DNA of 64,000 bases from Streptomyces sp. NBC_00190 (GTDB taxonomy: Bacteria; Actinomycetota; Actinomycetes; Streptomycetales; Streptomycetaceae), in NCBI RefSeq assembly GCF_036203305.1, contig NZ_CP108131.1:1302001-1366000 (forward strand). The letters run 5' to 3'. This document shows, piece after piece, positions 1 to 64,000 of the stretch (position 1 is the stretch's first letter; the number at the start of each line of letters is the position of its first letter). Below the pieces are notes generated by a model. The model was given only the letters and a program-made list of their open reading frames with translations, was not told where the DNA came from and did no database searches. The position numbers and the translations under genes are program-made.

Positions 1-711
1 GTAGGAGTCCTCGTACGTGACGAAGACGTCCGCGGTCCGGCGGCCCGGCTCCAGGTAGCAGTCGGCTATGGCCGTGCCGGGGTTGTTGACGACGAGGGGG
101 GAGGCGGCCGGGTCGATGGCGCGCATGGTGTCCTCCACGTGGCGGCGGAGCTCCGCGTAGTGGTCGCGGGTGGCGTTGCCGGGGCCGCAGTCGCGGCTGA
201 CGACGTCGAAGAAGACGCCGTCGACGTGGAGGCGGCCGTCCGGGGTCCTGAGGTAGTTGTCGACCGAGGCCTTCACTGCGGCGGCGGCGCGGTTGCCGTG
301 GTCGGTGTGGACGTAGCCGAGCACCTTGGTCTTCCCGCCGGTGGCGGTCGTGCCGCGGCGCAGGGCGTCGGCGCGAGCCCGCCAGGGGGCCTCGAAGGGT
401 GAGTCGCCGTTGCCGGGGTTGAGGACGACGACGGAGGCGGCCGGGCCGGTGGTGGTGAGGTCGGTCAGCATGGCGTCGTTCGCCCAGACGTACGCGGGGA
501 CGCCGATGTCCAGGCCCCGCACGCCGGGAATCCGGGGCGCCGGGGGTGCGGGAGTCGCGGTCGGGGCCGGGGCCGGGGGTTCTGCGGGGGCCGCCGACCG
601 GCCCGGTGGCGCCGGTTCCGCGGTGCGCGCCGGCGCCGTGACCGCGGGCGCCGGCGCGGCCAGTAAGACGGTCACCAGGACGGCGTACAGGGCCTTCACG
701 GCGCGGGGCAT
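1..711 (-). CDS. Spherulin-4-like secreted protein (3' end outside window)
   Basis: The start codon is ATG at 711 and the frame stays open to base 1, so the C-terminus is missing. Residues 1-25 form a signal peptide (MPRAVKALYAVLVTVLLAAP). A Pro/Ala-rich linker follows to about residue 60, then a globular domain resembling the spherulation-specific family 4 fold (IGVPAYVWAND, then KVLGYVHTDHGN, then HVDGVFFDVVSRDC). Proteins of this family are exported beta/alpha barrels related to glycosidases; the substrate is unknown. Codon 16, inside the signal peptide, is TTA (bases 664-666), a rare codon in streptomycetes that suggests bldA-dependent, late expression. The family call rests on remembered motif order. 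Confidence 0.7.
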   Translation of the reverse strand, partial: MPRAVKALYAVLVTVLLAAPAPAVTAPARTAEPAPPGRSAAPAEPPAPAPTATPAPPAPRIPGVRGLDIGVPAYVWANDAMLTDLTTTGPAASVVVLNPGNGDSPFEAPWRARADALRRGTTATGGKTKVLGYVHTDHGNRAAAAVKASVDNYLRTPDGRLHVDGVFFDVVSRDCGPGNATRDHYAELRRHVEDTMRAIDPAASPLVVNNPGTAIADCYLEPGRRTADVFVTYEDSY

Positions 712-776
712 GACTGTTCCTCCGGCGGCGGCAGGGGGGCGGGTGCGACCCGAGGAACACTAGACGGGCGGCGCTT

Positions 777-792
777 GGTTCAAGGGTGAACC
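777..792. promoter_or_regulatory. Inverted repeat upstream of the spherulin-like gene
   Basis: The arms GGTTCA and TGAACC are separated by four bases and lie 66-81 bases upstream of the start codon at 711. This is a plausible operator or promoter-proximal element. No regulator can be assigned from the sequence. Confidence 0.3.
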
Positions 793-873
793 GCCTCCCT
801 TCGTACGAGGAACAGAAGAGCGACCCGTCACCTCATCATGTGATTCTCCGTCAGGACCCCTGTGGGGCCGCCG

Positions 874-1572
874 TCACACGGCGGGCAGTCCGACCCCGTG
901 GGCCAGCTGCCCGGCGGCGTGCGTGAAGAAGACGGCCCGGTCCTCCACGACGCGGTTGAACTGGCCGAACAGCTCGAAGGAGACGAGGCCGACCAGCTGC
1001 GCCCAGGCGGCGACCAGAGCGGCCGTGACCTCGGGGGGCAGGCCATCGGCGAAGTCGGCGGTCATCCGGACGGCCTCGGGGCGCAGGGCGGCCGGCAGCG
1101 GCGGCAGTGCGAGGCCGCGGCCCTCGTGCGCGGCGCGGAGGATGGCGATGAAGGTGTTCCCGACGCGGGAGGCGGGACCGATGGTGTCGAGGGGGGCGCT
1201 GTAGCCGGGAACCGGAGAGCCGTAGATGAGGGCGTACTCGTGCGGGTGCTCCAGCGCCCAGGCACGGACGGCCTCGCAGACCGCGATCCAGCGGGCGCGG
1301 GGCGGGTGACCGGCGGCGAGGGCGCGGGCGTCCGCCTCTTCGGCCGCCGCGCCGACGCTGTCGTACGCGTCGACGATGAGCGCGGTGAGCAGCTCGTCGC
1401 GGCTGGGGAAGTAGCGGTAGAGGGCGGAAGAGACCATGCCCAGCTCGCGGGCGACGGCACGCAGGGAGAGTTTGGCGGCGCCCTCGGCCGCGAGCCGGCG
1501 GCGCGCCTCGTCCTTGATGGCGGCGGTGACCTCGATGCGGGCCCGCTCCCTGGCCCCTCGCACGGTGTTCAT
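874..1572 (-). CDS. TetR/AcrR-family regulator with WHG-type C-terminal domain
   Basis: A TetR helix-turn-helix occupies about residues 10-60 (SLRAVARELGMVSSALYRYF). The C-terminal helical domain ends in the pattern WAQLVGLVSFELFGQFNRVV, as in TetR proteins with a WHG (TetR_C_33) ligand domain. I chose the ATG at 1572; an upstream in-frame start at 1629 would run into the operator region. The gene diverges from a deazaflavin-type reductase gene, and two copies of one 15-base palindrome lie between them. It therefore most likely represses both itself and the reductase until a ligand, perhaps the reductase substrate, binds. That last step is inference. Confidence 0.85.
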   Translation of the reverse strand: MNTVRGARERARIEVTAAIKDEARRRLAAEGAAKLSLRAVARELGMVSSALYRYFPSRDELLTALIVDAYDSVGAAAEEADARALAAGHPPRARWIAVCEAVRAWALEHPHEYALIYGSPVPGYSAPLDTIGPASRVGNTFIAILRAAHEGRGLALPPLPAALRPEAVRMTADFADGLPPEVTAALVAAWAQLVGLVSFELFGQFNRVVEDRAVFFTHAAGQLAHGVGLPAV

Positions 1573-1632
1573 GCGTGTCAGTGTGCCACGCAAATAGAGC
1601 AGTGCCCAAAAATCGGATCCCCGATCCATTTA

Positions 1633-1647
1633 GAGAGCGGTGCTCTT
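1633..1647. promoter_or_regulatory. Putative TetR operator, copy 1
   Basis: GAGAGC-GGT-GCTCTT is an inverted repeat with one arm mismatch, 61-75 bases upstream of the TetR start. It is the reverse-complement arrangement of the copy at 1685-1699, as expected for one repressor controlling two divergent promoters. Confidence 0.65.
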
Positions 1648-1684
1648 GTTTTGGCGCACCGATCCGTGCACACTGTTCTCAAGC

Positions 1685-1699
1685 GAGAGCACCGCTCTC
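1685..1699. promoter_or_regulatory. Putative TetR operator, copy 2
   Basis: GAGAGC-ACC-GCTCTC is a perfect 6+3+6 palindrome, 31-45 bases upstream of the reductase ATG at 1730. Together with copy 1, the 15-base core plus flanks forms a long inverted pair. It is the strongest regulatory signal in this part of the window. Confidence 0.7.
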
Positions 1700-1729
1700 T
1701 CAATAAGGAAAACGACCCCGGAGGTCACC

Positions 1730-2188
1730 ATGAACGCGTCTCAGCCGTATTACGTCCAGGCCGGCCCGTTCGCCGTCCGCTTCAACGCGCTCTTCGGCAA
1801 GCTCGCCCGGCTGGGCGTCAGCCTGGCCGGCACCGCCGAGCTGTCGGTCCGGGGCCGCAAGTCGGGCGAGATGCAGCGGATCCCGGTCAACCCGCACACG
1901 TTCGAGGGCATGCAGTACCTCGTCTCGGCCCGCGGCCACTCCCAGTGGGTCCGCAACATGCGGGTCGCGGGCGGCGGCGAGCTGCGCGTCGGGCGCAAGG
2001 TCCGGACCTTCACCGCCACTGAGATCACCGACCCCGTCCAGCAAGCCGTCATCCTGCGCGCCTATCTGGAGAAGTGGGGCTGGGAGGTCAACCGCTTCTT
2101 CCAGGGGGTCACCGCGAAGTCCTCCGACGCGGAGCTCCAGGCGGCCGCCGGCGACCACCCGGTCTTCCGGATCACGGTGTCGAACTGA
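1730..2188 (+). CDS. Deazaflavin (F420)-dependent nitroreductase-family protein
   Basis: This 152-residue protein belongs to the small split-barrel family that includes Mycobacterium Ddn. Typical features are the N-terminal helix with RFNALFGKLARLG, the strand ELSVRGRKSGEMQRIPVN, and the segment YLVSARGHSQWVRNMRVAGG. Members bind coenzyme F420 or FMN and reduce quinones or nitro compounds. The ATG at 1730 has a GGAGG ribosome binding site ending 6 bases upstream; an in-frame ATG at 1640 overlaps the first operator and is unlikely. It is divergent from, and probably repressed by, the TetR protein at 874-1572. The following 295 bases up to 2483 hold no gene I can support. Confidence 0.85.
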   Translation: MNASQPYYVQAGPFAVRFNALFGKLARLGVSLAGTAELSVRGRKSGEMQRIPVNPHTFEGMQYLVSARGHSQWVRNMRVAGGGELRVGRKVRTFTATEITDPVQQAVILRAYLEKWGWEVNRFFQGVTAKSSDAELQAAAGDHPVFRITVSN

Positions 2189-2483
2189 CCCGCCGCCCCC
2201 GGGTCGGCCCGCGGCCGGTCAGCCGCTCCGAGACCCGCGGTCGCGGTCGCGTCGGCGGTCGGGGAGCAGCCGGGCCGTCCGCTCGCCCACGTGGGCAACA
2301 CCTCGGCCGGGCCGTGGTGGTTGGGCGCGAGAGCGATCACCGCCACCCCGACGTGCCTCTCACCGCGCGCGGAGGCCACGACGACCTGTTCCGGCCGGTC
2401 CACCCCGTTCAGGTTCGATCCGCCCCGCCGGTCCGGGCCGCCGTCCCGGCCTCCGCCCTCACCTCCGCGCTCGACGTCGGCGC

Positions 2484-3833
2484 CTACGCCGTCCCGTGTC
2501 CGCCGCTCCCACCGCTGCCGGCGCCACCGCTGCCACCGCTGCCACCGCCGAATGCGCCACGAGCCGCCTGCCGGGCATCCAGCGCGTGCAGCACCCTGCG
2601 CGCCAGCGGGTACGTACGCACCATGTCCGCCAGCGTCGTCGAGCCCCGCGTGATGCGGGCGAAGGCCCGCCACGCCGGGCGGAACCCGGTGATCGCCGCG
2701 TGCAGCATCCCCGGCCGGGCCTCGAAGACGGACAGCATCCGCCGGCCGACGCCCATCTCCACACCCAGCCCCGCCTTCACGGCGAAGGCGTAGTTGAGCG
2801 CCTGGCGGCGCGCGTCCACCGCGTCCTGCGCCTCGGAGATCTTCACCGCCCACTCCCCCGCCAGCCGCCCCGAGCGCAGCGCGAAGGAGATGCCCTCCCG
2901 GGTCCACGGTTCCAGCAGTCCGGCGGCGTCGCCCGCCACCAGCACCCGCCCGCGCGAGAGCGGCGAATCGGGCTTGCGGCAGCGGGTCAGATGCCCGGAG
3001 GAGACGGCCGGTTCGAAGCCGGCGAGTCCGAGCCGGGCGATGAAATCGTCGAGGTACCGCTTGGTCGCGGCGCCCTCGCCCTTGGCCGAGATGACCCCGA
3101 CGGTGAGGGTGTCGCCCTTGGGGAAGACCCAGCCGTAACTGCCGGGCAGCGGGCCCCAGTCGATCAGCACCCGCCCCTTCCAGTCCTCCGCGACCGTCCG
3201 GGGCACGGGGATCTCCGCCTCCAGCCCGAGGTCCACCTGCTCCATCTCGACCCCGACGTGCGCGCCGATCCGGCTCGCGCTGCCGTCCGCGCCGACGACC
3301 GCGCGGGCCAGGACGGTCTCCCCGTCGGCGAGGAGCACGGCCACGGTACGCCGGTCGGGCACGGCCGCCCCGTGCTGCTCGACGCGGGCCACGGCCGTAC
3401 CCGTACGGACGGTCGCGCCGGCCTTCTCCGCCACGGCGACCAGCCCGGCGTCGAACTCCGGCCGGTTGATGAGCCCGAACAGCATCTGCTTCGAGCGCCG
3501 CGTCCGGGTCAGCTTCCCGTCCAGCGAGAAGGTCACCGCGTGGATGCGGTCCTTGAGGGGCAGTACGAAGCCCGGGGGCAGGGCGTCGCGCGAGGGGCCG
3601 ATGATGCCGCCCCCGCAGGTCTTGTACCGGGGCAGCTCGGCCTTCTCCAGCAGCAGGACGCGCCGGCCCGCCGTCGCCGCCGCGTACGCCGCCGAGGCCC
3701 CGGCCGGACCGGCCCCGACCACGACCACGTCCCAGACTTCGCCCACTTCGCCGGTCCCCCCGGCCACCTCGTCGTCCGCCCCCTGCGCTTCGTGTCCTGC
3801 GCTTGCGTCGCGTACGTCGTCGTCGCTGCTCAC
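2484..3833 (-). CDS. Geranylgeranyl reductase-family FAD-dependent oxidoreductase
   Basis: After about 30 acidic residues, the protein shows the FAD-binding start VVVGAGPAGASAAY with the glutamate at the end of strand 2 (LLLEKAELPRYKTCGGG), and the second FAD motif GRVLVAGDAAGLLEPWTREG. These mark the geranylgeranyl reductase family, which reduces isoprenoid double bonds of lipids or quinone side chains. The length is 449 residues. The GTG at 3833 is the best start, because the open frame beyond it runs backwards through the next gene. The C-terminus is an odd Gly/Ser tail (repeated GGSGG units, about 20 residues) encoded by a simple repeat near 2500-2560. The natural substrate cannot be told; menaquinone side chains are one possibility. 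Confidence 0.85.
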   Translation of the reverse strand: MSSDDDVRDASAGHEAQGADDEVAGGTGEVGEVWDVVVVGAGPAGASAAYAAATAGRRVLLLEKAELPRYKTCGGGIIGPSRDALPPGFVLPLKDRIHAVTFSLDGKLTRTRRSKQMLFGLINRPEFDAGLVAVAEKAGATVRTGTAVARVEQHGAAVPDRRTVAVLLADGETVLARAVVGADGSASRIGAHVGVEMEQVDLGLEAEIPVPRTVAEDWKGRVLIDWGPLPGSYGWVFPKGDTLTVGVISAKGEGAATKRYLDDFIARLGLAGFEPAVSSGHLTRCRKPDSPLSRGRVLVAGDAAGLLEPWTREGISFALRSGRLAGEWAVKISEAQDAVDARRQALNYAFAVKAGLGVEMGVGRRMLSVFEARPGMLHAAITGFRPAWRAFARITRGSTTLADMVRTYPLARRVLHALDARQAARGAFGGGSGGSGGAGSGGSGGHGTA

Positions 3834-4016
3834 GATGTGCTGCCGCTCCTGATCACCCGGTTTGCTCCGATGCCGGGGAAATCCTACGGCGCGACGCCGC
3901 CTCGCCCCGCTGTGCGAGGATCGGGACTGTCTTTCGCCGTACCCGGCATACGCATACCCCGCGGATGCGGGTGGCGTACCGAAGAGCACAACGTCGCACC
4001 CAAAAGGAGCGTGCCC

Positions 4017-5381
4017 ATGTCCCAGAATCCGATCGCCGAGACCATCGCCTCGCTGATGCCCCGCGCCAAGCAGGAGCTGACCGAGCTGGTGGCCTTCCAG
4101 TCGGTGGCGGACTGGGCGCAGTTCCCCAAGAGCGAGAGCGAGGCGGCCGCGAACTGGGTCGCGGACGCGCTGCGCGTCGAGGGCTTCCAGGACGTGGCGC
4201 TGCTCGACACCCCCGACGGCACCCAGTCGGTGTACGGCTTCCTGCCCGGCCCCGAGGGCGCGCCGACCGTACTGCTCTACGCGCACTACGACGTGCAGCC
4301 GCCCCTGGACGACGCGGCCTGGATCTCCCCCGCCTTCGAGCTGACCGAGCGCGACGGCCGTTGGTACGGTCGCGGCTCCGCCGACTGCAAGGGCGGGTTC
4401 ATCATGCACCTGCTGGCGCTGCGCGCCCTGAAGGCCAACGGCGGCGTGCCGGTGAGCGTGAAGGTGATCGTCGAGGGTTCGGAGGAGCAGGGCACCGGCG
4501 GTCTCCAGCAGTACGCCGAGGCGCACCCGGAGCTGCTGACCGCCGACACCATCGTCATCGGCGACGCGGGCAACTTCCGCCTCGGGCTGCCGACGGTGAC
4601 GGCGACGCTGCGCGGCATGTGCCTGCTCAAGGTGAAGATCGACACGCTGGGCGGCAACCTGCACTCCGGGATGTTCGGCGGCGTCGCCCCCGACGCGCTG
4701 GCCGCGCTGATCCGGGTGCTGGACTCGCTGCGCGCGGCGGACGGTTCGACGACCGTGGACGGGCTGGCCTCGGACGCGGTGTGGGAGGGCCTGCAGTACC
4801 CGGAGACGGACTTCCGCGGCGACGCGAAGGTGCTGGACGGGGTCGAGCTGATCGGCGAGGGCACGATCGCTGACCGGCTGTGGGCCCGTCCGGCCGTGAC
4901 GGTGCTCGGCATCGACTGCCCGCCGGTGGTCGGCGCGACGCCGTCGGTGCACGCGAGCGCCGGCGCGCTGATCAGCCTGCGGGTGCCGCCGGGCGTGGAC
5001 ACCACCGAGGCCGTCAAGCTGCTGGAGGCGCACATGGTGGCGCACACCCCGTGGAAGGCGCGCCTGGAACTGGAGATCGTGGGCCAGGGCCAGCCGTTCC
5101 AGGCGGACACGAACAGTCCGGCGTACGCGTCGATGGCGGCGGCACTGCAGGAGGCGTACCCGGGCGAGGAGATGCAGGTCGCCGGCATGGGCGGCTCGAT
5201 CCCGCTGTGCAACACGCTGACGCAGCTGTACCCGGACGCGGAGATGCTGCTGATCGGGCTGAGCGAGCCGGAGGCGCAGATCCACGCGGTCAACGAGAGC
5301 GTGTCGCCGCAGGAGCTGGAGCGCCTGTCGGTGGCCGAGGCCCTCTTCCTCGTCAACTACGCGGAGTCCAAGCGCGGCTGA
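4017..5381 (+). CDS. M20-family dipeptidase / metallopeptidase
   Basis: This 454-residue zinc exopeptidase has the M20 motif set in order: HYDVQPP near residue 92 (first metal ligand and catalytic Asp), GRGSADCKGG (bridging Asp), EGSEEQGTGG (general-base Glu pair), VIGDAGNF, and the C-terminal ligand in QIHAVNE. The dimerization domain lies between, with NLHSGMFGG. The family hydrolyses dipeptides and related amides in the cytoplasm. The ATG at 4017 has AAGGAG 8 bases upstream. Although the frame stays open far upstream, that part is antisense to the flavoprotein gene and is not coding. The gene is followed by the hairpin array at 5402-5462. Confidence 0.92.
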   Translation: MSQNPIAETIASLMPRAKQELTELVAFQSVADWAQFPKSESEAAANWVADALRVEGFQDVALLDTPDGTQSVYGFLPGPEGAPTVLLYAHYDVQPPLDDAAWISPAFELTERDGRWYGRGSADCKGGFIMHLLALRALKANGGVPVSVKVIVEGSEEQGTGGLQQYAEAHPELLTADTIVIGDAGNFRLGLPTVTATLRGMCLLKVKIDTLGGNLHSGMFGGVAPDALAALIRVLDSLRAADGSTTVDGLASDAVWEGLQYPETDFRGDAKVLDGVELIGEGTIADRLWARPAVTVLGIDCPPVVGATPSVHASAGALISLRVPPGVDTTEAVKLLEAHMVAHTPWKARLELEIVGQGQPFQADTNSPAYASMAAALQEAYPGEEMQVAGMGGSIPLCNTLTQLYPDAEMLLIGLSEPEAQIHAVNESVSPQELERLSVAEALFLVNYAESKRG

Positions 5382-5401
5382 CCCGCCGCGAGTCCGGTCG
5401 T

Positions 5402-5462
5402 ACGCCCAGGGCGCAGTGCGCCCTGGGCGTACTGCGCCCTGGGCGTACTGCGCCCTGGGCGT
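5402..5462 (+). terminator. Multi-state hairpin terminator: one inverted and three direct copies of a 13-base arm
   Basis: The arm at 5402-5414 is exactly complementary to 5418-5430 (GCGCCCTGGGCGT, loop AGT). The same arm recurs at 5434-5446 and 5450-5462, each separated by ACT, with a degenerate fourth copy to about 5475. The first arm can pair with any of three partners. It sits 21 bases after the M20 stop and about 60 bases before the next ATG, so it probably terminates the peptidase transcript. Confidence 0.75.
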
Positions 5463-5520
5463 ACTGCGCTCCGGGTGAACTCGCGTGCGCGGGGCGGGGC
5501 CGGATCCGTACGTTCGCGGC

Positions 5521-6210
5521 ATGGATCTTGTCGAAGTGCTGCCGAACCGGCTCCACATGCTCCGCTTCCCCATCGGCCAGGCGTACGTCTGGCAGGACGG
5601 CGAGGCACTCACCCTGATCGACGCCGGTCACGCCGGGTCCGCCGACGCGATCGAGGGGGCGCTGCGATCACTCGGGCTGATTCCCGAGCGGCTGGAGCGG
5701 ATCGTGCTGACCCACTGCCACCGCGACCACGTCGGTGCCGCCGGTGAGCTCGCCGCCCGCTGGGGCGCGCGGGTGCTCGCGCACCGCCTGGACGCGCCCG
5801 TGATCCGGGGCGAGTCGCCCGTGCCCGAACCGGTACTGCTGGACTGGGAACTCCCCCTGTACGCGCGCGGGCTGACCGTCCCCGAGGCCCCGCCCACCCC
5901 GGTCGACCGGGAGCTGGAGGACGGCGACGCGCTGGGCTTCGGGGACGGGGCGTACGTGGTCCACGCCCCGGGTCATACGGATGGCAGCATCGGCGTCCAT
6001 CTCCCGCGCCACGGCGTGCTGTTCACGGGGGACTGCGTCGCCGCCGTCGGCCCGCTGATGCTGGGCGTCTTCAACGTGGACCGGGCACGGGCGGCCCGGT
6101 CGTTCCGGCGGCTGGCCGCGCTCGCCCCTTCGACGGCCTGCTTCGGACACGGGGATCCGCTGACGGAGGACACCGCGGCGGCCCTCTCCGCGGCCGCCGC
6201 GGCTTCCTGA
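5521..6210 (+). CDS. MBL-fold metallo-hydrolase
   Basis: This 229-residue metallo-beta-lactamase-fold protein has the metal motif THCHRDHVGAA (HxHxDH; residues about 65-72), a later His in HAPGHTDGS (about residue 153), Asp in TGDCVAAVG, and His in CFGHGDP. These supply both metal sites, so the enzyme looks catalytically complete. Such proteins include glyoxalase II-like thioesterases and lactonases; the substrate cannot be deduced. The ATG at 5521 is chosen because the family fold begins directly after it; a start at 5485 lies closer to the upstream hairpin. It is convergent with the ATPase-NUDIX gene, 15 bases away. Confidence 0.88.
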   Translation: MDLVEVLPNRLHMLRFPIGQAYVWQDGEALTLIDAGHAGSADAIEGALRSLGLIPERLERIVLTHCHRDHVGAAGELAARWGARVLAHRLDAPVIRGESPVPEPVLLDWELPLYARGLTVPEAPPTPVDRELEDGDALGFGDGAYVVHAPGHTDGSIGVHLPRHGVLFTGDCVAAVGPLMLGVFNVDRARAARSFRRLAALAPSTACFGHGDPLTEDTAAALSAAAAAS

Positions 6211-6225
6211 TGGACCGGGCCCCGG

Positions 6226-7281
6226 TCAGCCCACGGGGACGCCCGCCTCCAGGTACAGGGGGCGGCCCCGCTCCCGGGCGCGCAGGGCCCAGCGCAGGCG
6301 CTCGTAGCGGTGCCGCGGGAGCAGTCCGGCGGCCTCGTCCTCCGTGACGAAGCGCCAGGCCCGCAGCTCCGGGCCGGGCAGCCGGAGCCGGTCCTGCGCG
6401 CCGTCCGTGAGGCGGCCGCCGTCGAAGAGCAGGCGCAGCCCCCCGTAACCGGGCGGCTGCGGGGGCTCCCAGTCGACGACGAGGAGCCCGGGCGCCCGGT
6501 CCAGTACGAGGCCCAGTTCCTCGGCGACCTCCCGTACGCCCGCGCACCCGGGTGCCTCGCCGGCTTCGACGACGCCGCCCGGGAACTCCCAGCCCGCCTT
6601 GTACGTCGGATCCACCAGCAGCACCCGGTCCTGTTCGTCGAAGAGCAGCACTCCGGACGCCACCGTCTCCCGCGTGGGCTCCGGGGTCTGCACAATGTCG
6701 CAGACCCGGGCCTCCTCGGTGCGCACCGCTTCCGCGATCCGCTCCGCGGTCTCGCGCACGCTCAGGGCGCCGTTGTCGATGACGTGCGCGTCGGCGGTGA
6801 GCCAGCCGAGTGCCTGCTGGTAGACGGGGATGTGGTCGTAGGCCCACTGGCGGACCCGGAGGTCCACGTCCTGCGGCTCGCCCGGCTCCTCCCGCGTCGC
6901 GATCCGCTGTCGAAGGATCGTTTCCTCAGGGGCCAGCAGCACATGGCGCACCGCTATCCGGCGAGCCGCCAGACCGCCGAAGATCTCGTCCCGGTACTCC
7001 TGCCGGAGCAGGGTCATCGGTACGACCAGCACCCCGCCCAGTTCCGCGAGCATCGCCGCCGCCGTGTCCACCACCAGGCGCCGCCAGCTCGGCAGGTCCT
7101 GGTAGTCGGAGACCTCCGCCAGGCGCTTGCGCGGCAGCAGCACGCGCAGCGCGTCGCCGATCAACTCCGGATCGAACAGAGTGCTGTCCGGCAGGATTCC
7201 TGTCAGTTCGCGGGCCGTGCTGGTCTTTCCGGCGCTGAATGTGCCGTTGATCCAGACAATCACGTCTACCCCTCTCCCCAT
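6226..7281 (-). CDS. P-loop kinase-like ATPase fused to a NUDIX hydrolase
   Basis: This two-domain protein has about 351 residues. Residues 1-190 form an AAA/kinase-like P-loop domain with Walker A GTFSAGKTS (13-21), as in shikimate kinase- or zeta-toxin-like nucleotide-binding proteins. Residues about 205-340 are a NUDIX domain with a perfect box: GGVVEAGE, then seven residues, then REVAEELGL. Such a pair could phosphorylate a small molecule and hydrolyse a nucleoside diphosphate derivative, but the substrate is unknown. The ATG at 7281 is the longest start. GTG at 7263, preceded by GAGAGGGG at good spacing, is an equally likely real start and would remove six residues. Confidence 0.82.
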   Translation of the reverse strand: MGRGVDVIVWINGTFSAGKTSTARELTGILPDSTLFDPELIGDALRVLLPRKRLAEVSDYQDLPSWRRLVVDTAAAMLAELGGVLVVPMTLLRQEYRDEIFGGLAARRIAVRHVLLAPEETILRQRIATREEPGEPQDVDLRVRQWAYDHIPVYQQALGWLTADAHVIDNGALSVRETAERIAEAVRTEEARVCDIVQTPEPTRETVASGVLLFDEQDRVLLVDPTYKAGWEFPGGVVEAGEAPGCAGVREVAEELGLVLDRAPGLLVVDWEPPQPPGYGGLRLLFDGGRLTDGAQDRLRLPGPELRAWRFVTEDEAAGLLPRHRYERLRWALRARERGRPLYLEAGVPVG

Positions 7282-7400
7282 GGCTCCGCCGGAGCCCCCA
7301 GTGGCTTGCCCGCCTCACCCTGCCACGGAAACCTCACTATCGGCCGAGTGCATATCCTCAAGGTCACAGCGCCGCCCGATACTCCGGAGGTTTCCCCACC

Positions 7401-8438
7401 GTGCCCATCAGCCGCCGCCCGTCCGACCCCCGTTACGGAAACCGGCCGACCATGAAGGACGTGGCGGCCCGGGCGGGCGTGGGCCTGAAAACGGTGTCCC
7501 GGGTGGTCAACGGTGAGGCCGGCGTCACCCCCGACACCGAGCAGCGGGTCCAAGAGGCCATCGACGCCCTCGGGTTCCGCCGCAACGACAGCGCCCGCGT
7601 CCTGCGCAAGGGCCGAACCGCCACCGTGGGCCTGGTCCTTGAGGACCTCGCCGACCCCTTCTACGGCCCGCTGAGCCGCGCGGTGGAGGAGGTGGCCCGT
7701 GCGCACGGCGCGCTCCTCTTCAACGGCTCCAGCGCCGAGGACCCGGACCGCGAGCGGGAGTTGGCGCTCGCGCTGTGCGCGCGCCGGGTCGACGGGCTGA
7801 TCGTGATCCCGGCCGGCGACGACCACCGCTACCTGGAACCGGAGATCCGGGCGGGCGTGGCCACCGTCTTCGTGGACCGCCCGGCCGGCCGGATCGACGC
7901 GGACGTGGTGCTCTCGGACAACTTCGGCGGCGCCCGGGACGGGGTGGCGCACCTGATCGCGGGCGGCCACCGCCGCATCGGCTTCATCGGCGACCATCCG
8001 CGCATCCACACGGCGGCGGAACGCCTGCGCGGCTACCGCGAGGCGATGGCGGACGCGGGCCTGCCCGTGGCCGAATCCTGGGTCTCCCTCGGCTCCACGG
8101 CGCCCGAGCGGGTCTCCGCGGCGGCCCGGGCGATGCTCGCGGGCCCGGAGGCGGTGTCGGCCGTCTTCGCCGGCAACAACCGCGTGACGGTCACCGTCGT
8201 ACGGGTCCTCGCCGACCGGGAGCACCCCGTGGCCCTGGTCGGCTTCGACGACTTCGAACTGGCCGACATGCTCCGCCCCGGCGTCACCGTGGTCGCCCAG
8301 GACCCGGCGAAGCTGGGCCGGGTGGCCACGGACCGCCTCTTCCAGCGCCTCGCCGGAACCGACCTCCCCCCGACCCGGATCGAACTCCCGACCCGCCTGG
8401 TCCCCCGCGGTTCGGGCGAACTCCCGCCGACTGCCTGA
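7401..8438 (+). CDS. LacI-family transcriptional regulator
   Basis: The protein has 345 residues. The N-terminal helix-turn-helix and hinge (TMKDVAARAGVGLKTVSRVV, then RKGRTATVGLVLEDLADPF) are typical of LacI/GalR repressors. A periplasmic-binding-protein-like effector domain follows to the end (IGFIGDHPRIHTAAERLRGY; VALVGFDDFELADML). The GTG start at 7401 has GGAGG about 10 bases upstream. No sugar operon lies next to it; the neighbours are convergent or divergent, so its target is probably elsewhere or itself. The sugar or other ligand is unknown. A strong terminator (8524-8558) follows. Confidence 0.9.
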   Translation: MPISRRPSDPRYGNRPTMKDVAARAGVGLKTVSRVVNGEAGVTPDTEQRVQEAIDALGFRRNDSARVLRKGRTATVGLVLEDLADPFYGPLSRAVEEVARAHGALLFNGSSAEDPDRERELALALCARRVDGLIVIPAGDDHRYLEPEIRAGVATVFVDRPAGRIDADVVLSDNFGGARDGVAHLIAGGHRRIGFIGDHPRIHTAAERLRGYREAMADAGLPVAESWVSLGSTAPERVSAAARAMLAGPEAVSAVFAGNNRVTVTVVRVLADREHPVALVGFDDFELADMLRPGVTVVAQDPAKLGRVATDRLFQRLAGTDLPPTRIELPTRLVPRGSGELPPTA

Positions 8439-8523
8439 CGCCCCACCGGATCAGCCCGCACAGCCCGGGAGCGGCCCCCGCCGGGTCGGATGGCCCCGCC
8501 GGGTCGGACGCGCCTGAAGACGG

Positions 8524-8558
8524 CGAGGCCCGGCCAGGGTCTCCCCGGCCGGGCCTCG
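8524..8558. terminator. Bidirectional terminator between lacI-like gene and DUF6986 gene
   Basis: A perfect 12-base stem (8524-8535 with 8547-8558, CGAGGCCCGGCC type) with an 11-base loop sits between two convergent genes and can serve both. Confidence 0.8.
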
Positions 8559-8574
8559 TGCGGTACTGCACGGC

Positions 8575-9873
8575 TCAGGAGGTCGCCGTCAGCGTCGCCG
8601 AGCGGCGCGGGATCGCGAAGGCGTCCAGTTCCGCGCGGGTCAGACCGGTCAGGGCGGTGACCTCGTCGGCGCCGACGGCGCCGCAGTCGAGGCCGCGCAC
8701 CAGGTAGCCGGCCAGCGCCTTCGCGGTGGCGGGCTCGTCCATCACGTCGCCCTCGATCTTGGCGACGTACGCCTTCAGGCGCGCGGCGGCGGCGTCGAGG
8801 CCCTCGCGGTAGAAGGTGAAGACGGCCGCGTAGCGGGTCGGCAGGTGGCCCGGGTGCATGTCCCAGCCCTGGTAGTAGGCGCGGGCCAGGGCGCGGCGGG
8901 TCAGGCCGTAGTGGAGCTTCCAGGCCTCGTGGACGTGCTCGGTGGTGCCGATCGGCAGGACGTTCGTGGAGCCGTCGGACACGCGTACGCCGGTGCCGGC
9001 GGCCGCGACCTGCATGATCGCCTTCGCGTGGTCGGCGGCCGGGTGGTCGCTCGACTGGTACGCGGCGGAGACGCCGACGCAGGCGCTGTAGTCGAAGGTG
9101 CCGTAGTGCAGACCGGTGGCGCGGCCCTTGGCGGCCTCGATCATCCGGGCCACGGTGGCGGTGCCGTCGGAGGCCAGGATGGACTGGCTGGTCTCGATCT
9201 GGATCTCGAAGCCGATCCGCCCCGGGCGCAGGCCGCGGGCCGTCTCGAAGGCCTCCAGCAGCTTCACGAAGGCGCTGACCTGCTCGGCGTACGTGACCTT
9301 CGGGAGGGTCAGGACGAGGCCCTCGGGGAGTCCGCCGTTGGCCAGCAGGCCGGACAGGAAGATGTCGGTGGTGCGGATGCCGCGGTCGCGGACGTTGGAC
9401 TCCATGCACTTCATGCGGATGCCCATGTACGGGGCGTTCGTGCCGTTGGAGAAGGCCTCCGAGACGAGGCGGGCGGCGCGGGCCGCGGCCTGGTCCTCCT
9501 CCTCGTCGGAGCGGACGCCGAAGCCGTCCTCGAAGTCGACGCGGAGGTCCTCGATGGGCTCGGAGGCGAGCTTGGCACGGACGCGGTCGTAGACCGGCAC
9601 GGCCAGTTCGTCGGAGATGCCGAGCACCTTGGCGAAGGTGGCGGCGTCCGGGGCGTGCTCGTCGAGGGCGGCGAGGGCCTGGTCGCCCCAGGTGCGGATG
9701 GTGTCCGCGGCGAAGACGTCACCGGGCACGTAGACCGTGTGGATGGGCTGGCGGGTGCCGGGGTCGCCCGGGTAGTGGCGCGCGAGTTCCGCGTCCACCG
9801 GCGCGAGGGAGGCGCTGATGCCCTCGCTGACCGCACCTGCGAGGCTCGTCGCCACCTTCTCCTGCTGACCCAT
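8575..9873 (-). CDS. DUF6986 / HpcH-HpaI aldolase-like TIM-barrel protein
   Basis: This 432-residue protein belongs to the streptomycete aldolase-like family now called DUF6986. It has features of the CitE/HpcH TIM barrel: DLRVDFEDGFG (metal-ligating acidic residues near residue 115), IRMKCME, LTLPKVTYAEQV, and IGFEIQIETSQSI (barrel Glu). It probably cleaves or condenses a keto acid or acyl-CoA in the cytoplasm, but no reaction is established from the sequence. The ATG at 9873 is chosen for its GAGGAGAG ribosome binding site; an in-frame ATG at 9900 lacks one. It is transcribed alone, ending at the shared terminator. Confidence 0.85.
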   Translation of the reverse strand: MGQQEKVATSLAGAVSEGISASLAPVDAELARHYPGDPGTRQPIHTVYVPGDVFAADTIRTWGDQALAALDEHAPDAATFAKVLGISDELAVPVYDRVRAKLASEPIEDLRVDFEDGFGVRSDEEEDQAAARAARLVSEAFSNGTNAPYMGIRMKCMESNVRDRGIRTTDIFLSGLLANGGLPEGLVLTLPKVTYAEQVSAFVKLLEAFETARGLRPGRIGFEIQIETSQSILASDGTATVARMIEAAKGRATGLHYGTFDYSACVGVSAAYQSSDHPAADHAKAIMQVAAAGTGVRVSDGSTNVLPIGTTEHVHEAWKLHYGLTRRALARAYYQGWDMHPGHLPTRYAAVFTFYREGLDAAAARLKAYVAKIEGDVMDEPATAKALAGYLVRGLDCGAVGADEVTALTGLTRAELDAFAIPRRSATLTATS

Positions 9874-9982
9874 CGTGCACTCTCCTCTTTTCCGCTTCAC
9901 GGAAGCTTAGATCCGCATAGCAGAATTTAGTCACGTGGTTCCGCTCCGTCAATGGTCCCTCTCCGGTCCTGGACAAACGACT

Positions 9983-10017
9983 CGGGGCCGTGCGGTGAGA
10001 ATCACCACACGGCCCCG
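9983..10017 (-). terminator. Terminator after etfA
   Basis: A 16-base stem (9983-9998 with 10002-10017) with one mismatch closes on a GAA loop, 20 bases beyond the etfA stop. It is the expected end of the etfBA transcript. Confidence 0.85.
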
Positions 10018-10036
10018 GGGACCACTTATCCGCAGG

Positions 10037-10999
10037 TCAGCCCTTGCGGACCTTGATCTCCTCGGTCAGCTGCGGGACGACCGCGAAGAGGTCGCCGACC
10101 ACGCCGTAGTCGACCAGGTCGAAGATCGGGGCCTCGGCGTCCTTGTTGATGGCCACGATGGTCTTCGAGGTCTGCATGCCGGCCCGGTGCTGGATCGCGC
10201 CCGAGATGCCGGAGGCGATGTACAGCTGCGGGGAGACCGACTTGCCGGTCTGGCCGACCTGGTTGGAGTGCGGGTACCAGCCGGCGTCGACGGCGGCGCG
10301 CGAGGCGCCGACGGCCGCACCGAGGGAGTCCGCGAGGTCCTCGATGATGTGGAAGTTCTCGGCACCGTTGACGCCGCGGCCGCCGGAGACCACGATCGCG
10401 GCCTCGGTGAGCTCGGGGCGGCCGGTCGACTCGCGCGGGGTGCGGGAGACGACCTTGGTGCCGGTGGCCAGGGCGCCGAAGGAGACGGCGAGCGTCTCGA
10501 CGGCGCCGGCGGCCGGGGCGGCCTCGACCGGAGCCGAGTTCGGCTTCACGGTGATGACCGGGGTGCCCTTGGAGACACGGGACTTGGTGGTGAAGGACGC
10601 GGCGAAGGCGGACTGCGTCGCCACCGGGCCATCGTCACCCGCCTCCAGGTCGACGGCGTCGGTGATGATGCCGGAGCCGATGCGGACCGCCAGGCGGGCG
10701 GCGATCTCCTTGCCCTCGGCGGAGGACGGGACGAGCACGGCCGCCGGGGAGACCGCGTCGTACGCGGCCTGGAGCGCGTCCACCTTCGGTACGACGAGGT
10801 ACTCGGTGAACTCGGGGGCGTCGGCGGTGAGGACCTTGACGGCGCCGTGCTCGGCGAGCACGGCGGCGGTGTCGGCCGCACCGGCGCCCAGGGCGACGGC
10901 GACGGGCTCGCCGATGCGGCGGGCCAGCGTCAGCAGCTCAAGGGTGGGCTTGCGGACGGCGCCGTCCACGTGGTCGACGTAGACGAGAACTTCAGCCAT
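10037..10999 (-). CDS. etfA: Electron transfer flavoprotein subunit alpha
   Basis: This 320-residue FAD-binding subunit of the electron transfer flavoprotein accepts electrons from acyl-CoA and other dehydrogenases and passes them to ETF:quinone oxidoreductase. The N-terminal half is the ETF alpha/beta-type domain. The C-terminal FAD domain is diagnostic ([14 protein letters not shown], then [38 protein letters not shown]). The ATG at 10999 has GGAGAG upstream. It lies 59 bases behind etfB on the same strand, forming the usual etfBA operon, and is closed by the hairpin at 9983-10017. Confidence 0.97.
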
Positions 11000-11058
11000 G
11001 GGACTGCTCTCCTGCTATTGCGAAGTGTCTGGGGGCTTGTGAGGAGTGGCCGAAGTTC

Positions 11059-11844
11059 TTAGATGAACTTCTGGCCGGCCAGGAACTCGGCCAGCTGCTT
11101 GCCGCCCTCGCCCTCGTCCTTGACGATCGTGCCGGCGGTGCGCGCCGGACGCTGGGCCGCGGAGTCGACCGTGGTCCAGGAGCCTTCCAGACCGACCTCG
11201 TCGGCCTCGATCTCCAGCTCCTCCAGGTCCCAGGACTCCACCGGCTTCTTCTTGGCGGCCATGATGCCCTTGAAGGACGGGTAGCGGGCCTCGCCCGACT
11301 GGTCCGTCACCGAGACGAGCGCGGGGAGGGAGGCCTCCAGCTGCTCGCTCGCGGTGTCGCCGTCGCGGCGGCCGGTCACGGTGCCGTCCTCGACCTTGAC
11401 CTCGGAGAGCAGGGTGACCTGCGGGACGCCCAGGCGCTCGGCCAGGATCGCCGGGAGCACGCCCATGGTGCCGTCGGTCGACGCCATGCCGGTGATGACC
11501 AGGTCGTAGCCGGCCTTCTCGATCGCCTTGGCGAGCACCAGCGAGGTGCCCATGACGTCGGTGCCGTGCAGGTCGTCGTCCTCGACGTGGATGGCCTTGT
11601 CGGCGCCCATCGACAGCGCCTTGCGCAGCGCGTCCTTGGCGTCCTCGGGGCCCACCGTCAGAACGGTGATCTCGGCATCGTCGGCCTCGTCGGCGATCTG
11701 CAGCGCCTGCTCGACGGCGTACTCGTCGAGCTCGGACAGCAGGCCGTCGACGTCGTCGCGGTCGACGGTCAGGTCATCGGCGAAGTGCCGGTCGCCGGTG
11801 GCGTCGGGCACGTACTTCACACAGACAACGATCCTCAGGCTCAC
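11059..11844 (-). CDS. etfB: Electron transfer flavoprotein subunit beta
   Basis: This 261-residue AMP-binding subunit of ETF begins VSLRIVVCVKYVPDA and contains the family's adenine-binding and signature region (VGPEDAKDALRKALSMGADK; TGMASTDGTMGVLPAILAERLG). It forms a heterodimer with EtfA, encoded next in the operon, and works in fatty acid and amino acid oxidation in the cytoplasm. The GTG start at 11844 is preceded by GTAGGAGAG; the longer frame up to 11898 has no homologous residues and no better site. Confidence 0.97.
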   Translation of the reverse strand: MSLRIVVCVKYVPDATGDRHFADDLTVDRDDVDGLLSELDEYAVEQALQIADEADDAEITVLTVGPEDAKDALRKALSMGADKAIHVEDDDLHGTDVMGTSLVLAKAIEKAGYDLVITGMASTDGTMGVLPAILAERLGVPQVTLLSEVKVEDGTVTGRRDGDTASEQLEASLPALVSVTDQSGEARYPSFKGIMAAKKKPVESWDLEELEIEADEVGLEGSWTTVDSAAQRPARTAGTIVKDEGEGGKQLAEFLAGQKFI

Positions 11845-12046
11845 GCCGGCTCTCCTACCGCATCGTCTTTTTCTGATACCGCCTTGTGCAGGCAGCATAG
11901 GCGCCTTGTCGGGCGGATCCCGGTCGGGGCGGCCCGCGCTCCGAAGGGAATGTTACTCGTCAGTACACCTTGGGTTCCACCAAGTCGCAAGGCCGGTCAA
12001 CTGTGATCTGCCCAACGCCGCCCGACCCCGCCCAAGCAGGGACGAT

Positions 12047-12577
12047 TCAGTCGCGCAACGCGTTGAAGCGACCCTGGTGGTAGAGCAGGGGGCGGCCTTC
12101 CCCGGCCGGATCCCCCACAACCGCCTCCGCGATGATCACACGGTGCTCGCCGGCGGGCACACGGGCCACCACCCTGCACACCAGCCACGCCAGTACGCCG
12201 TCCAGAACGGGAACCCCGTGGGGCCCCGTGCTCCAGCCGGTGCCCGGGCCGAATCGGTCGGCTCCGCTCCGCGCGAACAGGCCTGCGAGCTCCCGCTGGT
12301 GCTCGCCGAGTATGTGGACGCCGAGGTGCTCGCTGTCGCGCACCGCGGGCCAGCTGGAGGCCCCGGTGCCGATGGTGAACGAGAGCAGCGGAGGGTCCGC
12401 GGACACGGAGTTGAGCGAGGTGGCGGTGAAACCCGCCGGGCGCCCGCCGGTCTCGGCGGTGATCACGGCGACTCCGGCGGCGTGCTGCCGGAACACGGAG
12501 CGCAGGAGGTCGGGCGAGCCGGGGAGCCCTGTGTGGAATCGGGGGGACGGAGCCGTCGGGGCCGCGGGAGCGGTCAT
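12047..12577 (-). CDS. Flavin reductase-family (FMN-binding split barrel) protein
   Basis: The protein has 176 residues. A flavin reductase-like domain begins at about residue 20 (LLRSVFRQHAAGVAVITAET, then PAGFTATSLNSVSADPPLLSF) and ends with VIIAEAVVGD and LLYHQGRFNAL, as in HpaC/NtaB-type FMN reductases that feed two-component monooxygenases. The ATG at 12577 has AAGGAAG at proper spacing. No oxygenase partner is adjacent, so its partner is unknown. It stands alone between etfB and a thioredoxin gene, all on the same strand but separated by more than 140 bases. Confidence 0.88.
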   Translation of the reverse strand: MTAPAAPTAPSPRFHTGLPGSPDLLRSVFRQHAAGVAVITAETGGRPAGFTATSLNSVSADPPLLSFTIGTGASSWPAVRDSEHLGVHILGEHQRELAGLFARSGADRFGPGTGWSTGPHGVPVLDGVLAWLVCRVVARVPAGEHRVIIAEAVVGDPAGEGRPLLYHQGRFNALRD

Positions 12578-12890
12578 CGGGGTACTTCCTTCTGCCGCGG
12601 AGCACGCGGGCACTGTCGGGGATCGGGGACCGGGGGCGTTCAGTGATCCCAACAGCGCGCGCTCGCGTGGCGGACGAGGTCGACATGGACCCGTCCGTAG
12701 AGCAGGAGTTCATACGGCATGCGGCCAGCCTGGCGATCGCGCGTGTACACAGTCAAGCGGGATCCGGCAGATGTCAGGCGCGTCACGCTGCGTGCGGGCT
12801 CGCGGCACGGCGCGTGTGCCGGTGCTCACACCGGTGCCCGGACCGACGCGTCCACCCACACGTCCGCCGACCCGTCCACCTGCGCGCCTC
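12578..12890. other. Intergenic region without a recognised gene
   Basis: These 313 bases lie between the flavin reductase start and the thioredoxin stop. Open frames cross them on several strands, but none shows a domain, a plausible ribosome binding site or a distinct composition. The stretch presumably carries the flavin reductase promoter. Confidence 0.5.
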
Positions 12891-13262
12891 TCAGACGGCG
12901 GCCCCCAGGGCGGCGATCACATCCGCCTTGCGCGGCATCCCGGACGCCCGCCGGACGATCCGGCCCGCCGCGTCCAGGACGAGCACGGTCGGGGTCTTCT
13001 CGATCCCCAGCGCCCGGACGAGTTCGAGACTGTCCTCGGCGTCGATCTCGATGTGCGCGACGCCCTCGACCATCGCCGCGACCTCGGCGAGGATCCGCCG
13101 GGTGGCCCGGCAGGGCTGGCAGAACGCGCTGGAGAACTGCACCAGGCTGGCCCGCTCCCCCGGCTCCGCGCCCAGTTCCGCCGCGCCCAGCCGGCCCGGC
13201 GCCTCATCCTGCCCGCGCACCCGCACTCCCGTCGTCGCCCCGGCCGTCACCCCGGCCTTCAC
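12891..13262 (-). CDS. Thioredoxin-fold protein with CQPC active site
   Basis: This 123-residue protein has a thioredoxin fold in its C-terminal 85 residues: SLVQFSSAFCQPCRATRRIL carries the CxxC redox centre, EDSLELVRALGIEKTPTVLV contains the cis-proline, and GMPRKADV follows. The CQPC dipeptide differs from the CGPC of canonical thioredoxins, suggesting a different redox potential or partner. The start is uncertain: GTG at 13262 has GAAGG 8 bases upstream and is preferred, whereas ATGs at 13292 and 13400 lack ribosome binding sites. There is no signal peptide, so it acts in the cytoplasm. Confidence 0.8.
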   Translation of the reverse strand: MKAGVTAGATTGVRVRGQDEAPGRLGAAELGAEPGERASLVQFSSAFCQPCRATRRILAEVAAMVEGVAHIEIDAEDSLELVRALGIEKTPTVLVLDAAGRIVRRASGMPRKADVIAALGAAV

Positions 13263-13489
13263 CCGGCCGTCACCTTCGTGTGCGTACATCATCGACGTAC
13301 GCTCGTACGGGAACGAAGCGCCCACCGGACCTGCATGATTCCCGGCGTGACGAGAATCTCCCCGGGCACGGCCGTCTGGGCTGGCCAGCAGCGCGCGCAT
13401 GGGGCACGATCCCCAATGGCGCGTAACCTACGCTGCCGTAACTTCCGGCCGGGAGCACCTCCCCAGGCAGAAAGCGGGGTCTCCGCACC

Positions 13490-14212
13490 ATGGCTGAGTT
13501 CGTCTACCCCCCGGTGATCGGCGCCGCGCACACGCTCTTCCGCGCGCTGGACATCCGTATCGACATGAAGGGCACCGAGAACATCCCGCGCAAGGGCGGG
13601 GCGGTCCTGGTGTCGAACCACATCGGCTACCTCGACTTCATCTTCGCCGGCCTGACCGCGCGGCCGCAGAAGCGCCTGGTGCGGTTCATGGCGAAGGAGT
13701 CGGTGTTCCGGCACACGGTGTCCGGCCCGCTGATGCGCGCGATGAAGCACATCCCGGTGGACCGCGCGCAGGGTGAGTCGGCGTACCAGCACGCGCTCGA
13801 CTCGCTGCGCTCCGGCGAGATCATCGGGGTGTTCCCGGAGGCGACGATCTCCCAGTCGTTCACCCTCAAGAGCTTCAAGTCTGGTGCGGCGCGCATGGCG
13901 CAGGAGGCCGGCGTCCCGCTGATCCCGGTGGCCCTGTGGGGCACCCAGCGCCTGTGGACCAAGGGTCGCCCGAAGAACCTCAAGCGCAGCCACATCCCGG
14001 TGACGATGCGCGTCGGCGAGCCGCTCGAGGCGCCGACGGACCAGTACGCCGGTGCCATCACCCGGCGGCTGCGCGAGCGCGTGCAGGAACTGCTGGACGC
14101 GGCGCAGCGCGCCTACCCGGAGAAGCCCAAGGGCACCGAGGACTCGTGGTGGCTGCCGGCCCACCTGGGCGGGACCGCCCCGACGCCTGCCCAGGTGAAA
14201 GAAGCGGGCTGA
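13490..14212 (+). CDS. 1-acyl-sn-glycerol-3-phosphate acyltransferase (PlsC family)
   Basis: This 240-residue lysophospholipid acyltransferase-type protein has the HX4D catalytic motif in VSNHIGYLDF (about residue 45), the glycerol-phosphate binding motif in VFPEATIS (residues 119-126), and GVPLIPVALWGTQRLW. It transfers an acyl chain to lysophosphatidate or a related acceptor at the inner face of the membrane. The ATG at 13490 follows an A/G-rich stretch. Transcription ends at the very strong hairpin at 14224-14262. Which of the several PlsC-type paralogues of a streptomycete this is cannot be told. Confidence 0.9.
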   Translation: MAEFVYPPVIGAAHTLFRALDIRIDMKGTENIPRKGGAVLVSNHIGYLDFIFAGLTARPQKRLVRFMAKESVFRHTVSGPLMRAMKHIPVDRAQGESAYQHALDSLRSGEIIGVFPEATISQSFTLKSFKSGAARMAQEAGVPLIPVALWGTQRLWTKGRPKNLKRSHIPVTMRVGEPLEAPTDQYAGAITRRLRERVQELLDAAQRAYPEKPKGTEDSWWLPAHLGGTAPTPAQVKEAG

Positions 14213-14223
14213 TCCCCACCGCG

Positions 14224-14262
14224 GACCGCGGCCCCGTCCCTCCAGGGGACGGGGCCGCGGTC
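14224..14262. terminator. Strong bidirectional terminator
   Basis: A perfect 17-base stem (14224-14240 with 14246-14262) with a five-base loop lies between the acyltransferase stop and the convergent secreted-protein gene. Confidence 0.9.
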
Positions 14263-14288
14263 GCACCGGGATCCTGGCGCCGGGCGCC

Positions 14289-14759
14289 TCAGCCCGGGTA
14301 GGTCCTGCCGTCGGGCAGCTGCGGCGGGTCCACGGTGCCGGTCACGGCGATACCGCCCGCGACCGTGTCGTCCTCGGGGGGACCACACGGTGCGACGATG
14401 CACTGCCATTGGGTCGGCTTCCCGGGGGTGACGATGATCCTGTCGTCGGATGAACCGCCCTTGCCCGGATGCTTCTTGCCCCACTTGCCCCACTGGCCGG
14501 ACCGGTCCTTGCCGGGCTGACCCTTGGTGGGCTGATCCTGGTCGGGGTTGACCTTGATGGTGCCCTCACTGCCGGGCGGCTGGACCAGGAGCAGGTTGGA
14601 CTTGGTGCTGTTGTCCCCGTCGCTGCCGTCCGCCACGATCGTGTGCGGTGTCGCCGGGGTGGCGGCGAAGGCGGTGGTGGGCACCAGCACGCCTCCGGCG
14701 GCTATGGCGGTCGAGGCGGCGAGCAGGGCGAGGCGTCGCTTTCGAAAGGGGTGGGTCAT
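14289..14759 (-). CDS. Small secreted protein, unknown function
   Basis: This 156-residue protein is not a family I recognise. Residues 1-33 form a signal peptide ending in AFAA. The mature part is Asp/Pro/Lys/Gly-rich (GDNSTKSNLLL, DQDQPTKGQPGKDRSG, then a cysteine pair in WQCIVAPCGPP). The signal peptide follows the same pattern (RLxLxAxSTAxAAGGxLxPxxAFA) as the secreted protein at 28158-28775, and both have one short two-cysteine segment and Lys/Gly-rich linkers, so they may be distant paralogues. The ATG at 14759 has GGAGAACC just upstream. It likely works outside the cell, possibly bound to the wall. Confidence 0.7.
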   Translation of the reverse strand: MTHPFRKRRLALLAASTAIAAGGVLVPTTAFAATPATPHTIVADGSDGDNSTKSNLLLVQPPGSEGTIKVNPDQDQPTKGQPGKDRSGQWGKWGKKHPGKGGSSDDRIIVTPGKPTQWQCIVAPCGPPEDDTVAGGIAVTGTVDPPQLPDGRTYPG

Positions 14760-14887
14760 TGCGGTTCTCCTCTGGCGGGAAAGGTGGAACGGACACCACC
14801 AGTACGCCTCGCCGCTCCCGTCGCGTCACGCCCCTGGATCTCGTGGCTTGACGGCCCGCAGCGACTGCGCTAAGCCGCGCCGACCGC

Positions 14888-16093
14888 TCAGTTGGGGTTG
14901 TCGGCGTGGGTCAGGGTCTCCCATGCCTCGAAGTGGTTCTCGGTACCCGCCGGGCGCCGCCCCTCGGTGAGCCTGCGGGTGTTCTCCATGGTCACGCCGA
15001 GCCGGGTGTGCAGGGCGTTGTAGCCGACCTCGGTCGCCGGGCCGATGCCCTTGGCCAGGGTTCCGCCGCACAGCCAGGACGGCACCGCCTCGCCGAGTTC
15101 GTACTTCGCGTGGAAGCCGAGCGCGTGCCGGAAGCGGTCCTTGAACTGCGGGTACAGGTCACGCCCCTGGATCCGCGAGGTCTCGGCGACGTGCATGGTC
15201 GCCGCGATCCCCATGCCCGTGTGGCCGAAGTCCCGGCAGGTCTCCTGGGCGAGGCCGTCCACGAAGGTGCTCTGGCCGTGCCAGTACTCCACCAGCTCGC
15301 TCCTGGTGTCGATGCCGGAGCGTGGCGGGTACACGGGCTGCGCCCCGTCGGACGCCAGGTAGAAGTAGGCGGGGACGCGGCCGAGGTAGATCCCCATCGC
15401 CTTGTCGTAGCTCGCGCGGTCGTCGAGGTGGACGGCGATGCCGACGGCGGCGTCCATCATGATCAGTTCCCAGTTGCCGTTGCTGTTCGGCCGGCCGTTG
15501 ATGACCTCGGGCAGGTAGACGTCGCGCAGCATGGTCGCGAACCGCCCCTGGCCCGGCCAGCCGCCGTCGTACGTGTGCTTGACGATCTCGGCGGCGCGCG
15601 GCCAGGTGGATCCCGCCCAGCCGCTCTGCAGCGGGGCGTTGCTGTTGGTGTGGTCCTTGATCTGCGCGGACCAGGCGTCCATCAGCTCGATCGACTTCTT
15701 CGCGTACCTGCTGTCCCTGGTGATGTACCAGGCGAGCGCCTGGGTGTAGGCGGCGATGGCGTCCTCGCGCTCGTCGGAACACCCGATGTCCGGGTTCGAG
15801 TACGAGCCGCACTCGACGACGGCGCGCGGCTTGGGCGTGCGCGACAGCGAGCCGTACTTGCTCGCGAGCATGGAGTCGAAGGCCGACTTCCACGGCTGCT
15901 GTCCCGCCTGCACCTTCGTCCGTACGAAGTCCAGCTGGGCGCGGCTGCTCAGGACTCCGGGGTGGGCGAACTGCGCGGGCGCGGCGGGGGCGGGGGCGGC
16001 GGCGGGGGGCGCCGCGAGGGTGGGGACGGGGACCACGGCCGCCGCCAGGCCGAGGGCCAGGGCGGTGAGCGCGGCGGGCAATCCGAAACGCAT
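14888..16093 (-). CDS. Secreted alginate lyase-family protein
   Basis: This 401-residue exported protein has a signal peptide at residues 1-30 (LTALALGLAAAVVPVPTLAA) and an Ala/Pro linker, then an alpha/alpha-toroid domain of the alginate lyase family from about residue 50 (WKSAFDSMLASKYGS; AYTQALAWYITRDSRYAKKS; RPNSNGNWELIMMDAAVGI; CRDFGHTGMGIAATMHVAE). The NSNGNW and CRDFGHT segments correspond to substrate-cleft residues of such polysaccharide lyases. It presumably degrades uronic-acid polysaccharides outside the cell; the exact substrate is uncertain. The ATG at 16093 has GGAAGG seven bases upstream and directly precedes the signal peptide. Confidence 0.85.
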   Translation of the reverse strand: MRFGLPAALTALALGLAAAVVPVPTLAAPPAAAPAPAAPAQFAHPGVLSSRAQLDFVRTKVQAGQQPWKSAFDSMLASKYGSLSRTPKPRAVVECGSYSNPDIGCSDEREDAIAAYTQALAWYITRDSRYAKKSIELMDAWSAQIKDHTNSNAPLQSGWAGSTWPRAAEIVKHTYDGGWPGQGRFATMLRDVYLPEVINGRPNSNGNWELIMMDAAVGIAVHLDDRASYDKAMGIYLGRVPAYFYLASDGAQPVYPPRSGIDTRSELVEYWHGQSTFVDGLAQETCRDFGHTGMGIAATMHVAETSRIQGRDLYPQFKDRFRHALGFHAKYELGEAVPSWLCGGTLAKGIGPATEVGYNALHTRLGVTMENTRRLTEGRRPAGTENHFEAWETLTHADNPN

Positions 16094-16185
16094 GGGGGGC
16101 CTTCCGGTGGGAGGGGTTCCGGCGCCCTTGAAAGTACTCATGCCCATGCCAAGCCGACAACGATATCCGACAAGAAACTTTCCTG

Positions 16186-16737
16186 TCAGCTCTCCCGCCT
16201 GCGGCGGCGATGGGCGGCGACGCGCGCCCGGCCGGCGCACGTGGTGGAGCAGTACCGGCGGGCGCTGCCCGGCCCGGTGGCGAGGAAGAACCGCCCGCAG
16301 CCCGCGGCGGCGCAGGCGCCCCAGGCGATCCGTCCGTACTCGGTGAGCAGCTGGGCGAGCGCGAGGGCGCCGGAGGCGAGGAACCAGTCGCCCCAGCCCG
16401 CCTCCTCCCCGCGGTCCACGTGCAGGTGCCAGGGGTGGCCGTCGTGCCGGGTCAGCCGGGGCCGGGTGGCGCACTCGGCCAGCAGCGCGTTGAGGGCGTC
16501 GGCGGCACGGTCCTCGTCGCTCTCGCCGAGCACCCCCGCCATCCGGCGGACGGCCGTGCGCAGTTCGGCGGCGCCCGCCTCGGAGAACGCCTGCTCGGTG
16601 AGGTCCGACGGACGCTCCCCGTGCCCGGCGAGCAGCTCCGCGAGGGCGGCGCGCGGAAGTTCGGGGTCGGCGCGGACCGCGTCTGCGAGGTCGATCAGCC
16701 GCCGGGCCGCCGAGAAGCCCTCTCGGGAGTCCGCCAT
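16186..16737 (-). CDS. CGNR zinc-finger (ABATE-domain) protein
   Basis: The protein has 183 residues. The N-terminal two thirds form the stress-linked ABATE domain; the C-terminus is a CGNR-type zinc finger with four cysteines (CAAAGCGRFFL, then RRYCSTTCAGRARV) and a basic tail of Arg/His. These proteins are putative DNA-binding regulators. It is divergent from the MFS exporter gene at 16816 with a 78-base shared promoter region, so it may control that exporter; this is inference from position. Confidence 0.88.
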   Translation of the reverse strand: MADSREGFSAARRLIDLADAVRADPELPRAALAELLAGHGERPSDLTEQAFSEAGAAELRTAVRRMAGVLGESDEDRAADALNALLAECATRPRLTRHDGHPWHLHVDRGEEAGWGDWFLASGALALAQLLTEYGRIAWGACAAAGCGRFFLATGPGSARRYCSTTCAGRARVAAHRRRRRES

Positions 16738-16815
16738 GCCAAAGTCCTTTCCCCTTACACGCGAATGGCGTAACGTCTTGTGCGCCTATCACGTTACACA
16801 CTGGGGGGTCCGGGG

Positions 16816-18063
16816 ATGAGCGGGTTCGGGCGGTACCTGGCGGCGGCGCTGACCGCGCGGTTCGCCTCGGAGGGCATGGGGATGGCCGTGGTGCTGCTCG
16901 CCCTGGAGCGCACCGGGAGCGCCGCGTACGGGGCGTTCGTAGTGACCGCCTGGCTGGCCCCGCACGTGCTGGCGGCCCCGCTGGCGGGCGCCGCCGCGGC
17001 CCGGGCCCGCCGGCCGAGGCTGTTCCACGTCGGCGCCCTGGCCGGGTTCACGGCCGCCGTGGCGGTGCTGGCCGTACTGCTGGGCCGGGCGCCGATGCCG
17101 CTGGTGCTGGTGGTGGCGGCGCTCGGCGGCAGTTGCGGGCCGATGGTGACGGGCGGACTGTCCAGCCTGGTCACGGGACTGGTCCCGGCGGGCGCCGGGC
17201 GCGACCGGGCGTACGGCTGGGACGCCTCCACCTACAACGCCGCCTCGGTCACCGCGCCCGCGGCGGTCAGCCTGGCCGCGGCGCTGGGTTCCGCCGCTCC
17301 CGCGATGGCGGCCCTGGCGGCCTCCGGCGCGCTGGCGGCGGTGTTCGCGGCCACGCTTCCGTACGAGGACCCGGGCGCGGCCCCGTCGAAGGGCGGACCC
17401 CGGGCCGGGCTGGGCGCGGGGCTCGCAGCCCTGTGGCGGGTCCGGGAGCTGCGGGCGGTCACCTCGGCGACGACCGTGGCCTTCGTCGGCGTGGGCGCCC
17501 TCACCACCACCTCGGTCCTGCTGGCCGACGGGCTCGGCAGCCCGGGCGCCGGGGGCGTCCTCATGACGGCCTTCGCGGTGGGCGCGCTGGCGGGCTCGCT
17601 GACGCTGGGCCGGATGACGTCGGTGGAGCCGGGCCTGCTCGTGCGGTGGGCGCTCGCCGGTACCGGGGTGGCTCTGGCGGCGGCCGCGTTCACGTCCTCG
17701 GTCGCCGCGGCGGCGGCGCTGTTCGCGGTGGCCGGGGTGTGCGACGGACCGCTGCTCACGGCCACGCTGCGGATCCGCTCGGAGTACGCCCCGGACGAGG
17801 TCCGGACGCAGGTGTTCACCCTGGGCGCGGGGCTGAAGGTGACGGCGGCGTCGGCCGGGGCGGCCCTGGTGGGGCTCGCGGCCGACGCGCCCGCGTGGAC
17901 GCTGCTGACCGGGATCGCCGGACTGCAGCTCGCGGCCGCCCTGCTGCACGCGCTGACGGCGGCGCGGGAGCCCCGCCCGTCGGCGGCGCTGTCGCCGGTT
18001 ACAGCGCCGTCGGAAGCCTCCGCCACAACTCCGGCCGGTCGGCGGACTCCTGGAGGGCCTTGA
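16816..18063 (+). CDS. MFS transporter
   Basis: This 415-residue integral membrane protein has about 12 hydrophobic helices rich in Ala, Gly, Val and Leu, starting at residue 10. No long soluble domain is present except a Pro/Arg-rich central loop near residue 190. It resembles drug-type major facilitator exporters; the substrate is unknown. The ATG at 16816 follows a G-rich ribosome binding site; an in-frame start at 16780 lies inside the divergent promoter. Its last 65 bases overlap, on the opposite strand, the end of the transglutaminase gene. Confidence 0.85.
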   Translation: MSGFGRYLAAALTARFASEGMGMAVVLLALERTGSAAYGAFVVTAWLAPHVLAAPLAGAAAARARRPRLFHVGALAGFTAAVAVLAVLLGRAPMPLVLVVAALGGSCGPMVTGGLSSLVTGLVPAGAGRDRAYGWDASTYNAASVTAPAAVSLAAALGSAAPAMAALAASGALAAVFAATLPYEDPGAAPSKGGPRAGLGAGLAALWRVRELRAVTSATTVAFVGVGALTTTSVLLADGLGSPGAGGVLMTAFAVGALAGSLTLGRMTSVEPGLLVRWALAGTGVALAAAAFTSSVAAAAALFAVAGVCDGPLLTATLRIRSEYAPDEVRTQVFTLGAGLKVTAASAGAALVGLAADAPAWTLLTGIAGLQLAAALLHALTAAREPRPSAALSPVTAPSEASATTPAGRRTPGGP

Positions 18064-18601
18064 GCGCGGCGGGGTGCGGGGCGGCGTACAGCACGGGGTA
18101 GTCGATCTCGCCGAGCTCCGGGCGGACGGGGAAGGCGAGTCGTTCGCCGTCGAGGCTGAACCGGGCGTCCACGCCCGGCTTGTTGCCCCGCGGGTCCTGG
18201 CGGTGCCAGCGCGAGTCGCCGGGCAGGCGCAGGGCGATCAGACCGTGGATCACGGGATTGGTCCCGTCGTCGTCCGCGAGGCGCTGGTAGCACAGGGCCG
18301 TCGCGATGCCCTGGGCGCGCAGGAGGGCGGCCAGGGCGTGGGACTTGGCGTAGCAGATGCCGTTGCGGGTGGCCAGGACGTCGGAGGCGCGCCAAGCGAC
18401 GCGCGGGTCGCCCGAATCCCCCGAGTGCGGGATCGTGTCGCGGACGAACTCGAAGGCGGCCTCGGCGTACGCGTGCGCGTCGCCGCCCGTCGCGGTCCAG
18501 AACGCGTCCGCGGTTTCGCGCACGAGCGGGTGGTGGTGGTCGATGGCGTCATCGGCCGCCAGGTAGGCGGCAAGGCCGGTGTGCTCCTGGATCAGTTCCA
18601 T
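17999..18601 (-). CDS. Transglutaminase-like domain protein
   Basis: This 200-residue protein has the Cys-His-Asp triad of microbial transglutaminase-like (papain-fold) proteins: Cys in RNGICYAKSHALAALLRAQG, His in NPVIHGLIALRLP and Asp in RQDPRGN. Streptomycete members of this size are cytoplasmic and may be peptidases or amidases rather than crosslinkers. The ATG is at 18601. The 3' end overlaps the convergent MFS gene by 65 bases. Confidence 0.88.
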   Translation of the reverse strand: MELIQEHTGLAAYLAADDAIDHHHPLVRETADAFWTATGGDAHAYAEAAFEFVRDTIPHSGDSGDPRVAWRASDVLATRNGICYAKSHALAALLRAQGIATALCYQRLADDDGTNPVIHGLIALRLPGDSRWHRQDPRGNKPGVDARFSLDGERLAFPVRPELGEIDYPVLYAAPHPAALKALQESADRPELWRRLPTAL

Positions 18602-18644
18602 GATCCAGGAGCATACCTATGCCGCTTTTTGCATATCTATTGAA

Positions 18645-19739
18645 TTAGCGGGCGAGCTCTTCCTTGAGCGCCTGGAGGAAGCCGTCCACGTCCTCTTCCT
18701 GGGTGTCGAAGCTGCACATCCAGCGGACGTCACCGGCCGCCTCGTCCCAGAAGTAGAAGCGGTAACGCTTCTGCAGCCGCCGCGAGACCTCGTGCGGCAG
18801 CCGCGCGAACACCGCGTTCGCCTGCACCGGGTAAAGGATCTCCACGCCGTCCGTCTCGCGCACGCCCGCGGCGAGACGCTGCGCCATCGCGTTGGCGTGC
18901 CGGGCGTTGCGCAGCCACAGGTCCTTGGCGAGCAGCGCTTCCAGCTGTACCGACACGAACCGCATCTTCGACGCGAGCTGCATCGACATCTTGCGGATGT
19001 GCTTCATCTGCCGGACCGCGTCCGGGTTGAGCACCACCACGGCCTCGCCGAACATCATGCCGTTCTTGGTGCCGCCGTACGACAGCACGTCCACGCCGAC
19101 CGTGTTCGTGAAACTGCGCATCGGCACGTCGAGCGCCGCGGCGGCGTTGGCTATCCGGGCGCCGTCGAGGTGCACCTTCATGCCGAGGCCGTGGGCGTGA
19201 TCGCAGATGGCCTTGATCTCGTCCGGGGTGTAGACCGTGCCGAGTTCGGTGTTCTGGGTGATCGAGACGACCTGGGGCATGGCCCGGTGCTCGTCCTCGA
19301 AGCCCCAGGCCTCCTGGTCGATCAGCTCGGGGGTGAGCTTGCCGTCGGGGGTGGGCACGGCGAGCAGCTTGATGCCCGCCATCCGCTCGGGCGCGCCGCC
19401 CTCGTCCACGTTGATGTGGGCGGTCTTGGCGCAGATCACGGCGCCCCACCGGTCGGTCATGGCCTGCAGGGCGACGACATTGGCGCCCGTGCCGTTGAAG
19501 ACCGGGAAGGCTTCCGCGTACGGACCGAAGTGGCTGCGGATGACCTTCTGCAGGTGTTCGGTGTACTCGTCGTCGCCGTACGAGACCTGATGGCCGCCGT
19601 TGGCCAGAGCGACGGCCGCGAGCAGCTCGGGGTGGATCCCCGCGTAGTTGTCGCTCGCGAAACCGCGCACCGCCGGATCGTGGTGCCGCCGGGCATCGGT
19701 CTTCCCGGCATCGGTTCTCACGGTTGCGGAGTGAGCCAC
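18645..19739 (-). CDS. Threonine aldolase / beta-eliminating lyase-family PLP enzyme
   Basis: This fold-type I PLP enzyme of about 364 residues has FASDNYAGIHPELL near the N-terminus, MKVHLDGARIANAAAALDV (PLP-contacting Asp), and the Schiff-base lysine in LSYGGTKNGMMFGEAVV. It likely cleaves L-threonine or a beta-hydroxy amino acid to glycine and an aldehyde. The start is open: GTG at 19739 is longest, but GTG at 19721 overlaps the SDR stop by four bases (GTGA) and would be translationally coupled. It is the third gene of the operon DUF6421 - SDR - lyase. Confidence 0.9.
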   Translation of the reverse strand: MAHSATVRTDAGKTDARRHHDPAVRGFASDNYAGIHPELLAAVALANGGHQVSYGDDEYTEHLQKVIRSHFGPYAEAFPVFNGTGANVVALQAMTDRWGAVICAKTAHINVDEGGAPERMAGIKLLAVPTPDGKLTPELIDQEAWGFEDEHRAMPQVVSITQNTELGTVYTPDEIKAICDHAHGLGMKVHLDGARIANAAAALDVPMRSFTNTVGVDVLSYGGTKNGMMFGEAVVVLNPDAVRQMKHIRKMSMQLASKMRFVSVQLEALLAKDLWLRNARHANAMAQRLAAGVRETDGVEILYPVQANAVFARLPHEVSRRLQKRYRFYFWDEAAGDVRWMCSFDTQEEDVDGFLQALKEELAR

Positions 19740-20479
19740 AGACGCTGTCCGTTCACATCGGTGGCGGGCCGCTCCCAGACGCCGGCGATGGCCTCAGCCA
19801 GCTCCTTGACGTCGGTGAAGCCCGCGAACTTCGCATTGGGACGCTCGGCGCGCATCGCGTCGTGCACCAGTGCCTTGATGACCAGGATCGCAGCCGCCGC
19901 CGCGGGGCCCTCGTCACCCCCCGCCTTGCGGAAGGAGTCCGCCATGGCCAGGGTCCAGGCCTCGGCGGCCGCCTTGCCCGCGTTGTACGCGGCGTTGTTG
20001 GCGACCGGCTTGTGCGCGCCGGACTGGCTGACCAGGACGAAGCGTCCGCGGTCGCTGCGCAGCAGTCCGTCGTGGAAGGCGAGCGAGGTGTGCTGGACCG
20101 TGCGGATGAGGAGCTTCTCCAGGAAGTCCCAGTCCGCGAGGTCGACGTCGGTGAAGGTCTTGCTGCCGCGCCAGCCGCCGACGAGGTGGACGAGACCGTC
20201 GATCCGGCCGAACTCCTTCTCGGTCCGCTCGGCCCACGCCTTGGTCGCGTCGAGGTCGAGCAGGTCCACGGTGTCACCGGTGACGGTGGCACCGCCGTGG
20301 GCGTAGCGCGCCGCGTCCACGGCCTCGGCGAGGCGCGCCGGATCGGCGTCGGACGCCACGACCACCGCACCCGCTTCGGCGAGGCGGAGCAGGGCGGCGC
20401 GGCCCGCGGGCCCGCCGGCCCCGGCCACCGCCACCACCGCTCCGTGCAGCTTTCCGTTGCCGTTCCCGGAGCCGTTCAT
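19718..20479 (-). CDS. SDR-family oxidoreductase
   Basis: This 253-residue short-chain dehydrogenase/reductase has a nucleotide motif in VAVAGAGGPAGRAAL (a variant of TGxxxGxG), the catalytic Ser in VLVSQSGAH and the YxxxK motif in AAYNAGKAAAEAW. The ATG at 20479 is chosen because CAGGAGG lies eight bases upstream; a GTG at 20509 overlaps the DUF6421 stop but has no ribosome binding site. It is the middle gene of a tight three-gene operon. The substrate is unknown. Confidence 0.9.
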   Translation of the reverse strand: MNGSGNGNGKLHGAVVAVAGAGGPAGRAALLRLAEAGAVVVASDADPARLAEAVDAARYAHGGATVTGDTVDLLDLDATKAWAERTEKEFGRIDGLVHLVGGWRGSKTFTDVDLADWDFLEKLLIRTVQHTSLAFHDGLLRSDRGRFVLVSQSGAHKPVANNAAYNAGKAAAEAWTLAMADSFRKAGGDEGPAAAAAILVIKALVHDAMRAERPNAKFAGFTDVKELAEAIAGVWERPATDVNGQRLWLTPQP

Positions 20480-20505
20480 CTGTTCAGCCTCCTGAGGGCG
20501 AGTGC

Positions 20506-21912
20506 TCACGCGGCGGCCCGATCGGCGTTCTCCGCGTTGCCGGCCGTGATGCCCTTGGTCGAAGCGATCACGCTCTTGAGCTTCTTGGCGAGGGCCTCAT
20601 AGAACATGCTGAGCGGAAACTCGTCCGGAAGCACGTCGTCCACGAGCTTGCGCGGAGGCTGCGTCATGTCGAGGGCGTCGGGCCCCTTGGCCCACTTGGA
20701 GCCCGGGTGCGGGGCGAGGTACGTCGAGACCAGCTCGTAGGCCTTGAACCAGTGGACGAGCTTCGGGCGGTCGATGCCGGCCCGGTAGAGGTCCTCGATC
20801 TCGCCGCACAGCTGGTTGGTGACCTGCGGGGCACGCATCCAGTCGATCTTCAGCTTGTTGTCCGTCCAGCGCACGACGTCGTGCTTGTGGAGGTACGCGA
20901 AGAGCAGCTGGCCGCCGAGGCCGTCGTAGTTGCGGTTGCGGTCGCCGGACACCGGGAAGCGGAACATCCGGTCGAAGAGGACGGCGTACTGCACGTCGCG
21001 GCCGTGCTCGTTGCCCTCGGACTCCAGCTTCACGGCCTCCTTGAAGGCGGTGAGGTCGCAGCGCAGCTCCTCCAGGCCGTACATCCAGAACGGCTGGCGC
21101 TGCTTGATCATGAAGGGGTCGAACGGCAGGTCGCCGTGGCTGTGGGTGCGGTCGTGGACCATGTCCCACAGGACGAAGGCCTTCTCGCAGCGCTCCTGGT
21201 CCTCGACCATGCGGGCGATGTCCTCGGGCAGCTCGATGCCGAGGATGTCGACGGCGGCCTCGGTGACCTTGCGGTAGCGGGCGGCCTCACGGTCGCAGAA
21301 GATCCCGCCCCAGGTGAAGCGCTCGGGGGCCTGGCGCACCGCGATGGTCTCCGGGAAGAGCACCGCGGAGTGGGTGTCGTAGCCCGGGGTGAAGTCCTCG
21401 AAGGTGATGCCGAGGAACAGCGGGTTGTCGTACCGGGTGCGCTCCAGCTCGGAGAGCCACTCGGGCCACACCATCTTGAGGACGACGGCCTCGAGGTTGC
21501 GGTCGAGGTTGCCGTTCTGCGTGTACATCGGGAAGACGACCAGGTGCTGGAGCCCGTCGACGCGCTCGGCGGCCGGGTGGAAGGCCAGCAGGGAGTCCAG
21601 GAAGTCCGGCACCTGGAAGCCGTCGGCGGCCCACTTGCGCAGGTCGTCGACGAGCGCCTGGTGGTACGCCGTGGCGTGCGGGAGCAGCGGGGACAGCGTC
21701 TCGACGGCGCGGATCACGCGCCCGACGGCAGCTTCGGCGGTGTGCTGGGCGGGTGCGCCCTCGACCCCGAAGGCGATGGACCCGTCCGCGGACTGCCAGG
21801 GGCGGATCTCCTCCACGGCGGCCTTGAGCTCGGGCCACGCGGGGTGGTCGACCACCCGCGCCCCGGCGGTTATCACGGCACCGCCGACACCCGGCACAAG
21901 AGTTTCCGTCAT
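20506..21912 (-). CDS. DUF6421-family protein
   Basis: This 468-residue cytoplasmic protein belongs to an actinobacterial family without known function. It has no signal peptide or membrane helix. Conserved-looking stretches include DMVHDRTHSHGDLPFDPFMI, which with its His/Asp cluster could bind a metal, and KHDVVRWTDNKLKIDWMRAP. The ATG at 21912 has GGAGGAAGTG upstream. It is the first gene of the operon with the SDR and the threonine-aldolase-like enzyme, so a role with them in amino-acid or small-molecule modification is plausible but not shown. Confidence 0.85.
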   Translation of the reverse strand: MTETLVPGVGGAVITAGARVVDHPAWPELKAAVEEIRPWQSADGSIAFGVEGAPAQHTAEAAVGRVIRAVETLSPLLPHATAYHQALVDDLRKWAADGFQVPDFLDSLLAFHPAAERVDGLQHLVVFPMYTQNGNLDRNLEAVVLKMVWPEWLSELERTRYDNPLFLGITFEDFTPGYDTHSAVLFPETIAVRQAPERFTWGGIFCDREAARYRKVTEAAVDILGIELPEDIARMVEDQERCEKAFVLWDMVHDRTHSHGDLPFDPFMIKQRQPFWMYGLEELRCDLTAFKEAVKLESEGNEHGRDVQYAVLFDRMFRFPVSGDRNRNYDGLGGQLLFAYLHKHDVVRWTDNKLKIDWMRAPQVTNQLCGEIEDLYRAGIDRPKLVHWFKAYELVSTYLAPHPGSKWAKGPDALDMTQPPRKLVDDVLPDEFPLSMFYEALAKKLKSVIASTKGITAGNAENADRAAA

Positions 21913-21993
21913 GTCACTTCCTCCACAGGAGAACCTCACGTCAAGGCAGCGTAAACGTGTGAGGCTCTTCCGCTCAAGTGGTAACTCGGGAAA

Positions 21994-22240
21994 TTATCCT
22001 GCGCGACCCCCTGATTCACCGAAAGTCTTCCCGTTCGTCAGCGTGGAACGGATGGCTCCGCCCAGTCGCGACATGGCCTGTCGAGCCTCCGGCAGCACCC
22101 CGGCCAGCGCCAGGAAGCCGTGGAACATCCCGTTCCGGAAGTCGAGGACCGAAGGAACTCCGCTCTCGCCCAGCCTGCAGTGGTACGCCAGCCCGTCGTC
22201 CCTCAGCGGGTCGCACCCGGCGACGAGGGCGCTTTCGTGC
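21994..22240 (-). pseudogene. Truncated alpha/beta-hydrolase (HSL-type esterase), C-terminal remnant
   Basis: Only the last 80 or so residues remain. They carry the catalytic Asp in VAGCDPLRDDGLAYHCRL and the catalytic His in NGMFHGFLALAGVLPEARQA, the classic C-terminal half of the alpha/beta-hydrolase fold-3 (hormone-sensitive lipase-like) family. The oxyanion HGGG motif and the GDSAGG nucleophile are missing. Similarity stops near 22240, where the stop codon of an unrelated small gene begins, so this is the left breakpoint of the accessory segment. The open frame continues to 22308, but that part is antisense-frame sequence of the neighbour. Confidence 0.75.
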
Positions 22241-22241
22241 G

Positions 22242-22628
22242 TTACGAGGCAAGTTCCTTCTTGATCTGAGCGGCCTCCAGGCCGGCGTCCCGCTTCGGCA
22301 TCGTCCACCGGTAAGCCTTACCCTCCCCGTCGGTGTAGATGAGGATGCCGCCAGCGTGGACGGTGTCAAGGTCGAACACAGCCCCGTCCAGGACGAACGA
22401 TCCCGGCTGCACGGTCCGACCCGCGTTGAACGAGTCCGCGACCACATTGAACGCTTCCCCGTTGCCTTGCGCGATGGCCTGCCCGTCGGGTGCTACCCAG
22501 CTCCAGCCGCCACCGTCGATGGGTGCGACCTGGTCGGCTGCGACCGCGGTAGTTGCGCGCGCCTTGTAGGCAATGAAGGCGAACGTAGCCTTTGTCGGCT
22601 TCGTGACGCTATTCCCAGTGGTGTACAC
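22242..22628 (-). CDS. Hypothetical protein
   Basis: This 128-residue protein is not recognised. The N-terminus is Thr/Ala-rich (VTKPTKATFAFIAYKARATT); the middle reads like a small beta-rich fold (GGGWSWVAPDGQAIAQGNGE; GSFVLDGAVFDLDTVHAGGI; YTDGEGKAYRWTM) with a charged C-terminal helix. There is no clear signal peptide. The GTG at 22628 is the longest start, and a stop codon lies seven codons upstream in the frame; no good ribosome binding site is visible. It lies at the left edge of the accessory segment, downstream of the HD and XRE genes on the same strand but behind a terminator. Confidence 0.5.
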   Translation of the reverse strand: MYTTGNSVTKPTKATFAFIAYKARATTAVAADQVAPIDGGGWSWVAPDGQAIAQGNGEAFNVVADSFNAGRTVQPGSFVLDGAVFDLDTVHAGGILIYTDGEGKAYRWTMPKRDAGLEAAQIKKELAS

Positions 22629-22729
22629 GAGCTGGTCGGGGTGATCTCAAGTCGGCCGGTACCGCCCGCGCCGACTGTCTCCGCGGGCTGCCCGAGCTGG
22701 AGCGCTGCGGCCGGCGGGGCCGACGCGGA

Positions 22730-22759
22730 CCCCCTCTCGGCCTTCAGCCTGGGAGGGGG
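22730..22759 (-). terminator. Terminator after the HD-domain gene
   Basis: CCCCCTC at 22730-22736 pairs with GAGGGGG at 22753-22759, with a partly paired interior, 20 bases beyond the HD gene stop on the minus strand. It separates this gene from 22242-22628. Confidence 0.55.
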
Positions 22760-22779
22760 CCTCTTTCGTGCGTCCTGGG

Positions 22780-23358
22780 TCAGGGCTTCTCGCCGATGGC
22801 CGCACGCAGCCAGTCGAGAGTGCCCTGGCCGAGGAGCTCGTCGGCGAGCCGCTGGCCAGACTCCGTCGTCAGCCGCGCTCGGCTGTTGTCGATCCATCGC
22901 TGCGCAGCCTCGTACCCCTGGGCCTTGTACTCAATGCCCTGGAGCATGCACTCCAGCTTGTCCGCGTCGCGCGCGCAGATCGCCTCCGGCGAGTCCTTCC
23001 CCTCGTACTCGGCGACCAGCTCCTGGATCGCCGACGCGAGGACTTCGGGCATGCCCGCAGTCTGGTCGGCCGTCACCGCCTGCGGGTCGGCGCTCGTCGC
23101 GTACTTCTTCCCGAGGTGGTTGACGTCCCCGGTGCGGGTCTCCTGCGTGTCGTGCCACACGGCGAGGAAGGCGGCGCGCGCGGGGTCGGCGCCTTCCAGC
23201 TTTGCGATGATCGACGCGATGAGCGAGGTGCGCCACGAGTGCTCGGCTACGCTCTCGGGGGTCCTGACGCCAGCCATCCACCAGCCCGTTCGGGCGGTGT
23301 GCTTGAGCGTGCCTGCCTCGTAGAGGAAGCGCGCCACCGCAGACAGGTCGTCAGCCAC
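22780..23358 (-). CDS. HD-domain phosphohydrolase (YfbR/HDDC2-like)
   Basis: This 192-residue HD-superfamily protein has metal ligands His in ESVAEHSWRTSLIA, the HD pair in FLAVWHDTQETRTGDVNH, and a later Asp in CARDADKLECMLQG. The arrangement matches the 5'-deoxynucleotidase-like HD_3 group, which dephosphorylates deoxynucleoside monophosphates. The GTG start at 23358 has AGGAGA six to seven bases upstream. The stop of the XRE regulator lies only 14 bases upstream, so the two are one operon. Its presence in an accessory cassette leaves open a role in nucleotide-based signalling or phage interference, which is speculation. Confidence 0.85.
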   Translation of the reverse strand: MADDLSAVARFLYEAGTLKHTARTGWWMAGVRTPESVAEHSWRTSLIASIIAKLEGADPARAAFLAVWHDTQETRTGDVNHLGKKYATSADPQAVTADQTAGMPEVLASAIQELVAEYEGKDSPEAICARDADKLECMLQGIEYKAQGYEAAQRWIDNSRARLTTESGQRLADELLGQGTLDWLRAAIGEKP

Positions 23359-23372
23359 TATGTCTCTCCTTC

Positions 23373-24491
23373 TCACGCCTCGGCGAGGCGGATCGCGTAC
23401 CAGATACCCTCCAGCTCTCGGCGCGCACGCGTCGAGGCTGTAGTGCTATCCAACAGCACGGGCAGCTGTGCACGCAGCGCGCGGCCGGCGTCTGAGCCGG
23501 TGCGGAGCAGGCCCGGGCGCGCGGCCAGCAGAGCCCACAGAGTGTGCACGTTGAGATCGAAGAAACCGTGCTGCGGCGCGAGGCCGCTGACGAGGTGCTG
23601 AAGCAGCCGGTGCCCGTGCCAGGACATCGTGCCGGGGGCTGCGATGAAGTCGTCGGAAAGCTCGGGGTACACCGACTCCCCAATCCAGTAAGCCCAGTAG
23701 CTCAGGTTGGCCGCCTCCCCAGCCTCGTCATCGTCCAAGGTCGTGGAGATGAAGTGCCGCATCCGGTCTCGGTCTCCCTGCCGTGCAGCCACGGCGGCGA
23801 CGGAGCGGGAGGTGAGCCACTGCGTGAGCCAGTCGGACGACCGCTCGGCCTTCCGCTGCTGGGCCAGCCAGTCGGATGTGTCCGACGCGTCGTCGTAACC
23901 GGCGAGGTACAGGGCCTGCCTGCGTAGAAGGAACTGCCCGTCCTTCTGGGATTCCTCAGCCATGCGCCGCATGTGGCCGAAGAAGCGACGGTGCTCGTCC
24001 CGCGTGAGCTCGGGCCGGCTGGCGGCGGGCCCGCGGCGGGGGCGTGACGGCGCCTGTAAAGCCCGCATGGGTTCGGGGGTGACGCCGTTCAGCGGCCAAG
24101 CGAGCACCTCGACGAGGTCGCGCTGCATGACCCAGGCGCCGAGCGGGCTGTCGCCCGGGGTGCCCTCGTCGTCTAAGGCACTGGCCAGCAGAACGTCGGC
24201 TTCCAGGGCCTTTTCCAGAGCGATGAGCAAGGCGGAGCTGGCGCCCATCCGCATGAGGCGGTGTCGATGCACGAGCATCTGGCCGACGGCGAGGGAGGTA
24301 AGCGGCCGGCGGCCGGTCTCCCAGCCAGCGACCGTGTCCGCTGAAACAGCGAACGCCTCCGCGAGGGTCTCCTGGGTGTGGCCGAGCTGCTCACGAATGA
24401 CGCGGAACAGGTAGCCGGACACTATGCCTCTGCGGACCCGCCGGGGGGCGCCCTGACTGGCGGTCAGGGTAGAAGTCGGGGTGGTGCCCAT
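23373..24491 (-). CDS. XRE-type helix-turn-helix regulator with large C-terminal domain (TTA-containing)
   Basis: This 372-residue protein has an XRE-type helix-turn-helix at about residues 27-80 ([20 protein letters not shown], then [20 protein letters not shown]) and a long alpha-helical C-terminal region rich in Trp and Arg, a layout common in streptomycete regulators next to accessory genes. One leucine codon near residue 106 is TTA (bases 24174-24176), so translation should depend on the bldA tRNA. It is divergent from a row of small genes starting at 24665 and co-transcribed with the HD protein; it likely controls both directions. The length is well above that of simple phage repressors. 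Confidence 0.8.
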
Positions 24492-24565
24492 GACGCTCCC
24501 TCTGCCTAGGCGTGCGTGCCAAGTAACCCGTACTGCCGGTCACTTCGAGCGGATCGGCCTGAAAT

Positions 24566-24606
24566 CTACGCTCGTGGCTGTGGTCACCGGGCGCTCAGCG
24601 TAGCGC
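24566..24606. promoter_or_regulatory. Nested inverted repeats between the XRE gene and the small-gene operon
   Basis: CTACGCT (24566-24572) is repeated inverted as AGCGTAG (24597-24603). The second arm is also part of GCGCT-N6-AGCGC (24591-24606). The position in the 173-base divergent gap suggests an operator for the XRE protein. Confidence 0.35.
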
Positions 24607-24664
24607 CGATGAGTGCCGCGGGAGACCCGCTCGACACCCCCTGACGAGGCTAGGGAGCACCGGC

Positions 24665-24976
24665 ATGTCCAGCAAACGGCCTGATCTGGAACAGGCGGCC
24701 GCCCTCACGGCAACCGCCCTTGTCCCTCTCGGGCGTAAGCCCTCCGAGGTCAAGATCGCCGGTATTACAGACGGGCTCATCGATCAGGAAGTGCTCCTGG
24801 CGGCCGCCGTCGAGCACCTCCCCGGCGGAGCCGTCGCGCGAGCTACCTGGGAAGGCCTCGTCTTCCAGGGCCCTGAGGACACACCGCTGGGAAACTGGGC
24901 GCACTCCCGGGCGCTGGCCCGCACGGTCAGGCGGATGACCGAGATCATGTCGGCCGCGCCCAAGGCAGTCCGATGA
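24665..24976 (+). CDS. Hypothetical protein, first gene of small-gene operon
   Basis: This 103-residue soluble protein is not recognised. It contains ALVPLGRKPSEVKIAGITDG and a C-terminal amphipathic helix (LARTVRRMTEIMSAAPKA). The ATG at 24665 is preceded by GGGAGCACCGG. Its last four bases overlap the start of the next gene (ATGA), the beginning of a chain of coupled small genes divergent from the XRE regulator. Confidence 0.65.
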   Translation: MSSKRPDLEQAAALTATALVPLGRKPSEVKIAGITDGLIDQEVLLAAAVEHLPGGAVARATWEGLVFQGPEDTPLGNWAHSRALARTVRRMTEIMSAAPKAVR

Positions 24977-25179
24977 CCGCGGTAACGAGGCTCTGCCACA
25001 CGGCCCCTCTCCCCCGGGCGCACGGACTGCCCGTAGAGGTCGCCGCTGGCCGAGCGTGCGTAGCGTGCGGACAGCGGCTCACCACCGGCGCGGTCCTGCT
25101 CGGCCGAGCACCGGGCCGTCACGGCGCCCACGACGTGAGCGTCGAGGTATGGGCCTGCCCCGCACCGGAGGGGGCGTAG
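24973..25179 (+). CDS. Hypothetical small protein with CxxC
   Basis: This 68-residue protein is not recognised. It has one CVACG motif in the middle and a C-terminal cysteine (VEVWACPAPEGA), which may form a small metal knuckle. The ATG at 24973 overlaps the previous stop (ATGA) and the TAG stop overlaps the GTG of the next gene (TAGTG), which supports its being translated. Confidence 0.6.
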   Translation: MTAVTRLCHTAPLPRAHGLPVEVAAGRACVACGQRLTTGAVLLGRAPGRHGAHDVSVEVWACPAPEGA

Positions 25180-25454
25180 TGACAGCCATGCGCCGGATGG
25201 ACGAGGAGGCCTTTGACCTCTCACGGCTCCGGATGACGGTCGAGACATCAGCGGCACATCCCGAGGGCGTCTGCACGCTGGAGCACATGTTGTGTGCCGG
25301 CTGCCGGATGCTGGCCCGCATCGCGACCCAGTACGGCGGCCCCATGGCCGACTGCCGGATCTGCTGTTACGCCTGGGCCGTCCAGCATGACCCAGTGCGC
25401 TGCTGGCAGAGAGTGGATGTCTACGGGCCGTGGCTCTCGCTGCGGGCCACGTGA
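25179..25454 (+). CDS. Hypothetical Cys-rich small protein
   Basis: This 91-residue protein has six cysteines, five of them in two groups (CTLEHMLCAGC and CRICC) followed by WAVQHDPVRCW, a pattern suggesting a zinc ribbon or knuckle. The GTG start at 25179 is preceded by GGAGGGGG and overlaps the upstream stop. The final TGA overlaps the GTG of the 28-codon gene at 25451. I do not recognise the family; binding of nucleic acid or protein through zinc is only a guess. Confidence 0.6.
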   Translation: MTAMRRMDEEAFDLSRLRMTVETSAAHPEGVCTLEHMLCAGCRMLARIATQYGGPMADCRICCYAWAVQHDPVRCWQRVDVYGPWLSLRAT

Positions 25455-25537
25455 CCGAGCGCGTGCGTCAGGCCCTGTACCTCGTGATCCTGATCGGCAC
25501 CCTCGCCGTGATCATCATCGGCACCGTCTGCCCCTAA
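25451..25537 (+). CDS. 28-residue single-pass membrane micropeptide
   Basis: The frame GTG...TAA encodes VTERVRQALYLVILIGTLAV followed by IIIGTVCP. It is a short charged head and one continuous hydrophobic helix of about 20 residues ending in a Cys-Pro. The GTG overlaps the TGA of the upstream gene by the four bases GTGA, the coupling pattern used throughout this operon, which is the main reason to believe it. It could be a membrane anchor, a toxin-like peptide or a small regulator of another membrane protein. Nothing in the sequence distinguishes these. Confidence 0.5.
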   Translation: MTERVRQALYLVILIGTLAVIIIGTVCP

Positions 25538-25545
25538 GAGTCCCG

Positions 25546-25579
25546 CCCGGCCGCGTATCTGCCAGGACCCACGGCCGGG
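25546..25579 (+). other. Intergenic hairpin within the small-gene operon
   Basis: CCCGGCCG (25546-25553) pairs with CGGCCGGG (25572-25579), nine bases after the micropeptide stop and before the next gene. It may attenuate or terminate the upstream transcript. Confidence 0.4.
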
Positions 25580-25618
25580 ACGGGTTGCACCACCCCAACG
25601 CAACTACTCGGAGGAATG

Positions 25619-26098
25619 ATGACAACTCCCACTACCCTGGAAGCGTCCGCCCGACACCTGCTTTCGGCAGAGGGCTTCAGCCGCGTCGTACACCTCGTGC
25701 AGCGCGACAACGAGGGCATCGACCTGGCGCTGGCCGAGCGCATTACGGACGAAGCGATCAAGTTCGTGGCGGCGGCCGCGACGGCCACGGGCCGACACCT
25801 GCGCCCCTCCAAGGCCGTGGACATGGGCTGGCATGCGCTCATCCTCCACACGGCCATGTACCGCGGGCTGTGCGCGTCGCTCGGCCGGTTCGTGGACCAC
25901 CGGCCGGAGGGCCCGGAGACCCTGCGCCGCGACGCGGACACCTTGGACCACGCGATGGACGCGATCCGGGGGGCCGGGTACGAGCCGGACGCCTATCTGT
26001 GGGGGCCACTGGCGGACACGGAGATCCACGCCGGGGACTGCATGCACAGCGAGTGCACGGAGGGCGGGTCGGCTTGCGCTGCCCCGCCGATGGCCTGA
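25619..26098 (+). CDS. Glycine-rich-domain-protein-like family protein
   Basis: The protein has about 159 residues. The middle, VDMGWHALILHTAMYRGLCA, followed by GRFVDHRPEGPE, matches the conserved WHxxILHTxxY...C..G..xxHxP pattern of the family annotated as glycine-rich domain-containing protein-like; its function is unknown. The C-terminus adds a Cys/His-rich stretch (HAGDCMHSECTEGGSACAAP). Two ATGs follow GGAGG: 25616 is too close, so 25619 is chosen. It is part of the rightward small-gene row of the accessory segment. Confidence 0.7.
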   Translation: MTTPTTLEASARHLLSAEGFSRVVHLVQRDNEGIDLALAERITDEAIKFVAAAATATGRHLRPSKAVDMGWHALILHTAMYRGLCASLGRFVDHRPEGPETLRRDADTLDHAMDAIRGAGYEPDAYLWGPLADTEIHAGDCMHSECTEGGSACAAPPMA

Positions 26099-26148
26099 CT
26101 CCTCCCGCTCCCCTACAGTCGACTACGTTCCGCGAGGAAGGGGTTGCT

Positions 26149-26367
26149 GTGAGCGAAGAGGCCGGAGGGCCGGAACGGGGAGTGTGGATTGACCCTCGAT
26201 TCCACAGCATGGTTGCGGGCTGGTCCGCGAACCGGGTTGAGCGCCGACCCGGGAGGCGGCCGCGGCGAGTCTGCCCGCATGGGTTCGGGGTGACCGTCAT
26301 GGTCGATCCAGAAACGTGCACGCCCCGTAATGTCCAGTGCGGGACGTGCTACCCGCTTGAGGACTGA
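26149..26367 (+). CDS. Hypothetical small Cys-rich protein
   Basis: This 72-residue protein has a basic stretch (RVERRPGRRPRRVCPHGFGV) and a C-terminal Cys cluster (ETCTPRNVQCGTCYPLED). Four cysteines and one histidine could bind one zinc ion next to a nucleic-acid-binding basic patch. The GTG start at 26149 is preceded by GAGGAAGGGG. It is the last gene of the rightward row and is followed by a hairpin. The family is not recognised. Confidence 0.55.
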   Translation: MSEEAGGPERGVWIDPRFHSMVAGWSANRVERRPGRRPRRVCPHGFGVTVMVDPETCTPRNVQCGTCYPLED

Positions 26368-26382
26368 TTCACAACGACTGCC

Positions 26383-26407
26383 CCGGCCGGAGCCCCCTTC
26401 CGGCCGG
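26383..26407 (+). terminator. Terminator of the small-gene operon
   Basis: CCGGCCGGA (26383-26391) pairs with TCCGGCCGG (26399-26407) across a seven-base loop, 15 bases after the stop at 26367. The rest of the gap to 26571 holds no gene I can support. Confidence 0.65.
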
Positions 26408-26571
26408 AGCTACTCGCGTACGAGGTGCGCGAGGGGGACGGACTAGCTAGGAAGTGTCCTGGCGATCATGACGCGGGCAGCCCGGCGGTCGCCCGCCCCC
26501 ATCTGCCACCGCAGTCTGGCAACCTTGGATGACGCCCAAGCAGCCGGCCAAGGCCCTGCACGTGGGTTGAT

Positions 26572-27066
26572 CTACGAGACCGGCGCTCCTGTCCAGAGGA
26601 AAAATAGAGAAGCGATGCTTCCGTCCTTGTGGAAGGTCACGCGGAACTCCGCAGGTGTGCGTTCCATGCGCAACGGCACCTTGACCGCAGTGAACTCGCC
26701 GAATGCGACGTCCTTGGGATCCCCGTGTGACTGATAGCGTCCGAACTGATTCTGGAAGGTCTTCCATGCCGTCGCGAGGGTGGCTGGGGGCAGTTGTGTA
26801 CGCATCGTCGCATCGAAGCGGGCTGTGGCCGCGGTGAAGTTGCCCTTCACGATGTCGTCGAGCGTCTGAAGGGCGATCCGGTCGTATCGAGTCTGAGCCG
26901 GGGTTGCTGCCGAGGCCGAGCCCGCGACCGTCGTGGTTGCGTGGGCCTGCACCGCAGCCAGCGCGACACCGTTGGCCAGCAACAGCGCGCAGGCCGCCAG
27001 CGTGATGGTTGCCACCGCCTGGACCAGTTGCCGCTTGCTGCTGAGCGTTGTGTCTCTGTCGGACAT
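26572..27066 (-). CDS. Secreted DUF3887-domain protein
   Basis: The protein has about 164 residues. The N-terminal signal peptide or anchor (VQAVATITLAACALLLANGV, ending in VQAHA) is followed by a domain of the DUF3887 type: VKGNFTAATARFDATMRTQL, then TLATAWKTFQNQFGRY, then VPLRMERTPAEFRVTFHKDG. The family is found in exported proteins, often ahead of hydrolase domains, and has no known activity; here it stands alone. ATG at 27066 has GAAGG rather far upstream; ATG at 27111 has GTGGAG closer and would add 15 residues. It lies between the small-gene row and transposon debris. Confidence 0.7.
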   Translation of the reverse strand: MSDRDTTLSSKRQLVQAVATITLAACALLLANGVALAAVQAHATTTVAGSASAATPAQTRYDRIALQTLDDIVKGNFTAATARFDATMRTQLPPATLATAWKTFQNQFGRYQSHGDPKDVAFGEFTAVKVPLRMERTPAEFRVTFHKDGSIASLFFLWTGAPVS

Positions 27067-27504
27067 CAGGACCACGACCTTCTTCAGCCCGGCGGGTCCG
27101 GATACGTCCATCTTGCTCCACTCGCCCTCCCCTCGCCTGCGGGGGAGCGGGACCGCCAGCCGTCCGCCCGGAGGGTGTTTGATCCGTTGTTCGGAGCGGG
27201 AGTCGAAGCGGAGGTGGGCCACTGCGGGGCCTGACAGCGCGGGTCCGTGCGGCGGCGCAAAGCCGGCGTGGGGGGGTTGCGACGGCCCCGGGCTCGCTCA
27301 TTCTGCACCGACTGCCTGCCGAGGCCGGCCCGTTGCCACTCGCGCGTCTCCGCCCGGGCCGCCGGGCCGCAGCCGAGCACCGGACACCCCGACAACCGGT
27401 ACGGCCCTTCGTCTGCCGATGGCCCCGGCGGCGTGGGCCCTGTCCCCGACTGCCCCTCAACTCCCAGCCGGACGGCAACGGCACCGTGTCATTGCCGTCA
27501 CACC

Positions 27505-27690
27505 TCACGCCTCTTTCGCCCCGGGCGCCGTACGCGTCTGTTCCCGGGACGCCCCGTACCCGCGAAGCACCTCCACCAGTAACCCGAGCTGCCGGGCCAG
27601 CCGTCCCACTGCGGCCGGCGGGGCTGCCTTCACCTCGTCCGGTGCGAAGCCCAGCCACGGCAGCGGGCACGCCGACAAGGCCACGCGTTC
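27505..27690 (-). pseudogene. Fragment of a DUF4158-type (Tn3-family) transposase
   Basis: The translated stretch ACPLPWLGFAPDEVKAAPPA, followed by AVGRLARQLGLLVEVLRGYG and ASREQTRT, matches the N-terminal DUF4158 region of Tn3-family transposases (LCTLPWLGFVPDDV...YGRREQTRTDH). After REQTRT the similarity ends and a stop follows at 27505. Upstream sequence to about 27,980 has several frames that break each other. No catalytic DDE region is present. The surrounding interval 27112-28157 holds no intact gene that I can support. Confidence 0.5.
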
Positions 27691-28157
27691 ACGCGAGGGA
27701 CCTGGCGCCGACTTGCTGCACGGCGGTGAAGCTCTCCGCGACCAGGGCCTCCATCGTGGCGTTGGGCGAGGATGTACTGCCAGCGCAGGATGTCGTCCGG
27801 GACGCGCCGGTCCGGCACGCGTCGGAAGGCGGGGCGGGTCGGCGACGTCGATCCGCCCGTCGCCGCGGCGACGGGGCCGAACGGTCCTGCGGCGTCACGT
27901 AATGGCGCAGGCGCAGGACGACTTCGTCCGCATGCCGCCCGGCGGTCGAGTGGCCCAGTCCCGGCCGTGTGGATAGCCATCGGGCCGTGTCAAGTCCCGA
28001 AATTCAGTGTCGTGACGCGAATCGACTGCCCGGGCCTACTTGAGGTTCGGAGCCACACAGAGCGTGCGGCCCCGCCGCCCCATTCGCAGCCCGCTTCGGC
28101 CCATGAACCGACGGGCAGCGACAACCCATACCCCTCTATCAGTGATGGAGAATTCCC

Positions 28158-28775
28158 ATGTCTCGCACATCTCAGACCAAGCGCCTCGTGCTGTTTGCCA
28201 CCTCGACCGCCCTGGCGGCAGGAGGGGCACTGCTACCCTCCAGCGCCTTCGCCACCCCGGCGGAAGGGCATACCAACGCCGTGACCCTGACGGCGGACAG
28301 GCACGGCGACAGCGACAGCGACTACCACAAGAACAAGGGCTACAAGGGCTACAAGGGCAGAGGCAAGGGCAAGGGCAAGGGCAAGCCGAAGCCCATCCAG
28401 AACATGCCGGGCTGCCACTTCTACAAGAGCGAGGTGTACTGCAAGCCGGGTGAGCAGAAGCCGGGCGAGAAGCCGGGTGAGCAGAAGCCGGGCGAGAAGC
28501 CGGCTGAGCAGAAGCCGGGTGAGCAGAAGCCGGGCGAACAGACACCGAAGAAGCCGCCGAAGATCCTCACCAAGACGCCGAAGAAGCCGCCGAAGATCCT
28601 TACTAAGACGCCGCCGAAGGCGATCAGCCAGGACACCGGTGGCGTGGTCGACGGCACTGACAATGCAACCAGCCAGGATACCGGTGGCGTGGTCGACAGC
28701 GCTGACAATACGACCAACCCGGACACCGGTACCAGCACCGACTCCGGAGGCGTAGGCAGTGACGCCGGTTCCTGA
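28158..28775 (+). CDS. Secreted Lys/Pro-rich repeat protein
   Basis: The protein has 205 residues. The signal peptide covers about 1-32 (RLVLFATSTALAAGGALLPS, then SAFAT). A basic Gly/Lys/Tyr stretch follows (KGYKGYKGRGKGKGKGKPKP), then the small Cys pair segment CHFYKSEVYC, about eight pentapeptide units KPGEQ/KPGEK/KPAEQ, two copies of KKPPKILTKTP, and three copies of a QDTGGVVDG-type unit. The ATG at 28158 has GGAG nine bases upstream. Low complexity plus export suggests a surface or matrix protein, perhaps binding polyanions through the basic part. The signal peptide resembles that of 14289-14759. Confidence 0.7.
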   Translation: MSRTSQTKRLVLFATSTALAAGGALLPSSAFATPAEGHTNAVTLTADRHGDSDSDYHKNKGYKGYKGRGKGKGKGKPKPIQNMPGCHFYKSEVYCKPGEQKPGEKPGEQKPGEKPAEQKPGEQKPGEQTPKKPPKILTKTPKKPPKILTKTPPKAISQDTGGVVDGTDNATSQDTGGVVDSADNTTNPDTGTSTDSGGVGSDAGS

Positions 28776-28798
28776 CGACCAGGATTTTGTCCGGTCGA

Positions 28799-28990
28799 TC
28801 ATGTTCGGAGCCCCATGACGAGGGCTGCTGCGTTGCAGTACCGAGGAAGACGTAGCCGCGCTTCTCGTATCGGGTGGCGACGGCTCAAGAGTGCTTGAGC
28901 TTGTCGATGGCCCGTTCGACGGTGTTGCGTCTTGTACCGCTCCTCGCCGAAGCCGGGTGGCCGTCCGCCGCGTGAGCCTTTACGCAGGCG
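28799..28990 (-). pseudogene. Decayed IS5-family transposase, C-terminal fragment
   Basis: On the minus strand the pieces KGSRGGRPPGFGEERYK, then RNTVERAIDKLKHS, then AVATRYEKRGYVFLGTAT, then ALVMGLRT and a stop can be read only by shifting frame twice and passing one in-frame stop. Together they are the standard end of streptomycete IS5-type transposases. The element is a dead remnant; terminal inverted repeats were not identified. It abuts the truncated monooxygenase gene at 29015. Confidence 0.75.
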
Positions 28991-29014
28991 GGCGGCCTGG
29001 CGCGAACCTATGCG

Positions 29015-29203
29015 CTATAAAAACTCCTCGGGGGCGGACATGTGTGCGTACCACTTCAGCGAGTGGTGCTCTACCGCCCAGATCCGGTCGAATCCCATCC
29101 GTTCGGCCAGCACGGCCTGTTCGACGCAGTCGCGGATGACCTGGTGCTCCCGCTCCACGGTCGGGTCGGCCAGCTGGGCTTCGAAGATCACGGAGAATTT
29201 CAC
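29015..29203 (-). pseudogene. Truncated LLM-class flavin-dependent oxidoreductase, N-terminal remnant
   Basis: Sixty-two residues remain: MKFSVIFEAQLADPTVERE, then CVEQAVLAERMGFDRIWAVE, HHSLKWYAHMSAPEEFL. This is the typical start of luciferase-like (LLM) monooxygenases of about 350 residues. The frame stops in the A/T-rich junction with the IS5 remnant (TTTTATAG on the minus strand). The gene is divergent from the PadR regulator at 29253, which probably used to control it. It marks the right breakpoint of the accessory segment. Confidence 0.8.
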
Positions 29204-29252
29204 GGTGCCTCCAGGGTTGCGTCCCGTGCCCGGTCTTACTTCAATTAGGAAT

Positions 29253-29867
29253 ATGACTAGTAGTCAGAAGACGAAGAAGCAAGAGCTACCGCCGACCGCG
29301 TGGGCGGTTCTCGGTCTGCTCTCCTTCCCGGGGGAGCGCACCGGCTACGAGCTGAAGAAGTGGGCGGACTCCTCACTGCGCTTCTTCTACTGGTCACCGG
29401 CCATCAGCCAGATCTACGCGGAGCTGCGCCGGCTGGAGGAGCTGGGTTACGCGGCCTCCGCGCGCTCGGGGCCCGAGGAGGCGCGGGCCAAGCGCCGCTA
29501 CGCCATCACCGACGCCGGGCGCGAGGCCCTGGCCGGCTGGGCCGCCGACACCGCCGAGGCCGGTCCCCCGGTGCTCAAGCACGGGCTGCTGCTGCGAGTC
29601 TGGCTCGGGCACCTCGCCGAGCCGGAGCGGCTGCGCGCGATGGTCGGCGAACACATGGAGCGCACCCGGGCCGAACTGGCCGCCGTACGGGAGGCGATGG
29701 AGCACGCGGCCGAGGTTCCGCAATGGGCCTTCCCCGCCCTCGCGCTGCGCTGGAGCGAGCGGCAGCACCTGGCGGAACTGGAGCTCGCACAGGCCCTCCT
29801 GCACGACCTGGCCGACCTGGCCGCCGACCGCGGGGAACCCGCTCCGGCCACCGTCACCGAGGCCTGA
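29253..29867 (+). CDS. PadR-family transcriptional regulator
   Basis: The protein has 204 residues. The N-terminal winged helix is of the PadR type (LPPTAWAVLGLLSFPGERTG; YELKKWADSSLRFFYWSPAI; SQIYAELRRLEELGY, with the wing residues KRRYAITDAGREAL). A C-terminal helical domain for dimerization follows. The ATG at 29253 is preceded by TAGGAAT and overlaps a perfect palindrome (29254-29266). PadR proteins usually repress a divergent enzyme gene; here that gene, the LLM monooxygenase, is broken, so the regulator may have lost its target. Confidence 0.9.
   Translation: MTSSQKTKKQELPPTAWAVLGLLSFPGERTGYELKKWADSSLRFFYWSPAISQIYAELRRLEELGYAASARSGPEEARAKRRYAITDAGREALAGWAADTAEAGPPVLKHGLLLRVWLGHLAEPERLRAMVGEHMERTRAELAAVREAMEHAAEVPQWAFPALALRWSERQHLAELELAQALLHDLADLAADRGEPAPATVTEA
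29254..29266. promoter_or_regulatory. Palindrome over the PadR start codon
   Basis: TGACTA-G-TAGTCA is a perfect inverted repeat that begins within the ATG. It lies 51-63 bases upstream of the divergent LLM start and could be the PadR autoregulatory site. Confidence 0.4.
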
Positions 29868-30102
29868 GCCGGGGCTGGTCAAGCCGGCCGGGACACGCCC
29901 ACGCCCGGGTGACGCGGCGGGACCGCCACCGGCCGCACCCGGGCGCACAACCCCGGCGGGAAGCGGCCGGTGGGCCCCTGCGGGGCCTTGCACGGCCGGT
30001 CCCTTCGCGCCGTGGGCGCACTAGCATGCGTCCTCACCGCGCGCGGCCGGTCGGGACACCGCGACCGCGCGGGGAGCCGCCGTCGACGGAAGCGAGAGAA
30101 CC

Positions 30103-30795
30103 TTGACTTTCCTCACCATCGGTCACCGCGGGGTCATGGGTGTCGAACCGGAGAACACCCTGCGGTCGTATATCCGAGCGGAACGTTCCGGCATGGACGC
30201 CATCGCCCTGGACCTCCAACTGAGCAAGGACGGCGCCCTCGTCGCCCTGCGCGACCCCGAGGTGGACCGGACCACCGACGGCTCGGGCGCCGTCGCCCAT
30301 CTGACCCTGGCCGAACTGCGCGAACTCGACGCCGGCGAGGGCGAGCGCGTGCCGGTCTTCGAGGACGTCCTGGACGCGGTCCGGATCCCGCTGCAGGCGT
30401 CGGTACGGGACCGGGCCGCCGCCGGAGTGCTCACGGAACTGCTCCTGCGCCTCGACCTGACCGCCCGCGTGGAAGTGGTCTCCCCCGACGACGCGCTGCT
30501 GGCCGAGACGGCGCGGCGGGTGCCGGGCGCGCGGACCGTGCTCCACGCCGACTCCCTCGGCGACGGGGCCGGGGACCTGGTGGCGCGGGCGCTGACCGCG
30601 GGCGCGGCGACGATCTCCGCGGACATCCGGCGGCTCACCCTGGAGGCCGTGGAGACGGCGCACACGGCCGGACTGCGGGTGACCGGCCGGGCCGTCAACA
30701 CCCTGGACCAGCTGCGGCTCGCGCGGGCGCTCGGCCTGGACGGCGCGGTCACCGACTTCCCGGAGATCCGCAGCACGGGGCGCTTCACCGCATAG
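30103..30795 (+). CDS. Glycerophosphodiester phosphodiesterase-family protein, active site altered
   Basis: This 230-residue GDPD-like TIM barrel begins LTIGHRGVMGVEPENTLRSY, which keeps the first catalytic His and the PENT motif. The next metal and catalytic residues are changed: the usual ExD metal pair reads AxD in AIALDLQLSKDG, the catalytic HD reads RD in LVALRDPEVDRT, and the later Glu of the third strand reads Ser in LQASVRDR. Hydrolysis of glycerophosphodiesters is therefore doubtful; it may be a binding protein or use another mechanism. The start is TTG at 30103 after GCGAGAGAA. It is convergent with the acetyltransferase at 30805. Confidence 0.75.
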   Translation: MTFLTIGHRGVMGVEPENTLRSYIRAERSGMDAIALDLQLSKDGALVALRDPEVDRTTDGSGAVAHLTLAELRELDAGEGERVPVFEDVLDAVRIPLQASVRDRAAAGVLTELLLRLDLTARVEVVSPDDALLAETARRVPGARTVLHADSLGDGAGDLVARALTAGAATISADIRRLTLEAVETAHTAGLRVTGRAVNTLDQLRLARALGLDGAVTDFPEIRSTGRFTA

Positions 30796-30804
30796 CCGGT
30801 CCGG

Positions 30805-31344
30805 CTACAGCGACTTGACCAGCAGTTCGAAGGCCAGGTCGTCGCGGAGCGGGACCCCGAAGCGCTCGTCGCCGTAGGGGAAGGGGCTCAGCTCACCGGT
30901 GCGCCGGTAACCGCGGCGCACGTAGTAGGCGATGAGCTCCTCCCGTACGTTCACCACCGTCATGCGCATCTCCTTGGCGCCCCACGTCTCGCGGGCGCGG
31001 CGCTCGGCCTCGGCCAGGATCTCCTTGCCGAGGCCCGCGCCCTGGAGGCCGGGACGGACCGCGAACATCCCGAAGTAGGCGTGGTCGCCCCGGTGTTCGA
31101 GCTGGCAGCAGGCGACGGTCTCACCGGCGCGCTCGACGACCACGAGGGTGCTGTCGGGGGTATCGATGATCTGGCGGACCCCGGCCGCGTCGGTGCGCTG
31201 CCCCTCCAGGTAGTCGGCCTCCGTGGTCCAGCCGCCGCGGCTGGCGTCACCGCGGTACGCCGACTCGACGAGTGCCACCAGCTCCGTCACATCCGCCTCG
31301 ACGGCGGTGCGGAAGCTCAGGGCTGCGGGGTTGGCGGTCGACAT
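30805..31344 (-). CDS. GNAT-family N-acetyltransferase
   Basis: This 179-residue GNAT-fold protein has the acetyl-CoA pyrophosphate loop VRPGLQGAGLGKEIL (motif A, R/Q-x-x-G-x-G/A), preceded by the strand HAYFGMFAV and followed by ELIAYYVRRGYRRTGELSPF. The acceptor, perhaps a small amine or protein N-terminus, is unknown. The ATG at 31344 has GGAG eight bases upstream; the frame stays open further but without homologous sequence. Confidence 0.88.
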   Translation of the reverse strand: MSTANPAALSFRTAVEADVTELVALVESAYRGDASRGGWTTEADYLEGQRTDAAGVRQIIDTPDSTLVVVERAGETVACCQLEHRGDHAYFGMFAVRPGLQGAGLGKEILAEAERRARETWGAKEMRMTVVNVREELIAYYVRRGYRRTGELSPFPYGDERFGVPLRDDLAFELLVKSL

Positions 31345-31502
31345 CGGGGGCTCCGTTCTGCGCGGTGGCATGTGACATGCCCGGTACGGCTCGGGAGAGC
31401 CTATCCCGGGGCCGCATAAGGAGAACCTAACCGGGGGCTGCGTGCGGGCCACCCCGGGCGGGCATCTCTTTCCGTGACGCCGACGAACCGGGAGGTTCCG
31501 CC

Positions 31503-32051
31503 GTGCACGGTCCCACCATGTCCGCATCCGCCTCCGTCTCCTCCTGGCTGCTCGTCCTGCTGTGCGCGGTGAGCGGCGGGTACTGCCTCGGGCAGGTGCG
31601 CAGATCGGGTGGCGGCGCCGCCGGGGAGGCCGTGATGGGGTTCGGCATGGCACTGATGGCGGTGCCCGTCGGCGTCCGTGACGGGTGGCAGGCCCTCGTG
31701 CTGGGGGTGGTCTTCTGCGCCGCCGCCCTGCACGCCGTGTGGATGCTGCGCGGCGGGGTGCACCACGCCCACCACCTGATCGGCTCGCTGGCCATGGCCT
31801 ACATGGCGCTGACGACGGCCGCGGGGTCCGGGCACGGCGCGGGGCTGCCCCTGGTCACCGGGGCGCTGCTCCTCTACTTCGCGGGGTACGTCCTGCTGGG
31901 CGGGGCCCGGCTGGCGGCGGACGGCGGGAGCACGCACACGGCCCTGGCCTCGGGCGGCCCGGCCGCCGGTCCCCAGAAGGCGGCCGAGCTGACCCGGGCC
32001 TGCCGACTGGCCATGGGAACGGCGATGTTGGCCATGCTGCTCGCCATGTGA
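31503..32051 (+). CDS. DUF5134 membrane protein
   Basis: This 182-residue protein has about five hydrophobic helices and a His-rich loop (WMLRGGVHHAHHLIG), as in the DUF5134 family. Members are regularly found beside an M56 membrane peptidase, as here (32137-33075). The histidines could bind a metal such as copper. The GTG at 31503 has GGGAGG at ideal spacing and is preferred over ATG 31518. The molecular role is unknown. Confidence 0.8.
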   Translation: MHGPTMSASASVSSWLLVLLCAVSGGYCLGQVRRSGGGAAGEAVMGFGMALMAVPVGVRDGWQALVLGVVFCAAALHAVWMLRGGVHHAHHLIGSLAMAYMALTTAAGSGHGAGLPLVTGALLLYFAGYVLLGGARLAADGGSTHTALASGGPAAGPQKAAELTRACRLAMGTAMLAMLLAM

Positions 32052-32136
32052 CGGCGGCGCACGCCCCACGTGTCCTGCGTCACCAATCCCCCGAGGCCGT
32101 ACCCGCAGGTAGCCCCCCGCTCATAGGCTGGTGGCC

Positions 32137-33075
32137 ATGATGGTCCCCGCCGCACTCCTGCTGCTCGGCGCTCTGACCGCGGTGCTCGCGCCCCGTCTGC
32201 TGGGCCGGGCCCGATGGCCCGAGCGTGAACCGGTCGTCGCCCTGTGGGTGTGGCAGTGCGTGGTGGGTGCGGTGCTCCTGTGCCTGGGACTGTCGATGCT
32301 GCTGAGCGCGGCGGCCGCCTGGCAGGCGGTCCGGGGCCGGCTGTTCGCCGCCGCCCCGCACGGGGTGGTCGACGCGTACGCCCTGGGCGCGTCCGGAGGC
32401 CCCTGGGCCGCCGGTACGGCGCTCGCGCTGGCGGGCGGGGCGCTGTGGACCGGGACGATGCTGGCCCGGGAGGTCCTGCGGGCGCGGGCCCGGCGGCGCA
32501 CCCAGGGCACCGAACTGCTGGAGCGGGCCCCGCTGTTGCCCGGGGAGGACCCCGCGGGCGGGCGGCTCGTCGTCCTGGAGGGGCAGCGGCCGGACGCCTG
32601 GTGGCTGCCCGGGGCGGCCCCGCAACTCGTGGTCACGACGGCGGCGCTGGGCCGGCTGAAGGGGAGCCAGCTCGATGCGGTGCTCGCGCACGAGCAGGGG
32701 CACGCGGCGGCCCGCCACGACTGGCTGCTGCACTGCTCGCGGGCGCTGGCCGGGGGGTTTCCGCAGGTGCCCGTCTTCGCGGCCTTCGAGGCGGAGATGC
32801 ACCGCCTCGTCGAGCTGGCCGCCGACGACGTGGCCTCGCGGCGGTACGGGCGCCTCACCGTCGCGCTGGCCCTGGTCGGACTGAACGAGGACCGCGGGGT
32901 GTTCGGGCCCTCCGCCGCCCCCCAGGCACACGTACAGGAGCGGGTGGCGCGGCTGCTGTCGGCCGCACCCCGGCTGTCCGCGATGAACAGGCTGCGGCTG
33001 ACGGCGCTGGCGACGCTGGTCCCGGCGGTGCCGCTGCTGGTGGCCCTCGTACCGGGGCTGAGCGCCCTGGCGTAG
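32137..33075 (+). CDS. M56-family membrane metallopeptidase (BlaR1/HtpX-like)
   Basis: The protein has about 312 residues. Transmembrane helices flank a zinc-peptidase domain with HEQGH (DAVLAHEQGHAAARHDWLLH) and the third ligand region EMHRLVELAADDVASRR. The fold is that of M56 peptidases, relatives of the BlaR1/MecR1 signal transducers. The ATG at 32137 is taken; GTG 32131 and ATG 32140 are alternatives and no ribosome binding site separates them. The partner regulator (BlaI/MecI type) is not next door. With the upstream DUF5134 protein it may form a conserved membrane pair. Confidence 0.88.
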   Translation: MMVPAALLLLGALTAVLAPRLLGRARWPEREPVVALWVWQCVVGAVLLCLGLSMLLSAAAAWQAVRGRLFAAAPHGVVDAYALGASGGPWAAGTALALAGGALWTGTMLAREVLRARARRRTQGTELLERAPLLPGEDPAGGRLVVLEGQRPDAWWLPGAAPQLVVTTAALGRLKGSQLDAVLAHEQGHAAARHDWLLHCSRALAGGFPQVPVFAAFEAEMHRLVELAADDVASRRYGRLTVALALVGLNEDRGVFGPSAAPQAHVQERVARLLSAAPRLSAMNRLRLTALATLVPAVPLLVALVPGLSALA

Positions 33076-33121
33076 CACGCCCGCCCGGCAGCGGTTCGCC
33101 CCCGGGTGGCAGGATCCTTGT

Positions 33122-33769
33122 ATGCGGAACGATCACTTGCGTTGGGCGGGCATCGGCTGCGCGCTGCTCGCGGCCGTACTGACAGCGCTGGTGGTGGCGG
33201 AGTGGCAGCCGCTGCTGTCGTACGACGACCGGGTCGCCCGGGATCTGCACGGCCATGCCGTCGCCCATCCCGGGGTCACCCACACGATGCGGATCCTCAC
33301 CGACTGGGTGTGGGATCCGTGGACCATGCGGGCCCTGGCCGCCGCCGCCTGCGTGACGCTGTGGTGGCGCGGTGACCGGGAGCGGGCACTGCGGGTGGCG
33401 CTGGTGACGCTGGTGGCCGTAGTGGTGCAGCAGGGGATGAAGGGGCTGGTGGGACGGGCGCGCCCGGTGTGGCCGGACCCGGTGGATTCGGCCCACTATT
33501 CGGCCTACCCGTCCGGCCACGCGATGACGGCGACGGTGGTGGTCGGGCTGCTGCTCTGGCTGCTCCCCCGGCGGGCTCCCGCGCGGTGGGCGGGCACTGC
33601 CTGGGCGGTGGCCGTCGTCTCCGTGGTCGGAGTCGGTTTCACCCGTCTCTACCTGGGGGTCCACTGGGTGACGGACGTGGTGGCGGGCTGGCTGCTGGGC
33701 GTGGCCCTGGTGGCACTCATGACGTCCGTCTCCGTCCGCCGGCCGGGACCCGGCCGCGCCGGACCGTGA
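33122..33769 (+). CDS. PAP2-family membrane phosphatase
   Basis: This 215-residue integral membrane protein has the three phosphatase motifs in order: KGLVGRARP (KX6RP), YPSGHAMT (PSGH), and TRLYLGVHWVTDV (RX5HX3D). It likely dephosphorylates undecaprenyl pyrophosphate or a phospholipid at the outer membrane face. The ATG at 33122 is 46 bases downstream of the M56 gene on the same strand. Confidence 0.92.
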   Translation: MRNDHLRWAGIGCALLAAVLTALVVAEWQPLLSYDDRVARDLHGHAVAHPGVTHTMRILTDWVWDPWTMRALAAAACVTLWWRGDRERALRVALVTLVAVVVQQGMKGLVGRARPVWPDPVDSAHYSAYPSGHAMTATVVVGLLLWLLPRRAPARWAGTAWAVAVVSVVGVGFTRLYLGVHWVTDVVAGWLLGVALVALMTSVSVRRPGPGRAGP

Positions 33770-33852
33770 GGTGTGGTGCGCCTGGCCGGTGTGCCTGCCC
33801 TGGGCGATCCCCCGTTTCACCCAGAGCAGGCGGACCCGCGCGCTGAGTATAT

Positions 33853-33865
33853 TGGCTCTGAGCCA
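33853..33865. promoter_or_regulatory. Palindromic operator overlapping the TetR promoter
   Basis: TGGCTC-T-GAGCCA is a perfect palindrome directly after a TATATT -10-like box (33848-33853) and about 19 bases before the ATG at 33884. The location fits autorepression by the TetR protein. Confidence 0.6.
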
Positions 33866-33883
33866 GTCAACGCAGGAGTAAGC

Positions 33884-34564
33884 ATGTCCCCGCGCAGCGC
33901 ATCGGTCAATGAAGAATTGCGCAGACGTTCCCGCGAGCGGCTGCTCCACGCGACGGTCGAACTCGTCGCCGAGCGGGGCTACGAGGCCACCACGCTCGGC
34001 GACATCGCCGACCGGGCGGGCGCCGCGCGCGGCCTGGTCTCGTACTACTTCCCGGGCAAACGGCAGCTGCTGCAGTCGGCGGTGCACCGGCTGATGCACC
34101 TCACCCTGGAGGCGGCGCTGGAGCGCGAGCCGCTGCCCACCGGCGAGGACGAAGGGCGCGAGCGGCTGGCCCGGGCCATCGACGCGATCCTCGGGCTGGC
34201 CCGGGACGAGCCGCGGCTGATGCGCACGCACATGGCCGGCATCCTCCAGGCCGAGGGCTTCGTCCAGTGCGCGGAGCAGCAGCGGCTCGCCGAACTGCTG
34301 CGGGACACCGTCACCCGGTACGGCTCGACGGACGTGGACGTGGACTATCCGCTGCTGCGGGCGCTGCTGATGGGCGCCGTGGTGGCGGTCCTGCTGCCGG
34401 GCGCGCCGATGCCTGCGGCCCGGCTGCGGGCCGAGCTGTTCCAGCGCTACGGGCTGGACTGGGAGCTCGGTGTCCCGCCGGACGGCGGGCCGCCCGGCGG
34501 AACGTTCCCGTCACACACCCAGCCCCTGGGCGTCAGTGGTACTCGGGCTGGCTCTGCACGTTGA
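33884..34564 (+). CDS. TetR/AcrR-family transcriptional regulator
   Basis: The protein has 226 residues. The N-terminal helix-turn-helix (LVAERGYEATTLGDIADRAG; AARGLVSYYFPGKRQLL) is followed by a helical ligand domain with little similarity I can name and a Pro/Gly tail. The ATG at 33884 has CAGGAG upstream. The palindrome at 33853-33865 suggests self-regulation. The last 32 bases overlap the end of the convergent LVIVD gene. Targets are unknown; the adjacent phosphatase is a candidate. Confidence 0.88.
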   Translation: MSPRSASVNEELRRRSRERLLHATVELVAERGYEATTLGDIADRAGAARGLVSYYFPGKRQLLQSAVHRLMHLTLEAALEREPLPTGEDEGRERLARAIDAILGLARDEPRLMRTHMAGILQAEGFVQCAEQQRLAELLRDTVTRYGSTDVDVDYPLLRALLMGAVVAVLLPGAPMPAARLRAELFQRYGLDWELGVPPDGGPPGGTFPSHTQPLGVSGTRAGSAR

Positions 34565-36017
34565 GCCGGTCCAGCCACACCCACTTCGCGCTCGCGGTGC
34601 GCCAGTCGTCCAGCCGCAGCACGTCGAGGCCCTTGGTGATGTCGTTCGAGTAGATGTGCCCGTTGTAGTAGTACGCCGACCAGGACCCGCCGAGTCCGAG
34701 CTTGTCCGTGGTCAGCGGGCCGCGTTCGAAGTACCCGATCTCCTTGGGCTGCGCGGAGTCGGTGAACTCCCACACCGAGACCCCGCCCTGGTACCAGGCC
34801 TGCACCATGATGTCGCGGCCGCCGCCGACCGGGATCAGCGAGCCGTTGTGGGCCACGCAGTTCTCGGTGTCGGCCTGGTGCCGCGGGATCTTGAAGTAGC
34901 CGCGGAAGGCGAGCTTGCGCTGGTCCCCGCTGCCGGTGATGTCGTAGATCCCGTCGGCGCCGCGGTGGGGACCGGTGGCCTCGTTGCAGGTGGGGCCGCC
35001 ACCGCCGCCGAGTTCGTCGGTGAACACCACCTTGCCCGCCCGCTCGTTGAAGGTGGCGGAGTGCCAGAACGCGAAGTTCACGTTGTCCTGCACACGGTCG
35101 ATGACCCGCGGCTGCTCGGGCTTGCTGATGTCGAAGAGGATGCCGTCGCCCATGCAGGCGCCGGCGGCCAGGTTCTTCGACGGCAGCACGGTGATGTCGT
35201 GGCAGCCGGTGGTCTTGGAGACTCCGGGGTTGGTGGGCCCGCCCGGGTTGCCGCCGTCCGGGAACAGGATCGGGAAGGAGACGACCGCGGCCTGCGTCGG
35301 CGCCTTCTTGGGGACCTTCACCACCGAGATGCCGTCGTGCGGCGGCTGGCAGTCGGGGAAGGCCTCGTTCGGGGAGTACGAGGCGACGTAGAGGTAGATG
35401 TCACGGCCGCCCGGCACCAGCGTGTGGGTGTGGGAGCCGCAGTTGGTCTCGACGGACTTGATGTACTTGGGGTTCTTCTTGTCCTTGATGTCGAAGATCT
35501 TGATGCCCTCCCACGAGGACTTCTCCGTCGCGGGCTGCGAGACGCTGTTGCAGGAGTCGTCGCTGCGCGAGGAGTCGGTGGAGAGGAAGAGCAGGTCCCC
35601 GTAGACGGAGACGTCGTTCTGTCCGCCGGGGCACAGCACCTGGGTGACGGTCTTCGGTGCCTTCGGGTTGGCGATGTCGTAGATCGTGAAGCCGTTGTAG
35701 TTGCCCGCGTAGGCGTACCTGCCCTGGAAGGCCAGGTCGGAGTTGATGACGGTGGGGTCGGCGCTGGGGATGTTGGCCAGGGGCTTGATGTTGGCGCTGT
35801 GCACGATCTCGTCCTGGCCGGGGATCTCGCCGGGGGCGAGCTCCCTGCCGTCGACGAGGGCCGCGCCCCGCTGGTTGCCGCTCCCGGGCGATAAGTCACC
35901 CGGGTCCGGGGTGGCGGCCGCCGGTCCGGCGGTCAGAAGCGCGGTGAGGAGCCCGGCCGCAGCGACGGCCGCTCCCGCCCTTGCGCTGCGCGCTCTCGTG
36001 GTGTGGAACGTGCTCAA
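34533..36017 (-). CDS. Secreted LVIVD-repeat beta-propeller protein (TTA-containing)
   Basis: The protein has 494 residues. A signal peptide covers residues 1-36 (AAVAAAGLLTALLTAGPAAA). The mature protein is a beta-propeller built from LVIVD-type repeats (NYNGFTIYDIANPKAPKTV; EGIKIFDIKDKKNPKYIKSV; MGDGILFDISKPEQPRVIDR; GGVSVWEFTDSAQPKEIGYF). Such proteins are exported and of unknown function. A leucine near residue 42, just past the signal peptide, is encoded by TTA (35892-35894). The divergent DUF305 lipoprotein also has a TTA codon, so both should be expressed late, under bldA. Confidence 0.88.
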   Translation of the reverse strand: MSTFHTTRARSARAGAAVAAAGLLTALLTAGPAAATPDPGDLSPGSGNQRGAALVDGRELAPGEIPGQDEIVHSANIKPLANIPSADPTVINSDLAFQGRYAYAGNYNGFTIYDIANPKAPKTVTQVLCPGGQNDVSVYGDLLFLSTDSSRSDDSCNSVSQPATEKSSWEGIKIFDIKDKKNPKYIKSVETNCGSHTHTLVPGGRDIYLYVASYSPNEAFPDCQPPHDGISVVKVPKKAPTQAAVVSFPILFPDGGNPGGPTNPGVSKTTGCHDITVLPSKNLAAGACMGDGILFDISKPEQPRVIDRVQDNVNFAFWHSATFNERAGKVVFTDELGGGGGPTCNEATGPHRGADGIYDITGSGDQRKLAFRGYFKIPRHQADTENCVAHNGSLIPVGGGRDIMVQAWYQGGVSVWEFTDSAQPKEIGYFERGPLTTDKLGLGGSWSAYYYNGHIYSNDITKGLDVLRLDDWRTASAKWVWLDRLNVQSQPEYH

Positions 36018-36095
36018 CGTGCCCTCCCAAGGGAGTCCGATCGGTTCCGGTCCTCAGGGGAACGGAACCAGGACCCCGGCAGTATCTTCCTTTCC

Positions 36096-36782
36096 ATGGA
36101 CATGGCAAAAGACCCCCGGGGCCGCACGGCCTTATCCGCGCGGCTCGGCCGGCTCGCCGGAGCGGCCGCGGCCGCCGGTCTCGTGCTGACACTCACCGGC
36201 TGCCAGGGAGACGACCGGGCGGAGGGGGCCGAGGACGGACGCGCCGTGGTCGTCGCGCCGGGCAAGCCGGGCGAGAAGGCCCGCACGCTCACCCCCGAGC
36301 AGGCCGCGAAGGAAAAGCCCGACGACAGCCCGAACGCCGCCGACCACGCCTACGCCCAGAACATGATCGAACACCACAGGCAGGCCCTGACGATGAGCGC
36401 GCTGGCGCCGGACCGGGCCTCGGCGGACGGCGTCAGGCGGCTGGCGGAACGGATCACCGCCGCGCAGCAGCCCGAGATCGCGGCGATGGAGAAGTGGCTG
36501 ACCCTCCATCCGGCACCGTCGGCGCCGGTCGGCGGACACGCGCACGACCACGGCGCGATGCCGGGCATGGCGACCGAACAGCAGCTGAAGGAACTGTCCG
36601 ACGCCCGGGGAGCCGACTTCGACCGGCTCTTCCTGAAGCTGATGACCGCCCACCACGAGGGCGCCCTGAAGATGGCCGGCGAGGCGCTGACCGGCGGCAA
36701 CAACGTCGCGGTCGAGGAGATGGCCACCGAGGTGGTGGCCACGCAGAGCGCCGAGATCCACCGGATGCGCGCGATGGGCTGA
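36096..36782 (+). CDS. DUF305-family lipoprotein (TTA-containing)
   Basis: This 228-residue protein starts with a basic segment and a lipobox (LVLTLTGCQ, Cys near residue 35), so it should be a membrane-anchored lipoprotein. Two copies of the DUF305 His motif follow: AQNMIEHHRQALTMS and LMTAHHEGALKMAG, plus GHAHDHGAMPGM, all likely metal (copper) ligands. Codon 13 is TTA (36132-36134). It is divergent from the LVIVD gene across 78 bases. The start is ATG 36096 or ATG 36102; no clear ribosome binding site helps to decide. Confidence 0.88.
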   Translation: MDMAKDPRGRTALSARLGRLAGAAAAAGLVLTLTGCQGDDRAEGAEDGRAVVVAPGKPGEKARTLTPEQAAKEKPDDSPNAADHAYAQNMIEHHRQALTMSALAPDRASADGVRRLAERITAAQQPEIAAMEKWLTLHPAPSAPVGGHAHDHGAMPGMATEQQLKELSDARGADFDRLFLKLMTAHHEGALKMAGEALTGGNNVAVEEMATEVVATQSAEIHRMRAMG

Positions 36783-36834
36783 CTGCCGGGGAAGCCGGTG
36801 TCATGCTGGGACCACCTGCGGGAGGAGCTCCGCC

Positions 36835-38196
36835 GTGCTTCGTGTCGCCGTCGTCGGATCGGGCCCCAGCGGGGTCTACGCGGCCCAGACGCTGGTCCAG
36901 CAGCGCGAGGTGCCCGGGGTGCGGGTCGACGTGCTCGACCGACTGCCCGCTCCGTACGGGCTCGTCCGGTACGGGGTCGCGCCGGACCACGAGAAGATCA
37001 AGTCGCTGCAGGGCAGCCTGCGCACCGTGCTGGAGGACGAGCGGATCCGCTTCCTCGGGAACGTCGAGGTCGGCGGTGAGCGGCTGCCCACGCAGCGGCT
37101 GTTGGAGCTCTACCACGCGGTGGTGTACTGCGTGGGCGCGGCCCGGGACCGGCTGCTGGGGATCCCCGGCGAGGAGCTGGCCGGGGTGCATTCCGCGACG
37201 GCCTTCGTGTCCTGGTACAGCGGGCACCCGGATGCCGCCGCCGAGGTCTTCGACCTGGGCGGGGTGGACTCGGCGGTCGTGGTCGGCGCGGGCAACGTCG
37301 CGGTGGACGTGACGCGGATCCTGGCGCGGGGCGCGGCGGAGCTGGCGCCGACGGACATGCCGCAGCCCGCCCTCGGCGCGCTCGCGGACAGCGGCGTGCG
37401 CCGGGTGGCGATGGTGGCCCGGCGCGGCCCCTCGCAGGGCAAGTTCACCACCAAGGAACTGCGGGAGCTGGGCACGCTGCCGGAGGTGGACGCCGTGGTG
37501 GACCCCGCCGAGGCGGCCCTGGACCCGGTGTACGGGGATCCGGAGGCGGCCGCGGCGCTGCCCGCGGTGGCGCGGCGGAACCTGGAGGTGCTGCGCGGCT
37601 GGGCACAGGCCGGCCCGGGCGACGGGCCGCGCCGCATCGCCCTGCGGTTCTACCTGCGGCCGGTGGAGGTGCTGGGCGGGCCCGACGGCCGGGTGACCGG
37701 CGTGCGCTTCGAGCGGACCGCCCCGGATGGCCGTGGCGGGGTGACCGGGACCGGCGTGTACGAGGACATCGAGGCGCAGCTGGTCCTGCGCTCGGTGGGG
37801 TACAAGGGCGTCCCGCTGGCCGGGCTGCCCTTCGACCCGGCGAAGGGCACGGTCCCGCACGCGGCGGGCCGGGTCGTGCGCGCGGGCCGGGCCTCGGTCG
37901 GCGAGTACGTGGCGGGCTGGATCAAGCGCGGCCCGACGGGGGTGATCGGCACGAACCGGCCCTGCGCCAAGGAGACGGCGTCCTCGCTGCTCCAGGACGC
38001 GGGGGCGCTGGCCCGGCGCGAGGTGCCCGACGAGGACCCGCTGGACGCGATGCGGGCGGCGGGCCTGCGGCCGGTGGAATGGCCGGGCTGGCAAGCCATC
38101 GAAGCGGCCGAGTCCGAGCTCGGCCGCTCCCTGGGCCGCCGCTCGGTCAAGATCCCCGACTGGCAAGGCCTGTTCGACGCCGCCGGAGTCAGCTGA
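36835..38196 (+). CDS. Ferredoxin/adrenodoxin-type NADP+ reductase (FprA-like)
   Basis: This 453-residue FAD/NADP-binding protein has the FAD motif VAVVGSGPSGVYAAQ, PYGLVRYGVAPDHEKIK (signature of the adrenodoxin reductase group), the NADP motif VVVGAGNVAVDVTRIL, and GWIKRGPTGVIGTNRPCAKE near the C-terminus. It passes electrons from NADPH to ferredoxins, for example for P450s. The GTG start at 36835 has GGAGG upstream. The last eight bases overlap the convergent ArsR gene. Confidence 0.93.
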   Translation: MLRVAVVGSGPSGVYAAQTLVQQREVPGVRVDVLDRLPAPYGLVRYGVAPDHEKIKSLQGSLRTVLEDERIRFLGNVEVGGERLPTQRLLELYHAVVYCVGAARDRLLGIPGEELAGVHSATAFVSWYSGHPDAAAEVFDLGGVDSAVVVGAGNVAVDVTRILARGAAELAPTDMPQPALGALADSGVRRVAMVARRGPSQGKFTTKELRELGTLPEVDAVVDPAEAALDPVYGDPEAAAALPAVARRNLEVLRGWAQAGPGDGPRRIALRFYLRPVEVLGGPDGRVTGVRFERTAPDGRGGVTGTGVYEDIEAQLVLRSVGYKGVPLAGLPFDPAKGTVPHAAGRVVRAGRASVGEYVAGWIKRGPTGVIGTNRPCAKETASSLLQDAGALARREVPDEDPLDAMRAAGLRPVEWPGWQAIEAAESELGRSLGRRSVKIPDWQGLFDAAGVS

Positions 38197-38545
38197 GGAT
38201 CCGGGCCGACCGCGCTTCCTCGGCGGCCGCCGCCGTGAGGACGCTGTCGAGGAGGCCGGGGAAGAGGTCCTCCAGCTCCGCGCGGCGCAGGGCGTTGAGC
38301 TTGGTGGTGCCCCGGTAGGTCTGGCGGACGAGGCCGCTCTCGCGCAGGACGCGGAAGTGGTGGGTGGTCGTCGACTTGGTGACCGGCAGGTCGAAGTACG
38401 AGCAGGCCAGCTCCGTGGCCGAGCCGGCCAGGTCCTGGACGATGGAGAGCCGGAGCGGGTCGGAGAGCGCGTGCAGGACGCCCTCCAGCCGGATCGCGGC
38501 CGCCTCGGGGTGGTCGAGGGCGCGGGCCGTGTCACGTTCCGTCAT
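38189..38545 (-). CDS. ArsR-type winged-helix regulator
   Basis: The protein has 118 residues. The ArsR/SmtB-like winged helix reads HALSDPLRLSIVQDLAG, then FDLPVTKSTTTHHFRVLRES, then GLVRQTYRGTTKLNALRRAE. No metal-binding cysteine pair of the classical kind is present (one Cys in ELACSYFDLP), so it probably senses something other than arsenic. The ATG at 38545 is taken. It lies 108 bases downstream of the old-yellow-enzyme gene on the same strand and may control it through the palindrome at 39821-39834. Confidence 0.85.
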   Translation of the reverse strand: MTERDTARALDHPEAAAIRLEGVLHALSDPLRLSIVQDLAGSATELACSYFDLPVTKSTTTHHFRVLRESGLVRQTYRGTTKLNALRRAELEDLFPGLLDSVLTAAAAEEARSARILS

Positions 38546-38653
38546 GTCCCTGCTCCGCTCGCTCGGCTTGCCCGGGCCCCCATCGTACGAGAGTCGTCGT
38601 AGGAACAGGGCGGGGTGCGGCTCCGGCATGGGGGCGCCGGAGCCGCACCGGCT

Positions 38654-39754
38654 TCACCAGGACCGGTGGTACTGGTCGGGCGTACGGAGCTCCGCGCCGA
38701 GCTCGACGGCCGCGCGGCGGGCCCAGTACGGGTCGCGCAGCAGTTCGCGGCCCAGCAGGACGGCGTCGGCCTCGCCGTTGGCCAGGATCTTCTCGGCGTG
38801 CCCCGGTTCGGTGATCAGGCCGACGGCGGCCACGGGGAGACCGGTCTCCGCCTTGACCCGCGCGGCGAACGGCACCTGGTAGCCAGGGCCGACGGGGATC
38901 TCCACCCTGGGGGCCAGGCCTCCGGTGGAGACGTCGAGGAGGTCCACGCCGTGCTCCTGGAGCAGCCCGGCCAGCCGGACCGTCTCGTCGGCGGTCCAGC
39001 CTTCCTCCTCCAGCCAGTCGGTGGCGGAGATCCGGAAGAACAGCGGGAGCTCCTCGGGCCACACCGCCCGTACGGCGTCCACGACTTCGAGGGCGAGGCG
39101 GGTGCGGTTCTCGAACGAGCCGCCGTACGCGTCGGTGCGCTTGTTGCTGAACGGGGAGAGGAACTCGCCGATGAGGTAGCCGTGGGCGCCGTGGATCTCG
39201 ACGATCTCGTAGCCCGCCGCCAGCGCGCGCTCGGCGGCGGCAGCGAACTGGCCGACGATCTCCGCGATCTCATCGGCCGTCAGCTCGTGCGGCGCCGGGC
39301 GGTCCCCGTCGAACGGCACGGCGCTCGGGGCGACCGGCAGCCAGCCGTGCGCCTCGGGCCCGACCGAGCCACCGCCCTTCCAGGTCCGGTCGGTGGAGGC
39401 CTTGCGTCCGGCGTGCGCGATCTGGATGCCGGGGACGGTGCCCTGGGCCTTGAGGAAGGAGGTGATCCGGCGCAGCGCCTCGACCTGGGTGTCGTTCCAG
39501 ATGCCGAGGTCGTAGGGGGAGATCCGGCCTTCCGGGGAGACGGCGGTGGCCTCCTGGATGATCAGGCCGGTGCCGCCGACGGCGCGGGCGGCGTAGTGCG
39601 CGAAGTGCCAGTCGTGCGCCACGCCCGCGCCGGGGCCGAAGGCCTCGGCGCTGTACTGGCACATCGCCGCCATCCACACGCGGTTCGGGACGGTGACCGA
39701 GCGAAGGGTGTAGGGAGCGAACAGGGCAGCGAAACCAGCGGGGGCAGCACTCAT
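38654..39754 (-). CDS. Old-yellow-enzyme-type NADH:flavin oxidoreductase (YqjM-like)
   Basis: This 366-residue FMN-dependent ene-reductase has the YqjM-type MCQYSA (residues about 30-35, redox-tuning Cys), QIAHAGRKAST, IHGAHGYLIGEFLSPFSNKR, TDAYGGSFENR and the phosphate loop LLGRELLRDPYWA. It reduces activated C=C bonds of enones, often in detoxification. The ATG at 39754 has GGAG upstream. A palindrome 67-80 bases upstream is a probable operator. Expression in response to electrophiles is expected from the family. Confidence 0.92.
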   Translation of the reverse strand: MSAAPAGFAALFAPYTLRSVTVPNRVWMAAMCQYSAEAFGPGAGVAHDWHFAHYAARAVGGTGLIIQEATAVSPEGRISPYDLGIWNDTQVEALRRITSFLKAQGTVPGIQIAHAGRKASTDRTWKGGGSVGPEAHGWLPVAPSAVPFDGDRPAPHELTADEIAEIVGQFAAAAERALAAGYEIVEIHGAHGYLIGEFLSPFSNKRTDAYGGSFENRTRLALEVVDAVRAVWPEELPLFFRISATDWLEEEGWTADETVRLAGLLQEHGVDLLDVSTGGLAPRVEIPVGPGYQVPFAARVKAETGLPVAAVGLITEPGHAEKILANGEADAVLLGRELLRDPYWARRAAVELGAELRTPDQYHRSW

Positions 39755-39820
39755 CAGGGCTCTCCAGGACGTCACCGGGCGCGCCGGGGGTCGGCGGCTA
39801 AGTACGAGACTCACCGTACT

Positions 39821-39834
39821 ACGAAATCTTTCGT
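39821..39834. promoter_or_regulatory. Operator-like palindrome upstream of the ene-reductase
   Basis: ACGAAA-TC-TTTCGT is a perfect inverted repeat; flanking GTACT and ACTAC extend it to 39816-39839 with one mismatch. It overlaps the last codon of the WS/DGAT gene and sits at a promoter-like distance from the reductase start at 39754. Confidence 0.6.
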
Positions 39835-39835
39835 A

Positions 39836-41185
39836 CTACGAGACCTCTCGTACAAGCGCGTCGAGCTCCGCACGCAGCGCCTCGGCCAGCGCGGGCAGAT
39901 CCGGGACGGCCGCCGCGTCCGCCACGAGGCCGTAATGGACCGTTCCCTTGTACGTGGAGACCGCGACGGCCAGGGACTGCCCGCGGGCCAGCGGGGCGAG
40001 CGGGTAGACCTCGGCGACCCGGCTCCCGCCCAGCGAGAAGTTCAGGCCGGGCAGCGGGACGCTGGTGACCAGGATGTCGAAGAGCAGCCGGGCGGCCTGG
40101 GCGACGAGCGGTCCGCCGAGGCGGTGGCCGAGCGGGTGGACGTGGTCGGCGAGCAGGGCGACGGCCCCGGCGCCGCGGGCGGGTCCGGCGTCCTTGTTGC
40201 GGTCCATGGCGGCCCGGACGCGGTCCAGGCGCAGCAGCGGGTCGCGCTCGGCGAGCGGGAGCCGCAGCAGGTAGCCGGAGAGCCGGTTGCCGCCGCCGGT
40301 CCCGGGCCGGCCCCGGCGGGACACGGGGATCAGGGCGCGGGGGCCCGGTCCGATGGGCGCGGGGTCGCCGCGGCCCTCCATCCAGCGCCGCAGCGCGCCG
40401 GCGACCATGGAGATGAGCACGTCGTTGACGGTGCCTCCGGCGGCCTTGCGGATCAAGTTGACCTCGTCCAGGTCGAGGGCGAGGCCCGCGACCGTACGGG
40501 ATCCCGCGCCGGCGGCGCCCGCGGTGAGGACCGCGGGGACCCCGACCGGCAGCCCGGCGCGGGCCACCGCGGCGCCGATCTCCAGAGCCTGGCCGACGTC
40601 CTGGGCCCGGGCCGCGAGGATTCCGGAGAGCCGTCGCAGGGCCGGGGCGGCCCGTCGCCCGGGGGCGGGACGGGCGGACGGACGAGGAGCGGGGCGCGGC
40701 GCCGGGCCCGGCGGCGGACGCAGGGACGCACCCTCGTCGAACAGCGCCGCGGCCAGGGCGAGCGCGCCGAGCCCGTCGGCGAGGGCGTGGTGGAACTTGA
40801 ACAGCACCGCGAAGGAGTCCGGGTCGGGCCCGGCGAGCACGTGCGCCTCCCAGGGCGGCAGGCTCCGGTCCAGCGGCCGGGCCATCAGCGGTCCCGCGGC
40901 CTCGTGCGGCGGGACCCGCGTGGAGACGAGGAACACGTGCCGCGCCGGATCGAAGCCCGGGTCCGGCGACCAGGCGGCCGCGCCGACCGGCAGCAGGACG
41001 TCCCGGATCCGGCGGCGCAGGCCGGGCACGCCGGCGCAGCGGGCGGTGAGCAGTTCCGCGGCGTGCCCGGCGGCGCCGGGCCCGGCGGCCCTGAAGACCG
41101 CCAGGGCGCCGAGGTGCATGGGGTGGGCGGCGGATTCGATCCGCCAGAAGGCGAGGTCGAGCGGGGACAAGTGCTCCGTGGCCAC
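39836..41185 (-). CDS. Wax ester synthase / diacylglycerol acyltransferase (WS/DGAT)
   Basis: This 449-residue bifunctional acyltransferase-family protein has the catalytic HHALADG (HHxxxDG) near residue 131, an N-terminal DLAFWRIESAAHPMHLGALA typical of the family, GGTVNDVLISMVAGALRRW and the C-terminal motif TSVPLPGLNFSLGGSRV. It esterifies diacylglycerol or alcohols with acyl-CoA, giving triacylglycerol stores. The middle has a Pro/Arg-rich linker (around residues 155-180). The ATG is at 41185. The shared intergenic spacing suggests it lies upstream of the ene-reductase in the same direction but with a separate promoter. Confidence 0.92.
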   Translation of the reverse strand: MATEHLSPLDLAFWRIESAAHPMHLGALAVFRAAGPGAAGHAAELLTARCAGVPGLRRRIRDVLLPVGAAAWSPDPGFDPARHVFLVSTRVPPHEAAGPLMARPLDRSLPPWEAHVLAGPDPDSFAVLFKFHHALADGLGALALAAALFDEGASLRPPPGPAPRPAPRPSARPAPGRRAAPALRRLSGILAARAQDVGQALEIGAAVARAGLPVGVPAVLTAGAAGAGSRTVAGLALDLDEVNLIRKAAGGTVNDVLISMVAGALRRWMEGRGDPAPIGPGPRALIPVSRRGRPGTGGGNRLSGYLLRLPLAERDPLLRLDRVRAAMDRNKDAGPARGAGAVALLADHVHPLGHRLGGPLVAQAARLLFDILVTSVPLPGLNFSLGGSRVAEVYPLAPLARGQSLAVAVSTYKGTVHYGLVADAAAVPDLPALAEALRAELDALVREVS

Positions 41186-41436
41186 GTACGTCCTCTCGCG
41201 TGCGGCAGCAGTGGCCTGAAGTCAATCTATTGGGAACATCTCCATGCAAGCAGCGATCGTTTCCTGCGGGTAAATGATCGGTATTAATCCGCCGCCCAGG
41301 CCCCCGCGCCGCCCGCCGGGCCGCTGTCGGTGGGCGGGTGCAGACTGACCGGAAAGAGACGGACAGCTCGCAAGACACACCCAGAAGACACCGAAGACAC
41401 CGAAGACATGGACGACGAAGTCCGGAGGTGCCGGCC

Positions 41437-42528
41437 ATGGCCGACGTACTGCTGCTCGTGGGTACCCGCAAGGGGCTCTTCATCGGCCGCCGCCGGGGCG
41501 AGGGGGCCTGGGAGTTCGGCGGGCCCCATTTCAACGCCCAGGCGGTCTACGCGGTCGCCGTCGACCGGCGGGGCCCGGCGCCCCGGCTGCTGGTCGCCGG
41601 GGACAGCTCGCACTGGGGGCCGTCCGTCTTCAGCTCCGACGACCTCGGGGGGACCTGGAACGAGCCCGCCGAGGCCGCCGTGAAGTTCCCCAAGGACACC
41701 GGCGCCTCGCTGGAGCGCGTCTGGCAGCTCCAGCCGGCCGGGCCCGAGGCCCCGGACGTGGTCTACGCGGGGACGGAGCCGGCCGCGCTGTTCCGCTCGA
41801 CCGACCGCGGCGCGTCCTTCGAGCTGGTCCGCCCGCTGTGGGAGCACCCCAGCCGGGGCAGCTGGCAGCCGGGCGGCGGCGGTGAAGGGCTGCACACGGT
41901 GATCACCGATCCGCGCGACGCGGACGCCGTGACGGTGGCCGTCTCCACCGCCGGGGTGTTCCGGACGAAGGACGGCGGGTCCAGCTGGGAGCCGTCCAAC
42001 GACGGGGTGTCGGCGGTCTTCCTGCCCGATCCGCACCCCGAGTTCGGCCAGTGCGTGCACAAGATCGCCCAGGACGCCGGGAACACCGACCGGCTGTACC
42101 TGCAGAACCACTGGGGCGTCTACCGCAGCGACGACGCCGGGTCCCGGTGGACCGACATCGGCGGCGGGCTGCCCTCCGACTTCGGCTTCGCGGTGACCGC
42201 CCACCCGCACCGGCCGGACACGGCCTACGTCTTCCCGCTCAACGCCGACTCCGACCGGGTCCCGGCCGAGCACCGGTGCCGGGTCTTCCGCACGCGGGAC
42301 GCGGGCGCCACCTGGGAGCCCCTGTCGCACGGCCTGCCCGCGGGCGACCACTACGGCACGGTGCTCCGCGACGCCTTGTGCACGGACGACGCGGACCCGG
42401 CGGGCATCTACTTCGGCAACCGCAACGGCGAGCTCTACGCCAGCCACGACGACGGCGAGAGCTGGCGGCTGCTGGCGGAGCACCTGCCCGACGTGCTGTG
42501 TGTGCGGGCGGCGACGATCGGCCAGTAG
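41437..42528 (+). CDS. BNR/sialidase-like beta-propeller protein
   Basis: This 363-residue cytoplasmic protein without a signal peptide has several Asp-box (BNR) repeats of the S-x-D-x-G-x-x-W kind: SSDDLGGTWNEP, RSTDRGASFELV, RTKDGGSSWEPS, RSDDAGSRWTDI, RTRDAGATWEPL, ASHDDGESWRLL. They indicate a six-bladed propeller like those of sialidases and YCF48-type assembly factors; no sialidase active-site arginines are evident. The ATG at 41437 has GGAGGTG at good spacing. The uracil-DNA glycosylase gene starts 11 bases after its stop, so they are probably one transcript. Confidence 0.85.
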   Translation: MADVLLLVGTRKGLFIGRRRGEGAWEFGGPHFNAQAVYAVAVDRRGPAPRLLVAGDSSHWGPSVFSSDDLGGTWNEPAEAAVKFPKDTGASLERVWQLQPAGPEAPDVVYAGTEPAALFRSTDRGASFELVRPLWEHPSRGSWQPGGGGEGLHTVITDPRDADAVTVAVSTAGVFRTKDGGSSWEPSNDGVSAVFLPDPHPEFGQCVHKIAQDAGNTDRLYLQNHWGVYRSDDAGSRWTDIGGGLPSDFGFAVTAHPHRPDTAYVFPLNADSDRVPAEHRCRVFRTRDAGATWEPLSHGLPAGDHYGTVLRDALCTDDADPAGIYFGNRNGELYASHDDGESWRLLAEHLPDVLCVRAATIGQ

Positions 42529-42539
42529 AGTGATCCACC

Positions 42540-43226
42540 GTGGCAGCACGACCGTTGAACGAGATCGTCGAGCCGGGCTGGGCCCGGGCTCTGGAGCCTG
42601 TGGCGGGCCAGATCGCCGCGATGGGCGACTTCCTGCGCGCCGAGATCGCGGCGGGCAGGACCTACGTCCCGGCCGGGGCGAACGTCCTGCGCGCCTTCCA
42701 GCAGCCCTTCGACGAGGTCAAGGTGCTGATCGTGGGCCAGGACCCGTACCCCACGCCGGGGCACGCGGTGGGCCTGTCCTTCTCGGTCGCGCCCGAGGTG
42801 CGGCCGGTGCCGCCGAGCCTCGACAACATCTTCCTGGAACTGCACCGGGACCTCGGTACCGGCCGGCCCGCGAACGGCGACCTCACCCCGTGGACCCGGC
42901 AGGGCGTGCTGCTGCTCAACCGCTCGCTCACCACCGCGCCCCGCAGGTCCAACGCCCACCAGGGCAAGGGCTGGGAGGCCGTGACCGACCAGGCCATCCG
43001 GGCCCTCGCCGCGCGCGGCAAGCCGCTGGTGTCCATCCTCTGGGGCCGGGCGGCCCGCAATCTGCGGCCGCTGCTCGGCGAGCTGCCGGTGGTGGAGTCC
43101 TCGCACCCCTCCCCCAAGTCCGCCGATTACGGATTCGTCGGATCCAGGCCGTTCAGCAGGACGAACGAGCTACTGGCGGGCCAAGGTTCACAGCCCGTGG
43201 ACTGGCGCTTGCCGTCCGTCAGTTGA
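42540..43226 (+). CDS. ung: Uracil-DNA glycosylase (family 1)
   Basis: This 228-residue DNA-repair glycosylase removes uracil from DNA. All family-1 motifs are present: the water-activating loop [19 protein letters not shown], the Pro-rich loop [12 protein letters not shown], the uracil-binding LLLNRSLTT, and the DNA intercalation loop [20 protein letters not shown]. The GTG at 42540 is the start, closely behind the BNR-propeller gene. Confidence 0.96.
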
Positions 43227-43322
43227 TGGTATCTGTTATTCACCGGATAAATACGGACAGATGCCTCAGGAGAAGGCCCTGCCCGAACACCCGGTTCCGA
43301 TAAGCCAGTAGCATGCGGCGCC

Positions 43323-44237
43323 ATGAGCTCCCCCACTGGGCCCGCAAATGGCCTGCCCGTACGAATGCCGCGACCCCGCCAGACCGGACGGCACCGCCGG
43401 CCCGAGCCCGCGGCGGCGCCCGAGGGCGCGCCCGCGCTGGTGCTCGCCGTGCCCGGTACCCCCTCGGCCGCCGCGCGGGGGCTGGCGGAAGAGATCATCA
43501 GCATCGGCCGTTCCGAGCTGCCGGGCCTGGACGCCCGGATCGGCTTCCTCGACGGTGACGACGCCACCGATTTCCCGTCCCTGTCCGGCGTGCTGACCGC
43601 CGTCGCGACCGAGCGCGTCGCGCGCGCGGAGTTCGCCCGCGCCGCCGGCCACGAGGTGCCCGCGCCGACCGGCCCGGACGCCGTGGTGGTCCCGCTGCTG
43701 CCCGGTCCCGACGGTGACCTGCTCCGCCGGATCCGCCAGGCGCTGATGGACTCCTCCGCCGCCGCCGAGCTGGCCGACGTGCTCGGCCCGCACCCGCTGC
43801 TCGCCGAGGGCCTGCACGTGCGGCTGTCCGAGGCCGGCCTGGCCCGCGCCGACCGCGCCCGGCTCTTCACCGTGACCACCGCCGCCGACGGCATCGTCCT
43901 GGCCACCACCGGTGGCGAGGAGGCCGTGCAGGCCGCCGGGATCACCGGGATGCTGCTCGCCGCCCGGCTCGCCGTGCCGGTCATGGCCGCCGCGCTCGAC
44001 GAGGAGGGCTCGGTGGCCGCAGTCGCCGACCAGCTGCGCCGGGAGGGCTCCACGCAGGTCGCGCTCGCCCCGTACCTGATCGGCCCGGAGGCCGCCGAAG
44101 GGCTGCTGGACAGCGCCTGCAAGGACGCCGACTGCAGCGCCGCCGAGGTGCTCGGCGCCTACCCGGCGCTCGGCAAGCTCGCCGTCGCGCAGTACGCCGC
44201 GGCTCTCGGGATCACCCAGGGCGCGGCCACGCGCTGA
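43323..44237 (+). CDS. Sirohydrochlorin chelatase-like (CbiX-fold) protein without metal-binding histidines
   Basis: The protein has 304 residues. Two CbiX-like modules can be seen, but the normal GHGS of the first strand reads PGTPS (LVLAVPGTPSAAARGLAEEI) and the second catalytic His loop (usually LxxGxH) reads VVVPLLPGPDGDLLRRI. With both histidines gone, cobalt or iron insertion is unlikely. The C-terminal module keeps LAPYLIGPEAAEGLLDSACK and a DADCSAAEVLGAYPAL segment with one Cys. The role may be binding or regulation of tetrapyrrole or metal metabolism. Transcription ends at the hairpin 44248-44288. Confidence 0.75.
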   Translation: MSSPTGPANGLPVRMPRPRQTGRHRRPEPAAAPEGAPALVLAVPGTPSAAARGLAEEIISIGRSELPGLDARIGFLDGDDATDFPSLSGVLTAVATERVARAEFARAAGHEVPAPTGPDAVVVPLLPGPDGDLLRRIRQALMDSSAAAELADVLGPHPLLAEGLHVRLSEAGLARADRARLFTVTTAADGIVLATTGGEEAVQAAGITGMLLAARLAVPVMAAALDEEGSVAAVADQLRREGSTQVALAPYLIGPEAAEGLLDSACKDADCSAAEVLGAYPALGKLAVAQYAAALGITQGAATR

Positions 44238-44247
44238 CCGCCCGCCA

Positions 44248-44288
44248 CGCCGAAGGGCCCCCGCCGTTCGGCGGGGGCCCTTTCGGCG
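44248..44288. terminator. Strong bidirectional terminator
   Basis: An 18-base stem (44248-44265 with 44270-44288, one bulged T) with a four-base loop lies between the convergent CbiX-like and lactonase-family genes. Confidence 0.9.
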
Positions 44289-44297
44289 TCGCCGGAC

Positions 44298-45377
44298 TCA
44301 GAGCGACCGGCCGAAGACCACGCAGGCGGCGGCGGGCACGGCCACCGAGCCGGCCTCGCGCGGCCGCCCGGTCACGGGGTCGACGTCGAACCAGGTGACG
44401 TCCCCCGAGTGCTCGTTGGCCGCGTACAGGCGGCGCCCCGAGGGATCGGCGGCGAGATCGCGCGGCCAGCTGCCGCCGCAGCCCACGACGCCGGTGAGCC
44501 GCGGCTCCTCGGCGCCTGCGGCGAGGGAGAGGGTGGCGATGGTGTCGGTGCCGCGGATCGCGGCCCAGACGAATCGCCCGTCGGCCGAGGCGACGACCGC
44601 CGAGGGATAGGGCCGTACGGCCCCCGAGGGGCCCTCGGAGGCGACCGGAACCTCTCCGATCGGTTCCAGTCGCCCGGAGGCCGCGTTCCACCGGCAGACG
44701 GTCAGCTGCGGCTCCAGCTCGTGCAGTACGTAGACCACCGCGCCGTCCGGGTGGAAGGCGAGGTGTCGGGGTCCGGTCCCGGCCCGCAGCGCGGTCTCGG
44801 TGTGCAGCCGCGGCTCCCCCGTGGCCGGGTCGAGCGCGCAGACCCGTACGGAGTCGGTGCCGAGGTCGACGCTGAGCACCCAGCGGCCGCTCGGGTCGGG
44901 CAGCACCTGGTGGGCGTGCGGCCGCTCCTGGCGGTCGGCGTCGATGCCGCAGCCGTGGTGCGCGAGGACGGCGGCGGGTCCTTCCGGGCGGCCGTCCGCG
45001 GCGAGCGGGAGGCTGCTGACGCTGCCGGAGGTGTAGTTGGCTGTGAGCAGCCGGCGCCCGGCCAGGCTGAGGTGGGTGGGCCCGGAGCCGCCGACGCCGA
45101 CGGGCGCGCCGAGGGGTGCCAGGCCGGCGGCGGTGGGCGTGAAGGCGGCCACCGCTCCCTGTCCGGTCTCGCTCACCGCGTAGAGCACGCCGGTGTCCCC
45201 GGCGAGCGTGAGGTACGAGGGGTCCGCCACGGCGGCGCCCGTGACCGCGATCGGCGTCAGGGCTCCCGTGGCCGGATCCACAACCGCGGTGGTGACGCCG
45301 AGGCCGCCTCCGGAGGTGAACGAGCCGATGTAGGCCCGGTGTCCGCCGTTCTGGTCCGTGCTGTCCGCGCCGCCCAC
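44298..45377 (-). CDS. Lactonase-family seven-bladed beta-propeller (Pgl-like)
   Basis: This 359-residue protein resembles bacterial 6-phosphogluconolactonases of the propeller type: AYIGSFTSGGGLGVTTAVVD at the N-terminus, GPTHLSLAGRRLLTANYTSG, ERPHAHQVLPDPSGRWVLSV, GPRHLAFHPDGAVVYVLHEL, and WPRDLAADPSGRRLYAANEH. It has no signal peptide, so it acts inside the cell. The natural lactone is unproven. The GTG at 45377 has GAGAGGGG upstream. It lies 54 bases downstream of the nitric oxide synthase gene and may be on its transcript. Confidence 0.88.
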   Translation of the reverse strand: MGGADSTDQNGGHRAYIGSFTSGGGLGVTTAVVDPATGALTPIAVTGAAVADPSYLTLAGDTGVLYAVSETGQGAVAAFTPTAAGLAPLGAPVGVGGSGPTHLSLAGRRLLTANYTSGSVSSLPLAADGRPEGPAAVLAHHGCGIDADRQERPHAHQVLPDPSGRWVLSVDLGTDSVRVCALDPATGEPRLHTETALRAGTGPRHLAFHPDGAVVYVLHELEPQLTVCRWNAASGRLEPIGEVPVASEGPSGAVRPYPSAVVASADGRFVWAAIRGTDTIATLSLAAGAEEPRLTGVVGCGGSWPRDLAADPSGRRLYAANEHSGDVTWFDVDPVTGRPREAGSVAVPAAACVVFGRSL

Positions 45378-45431
45378 GGGAGGCCCCTCTCCGCTTTCGG
45401 ATCCGTCCGGAGGCGACGGTAGCAGAAGGGT

Positions 45432-46571
45432 CTAGACCAAATCCCGCCCCTGGGCCCGTTCCTGGGCGCCGGGGTGGTGGACGTACGCGGTACTGCTGCG
45501 GCGGTCCTCGTAGGTGCGGTGGAAGACCGGGGTCGCGGCGCCGGAGATCGGCGGCACTATCCAGGACCAGTCCGCGCCCACGTCACGGCCCTTGCGTTCC
45601 TCCCGTGCCATGTGGGACAGGAAGCGCCGGGACTCGGAGTGATGGTCGGCGATGGTGACCCCGGCGCGGTCGAAGGAGTGCAGGACCGCCCGGTTGAGCT
45701 CGACGAGCGCGCGGTCCTTCCACAGCGAGCGGTCGCTGGAGGTGTCCAGGCCGAGGCGGCGGGCGACGGCGGGCAGGAGGTTGTACCGGTCGGTGTCGGC
45801 GAGGTTGCGGGCGCCTATCTCGGTGCCCATGTACCAGCCGTTGAACGGGGCGGCCGGGTAGTGGATGCCGCCGATCTCCAGGCACATGTTGGAGATGGCC
45901 GGTACGGCGTGCCAGCGCAGTCCCCAGTCCGCGCCCCAGCCCTCGTCCTCGGGGTGGCCGATCGGGACCTCCAGGACGGCGTCCGAGGGGGTTTCGAACC
46001 AGCGGGGCTTGTCGTCGACGCCCTGGACCACCAGCGGCAGGAGGTCGAAGGGGGTGCCCGCGCCGCCGGTCCAGCCGAGCCGGAGCAGGGCCTCGGTCAG
46101 CGGGGCGTTGCGCGCGTCGCCGACGGTGACGGAGTGGTGGTCCCCGTACCCGGCGTACCGGACGAGCTGCTCGCTCCAGATCAGCGGCCCCGGCCGGTCC
46201 GGGGCGTCCGGGGCGAAGACCGTGATCGTGGGCCGGATCCGGCCGCCGTTGGTCGCCTCGCGCAGGTGCCCGAAGCATTCGGCGGCGATCTCGTCGCCTT
46301 CGGTGAGCTCCCGGCGGTCACGGACCCGCAGGGAGTTCCAGTAGAGCCTGCCTATGCAGCGGTTGCTGTTGCGCCAGGCCACCCGGGCCCCGTGGACCAG
46401 CTCTTCGGGGGTGTGCCGGTAGGTGCCGGTCTCCGCGAGCTCCGCCCGCACGGCGGCGAGCCGGGCACGCGGATCACCGGCGCTGCGGTCCTCCTGGTGG
46501 AAGAGTCGGATGAACTCCTCGGCCGCTTCCCACACCTGGGCGGTGGTGGAACGCTGTTGAAGTATTTCCAT
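45432..46571 (-). CDS. nos: Bacterial nitric oxide synthase, oxygenase domain
   Basis: This 379-residue oxygenase-only NOS oxidises L-arginine to citrulline and nitric oxide using electrons from general reductases. The haem-ligand cysteine is in WRNSNRCIGRLYW (about residue 72). The arginine-binding glutamate lies in FNGWYMGTEIGARN, and pterin/haem contacts in RYNLLPAVARRLGLDT and DWSWIVPPISG. All key residues look intact. The upstream gap carries two direct copies of an 11-base motif. Known roles in Streptomyces include NO signalling and nitration of natural products; no nitration cluster is visible here. Confidence 0.95.
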   Translation of the reverse strand: MEILQQRSTTAQVWEAAEEFIRLFHQEDRSAGDPRARLAAVRAELAETGTYRHTPEELVHGARVAWRNSNRCIGRLYWNSLRVRDRRELTEGDEIAAECFGHLREATNGGRIRPTITVFAPDAPDRPGPLIWSEQLVRYAGYGDHHSVTVGDARNAPLTEALLRLGWTGGAGTPFDLLPLVVQGVDDKPRWFETPSDAVLEVPIGHPEDEGWGADWGLRWHAVPAISNMCLEIGGIHYPAAPFNGWYMGTEIGARNLADTDRYNLLPAVARRLGLDTSSDRSLWKDRALVELNRAVLHSFDRAGVTIADHHSESRRFLSHMAREERKGRDVGADWSWIVPPISGAATPVFHRTYEDRRSSTAYVHHPGAQERAQGRDLV

Positions 46572-46607
46572 CCCGGGCCGTTACCCCCTGTCCGACCAGA
46601 TCCACCC

Positions 46608-46657
46608 TGTACATGCCGGATGAATGTGCAATAGACCATCAGCCGTTGTACATGCCG
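46608..46657. repeat. Two direct copies of TGTACATGCCG upstream of nos
   Basis: Identical 11-base units at 46608-46618 and 46647-46657 are spaced 39 bases apart start to start. They lie 37-86 bases upstream of the nos ATG. The core TGTACA is itself palindromic. They are candidate regulator-binding sites. Confidence 0.5.
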
Positions 46658-46786
46658 CAGGTCAGGGGCGGGCGCCAGGCACGTATGGAACACCCGTCCG
46701 AGTGGTCTTCGGGGATCGGACTGCGGGCGGGGAGCAGGACGGCGTACGATCCGCCGCAATCCGGGAGTTGACCACCGCACGGCGGG

Positions 46787-47368
46787 TCAGCGGCAGGGCC
46801 GGCTCATGAACAGCGCCTGCTCGCCCGCGGCGGGCGTACCGCCGTAGAGGGTCGTGTCGAGGCCGCAGAGGGTGAATCCCATGCGCCGATAGGCGTGCAC
46901 GGCCGGGGCGTTGACCGAGCTGACCTCCAACCAGAGGTGTTCGGCGCCGCGTTCGCGCGCGAATCCGTCCGCGCACTCCATCAGGGCACGGCCGATGCCG
47001 CGGCCGCGGTGGCCGGGCGCGACCTCGATGTCCTCGATCGTCAGCCGCCGGTTCCACGCGGCGTAGCCGACGGCGGCGAAGCCGCACACCCGGCCGCCGT
47101 CGAGGGCGACGTAGGTCCGGGCGTCCCCGGTGGTGTCCGACCCGCCGCCGAGCCCCTGCTCGTCGTGCTCCTCGGGCGGGAACTCCTTGTAGAGCGGCGG
47201 GTCGGCGGGGATCTCGCGGAGCAGGAATCCGAAACCGGCGCCGGAGGCGGCCACCTCGAAGACGGTGTCGGTGGTGAAGGAGCCGTCCAGGGCCTCGATG
47301 GCTCCCGCGTCATCGGGGCGGGCGAGGCGGTAGACGATGCCGTCGGCGGAGCCGTGTGCGGTGGTCAT
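46787..47368 (-). CDS. Streptothricin N-acetyltransferase-like GNAT
   Basis: This 193-residue GNAT closely follows the pattern of streptothricin/nourseothricin acetyltransferases: AIEALDGSFTTDTVFEV, then FGFLLREIPADPPLYKEFPP, AAWNRRLTIEDIEVAPGHRG, HLWLEVSSVNAPAVHAYRRM and GFTLCGLDTTLYGGTPAAGE. Enzymes of this group acetylate the beta-lysine amino group of streptothricin and so give resistance; an exact match to a known gene cannot be verified here. The ATG is at 47368. It is divergent from the HelR-type gene across only 75 bases. Confidence 0.8.
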   Translation of the reverse strand: MTTAHGSADGIVYRLARPDDAGAIEALDGSFTTDTVFEVAASGAGFGFLLREIPADPPLYKEFPPEEHDEQGLGGGSDTTGDARTYVALDGGRVCGFAAVGYAAWNRRLTIEDIEVAPGHRGRGIGRALMECADGFARERGAEHLWLEVSSVNAPAVHAYRRMGFTLCGLDTTLYGGTPAAGEQALFMSRPCR

Positions 47369-47390
47369 GGAATCCACGGTACGCAAAAAA

Positions 47391-47434
47391 TCCCCCGGCC
47401 GAATTGACTGCCGAGGGAGAATAGAGCGTATATT
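47391..47434 (+). promoter_or_regulatory. Promoter-like region with inverted repeat before the HelR-type gene
   Basis: TCCCCCGGC (47391-47399) faces GCCGAGGGA (47410-47418) with one mismatch. Between and after them lie TTGACT (47404-47409) and TATATT (47429-47434), a -35/-10-like pair 19 bases apart. A start about seven bases after the -10 would put transcription at or near the ATG 47444, that is, nearly leaderless. Confidence 0.4.
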
Positions 47435-47443
47435 CAATGGTTC

Positions 47444-49801
47444 ATGACTTCGCGGAAACCGAAGACACGAAGAAGCTTACGAGGACACCGTACCGCGCCA
47501 GGAGTGCAATTGTCAACCGAGGAATTCCGGAAAGAACAGCAATTCGTCGACGGTCTCTACGCGCGCCTCGACCACCTGCGTGACCAGGCCGAACGTGCCG
47601 TCGAGCGGGCATTGCGCGATGTCGGGACCGGGCTTCAGACACGCCTGGAGCGTGATGTCCTGGTCGCGGAGCAGTCCGGCCTGCTATCCGCGCTGAATGC
47701 CGGCGAGAACGGTCTGTGTTTCGGCCGTCTGGAGTTCTCCGACGGCCGCGACCACCACATCGGCCGCATCGGAATCCGCGCGGACGACGCCGACCGCACA
47801 CCGCTGGTCCTGGACTGGCGCGCGGACGTGGCCCGCCCGTTCTACCTCGCCACCGGCCACACCCCCATGGGGCTGCGGCGCCGCCGCCACATCAGCAGCC
47901 GGGGACGGGTGGTCACCGCCCTGCACGACGAGATCCTCGACCTGACCGACGCGGAGCGCACCGGGTACGAGGGCGCCGACGCGGACGCCGTGCTGCTCGC
48001 CGCGCTCGACGCGGCCCGGACCGGCCGGATGCACGACATCGTGCGCACCATCCAGGCCGAACAGGACCGGGTCATCCGCTCCACGCACCGCGGGGTGCTG
48101 GTCGTCGAGGGCGGTCCGGGCACCGGCAAGACGGCGGTGGCGCTGCACCGCGCCGCGTACCTGCTGTACGCGCACCGGGAGCTCCTCGCCAAGCGCGGGG
48201 TGCTGATCGTCGGACCCGGCCCGGCCTTCCTGGGCTACATCGGCGGGGTGCTGCCCGCGCTCGGCGAGACGGGCGTCCTGCTCGCGACCCCCGGCGAGCT
48301 CTTCCCCGGCGTCCACGCGACGGGCACCGACCGCCCCGGGGCGGCCGCGGTGAAGGGCCGGGCCGCGATGGCGGAGGTCCTGGCCAGGGTCGTCGCCGAC
48401 CGGCAGCGCCTGCCGCAGACGGTACCGGCGGACACCGGCGAGGAGTACGACACGGTCCCCGAGCCCGCGCTGGAGATCGACCACGACGACTACGGGACCC
48501 TGCTGCTGGACCGCACGATGGCCTACGAGGCGCGGGACCGGGCCCGGGCCACCGGGCTGCCGCACAACCAGGCGCGTCCCTCCTTCGCCTTCCCGATCAT
48601 CGACGCGCTCACGGCGCAGCTCGCCGACCGGCTCGGGGCGGACCCGTACGGCGGCCCGAACCTGCTGGGCTCGGACGACGTGGCGCAGCTGGGCAAGGAG
48701 ATCGCGATGAGCCCGGCCGTGCACGCCGCGATCGACTCGCTGTGGCCCTCCCTCACCCCCGAGCAGCTCGTCGGCGACTTCCTGGCGGAGCCCACGCACC
48801 TGCCCGCGCACGAGGCGGAGCTGATCCGGCGCGAGCCGTCGGCCCGGCCACGGTGGACCCCGGCCGACGTGCCGCTGCTGGACGAGGCGGCCGAACTGCT
48901 CGGGGAGGACGACAGCGCCCGGCGCGCCGCCGAGGAGCGCGAGCGGCAGCGGCGCATCGCGTACGCGCAGGGCGTGCTGGACCTGTCGCAGGGTTCCGAG
49001 ACGTACGAGTTCGAGGACGAGGAGAGCGAGTTCCTCGCGGCGCACGACATCATCGACGCCGAGCGGATGGCCGAGCGCCACGAGGAGGCCGACCACCGCA
49101 GCACGGCCGAGCGGGCCGCGGCGGACCGCACCTGGGCCTTCGGGCACGTCATCGTGGACGAGGCGCAGGAGCTGTCGGAGATGGCGTGGCGGCTGCTGAT
49201 GCGGCGCTGCCCGACCCGCTCCATGACGCTGGTCGGCGATCCGGCCCAGACCGCCGACGAGGCGGGCTGCGGCTCGTGGGAGCACATCCTGGGCCCGTAC
49301 GTGGGCGAGCGCTGGGAGCTGGTCCGACTGGGGGTCAACTACCGCACGCCCGCCGAGATCATGGACGTGGCGGCGTCCGTACTGCGGGCCCGCGATCCCG
49401 GCTTCGAGCCGCCGAGCTCGGTGCGGACCACCGGGGTCCGGCCGTGGGCGCGGGCGGCCGGGAACCTGGCGGAGGCGGTCGGGGACGCGGTCCGGCGGGA
49501 GCTGCCGGACGAGGGGCGGCTCGCGGTGATCGCGCCGCGGGCGCTGCACGCCTCGCTCGCCGCCGGGCTGCCGGGCGTACGGTCGGGGGCGGAGCCGGAC
49601 CTGACCGAGGACGTGGTGCTCCTCGATCCGCGCCAGGCCAAGGGGCTGGAGTTCGACACGGTGATCGTGGTGGAGCCTGCCGACCTCGGGCCGAGCGACC
49701 TGTACGTGGCGCTGACCCGGGCCACCCAGGCCCTCGGCGTGGTGCACACCGAGGGCCGGCTGCCGACCGGGCTGGGCCCGGAGGGGCTGATCAGGCGCTG
49801 A
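47444..49801 (+). CDS. HelD/HelR-type RNA polymerase recycling ATPase (UvrD-like)
   Basis: This 785-residue protein belongs to the UvrD-like helicase family. Walker A is VEGGPGTGKTAVALHRAAYL (about residue 224); Walker B is HVIVDEAQELSEMAW; motif III/IV areas are TLVGDPAQTADEAG and VNYRTPAEIM; the C-terminal ATPase motif is DPRQAKGLEFDTVIVVEPAD. The N-terminal coiled-coil arm (EEFRKEQQFVDGLYARLDHL) fits the HelD group, which removes stalled RNA polymerase and in the HelR branch protects it from rifamycins. The arm begins at about residue 24, so GTG 47504 is an alternative start. Codon 12 of the longer form is TTA (47477-47479). Confidence 0.85.
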   Translation: MTSRKPKTRRSLRGHRTAPGVQLSTEEFRKEQQFVDGLYARLDHLRDQAERAVERALRDVGTGLQTRLERDVLVAEQSGLLSALNAGENGLCFGRLEFSDGRDHHIGRIGIRADDADRTPLVLDWRADVARPFYLATGHTPMGLRRRRHISSRGRVVTALHDEILDLTDAERTGYEGADADAVLLAALDAARTGRMHDIVRTIQAEQDRVIRSTHRGVLVVEGGPGTGKTAVALHRAAYLLYAHRELLAKRGVLIVGPGPAFLGYIGGVLPALGETGVLLATPGELFPGVHATGTDRPGAAAVKGRAAMAEVLARVVADRQRLPQTVPADTGEEYDTVPEPALEIDHDDYGTLLLDRTMAYEARDRARATGLPHNQARPSFAFPIIDALTAQLADRLGADPYGGPNLLGSDDVAQLGKEIAMSPAVHAAIDSLWPSLTPEQLVGDFLAEPTHLPAHEAELIRREPSARPRWTPADVPLLDEAAELLGEDDSARRAAEERERQRRIAYAQGVLDLSQGSETYEFEDEESEFLAAHDIIDAERMAERHEEADHRSTAERAAADRTWAFGHVIVDEAQELSEMAWRLLMRRCPTRSMTLVGDPAQTADEAGCGSWEHILGPYVGERWELVRLGVNYRTPAEIMDVAASVLRARDPGFEPPSSVRTTGVRPWARAAGNLAEAVGDAVRRELPDEGRLAVIAPRALHASLAAGLPGVRSGAEPDLTEDVVLLDPRQAKGLEFDTVIVVEPADLGPSDLYVALTRATQALGVVHTEGRLPTGLGPEGLIRR

Positions 49802-51284
49802 TGACCAGCGGCGCCCGCGGGTCGGTGCGCAGCGGGGTGGCGAGCGCGACGAGGGCGTGTTCGAGGCCGTGCAGGTGGGCGAGGGCCGGCTCCGCGGGGG
49901 CGGGCCGGGCCGGCGTCACCGGCGCGGGCTCGGGGGCGCCCTGCGGCGCGGTCAGCGCCAGGGCGGCCGCCTCGACGCGCCAGCAGGCCGCGGCCAGCCG
50001 GGCGTCGTGCGAGGCCTGCGGGTCGGCGGCGACGGCGACCAGGCCGCGCACCTCCCGGGCGCAGTCGTCGAGCAGCGCCAGGACCTGCCGGGCGCGGGCC
50101 TTGCGGGCGCGCAGCGGGCTCAGCGGGTGGACGAGGGGCGCGAGCGCCATCCGTACGCGGCCCAGGAGGAGCTCCAGCTCGGCGGCGTGGGGGGCCGGGT
50201 CGGCCGCGGGGTTCCCGGCGAGGCGGTCCAGGGAAGCCGCGGTGGAGGCGCGTACGCAGTGCAGGGCGCGCTGGATCCAGGCGTCGTTCGCGGCGTGGGT
50301 GGTCACCGGGAGGATGATCACGACGGCGAGGGCGGCGCCGAGCGCGCCGATCGCGGTCTCCTGGAAGCGCAGGAGCAGCAGCCCGGGGTGCAGGACGCCG
50401 AGGAGCCCGTAGAGCAGCCCGGCCATGACGGTGACGAAGAACATCATCCAGGAGTACGACGGGGCCGCTGTGTAGAAGATCCCGAAGACGCACACGGCGA
50501 CGAGCGCGGCGGTCGGCGCGGGCGCGCCGTGCAGCGGTACGGCGATCAGCAGCCCGGCGGCGATGCCGGTGACGGTGCCGACGACCCGGCGGAAGCCGCG
50601 GACGAGGGTCTCGCCCCGTGAGGCGGTGTTGACGAAGATCCACCAGGCGGTGCCGACGGCCCAGTACCAGCGGTCCTCGGAGAGCGCCTGGCCGATACCG
50701 AGGGCGAAGGCGCAGGCTGCGGTGGCCTGGAAGGCCTGGCGGGTGGTGGGCCGTGCGAGCCCGGAGCCCGGCAGCCCGGGCGGCGCCGCGGCGGGCGGGG
50801 TGCGCCGCTCGATGGGCCACAGCGCGAAGCGCACGGCTCCGGCGGCGAGGAGCGCCAGCCCGACGGCCGCGTACAGCTCGGGCAGCTGCCCGGGCCGGGC
50901 GTGCAGGAACTGGGTGACGAAGAACATCATGAAGCCGAAGATCCCGAGGGCGTGTCCGCGCGGGCCGAAGCGGCGGGCGTAGACACCGGCGAACACGACG
51001 GCGAGGAAGGCGGCGTCACGGGCGAGGGGCACCCCGTGGAGGGTGGTGGCCAGCGCGAGGACGGGGAATCCCGCGACGGGCAGCAGGGCGGTGGTGGCGC
51101 GCTGGGCGCGGACATCGGCGTCGAGCACGGTGAAGAGGGCGAGCAGGGCCGCCAGCCCCCCGGTGATGGAGGCGGTCAGGGAGAGACCGCACAGCTCGGC
51201 GAGGGCCACGGCCGCGCCGACGCCGATCACTGCGCGAGCCGAGTTCCTGAGCCTCATACGCCCCGGATCCGGAGCCACGAACAT
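49791..51284 (-). CDS. FUSC-family membrane transporter
   Basis: The protein has about 497 residues. Two blocks of membrane helices (residues about 15-150 and 190-330) follow the aromatic-acid exporter (FUSC) pattern: RNSARAVIGVGAAVALAELC, then ALSEDRWYWAVGTAWWIFVN with RGETLVRGFRRVVGTVTGI, and a cytoplasmic helical C-terminus. Likely substrates are aromatic or hydrophobic organic acids. ATG 51284 is taken; GTG 51293 is possible. It overlaps the convergent HelR gene by 11 bases. Confidence 0.85.
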   Translation of the reverse strand: MFVAPDPGRMRLRNSARAVIGVGAAVALAELCGLSLTASITGGLAALLALFTVLDADVRAQRATTALLPVAGFPVLALATTLHGVPLARDAAFLAVVFAGVYARRFGPRGHALGIFGFMMFFVTQFLHARPGQLPELYAAVGLALLAAGAVRFALWPIERRTPPAAAPPGLPGSGLARPTTRQAFQATAACAFALGIGQALSEDRWYWAVGTAWWIFVNTASRGETLVRGFRRVVGTVTGIAAGLLIAVPLHGAPAPTAALVAVCVFGIFYTAAPSYSWMMFFVTVMAGLLYGLLGVLHPGLLLLRFQETAIGALGAALAVVIILPVTTHAANDAWIQRALHCVRASTAASLDRLAGNPAADPAPHAAELELLLGRVRMALAPLVHPLSPLRARKARARQVLALLDDCAREVRGLVAVAADPQASHDARLAAACWRVEAAALALTAPQGAPEPAPVTPARPAPAEPALAHLHGLEHALVALATPLRTDPRAPLVISA

Positions 51285-51938
51285 CCTCTTCACGGCTGTG
51301 AGCCGCCCCCTTGCGATGGTGCGCGCCGGCCCGGCGGCCGCCCGGGGGTGGTGGGCGGCGTACGGGCACGGCGAAGGCGCCACGGTCCGGAGCGGCGTCG
51401 TTGCCGTCCGGCGCTGCGCGGCGCCGAAAGTACATGGATACGACACAGATAAGCATCTGCGGGCCCAGTGGCTCAACCGGGTCTCGCACCACTGGGCCAT
51501 TGGCACAGCGCGGTCCGGCGATCTTCGGCCAGGAGGGAGCCAACGGCCCGGCACGGCACGGCGCCCGCGACGGCGTTCCGCTTCCCGGACGTCCGGATCG
51601 GGACAAACGGCCGGGCGGTGCCGTGCCCCCCAGCCCGGTCGGGGCCCGTCGGCCGACGTCGGAAACCAGCCGAATCGGGCTGGGCGCCGCGTCGGTTCGC
51701 GCGGCCTCGCGCACAGGTGCCGGACGGGGGTACACCGGGTCCTGGCTGCACGGACGCCGGTCGCGCACCACCGGGGCGGCCGGTCGGGAGCGCCGTCCGT
51801 TTCAGGTCAGGTCTCCCCACCCCCAACAACGGTTGCCCGTCCGCATCATGACCTGTTGTCAAGGGGCCACGCGCAGAGCAGATAAGATCCCGGGCTGTTG
51901 TCCAATGATCTTTCGCTTTCGATCGTTTGAGGGTTCTG
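51285..51938. other. Long intergenic region before the conservon, with one strong hairpin
   Basis: These 654 bases hold no gene I can support. At 51462-51471 and 51489-51498 lies a perfect 10-base inverted repeat (GGCCCAGTGG / CCACTGGGCC) with a 17-base loop. The last 60 bases before cvnA are A/T-richer and probably carry its promoter. Confidence 0.5.
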
Positions 51939-53480
51939 ATGGTTCGAGAGGGATCGTCGCCCGGCAGTCCAGGGCCCACCTCACCCGTCGTATGGGCACT
52001 GCCCGCCCTGCTGACCGCCGCACTGTCGGCGGTCGCCGTGGCACTGGTGTCAGCACCTGCCCGCACCCCCGTGGCCTGGATCGGCGCCGCGGCCTTCGTC
52101 GCCGTCGCGCTCTCCTGTGGTGAGGCCGCCCGGCGCGGCAAGGCCGTCACGGCGCTCCGAGCCAAGGTGGCCGCGCAGGACGAGGCCCTGTGGCGGCAGC
52201 AGGCCGAGACCGTACGGCTGGCCGAGACGCTGCTGCCCGATGTCGTGGCGCGCCTGCGCAAGGGTGAGTTCCCCGAGGACGTGCTCACGTCCCTGGAGGA
52301 CCCCGGTATCTACCAACCCGGGCTGACCCCCGAGTTCAGGGCGGCCCACCACGCGGTGCTGCGCTCGGTTCTCGATGCCGTGGTCGCCGAGGAGGACCTG
52401 CGCGACTCCGCGCAACGGGCCTTCGTGAACATCGCCCGCCGCGTCCAGGCGATCGTGCACCAACAGGCACAGGAACTCCGGGAGATGGAGGACCGGCACG
52501 GCCAGACCCCGGCCGTCTTCGGCGATCTGCTGCGGCTGGACCACGGCACCGCGCTCATCGGCCGGCTCGCCGACTCCATCGCCGTGCTCGGCGGTGCGCG
52601 GCCCGGCCGCCAGTGGAGCAAGGCCGTCCCGCTGTACAGCGTGCTGCGCGGCGCCATGTCGCGGATCATCGACTACCAGCGGGTGGAGCTCCACTCCGTG
52701 TCCCAGGTCGCCGTCGTCGGCCCCGCGGTCGAGCCGCTCATCCACGCACTGGCCGAGCTGCTCGACAACGCGACCCGCTACTCCCCGCCGCAGACCAAGG
52801 TCCATCTGACCGCCGTCGACGTGAACTCGGGCATCGCCATCGAGATCGAGGACGGCGGCCTGAGCATGAGCGAGGAGGCCCGCAAGCGGGCCGAGCGCAT
52901 GCTGCGCCAGGCGCAGGAGGGCATCGACCTCACCGACCTGGGCGAGACGCCCCGGCTGGGCCTCGCGGTGGTCGGCCGGCTCTCGCAGGCGTACGACTTC
53001 CGGGTCTCGCTGCGCTCCTCGGCGTACGGCGGCGTACGCGCCGTGCTGGTCATCCCGCAGGAACTGATCACCACCGTCTCGACCGCGACCGGCGTCGCCC
53101 ATGGCATCGGTACGTCCTCGGGACCCCGTGCCGCCCTGGAGCCGACCGCCGCACCGCCGCAGCCGTCTCAGCCCGCGCAGCCGCCGCGCCCGGCCACGGG
53201 CCCGCGGCACGCCGCGAACATGGACATGGACGAGGTGCCCATCGTGACCGAGCGGGCACCGAACGGACTGCCGCAGCGGCGCCGCAAGAGCCGGGCGACG
53301 GCGTCGGCCGAGCCCGCGGCAGCCGAGCGGACCACCGCGGCCGCCCCGGACCAGACCGAAGCGCAGCCCGGCATGTGGCTGGCCGCCTTCCAGAGCGGCC
53401 TGTCCGGGGACAGCCAGGCCGGCGCAAGCCAGAACACAGACGTCTCGCCGGCCTCGGCGAGCAAGGGGGAACAGCCATGA
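51939..53480 (+). CDS. cvnA: Conservon sensor: membrane-anchored histidine kinase-like ATPase
   Basis: The protein has 513 residues. Two N-terminal membrane helices (about residues 17-60) precede a cytoplasmic region and a GHKL-type ATP-binding domain with the N-box LAELLDNATRYSPPQ (about residue 277), then IAIEIEDGGLSMSEEAR and LGLAVVGRLSQAYDFRVSLR. A long Pro/Ala-rich tail ends the protein. In conservons this protein works with a roadblock protein, a DUF742 protein and a small GTPase in a membrane-bound G-protein-like switch. The ATG 51939 has GAGGG upstream. Its stop overlaps cvnB by four bases. Confidence 0.93.
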   Translation: MVREGSSPGSPGPTSPVVWALPALLTAALSAVAVALVSAPARTPVAWIGAAAFVAVALSCGEAARRGKAVTALRAKVAAQDEALWRQQAETVRLAETLLPDVVARLRKGEFPEDVLTSLEDPGIYQPGLTPEFRAAHHAVLRSVLDAVVAEEDLRDSAQRAFVNIARRVQAIVHQQAQELREMEDRHGQTPAVFGDLLRLDHGTALIGRLADSIAVLGGARPGRQWSKAVPLYSVLRGAMSRIIDYQRVELHSVSQVAVVGPAVEPLIHALAELLDNATRYSPPQTKVHLTAVDVNSGIAIEIEDGGLSMSEEARKRAERMLRQAQEGIDLTDLGETPRLGLAVVGRLSQAYDFRVSLRSSAYGGVRAVLVIPQELITTVSTATGVAHGIGTSSGPRAALEPTAAPPQPSQPAQPPRPATGPRHAANMDMDEVPIVTERAPNGLPQRRRKSRATASAEPAAAERTTAAAPDQTEAQPGMWLAAFQSGLSGDSQAGASQNTDVSPASASKGEQP

Positions 53481-53884
53481 GTCAGCAGCAGACCAATATG
53501 GACTGGATGCTCAAGGACCTGGCCGAGAGCGTTCCGCAGACCCGGCACGTCATCGTGCTCTCCGCCGACGGCCTGCGGATGGCCCAGTACGGGGCGGAGA
53601 CCGACACCGCCGACCGGCTCGCCGCCGCGTGCGCCGGACTCCAGAGCCTCGCCGGCGCGGTCGCCTCCGAACTCCCGAACAGCAACGGCCGCATGCGTCT
53701 GGTCGTGATCGAGATGGACGGCGGGTTCTTCTACCTGATGGCGGCCGGCGCCGGCGCCTACCTCGCGGTGCTGGCGAACGAGGGCGTCGACGCCGGGCTG
53801 ATGGGCCAGCGCATGCGTGACCTCGTGGCGCGGATCGGAGAGCACCTCAGCAGCCCGCCGCGCAGCGACAGGCAGACCGCGTGA
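53477..53884 (+). CDS. cvnB: Conservon roadblock/LC7-domain protein
   Basis: This 135-residue protein has the roadblock/LC7 fold (MDWMLKDLAESVPQTRHVIV, then LSADGLRMAQYG, then MRLVVIEMDGGFFYLMAAGA). Such proteins act as activators or platforms for the conservon GTPase. The ATG overlaps the cvnA stop (ATGA), and its TGA overlaps the cvnC GTG (GTGA). Confidence 0.95.
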   Translation: MSQQQTNMDWMLKDLAESVPQTRHVIVLSADGLRMAQYGAETDTADRLAAACAGLQSLAGAVASELPNSNGRMRLVVIEMDGGFFYLMAAGAGAYLAVLANEGVDAGLMGQRMRDLVARIGEHLSSPPRSDRQTA

Positions 53885-54240
53885 GCGACCCGGGCAACGG
53901 CTGGGAAGACGGCAGCCCCGAGCGGCTGTACGTCATCACGGGCGGTCGCAGCGGACCGTTAGTTCCCACCCGCCTCGACCTGGTCACGCTCATCGTCGCC
54001 AGGTCGGGGCCCAGGCCCGGCATGCAGCCGGAACACGCGGCCATCATCCGGCTGTGTCAGGCGCCCCTCTCGGTGGCCGAGATCTCCGCGTATCTCGGCC
54101 TGCCGGTGAGCGTGGTCACCGTACTGGTCGACGATCTGATCACCGCGGGCCAGGTGCTCTCCCGCGCACCCGTCGCCCGCGCCCAACTCCCCGACCTGGC
54201 ACTGATTGAGGCAGTCATCGATGGACTTCGAAAGCTCTGA
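53881..54240 (+). CDS. cvnC: Conservon DUF742 protein (TTA-containing)
   Basis: This 119-residue winged-helix-like DUF742 protein contains RLYVITGGRSGPLVPTRLDL, HAAIIRLCQAPLSVAEISAY, and a second helix pair to the end. Codon 27 is TTA (53959-53961), so full translation of this subunit should need the bldA tRNA and would hold back the conservon until late growth. The GTG start overlaps cvnB; the end overlaps cvnD by 20 bases. Confidence 0.92.
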   Translation: MSDPGNGWEDGSPERLYVITGGRSGPLVPTRLDLVTLIVARSGPRPGMQPEHAAIIRLCQAPLSVAEISAYLGLPVSVVTVLVDDLITAGQVLSRAPVARAQLPDLALIEAVIDGLRKL

Positions 54241-54841
54241 GCGGCCCGCCGGGCCGCGGCGCGAGGACGTACTGCCGGCCACGGCCGCCGCCGCGGTCAA
54301 GGTGGTGATCGTGGGCGGCTTCGGGGTCGGCAAGACGACCCTGGTCGGCTCGGTGAGCGAGATCCGGCCCCTGACCACCGAGGAGACGATGACCCAGGCC
54401 GGGGTCGGCGTCGACGACACGGCGGGAGTGGAGCGCAAGAGCTCCACCACCGTGGCCATGGACTTCGGCCGGATCAGCATCAACGAGGAACTGGTGCTGT
54501 ACCTCTTCGGCACCCCCGGCCAGCAGCGTTTCTGGTTCCTCTGGAACGGCCTGTTCGAGGGCGCGCTGGGCGCGGTGGTCCTGGTCGACACCCGCCGGCT
54601 GGAGGTCAGCTTCGACGTGATCGGCCGGCTGGAGGAGCGCGGGGTGCCCTTCGTGGTCGCCGTGAACTCCTTCCCCGACGCGCCCGAGCACCCTGTCGAG
54701 GACCTGCGCAGCGCCCTCGACCTGCCCGCTTCGGTACCGCTGGTGCTCTGCGACGCCCGGCGGCGCGAATCCAGCCGTGACGTCCTGATGACGCTGATGC
54801 GCTATCTGCACTCCCTCGCCGTGACCCCGGAGGCATCGTGA
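54221..54841 (+). CDS. cvnD: Conservon small GTPase
   Basis: This 206-residue Ras-like ATP/GTP-binding protein has a P-loop VIVGGFGVGKTTLVGSV (residues about 30-46), the switch Thr region TTEETMTQAGVGVDD, the DxxG-equivalent LFGTPGQQRFWF, and a base-recognition loop variant VAVNSFPD in place of NKxD. The ATG at 54221 is inside the cvnC end. It is expected to cycle with CvnA-C at the membrane. The next gene overlaps by four bases (GTGA). Confidence 0.94.
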   Translation: MDFESSERPAGPRREDVLPATAAAAVKVVIVGGFGVGKTTLVGSVSEIRPLTTEETMTQAGVGVDDTAGVERKSSTTVAMDFGRISINEELVLYLFGTPGQQRFWFLWNGLFEGALGAVVLVDTRRLEVSFDVIGRLEERGVPFVVAVNSFPDAPEHPVEDLRSALDLPASVPLVLCDARRRESSRDVLMTLMRYLHSLAVTPEAS

Positions 54842-56196
54842 GCACCACCCCGTTCCCCGCAGCTTCCACTCCGCCGCCGGGCTGCCCCGCACACCGGCTC
54901 TACGGCCCCGAGGCCGAGGCCGATCCGATGGGGCTGTACGAGAAGCTGCGTGCCGAGCACGGCGCGGTGGCCCCCGTCCTCGTACAGGGCGACCTGCCGG
55001 CCTGGCTGGTGCTCGGCCACCGCGAGAACCTGGACGTGGCGCGTACGCCGTCCCGGTTCTCCCGGGACCCGCGGCGCTGGCGGGACATGCAGGAGGGCAA
55101 CGTCCCCGCGAACCATCCGCTGACCCCGATGACCGCGTGGCAGCCGGTGTGCCACTTCGTCGACGGCGCCGAGCACGAGCGGCTGCGCGGGGCGCTCACC
55201 GACTCCCTCGAGCGCTTCGACCGGCGCGGCGTACGGCGGTACGTCAAGCGCTTCGCCGACCAGCTGATCGACGGTTTCGCCGAGTCCGGGCGGGGCGATC
55301 TCGTCGCCGACTTCGCCGAACCGCTGCCGATGCTCGTCATGACCCAGTTGGTCGGGGCTCCGGACTCGTACGGACCGCGGCTCGTCGAGGCCGCCCGCGA
55401 CATGATCCGGGGCACCGCGACGGCCGTCGCCAGCAACGAGTACGTCACGGCCACCCTGCGGGAACTCGTCGCGGCCAAGCGGGTGGTGCCCGGCCGGGAC
55501 TTCACCACCTGGATGCTGGAGCACCCGACGGCGCTGAGCGACGAAGAGATCGTGGAGCACCTGCGGCTGGTGATGATCGCGGCGTTCGAGTCGACCGCCA
55601 ACCTCGTGGCGAACACGCTGCGCCTGGTCCTCACCGACCAGCGCTTCCGCGCGAACCTCTCCGGCGGTCACATGACCCTGCCCGACGCGCTCGAACAGGT
55701 CCTGTGGGACGAGCCCCCGTTCACGACGATCCTGGGCCGCTGGGCCACCGGCGACACCGAGCTCGCCGGGGTGCACATCAACGCCGGGGACATGCTGCTG
55801 CTGGGCCTCGCGCCCGGGAACGTCGATCCCCAGATACGTCCCGACCAGACGGTGCCCGTCCACGGCAACCGCTCGCACCTGGCCTTCAGCAGCGGCCCCC
55901 ACGAGTGCCCCGGCCAGGACATCGGCCGGGCGATCGCGGACACCGGTATCGACACCCTGCTGACGCGGCTGCCCGATCTGGAACTGGCCGTGCCCGAGGA
56001 CGGACTGCGCTGGACCTCGTCCCTCATGTCCCGCCATCTGGTCGCGCTTCCGGTGAGGTTCACACCGCGCGGCACCTCGGTCACGGCCGCCACGCGCGCG
56101 CCCGCGCCTGTGGCCGCGGCGCCGGCCGCTCCTCTGCCCGAGGAGCGGCCAGCGGTGCGGGCCTCGTGGTGGGCCCGGCTGCTGGGCCGCCGCTGA
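54838..56196 (+). CDS. cvnE: Conservon cytochrome P450, CYP157-like, lacking the ExxR motif
   Basis: This 452-residue P450 has the haem loop FSSGPHECPGQDIGRA (Cys about 357) but reads EQVLW (286-290) where almost all P450s have ExxR. The I-helix motif is AAFEST instead of AGxDT. Both features match the CYP157 family, which occurs in conservons and is known for a missing ExxR. A C-terminal extension of about 45 residues (Ala/Pro-rich, ending WWARLLGRR) is unusual and may bind the membrane or conservon partners. It is convergent, seven bases apart, with the terpene cyclase. Catalytic competence is uncertain. Confidence 0.9.
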   Translation: MSTTPFPAASTPPPGCPAHRLYGPEAEADPMGLYEKLRAEHGAVAPVLVQGDLPAWLVLGHRENLDVARTPSRFSRDPRRWRDMQEGNVPANHPLTPMTAWQPVCHFVDGAEHERLRGALTDSLERFDRRGVRRYVKRFADQLIDGFAESGRGDLVADFAEPLPMLVMTQLVGAPDSYGPRLVEAARDMIRGTATAVASNEYVTATLRELVAAKRVVPGRDFTTWMLEHPTALSDEEIVEHLRLVMIAAFESTANLVANTLRLVLTDQRFRANLSGGHMTLPDALEQVLWDEPPFTTILGRWATGDTELAGVHINAGDMLLLGLAPGNVDPQIRPDQTVPVHGNRSHLAFSSGPHECPGQDIGRAIADTGIDTLLTRLPDLELAVPEDGLRWTSSLMSRHLVALPVRFTPRGTSVTAATRAPAPVAAAPAAPLPEERPAVRASWWARLLGRR

Positions 56197-56203
56197 CGAC
56201 GGA

Positions 56204-57313
56204 TCAGGCGTCGAGCTGCTGCCACCACCAGGCGAGAGCCGGGACCGGCGGCGGCTCGACGCTCGCGTCGCTGGGCGTGTCGCTCCGGACGATGTCGAAC
56301 CGGGCGCCGTCCACGGGCAGGGCGTTGCGGTTGCGCGGGCTCGCGTAGCGCGGCGCCCTGCTGTGGTATTCGAGGTCGCCCGCGATCCAGTGCTCCAACG
56401 AGCGCAGATAGCGGCCGAGTTGTTCGCTCGCCCCCCGGCCGATCTGCTCGCGGAGCCGGACGAACAGGGTCACCGTCCGGTCCCGCAGGGCGTAGGCGGC
56501 GGGAAGCGCCTCGGCCGGGGTGCAGTCGTGCAGCCGGGCCAGGACGTTGATCAGGTTCTGCTCCCAAGGGACCATGTGGTCGTCCTTGTTGTACGAGAAC
56601 AGGTCGTTGTCGCAGCTGACGATGAACCCGGCGGCGTCGGTCAGGGCCTGGACGGGGGCCGAGTACAGCTCGTCGCCCGGCACGTCGATCCCGTTCGCCA
56701 CGTCGCACCACGTGAGGGTGAACCGGGTGCCGTTGCTGGAGATCCGCTTCGCCACGAAGTCGTTGAGGCTCGGCATGATCTCGCGCTCGGCGTTGGCGGT
56801 CTGCCAGGTGGCGCCGAACACCCAGTCCCGGATGCCCTCGGTGAAGCGGCGCAGCTGAATGGGGGTGAGCATGTCCCGGGTCCGGGCCGCGAGGTCCTCC
56901 AGCGCGGCGGTGTGCGGGCTCGGCGGCAGCAGGCCGGAGCCGGGTGCCTCGACGGTGCGGATCAGCCGGGCGCCGTGGTCCGCGACGGCCGCCGTGCCCG
57001 CCGAGCCGGTGTTGGAGTCCTGCCAGTCGTCGGTGGCGAAGGCCCAGTAGTTCCACTGGGCGAACAGCACCATCGGTTCGACGTCGCCGTGGGGGATGAT
57101 CCGGCTGGTGAAGTCGGCGCTGTGGGTGGCCAGCCCCCACGCGCGCTCGGTGGCGTCCGGGTAGAGCCCGAACCTGTCGATCCAGGCGATGGCCCGCTTC
57201 TCGATCTCGTCCACAGCGGGGTGGACGAGGCCCTGCTCGAACGGGCAGTGGAACGGCGGCAGTTCCCATCCGATGCGGGAGGGGTGCGTGGCCTCCTCAT
57301 AGGCGGGCGGCAT
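56204..57313 (-). CDS. Terpene cyclase (class I)
   Basis: This 369-residue class I terpene synthase has the Asp-rich metal motif in FATDDWQDSN (about residue 84) and an NSE-like triad in CDNDLFSYNKDDH, together binding three Mg2+ and the diphosphate. The N-terminal FHCPFEQGLVHPAVDE is typical of bacterial cyclases. The Asp-rich motif differs from that of the well-known 2-methylisoborneol synthase as I recall it. The ATG 57313 has GGGG eight bases upstream and follows the methyltransferase stop by two bases, so the pair is one operon and the substrate is probably a methylated prenyl diphosphate. Confidence 0.88.
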   Translation of the reverse strand: MPPAYEEATHPSRIGWELPPFHCPFEQGLVHPAVDEIEKRAIAWIDRFGLYPDATERAWGLATHSADFTSRIIPHGDVEPMVLFAQWNYWAFATDDWQDSNTGSAGTAAVADHGARLIRTVEAPGSGLLPPSPHTAALEDLAARTRDMLTPIQLRRFTEGIRDWVFGATWQTANAEREIMPSLNDFVAKRISSNGTRFTLTWCDVANGIDVPGDELYSAPVQALTDAAGFIVSCDNDLFSYNKDDHMVPWEQNLINVLARLHDCTPAEALPAAYALRDRTVTLFVRLREQIGRGASEQLGRYLRSLEHWIAGDLEYHSRAPRYASPRNRNALPVDGARFDIVRSDTPSDASVEPPPVPALAWWWQQLDA

Positions 57314-57315
57314 GA

Positions 57316-58236
57316 TCAGTTCCCCCCGCCGAGCCGGAAGAGCAGCAGCCGGGTCTCCAGCGCGTGGTCGCGCCAGATCCGGAACAGCTTGCCGTGCGTG
57401 ATCGTCGACTCCTGGAGCCGCTCCCGGCACCAGGCGGCCGGCGTGACGACGGTGCCCGCCTGCTCGATCCGGTCCAGTTCGGCGGTGTTCCAGGCCATGG
57501 ACTGCACCCAGAACTCTGCGACGCGGTCGGTGACGTCCTCGTCCTGTTCCAGCTCGAACCCCGCGGCCTCGGCGGCGGTAATGTACTCGGTGAGGGTGCC
57601 CAGGCGCGTCTTGTAGTAGCCGTCGATGAACTCGGTCCACTCGGGACGGCAGATGAAGTGCTCCTGTATCCCGAACCAGCCGCCCGGTTTCAGCGCCTTG
57701 GCGACGACCTGGAAGAGCCGCTCGCGGTCCATGTAGCCGGAGCTCTCGTTGGCGTAGGCCGCATCGAATCTTCTGCCGGTGGTGAAGCCGTGGACGTCGG
57801 CGAGGAGCGGGGTGACCCGGTCGCCCACGCCGGCCTGACGCGCGAACTGCTCGATGACCGGGACGTGTTCCGCGGCGACGGTGAGGCCGGTGACGGACGC
57901 GCCGTGCTCCTGCGCCCAGTAGAGCGAGCCGCCGCCGACCCCGCAGCCGATGTCGAGCAGGCGGGCGGGCGGGGTGGCGTACGCGCCCCACGTCCGTGCG
58001 GCGTGCTCGACTATCGCCTCCTGCGACTCGACTATGCGGCGCTTGAGCACCCGCTGGGACACCGTGGTGTTGGGTGTCGATCCCGGGGCGAAGAGCCCCA
58101 TGTGGAAGTGGACGCGCGGTCCCGGCCCGTACTTGTGGAGGATGTCCGCCGTCTTGCGGCTGTAGTAGAGGGGCACTTGCCTCTCGTCGAATGCCTGGCC
58201 ACCAGTGTGGGGCTGGATGACGAGGTTGCTGTCCAT
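57316..58236 (-). CDS. SAM-dependent C-methyltransferase of terpene operon
   Basis: This 306-residue class I methyltransferase has motif [21 protein letters not shown] (about residues 99-118), AHLxxYYS-like N-terminal region ([20 protein letters not shown]), and [12 protein letters not shown] (motif III/IV). The N-terminal region resembles prenyl-diphosphate and isoprenoid C-methyltransferases. With the downstream cyclase, a homologated terpenoid is the likely product. ATG 58236 has GGAG six bases upstream; ATG 58251 lacks a site. An inverted repeat lies upstream at 58296-58322. Confidence 0.82.
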
Positions 58237-58295
58237 CAGTTCTCCGGTCATGCGGTCGCGTGGGGGTGTTTCTCGGCCGCCCCACTCTGCCCAAG

Positions 58296-58322
58296 AGTGA
58301 TCAATAAAACGCCTCAATCACT
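58296..58322. promoter_or_regulatory. Inverted repeat upstream of the methyltransferase operon
   Basis: AGTGAT (58296-58301) and ATCACT (58317-58322) flank a 15-base A/T-rich centre, 60-86 bases upstream of the methyltransferase start. It may be a binding site for a regulator. Confidence 0.4.
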
Positions 58323-58389
58323 TAGGTCTTGAGCATAGTCACACCTGAAATAGCCACATTCCCGGCACAGTTGGACTATAGTGTCCGCC

Positions 58390-58818
58390 TCATTCGGGCG
58401 CTCCGCCCTCCGTCGGTACGCACAACACCGGTACCGGAGACAGGTGCAGGAGTTTGTGCGGGGTGGAGCCCAGCAGGGCGCCGCGGATCGGACTGTCGCC
58501 CCAGGTGCCGACGATGACGACGCGGGCGCCGTGGCGACGGGCCGCGTCGAGCAGCGCCTGCGCGGGCTTCTCGTCGACCAGCTCCACCGTCGACGGCACA
58601 CCCGCTTCGTCGGCCGCCTCGACCGCGTGCGCGAGGGCGCTGCGGCCCGCCTGGCGGACGGCTTCCCGGTGGGTGCGGGACTCCTCACCGGTACTGCCCG
58701 GAGCGGCCGCTCCGTAGACGAGGACGAGCGGCTCGCCGAAGGCGGCGGCCACCTCCAGCGCCACCTGCAGGGCGCGTGCCGCGCCGGGTGACTCGTCGTA
58801 TCCGAGGACGACGGACAT
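58390..58818 (-). CDS. Universal stress protein (UspA family)
   Basis: The protein has 142 residues. It begins MSVVLGYDESPGAARALQVA and carries the ATP-binding pattern GTWGDSPIRGALLGSTPHKL followed by SPVPVLCV at the C-terminus. It starts nine bases after the permease gene with GAGGAG upstream, so the two are co-transcribed. In many bacteria such a protein binds a transporter and modulates it. Confidence 0.92.
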   Translation of the reverse strand: MSVVLGYDESPGAARALQVALEVAAAFGEPLVLVYGAAAPGSTGEESRTHREAVRQAGRSALAHAVEAADEAGVPSTVELVDEKPAQALLDAARRHGARVVIVGTWGDSPIRGALLGSTPHKLLHLSPVPVLCVPTEGGAPE

Positions 58819-58827
58819 CGGGACTCC

Positions 58828-60399
58828 TCAGTGCTTCCCGGCGTGGACGAGGGCCGGGTCGACCACGCCTCGCCGCTCCTGCCAGAACCTGCCGTCCCGT
58901 ACCCGCCAGAAGCACATGACGAGCACGCCGACGACGGCGATGCCGATCCCGATGACCAGCGGCGGGCCGAGCCCGAACCAGGAGACGCCGCTGGCCGAGT
59001 TCTCCGGGTCCGACATGTCGCCGATCGACTCCACCAGCAGCCAGATCAGCAGGAAGGCGCCGACCACCGGGCCCACCCCGATGAGCAGGAAGTTGTGCGG
59101 GCTCTCCAGCAGGTGGCGGCGGTAGTAGACGGCGCAGGCCAGGCCGGTGAGCGCGTAGTAGAAGGCGATGAGCAGGGACAGCGCGGTGAGCGAGTCCAGG
59201 AGCGCGTTCTCGCTGATCTGGTTGACGACGAGGTACCAGCCGATGGCGATGCCCGCCACCCACCACGTGCTCACGTCTGGTGTCCGGAACCGCTGGTGGA
59301 TGTGCGCGAGCGGCGGTGGCAGCGCGTGCCGACGGGCCATGGACAGGGCCGTGCGGGAGGCGGGGATGATCGTGGTCTGCGTGGAGGCGAGCGCGGAGGT
59401 GCAGACGGCGAGGAGCACCACCCAGTCCCAGCCGCCCATGACCTCGTGGGCGAGCACGGCGAAGATGGCCTCCTCCTCGGCCGCGTTCTCGGCGAGGAAG
59501 GCGGTGCCGGCGTACCCGACGACCGCGAATCCCACGGACAGGTAGGTCACCAGAAGGATCACGGTCGACCAGATACCGGCCTTGCCGGGCGCCGTTGCGG
59601 AGTTCTCGACCTCCTCGGTCAGATTGACCGCGGACTCCCAGCCCCAGTACATGAACACGCCGAGCAGCAGTCCGCCGGTGAGGGCGGCGCCACCGGCGCC
59701 GAAGGGGTTGAGCCAGCTGAGCGAGGGCTCGATCTCTTCGAGGGTGCTGGTGCCGGCGTAGATGCGGTAGATGGCGACCACCGCGAAGGTCAGGAGGAAG
59801 AAGACCTGGGCCAGGATGAGGATGTCCTGGAGGTGGGCCGAGAGCTCGGTGCCGATGACACAGATCGCGGTCATGGCCAGGATCACCGCGACGGTGAGGC
59901 TCTGCCGGATCACTGCGTTGGCCGCCCAGTCGTCGAGCCCGAAGGCGAGCAGCCCGAAGTTGACGGCGACGTCCGCCAGCGAGCCGATGACCAGCACGCC
60001 CGTCATCGCGATCGCCCAGCCTCCGAGCCAGCCCGCCCAGGGGCCCATGGCCCGGGCGACCCAGGAGAAGGTCGTCCCGCAGTCCTGGTCGACCTTGTTG
60101 AGGTAGTAGAAGGCGGCGGCGATCAGCAGCATGGGCACGAAGGAGGCCAGCATCACGCCCGGAGCGTAGATCCCGACGAGCGCCACGATCGGCCCGAGGA
60201 CGGCGGCGAGGGAGTAGGCGGGCGAGGTGGAGTTCAGGCCGATGACGAGCGCGTCCAGGAAACCGATCGCGTTGGCCTTGAGCCCCGCATCGGTCATGGG
60301 CCCCGCGTTGTCCGCAGGCCCGCTCCGCGGTCCGCCGCCACCGCCCGCACCACCCGTGTCGCCGGTGCCGTCCGCACCGCCCGCACCGTCGTCGGCCAT
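58828..60399 (-). CDS. APC-family amino acid permease
   Basis: This 523-residue membrane protein has about 12 helices of the APC superfamily: IGLNSTSPAYSLAAVLGPIV (helix 1 break), DQDCGTTFSWVARAMGPWAG, YWGWESAVNLTEEVENSATA (helix 6-8 area). It probably imports an amino acid or amine. The Gly/Asp-rich N-terminus is cytoplasmic. The ATG 60399 has GAGG eight bases upstream. A universal stress protein follows in the operon. Confidence 0.92.
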   Translation of the reverse strand: MADDGAGGADGTGDTGGAGGGGGPRSGPADNAGPMTDAGLKANAIGFLDALVIGLNSTSPAYSLAAVLGPIVALVGIYAPGVMLASFVPMLLIAAAFYYLNKVDQDCGTTFSWVARAMGPWAGWLGGWAIAMTGVLVIGSLADVAVNFGLLAFGLDDWAANAVIRQSLTVAVILAMTAICVIGTELSAHLQDILILAQVFFLLTFAVVAIYRIYAGTSTLEEIEPSLSWLNPFGAGGAALTGGLLLGVFMYWGWESAVNLTEEVENSATAPGKAGIWSTVILLVTYLSVGFAVVGYAGTAFLAENAAEEEAIFAVLAHEVMGGWDWVVLLAVCTSALASTQTTIIPASRTALSMARRHALPPPLAHIHQRFRTPDVSTWWVAGIAIGWYLVVNQISENALLDSLTALSLLIAFYYALTGLACAVYYRRHLLESPHNFLLIGVGPVVGAFLLIWLLVESIGDMSDPENSASGVSWFGLGPPLVIGIGIAVVGVLVMCFWRVRDGRFWQERRGVVDPALVHAGKH

Positions 60400-60447
60400 G
60401 TACGCATCCTCGCCCGCGCCCGGCCGCCGCGCGAGGCGGAATGCCCC

Positions 60448-61041
60448 CTACGGGCGGATGTTCCAGCCCGCGATCACCGGAAGCCCGTGCTCCGTGGAGA
60501 GGACGCTGACCGTGCCGGTGCGCAGCAGGAACAGCCTGCCGTCCGCGGGGTCCAGGCCCAGATAGCGGGCGGTGAGCACGCGCAGGAAGTGGCCGTGGGC
60601 GACGAGTACCGCGTTGCCGCCGTCGGCGCGGAGCACCGGGGCGACGCGGGCCAGGGCGCGGTCCGCGCGGGCGCCCACCTCCGCGGCGCTCTCGCCGGGG
60701 TGCGCCGCGTCACCGGGCGGGACGCCATGGGTCCACAGGGACCAGCCGGGCGTGCTCCGCTGGATCTCCGCGGTGGTGACGCCCTCGTAGCCGCCGTAGT
60801 CCCACTCGCAGAGGTCGGGGTCGGTGACCGCGCCGGTGAGCCCAGCGAGTTCGGCCGTGGCGACGGCCCGGCGCAGCGGGCTGGTCAGCACCAGCGCCGG
60901 GTGGCGGTCCAGGAAGAAGGGAGCGAGGGAGACGGCCTGCTCGACCCCGCTCGCGGTCAGCGGGACGTCGGTCCGCCCGGTGTGCCGCCCGTCGGCGCTC
61001 CACGCCGTCTCCCCGTGTCTCACCAGCAGCAGGTCGCTCAT
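60448..61041 (-). CDS. Histidine phosphatase-family protein
   Basis: This 197-residue phosphoglycerate-mutase-like phosphatase has the catalytic LLLVRHGETAWS (His near residue 9), the second Arg in SPLRRAVATAEL, the acid/base Glu in CEWDYGGYEG, and the second His in AVLVAHGHFLRVL. The small-molecule or phosphoprotein substrate is unknown. ATG 61041 is preceded by GGAGG directly abutting it, unusually close. Confidence 0.92.
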   Translation of the reverse strand: MSDLLLVRHGETAWSADGRHTGRTDVPLTASGVEQAVSLAPFFLDRHPALVLTSPLRRAVATAELAGLTGAVTDPDLCEWDYGGYEGVTTAEIQRSTPGWSLWTHGVPPGDAAHPGESAAEVGARADRALARVAPVLRADGGNAVLVAHGHFLRVLTARYLGLDPADGRLFLLRTGTVSVLSTEHGLPVIAGWNIRP

Positions 61042-61111
61042 CCTCCGGACCCTAAGCCCTCCGGCATGTCGGTGCCGGAGCACCGGGGCGGGCGTGTCAC
61101 TGTCGGGCCTC

Positions 61112-61822
61112 ATGAACGAGGGTGCGCATCCGGTGCGTCCGTCCCTGGCCGGGCTGATGATCGTCCTGACCGCGGTCACGGGGCTGATCGAGGCGGTGAG
61201 CCTGCTGGCCCTCGGGCCGGTGTTCACCTCGATGCAGACCGGCAATGTGCTCTTCCTGGCGTTCGGGCTCGCGCGGCAGGGCAACCTGCCGGCGCTGTCG
61301 GCCGCGGCCTCGGTGATGGCGTTCGCCGTCGGGGCGATGTGCGCGGCGCGGATGGAGTCGGCCTCGGAGGCCCGGGGATGGCGCTGGGCCGAGCTCGGCC
61401 TGTACGTGGAGGCCGCGCTGATCCTGGCCGGTGCGGCGACCGGATGGGGTGTGGCGCCGCGTTTCGGGCACCCGAGCGCCGAGCATCTGGCGGTGACCGG
61501 GATGCTGGCGGCGGCGATGGGCATCCGGACGGTGACGAGCATGCGGGTCGACGTGCCCGGCGTGCCGACGACCCTGATCACCCGGTCCCTCACCGCGCTG
61601 ATCGGCAGCTCGGCCCTGGGGCATGACAGCGCCTTCGGGTACGGGACGGGAGCCTGGGCGCGCCGGGCCGGGGCGGTGCTGGCGATGTTCGCGGGCGGGC
61701 TGACCGGGGCCCTGCTGATCGGCGCCGGGTGGACGGTGGGCGCGCTGCTGCTGCCCGCGGCGGCGGCGGTCCTCGCGGTGGGCCTGAGCCACCGCGCCCT
61801 GCCGCTGCGGCACAGTGCCTAG
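61112..61822 (+). CDS. DUF1275 (YoaK-like) membrane protein
   Basis: This 236-residue protein has about six hydrophobic helices and the family pattern LTAVTGLIEAVSLLALGPVF, then TSMQTGNVLFLAFGLARQ, with RTVTSMRVDVPGVPTTLITR in the second half. It is a membrane protein of unknown function. ATG 61112 is chosen as the start of the first conserved helix. The divergent phosphatase gene is 70 bases away. Confidence 0.88.
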   Translation: MNEGAHPVRPSLAGLMIVLTAVTGLIEAVSLLALGPVFTSMQTGNVLFLAFGLARQGNLPALSAAASVMAFAVGAMCAARMESASEARGWRWAELGLYVEAALILAGAATGWGVAPRFGHPSAEHLAVTGMLAAAMGIRTVTSMRVDVPGVPTTLITRSLTALIGSSALGHDSAFGYGTGAWARRAGAVLAMFAGGLTGALLIGAGWTVGALLLPAAAAVLAVGLSHRALPLRHSA

Positions 61823-61943
61823 TCTTTCCCGGAGCCCGTCCGGAAGTCCTTTCCAGGAGTCCGTTCCGGGAGTCCTTCCGCGGAATATCGATGCGGAAAC
61901 GATGCGACTTTGACCGCCCCGCCGCGGCGACGAGGCTCGGGCC

Positions 61944-62534
61944 ATGGACGACAACGGGCCCGAAAGGCTCGACGAACGCGTCGCGGCCGGTTTCGTGGCC
62001 GGCGCGGACGACTGTGTGGAGACGGTCTACCGGCGCTGGCGGCCGCTGGTCCACGCCCTGGCCCGGCGTGCGCTGGGCGACGAGCGGGAGGCCGAGGACG
62101 TGACCCAGCAGGTCTTCCTCGCCGCCTGGCACGGCCGCCACGGCTACCGGCCGGGACCCGGCGGGCTGGGTGCCTGGCTCACCGGGATCACCCGGCACAA
62201 GGTGGCCGACGCACTGCGGGCACGTACCCGTCGGGCCGAGGCGGCCGCCGCCGCGCGCGCCTGCCACGACCTGGCCCCGTACCCCGGCACGGCGGCACGG
62301 CCGGAGCTGGAGCCCGAGCGGGTCGTGGACCGGGTGCTGGTCCTCGGGGAACTGGCCCGGCTGCCATCGGCCCAGCAGCGGGTGATGCGCCTCGCCTTCT
62401 ACGGGGACCTGACGCAGTCGCAGATCGCGGACCGCACCGGACTGCCGCTGGGCACCGTCAAGAGCCATATGCGGCGGGCCCTGCACGGCCTGCGCCGGTC
62501 ACTGGAGGCGCGTCCGCCACCGGCGCGGCGATGA
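61944..62534 (+). CDS. ECF-type RNA polymerase sigma factor
   Basis: The protein has 196 residues. Region 2 contains VETVYRRWRPLVHALARRAL and DEREAEDVTQQVFLAAWHGR; region 4 contains LPSAQQRVMRLAFYGDLTQS and QIADRTGLPLGTVKSHMRRA. There is no obvious anti-sigma gene beside it. The final 77 bases overlap the convergent MerR/B12 regulator gene. Its place beside that regulator and a photolyase suggests light control, as in LitS-type sigma factors; this is inference from gene order. Confidence 0.9.
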   Translation: MDDNGPERLDERVAAGFVAGADDCVETVYRRWRPLVHALARRALGDEREAEDVTQQVFLAAWHGRHGYRPGPGGLGAWLTGITRHKVADALRARTRRAEAAAAARACHDLAPYPGTAARPELEPERVVDRVLVLGELARLPSAQQRVMRLAFYGDLTQSQIADRTGLPLGTVKSHMRRALHGLRRSLEARPPPARR

Positions 62535-63480
62535 CCTCCAGGCCCGAGCGCAGTCCGAACAGCCGCTCGGTGCGCGGGGCCTGACTGCCCGCGCCCCAGC
62601 CGGGTCCCGCGAGCAGCACCGTCGGGTGGCCCCGGGCGCCGCGCAGGCCCCACTCGATGCCCGCGGCCGAACGGGCCAGCGCCGCGTCCGCGGTGGTCCG
62701 GGACTGGGACCACAGCACGAGGGCCCGCGGTCCGGTCCGGCGTACGGCGTCGCGCAGGGCGCCCGGGGGCAGGTCGGCTCCGAACATCCTCACCGGCACG
62801 CCCCGTTCGCCGAGGGCCGCGGCCAGCGCCTCGATCGGCAGGCTGTGCTGCTCCCCCGGCACGCACGCGAGGAGCACCGGTGGGACGTCCGGGTGCGATG
62901 GCGTCCGGACCGGCCGGATCCGGCGCAGGGCCGAGGAGACGTGCCAGGAGAGCAGGTGCTCCACCTCCACGTATCGCTCCCCCGCCGTGGCCCATTTGCG
63001 GCCCACCGCGTGCAGGGTCGGCGCGATGACCTCCTCCCACGCGGTGACCAGGCCGTGTTCCGCGAGGGCGGCGTCCAGCAGATCCTCCACGGCCGGCGCG
63101 TCCAGCCGTACGGCGGCCCGTGAGAGCCCTCTGCGCTGCTGCCGGACCTCCCCGAGGGGAAGCGAGCCCGGGCCGCCCGGGTCCGGACCCGCCGTGCGGG
63201 CATCGGCGCGCGCGGCGGCTTCGTCCCGCACGGCCCGGGCCGCCTCGGCCGGGGGCACGCCCCGCGCGGTGAGCCGGCACATCAGTTCCAGCCGGGCGAT
63301 GTCCTGCGCGGTCCAGCGGCGGTGGCGCCCGCCTTCCCGGTGGGCCGGGCCGATCGCGTACCGGCGCTCCCAGGAGCGCAGCGTGGTCGGCGAGACCCCG
63401 AGGCGCCGGGCGACGGCGCCGGTGCTGAGGCCGGCGGCCGGAAGGTCCTGCGGTGGTTCGGGCTGCGGCACGGACGGCAC
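62458..63480 (-). CDS. MerR-type regulator with cobalamin-binding domain (LitR/CarH-like)
   Basis: The protein has 340 residues. The N-terminal MerR helix-turn-helix is STGAVARRLGVSPTTLRSWE. A B12-binding region has ERYVEVEHLLSWHVSSALRR (the W...EH helix) followed by a Rossmann-like domain with HSLPIEALAAALGERGVPVR and WSQSRTTADAALARSAAG. Light sensing by adenosylcobalamin is known for CarH/LitR. The lower axial His of CarH is not obvious here (RMFGADLPPGALRDAV), so photochemistry may differ. The photolyase gene lies 37 bases upstream on the same strand. Confidence 0.85.
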   Translation of the reverse strand: MPSVPQPEPPQDLPAAGLSTGAVARRLGVSPTTLRSWERRYAIGPAHREGGRHRRWTAQDIARLELMCRLTARGVPPAEAARAVRDEAAARADARTAGPDPGGPGSLPLGEVRQQRRGLSRAAVRLDAPAVEDLLDAALAEHGLVTAWEEVIAPTLHAVGRKWATAGERYVEVEHLLSWHVSSALRRIRPVRTPSHPDVPPVLLACVPGEQHSLPIEALAAALGERGVPVRMFGADLPPGALRDAVRRTGPRALVLWSQSRTTADAALARSAAGIEWGLRGARGHPTVLLAGPGWGAGSQAPRTERLFGLRSGLEVIAAPVADAPPVTGAGRAGPAAYGS

Positions 63481-63517
63481 CCGCCCACGATACGACGGGT
63501 GGCCGGCGCGCGAGGGC

Positions 63518-64000
63518 TCAGCCGGTCCCGCGCCCCCGCCGGAAGCGGTCGAGGCCGTCGGCGAGCTCCACCACCGGGTCCGGGTAGTCGTACCGCGCCC
63601 GTTCCAGGCCCTGCAGCCGCCACGGCTCGTGCACCTGCGGGGCGGGGAGCCCGGCGAGCTCCGGCACCCAGCGGTGGACGTAACGGCCCTGCGGGTCGTA
63701 CCGCAGGCCCTGCCGGACGGGGTTGAGCACCCGGTTGGGGCGGGTGTCGGTGCCCGTGCCCGCGGTCCACTGCCAGTTGAGCTGGTTGTTGGCGAGGTCC
63801 CCGTCGACCAGGAGGTCCAGGAAGTGGCGCGCCCCGGTCCGCCAGTCGACGTACAGCGTCTTGGTGAGGAAGCTCGCGGCGAGCAGGCGGCCGCGGCCCG
63901 GCATCCAGCCCTCGTGACGCAGCTGGCGCATCGCGGCGTCCACCACCGGGTAGCCGGTGCGGCCCTCCTTCCAGGCCTCGGTCTCCTCCTCGGCGGCCGC
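63518..64000 (-). CDS. phr: Deoxyribodipyrimidine photolyase, C-terminal part (5' end outside window)
   Basis: Only the last 160 residues are in the window. They contain the FAD-binding region of cryptochrome/photolyases: GRTGYPVVDAAMRQLRHEGW, then PGRGRLLAASFLTKTLYVDW, LANNQLNWQWTAGTGTDTRP and NRVLNPVRQGLRYDPQGRYV. The enzyme repairs UV-induced pyrimidine dimers with light. In typical photolyases the first stretch reads HNRxRM; here it is PGRGRLL, a small deviation near the flavin. It is 37 bases upstream of the MerR/B12 gene. Confidence 0.92.
   Translation of the reverse strand, partial: AAAEEETEAWKEGRTGYPVVDAAMRQLRHEGWMPGRGRLLAASFLTKTLYVDWRTGARHFLDLLVDGDLANNQLNWQWTAGTGTDTRPNRVLNPVRQGLRYDPQGRYVHRWVPELAGLPAPQVHEPWRLQGLERARYDYPDPVVELADGLDRFRRGRGTG

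Follow-up and report, generated by a model that had tools for sequence, protein, structure and literature searches.

The window, a stretch of 64,000 nucleotides from Streptomyces sp. NBC_00190 (contig NZ_CP108131.1, positions 1,302,001 to 1,366,000), contains a DUF6421 gene and a PadR regulator gene, between which the remnants of an alpha/beta-hydrolase gene and an LLM monooxygenase gene flank a block of other DNA (Table 1). As given in a preliminary description of this DNA, both remnants lie on the minus strand and PadR, on the plus strand, faces the LLM fragment. The sizes of the two had to be corrected. The hydrolase remnant is indeed C-terminal but comprises about the last fifth of the gene (77 codons including the stop) instead of a third, and its homology ends at 22224, some 16 bases before the end formerly placed near 22240. 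The LLM remnant is N-terminal, and its 62-residue open reading frame consists of 59 native codons and three foreign ones, followed by a stop.

Table 1. Features in and around the block (window coordinates)
Feature	Position	Strand	Basis
DUF6421 gene, intact left neighbour	20506..21939	-	Pfam DUF6421, 739 bits
Hydrolase fragment, last 77 codons including stop	21994..22224	-	Abhydrolase_3; alignment to G070 ends at 22224
Left junction, deletion end; terminator hairpin reduced to its 3' arm	22225..22241		Comparison with L189 and L105
Lipoprotein pseudogene (in-frame part 22242-22628)	22242..22720	-	DNA identity to G094 and G057 loci
HD_3 / YfbR-like protein, 198 aa	22780..23376	-	Pfam; phrog_7076 dATP triphosphohydrolase, E 3.8e-9
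XRE-type regulator, 372 aa, overlaps HD gene	23373..24491	-	Pfam HTH_31, HTH_3
Small ORF, DUF6415-like	24665..24976	+	21.7 bits (cut-off 27.5)
Small ORF related to Piccadilly gp27	24973..25179	+	52% over 52 aa
Small ORF, 91 aa	25179..25454	+	55% over 60 aa in L192; no family
Conserved non-coding stretch common to window and att end of G189 prophage	25541..25597		88% over 58 bp
160-aa ORF related to Kromp gp33	25616..26098	+	44%; relatives in G294, G204 and G266 loci
DUF3887 protein gene	26572..27222	-	Pfam; paralogue in same genome, 84%
Tn3-transposase and ATP-binding-protein debris	27583..27816		Sequence matches
ORF with tandem repeats, putative secreted protein (our reading)	28158..28775	+	Repeats
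IS5-family transposase C-terminal remnant, internal stop	28787..29001	-	81-87% to 14 copies
Phage arm of putative relic attR	29002..29026		16/22 bases match G189 attR arm next to shared CTC core
LLM monooxygenase fragment, first 59 codons, begins at crossover	29027..29203	-	Bac_luciferase
PadR regulator (start is our reading)	29253..29867	+	Pfam PadR, Vir_act_alpha_C

Comparison with related genomes (G070 and others) showed the unbroken order DUF6421, hydrolase, LLM monooxygenase, PadR, with the two enzyme genes adjacent and facing PadR. The proposal of an ancestral LLM-hydrolase pair that is broken here was thereby confirmed; no relative carried the same two fragments beside other intact neighbours. 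Relative to this arrangement 1,751 bp are absent from the window, namely the N-terminal part of the hydrolase gene and the C-terminal part of the LLM gene, and 6.8 kb of other DNA, as previously estimated, stand in their place. A search of the whole genome revealed no further copy of the missing parts. The LLM fragment differs from G070 by 12 synonymous and no nonsynonymous changes. The hydrolase fragment decays no visibly faster than intact homologues, and dating of the break from its decay was therefore dropped. The GC content of 22228-29001 is 68.5% versus 71.7% and 72.6% in the flanks, a weak contrast. Both enzyme genes are presumably dead in NBC_00190, leaving PadR without the targets it faces.

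The left part of the block resembles accessory regions of phages. The small ORFs related to Piccadilly gp27 and Kromp gp33 have their counterparts between endolysin and integrase in these phages, and prophage L186 shows an endolysin, an HD-XRE pair and then both small ORFs in the order found in the window. The DUF6415-like ORF shares 31% identity with an ORF occupying the equivalent place in the G294 prophage. Fourteen Streptomyces phage records match the ORF at 24973 at the DNA level, although for the block as a whole such matching is limited to 120 bp. Some window genes are related to genes that Streptomyces phages or prophages carry between the lysis genes and the attachment site. In IMG/VR, relatives of the HD protein at 75-85% were accompanied by an XRE gene in all five cases and lay near lysis-gene matches in four of them. 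The HD-XRE pair is not confined to phages, since a lysis-gene match lay no farther than 1,450 bp away in only 3 of 29 loci. The phage collection contained nothing matching the window's XRE gene, and most of the small ORFs lacked a PHROG match; when IMG/VR was scanned with the 160-aa ORF, the integrase of the G189 prophage (see below) and the G094 lipoprotein, no relative could be confirmed. Neither integrase nor structural phage genes were present among the ORFs examined in the window, as befits a relic and not an intact prophage, and no integrase match was returned from the NBC_00190 genome at E 1e-60. Replication and DNA-transfer families of actinomycete integrative conjugative elements were absent from the ORFs scanned.

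At the right edge, Streptomyces sp. NBC_00249 (genome G189), another species, proved informative. Its LLM gene harbors a 44.3-kb serine-integrase prophage (NZ_JAPEMV010000006.1, about 125.5-169.9 kb) encoding serine integrase, terminase, portal, head, tape measure and endolysin, and the crossover is at the very base where the window's LLM fragment ends. Adjoining this base in the window are 25 bp that belong neither to the LLM gene nor to IS5, so that the LLM fragment does not, as had been described, end at the IS5 remnant. The attR arm of the NBC_00249 prophage shares 16 of the 22 non-core bases with these, compared with 13 at the best of 2,476 other sites, in a comparison of a short arm with one prophage only. 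Crossover and arm are hence common to window and prophage on this one side, and the right edge, as judged from sequence, resembles a relic attR. A 15-bp duplication at the junctions of the NBC_00249 prophage was considered as att core and discarded; exact sharing with the window is limited to CTC and the remainder shows only partial resemblance. Among 295 genomes of the genus, an att pattern was found in 46 when up to two mismatches were allowed; its perfect matches were confined to NBC_00190 and NBC_00249, from which it had been built, so that it lends no independent support, and a reversed control pattern also matches. In IMG/VR 32 stretches were found, these being raw pattern matches, while a longer pattern retrieved three stretches from genome contigs, namely NBC_00249 and two metagenome-assembled genomes of other phyla.

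The left edge is a deletion end and not an attL. Here the hydrolase tail runs directly into a terminator hairpin of which the 3' arm remains, whereas two loci in G094 (L189 and L105) possess the whole hairpin before the same lipoprotein gene. In one of these loci an Amidase_2 endolysin precedes the terminator and a phage-type XRE gene follows it. The lipoprotein pseudogene shows 84-85% DNA identity to the two G094 loci and 70% to a G057 locus; the full-length version in G094 has 205 aa. Absence of attL is expected of a prophage relic, not of an intact prophage. NBC_00249 does not share the left break, as its hydrolase gene continues. G012, G055 and G087, the three relatives whose alignment showed a short gap, lack the hydrolase next to a whole LLM gene, which could indicate that the hydrolase had been partly lost in the lineage already, independently of the insertion. 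This is very improbable, given that the hydrolase tail extends further in the window than in all three. Being longer, and fused directly to a phage-type terminator, it is accounted for together with the junction by one deletion.

The right part of the block contains the transposase debris noted earlier, Tn3-type inside and IS5-type near the right end. An intact copy of the IS5-type transposase elsewhere is classified as IS5 by NCBIfam, and the debris at 27583-27816 resembles parts of a Tn3 transposase and of ATP-binding proteins encoded on actinobacterial plasmids. The DUF3887 gene, which gave the one, weak PADLOC match, and the repeat-protein gene also lie near attR. The latter had neither a Pfam family nor a phage match, and throughout 26441-28786 no tie to any phage was found. 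These remnants near the right end would be in line with a cassette brought in by IS5/Tn3, with adjacent deletions breaking both host genes and the att similarity arising by chance. We consider this quite unlikely. IS homology stops at 29001, 25 bp short of the LLM gene, with other DNA following, and insertion by IS5 was rejected on this ground. IS copies do not delimit both edges as in a composite element; none was found at the left one, which lies in a terminator, and the LLM break coincides with the crossover used by a whole prophage. The previous linkage of a cassette replacement to the transposase debris was consequently abandoned; with an attachment site on the right and a deletion end in a terminator on the left, prophage integration followed by a large deletion explains the two edges better than one replacement event.

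We conclude that 22228-29026 is very probably a prophage relic that has kept att-proximal accessory genes and contains IS5/Tn3 debris. A temperate serine-integrase phage would have recombined its attP with an attB in the LLM gene and interrupted that gene behind codon 59, just as happened in NBC_00249, an event deduced from the crossover point and arm common to both. A large deletion may then have removed attL, integrase, structural and lysis genes together with the LLM C-terminal and hydrolase N-terminal parts, joining the hydrolase tail to the terminator of the phage-type lipoprotein gene; its end-points are seen in the window and its extent on the phage side is deduced. The IS5 and Tn3 pieces now present are proposed to have entered near attR and decayed thereafter. 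The retained part matches the stretch between lysis genes and attachment site of such phages. Lacking attL and integrase, the relic cannot excise on its own. The original insertion might instead have been a small serine-integrase mobile element devoid of phage genes, like that at the phiJoe site in S. coelicolor, with later deletion of its integrase; elements of this sort are found at attB sites in Streptomyces (PMC5311408), and the window retains no structural gene. This seems quite unlikely, since the same crossover holds a whole phage in NBC_00249 and the genes that remain are arranged as at the accessory end of a phage.

The prophage relic thus represents a clear and fairly ordinary genome history, and a base-resolution example of how a conserved enzyme gene pair is lost through phage integration and subsequent deletion. 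It exposes a coding-gene attB, the LLM monooxygenase gene, for which NBC_00249 provides a whole prophage with its integrase; this pair could become an additional integration tool for Streptomyces. The HD-XRE pair emerges as a recurrent accessory module of Streptomyces prophages that also stands alone, which makes its role testable. Rather doubtful is the wider proposition that the LLM gene serves repeatedly as attB for a Streptomyces serine-integrase family not yet described (the whole prophage in NBC_00249, the relic attR here and, in the LLM gene of G094, a third phage insertion, now decayed) and that the surviving genes owe their retention to host protection by the HD deoxynucleotidase-XRE pair, e.g. 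through nucleotide depletion during phage infection.

Prophage relics are of a known kind, while the viral insertion site in the LLM gene may be new; no description of it turned up in literature searches. The closest counterpart, the NBC_00249 prophage, has in common with the relic the host gene, the crossover, a similar attR phage arm and short collinear matches at the att end. It differs in being whole, with integrase and structural genes beside an intact hydrolase, and in its cargo (an XRE of another type, radical SAM). Piccadilly and Kromp share the position of the related small ORFs, but the relationship is confined to single genes and Kromp has a tyrosine integrase. The phiJoe site, with the SCO2603 element, is likewise a coding-gene attB for a serine integrase, and elements differing in size and content occupy it; it lies near the end of a radical SAM gene instead of in an LLM gene, and the integrase has been retained (PMC5311408). 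Samy is also a Streptomyces serine-integrase prophage with its attB inside an enzyme gene; its target is another radical SAM gene and the prophage is active (PMC12924846). The proposed history resembles that of grounded prophages, stranded by loss of the recombinase or an att site and then subject to deletions and insertions (PMC6379469). These were exemplified on E. coli, whereas in the window two host genes also lost parts to the deletion.

The block of foreign DNA (about 6.8 kb) lies between the remains of two minus-strand genes, the tail of a hydrolase on the left and the start of an LLM monooxygenase on the right, with PadR on the plus strand facing both, so that the anatomy given in the preliminary description was essentially borne out. 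The missing parts of the LLM and hydrolase genes are absent elsewhere in the window's genome, where the best other matches show 33% and 45% identity. The GC content of the block is 68.5% against 71.7% and 72.6% in the flanks, a contrast too small to count as evidence.

Features of the block and of the broken genes at its edges (window positions)
Feature	Position	Strand	Remark
Hydrolase fragment (Abhydrolase_3)	21994-22224	-	last 77 codons kept
HD-XRE pair	22780-24491		the two genes overlap; both frames open
ORF	24973		related to Piccadilly gp27
160-aa ORF	25616		related to Kromp gp33
DUF3887 gene	26578-27167		paralogue (84%) in the same genome, G000:C1:8162993-8163581
Tn3/ATP-binding-protein debris	27583-27816
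Short tandem repeats	28333-28730		several, units of 6 to 45 bp, within one ORF
LLM monooxygenase fragment (Bac_luciferase)	29027-29203	-	first 59 codons kept

An ancestral unit of monooxygenase and hydrolase had been proposed, and a search of 295 genomes of the genus, with stretches fetched for comparison, recovered it: the order in relatives is DUF6421 / hydrolase - LLM / PadR - GDPD, with hydrolase and LLM uninterrupted between DUF6421 and PadR. In G070, a relative whose flanks are 92% and 87% identical to those of the window, the two genes are directly adjacent, their ORFs overlapping by about 4 bases as we read the coordinates, and 1,751 bp (positions 2134-3884) are absent from the window. 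Among the best 30 of 63 listed places, LLM is full or near-full (at least 359 of 374 residues) in 28 and cut in two, the window and G189 (Streptomyces sp. NBC_00249). Three further genomes (G012, G055 and G087; loci L036, L100 and L101), aligned among the short-gap relatives, retain the whole LLM and lack the hydrolase alone beside DUF6421, without insertion; hydrolase loss therefore also happens without one. Compared with G070, the LLM fragment carries 12 synonymous and no nonsynonymous changes over 59 codons; selection thus acted on this part up to recent times, or acts on it now for some other reason. In the hydrolase fragment 16 changes over 77 codons are nonsynonymous against G070, and since six intact homologues have 13 to 36, this number is uninformative on its age.

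In NBC_00249 the LLM gene is interrupted by a whole prophage of 44.3 kb. Its first gene, some 50 bp away from the crossover, encodes a serine integrase (phrog_95, with Resolvase and Recombinase domains). Genes for terminase, portal, major head, tape measure and endolysin follow, and the far end, up to the point where LLM starts again, carries an XRE regulator, a radical SAM protein and small ORFs. Exactly CTC is common to both junctions and to the empty site of G070. The two phage arms are alike as an inverted repeat, which is a known trait of serine-integrase sites. Repeats of this kind are described for Samy (PMC12924846). Relatives of this integrase (42-52% identity) occur in eight further genomes among the 295, and because none of the eight loci has an LLM match beside the integrase, the LLM site is specific to the NBC_00249 integrase in this sample. 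On one contig (G204:C102, L181-L183), a serine integrase 51% identical to it lies about 51 kb from a relative of the 160-aa ORF; these are possibly the two ends of one prophage.

The window's LLM homology stops at this same crossover (29027). The nearby transposase remnant, assigned to IS5 through an intact copy elsewhere that is IS5 by NCBIfam, matches 14 copies with loci; its homology stops at 29001 for 12 of them and at 28999 for the other two. Between it and LLM lie 25 bp belonging to neither. Outside the CTC core, this stretch matches the phage arm of the NBC_00249 attR at 16 of 22 bases; the best of 2,476 other 22-mers preceding CTC in the window, on both strands, reached 13. The right edge thus has the look of a relic attR, and the integrase responsible for the window's att site is lost.

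The left edge is where a deletion ends. Starting at about 22227, the window aligns with two loci of the genome G094 (L105 and L189) at 84-85%; a G057 locus gives a weaker match, at 70%. Both G094 loci carry a full terminator hairpin before the same lipoprotein gene; in the window the terminator is reduced to its 3' arm, joined to the hydrolase, and the lipoprotein gene is broken (128 aa in frame versus 205 aa in G094). In L189 this gene is flanked by an Amidase_2 endolysin gene and, on the other side, by an XRE gene that shares 76% identity with its counterpart in the NBC_00249 prophage. The related phage-type end in L189 (G094:C11:55000-70000) adjoins genes resembling comM and yraN, which a PCMT-type methyltransferase gene precedes. 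In L105 (2063-7578; G094:C321) a GH25 endolysin and lipoprotein gene replace the N-terminal part of LLM, and the hydrolase is gone too. This is a third phage-like insertion, decayed, into the same LLM gene; its crossover is lost, which leaves use of the same attB no more than plausible.

Several kept genes have phage or prophage relatives. The genes for gp27 and gp33 in the Streptomyces phages Piccadilly and Kromp each sit between endolysin and integrase, and a G294 locus (L186) has the window's order: Amidase_2 endolysin, opposite-strand HD-XRE, a 24665-like ORF (31%) and a relative of the 160-aa ORF (41-42%). The non-coding stretch 25541-25597 is kept at 88% in the NBC_00249 locus (L096, 7417-7474); the cargo after it differs, being the 160-aa ORF in the window and radical SAM in the prophage. 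At the DNA level, matches to phage records cover only 120 bp of the block.

The HD-domain protein is HD_3/YfbR-like (phrog_7076, dATP triphosphohydrolase). Six IMG/VR loci hold HD relatives; five (75-85%) are all paired with XRE, four of them near lysis-gene matches, and for the sixth (30%) no XRE match was seen. The window's own XRE found no match in the phage collection. The 29 HD-XRE loci sampled from the genus (L152-L180) fall into 24 groups by HD-side flank DNA, and in only three does a lysis-gene match lie within 1,450 bp. The pair is thus mobile, partly in prophages and not confined to phages. No PADLOC model matches the module; by its domains it is a putative nucleotide-cleaving enzyme with a regulator and, speculatively, perhaps a lysogenic-conversion or exclusion trait. 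Nothing in 26441-28786 links that stretch to phages, and no phage match was obtained for the repeat protein.

The cluster in relatives, the common crossover, the attR-like arm, the deletion end in the terminator and the phage and prophage relatives of some kept genes are all directly observed. The order of events, prophage integration followed by deletion, is inferred, and the block is best read as a prophage relic. About 40 kb would have been lost if the phage resembled that of NBC_00249; LLM and hydrolase function would have gone, leaving PadR presumably orphaned. With neither attL nor integrase found, the relic is expected to be unable to excise unaided.

Both prophage relics and the use of attB sites in coding genes by serine integrases are well known. 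Our literature search, which lay outside the supplementary attB table of PMC12924846, returned no paper naming an LLM monooxygenase as attB. The elements described at the phiJoe site vary in size (PMC5311408), and Samy has its attB in a radical SAM gene (PMC12924846); both resemble the window in offering a serine integrase an attB within a coding gene.
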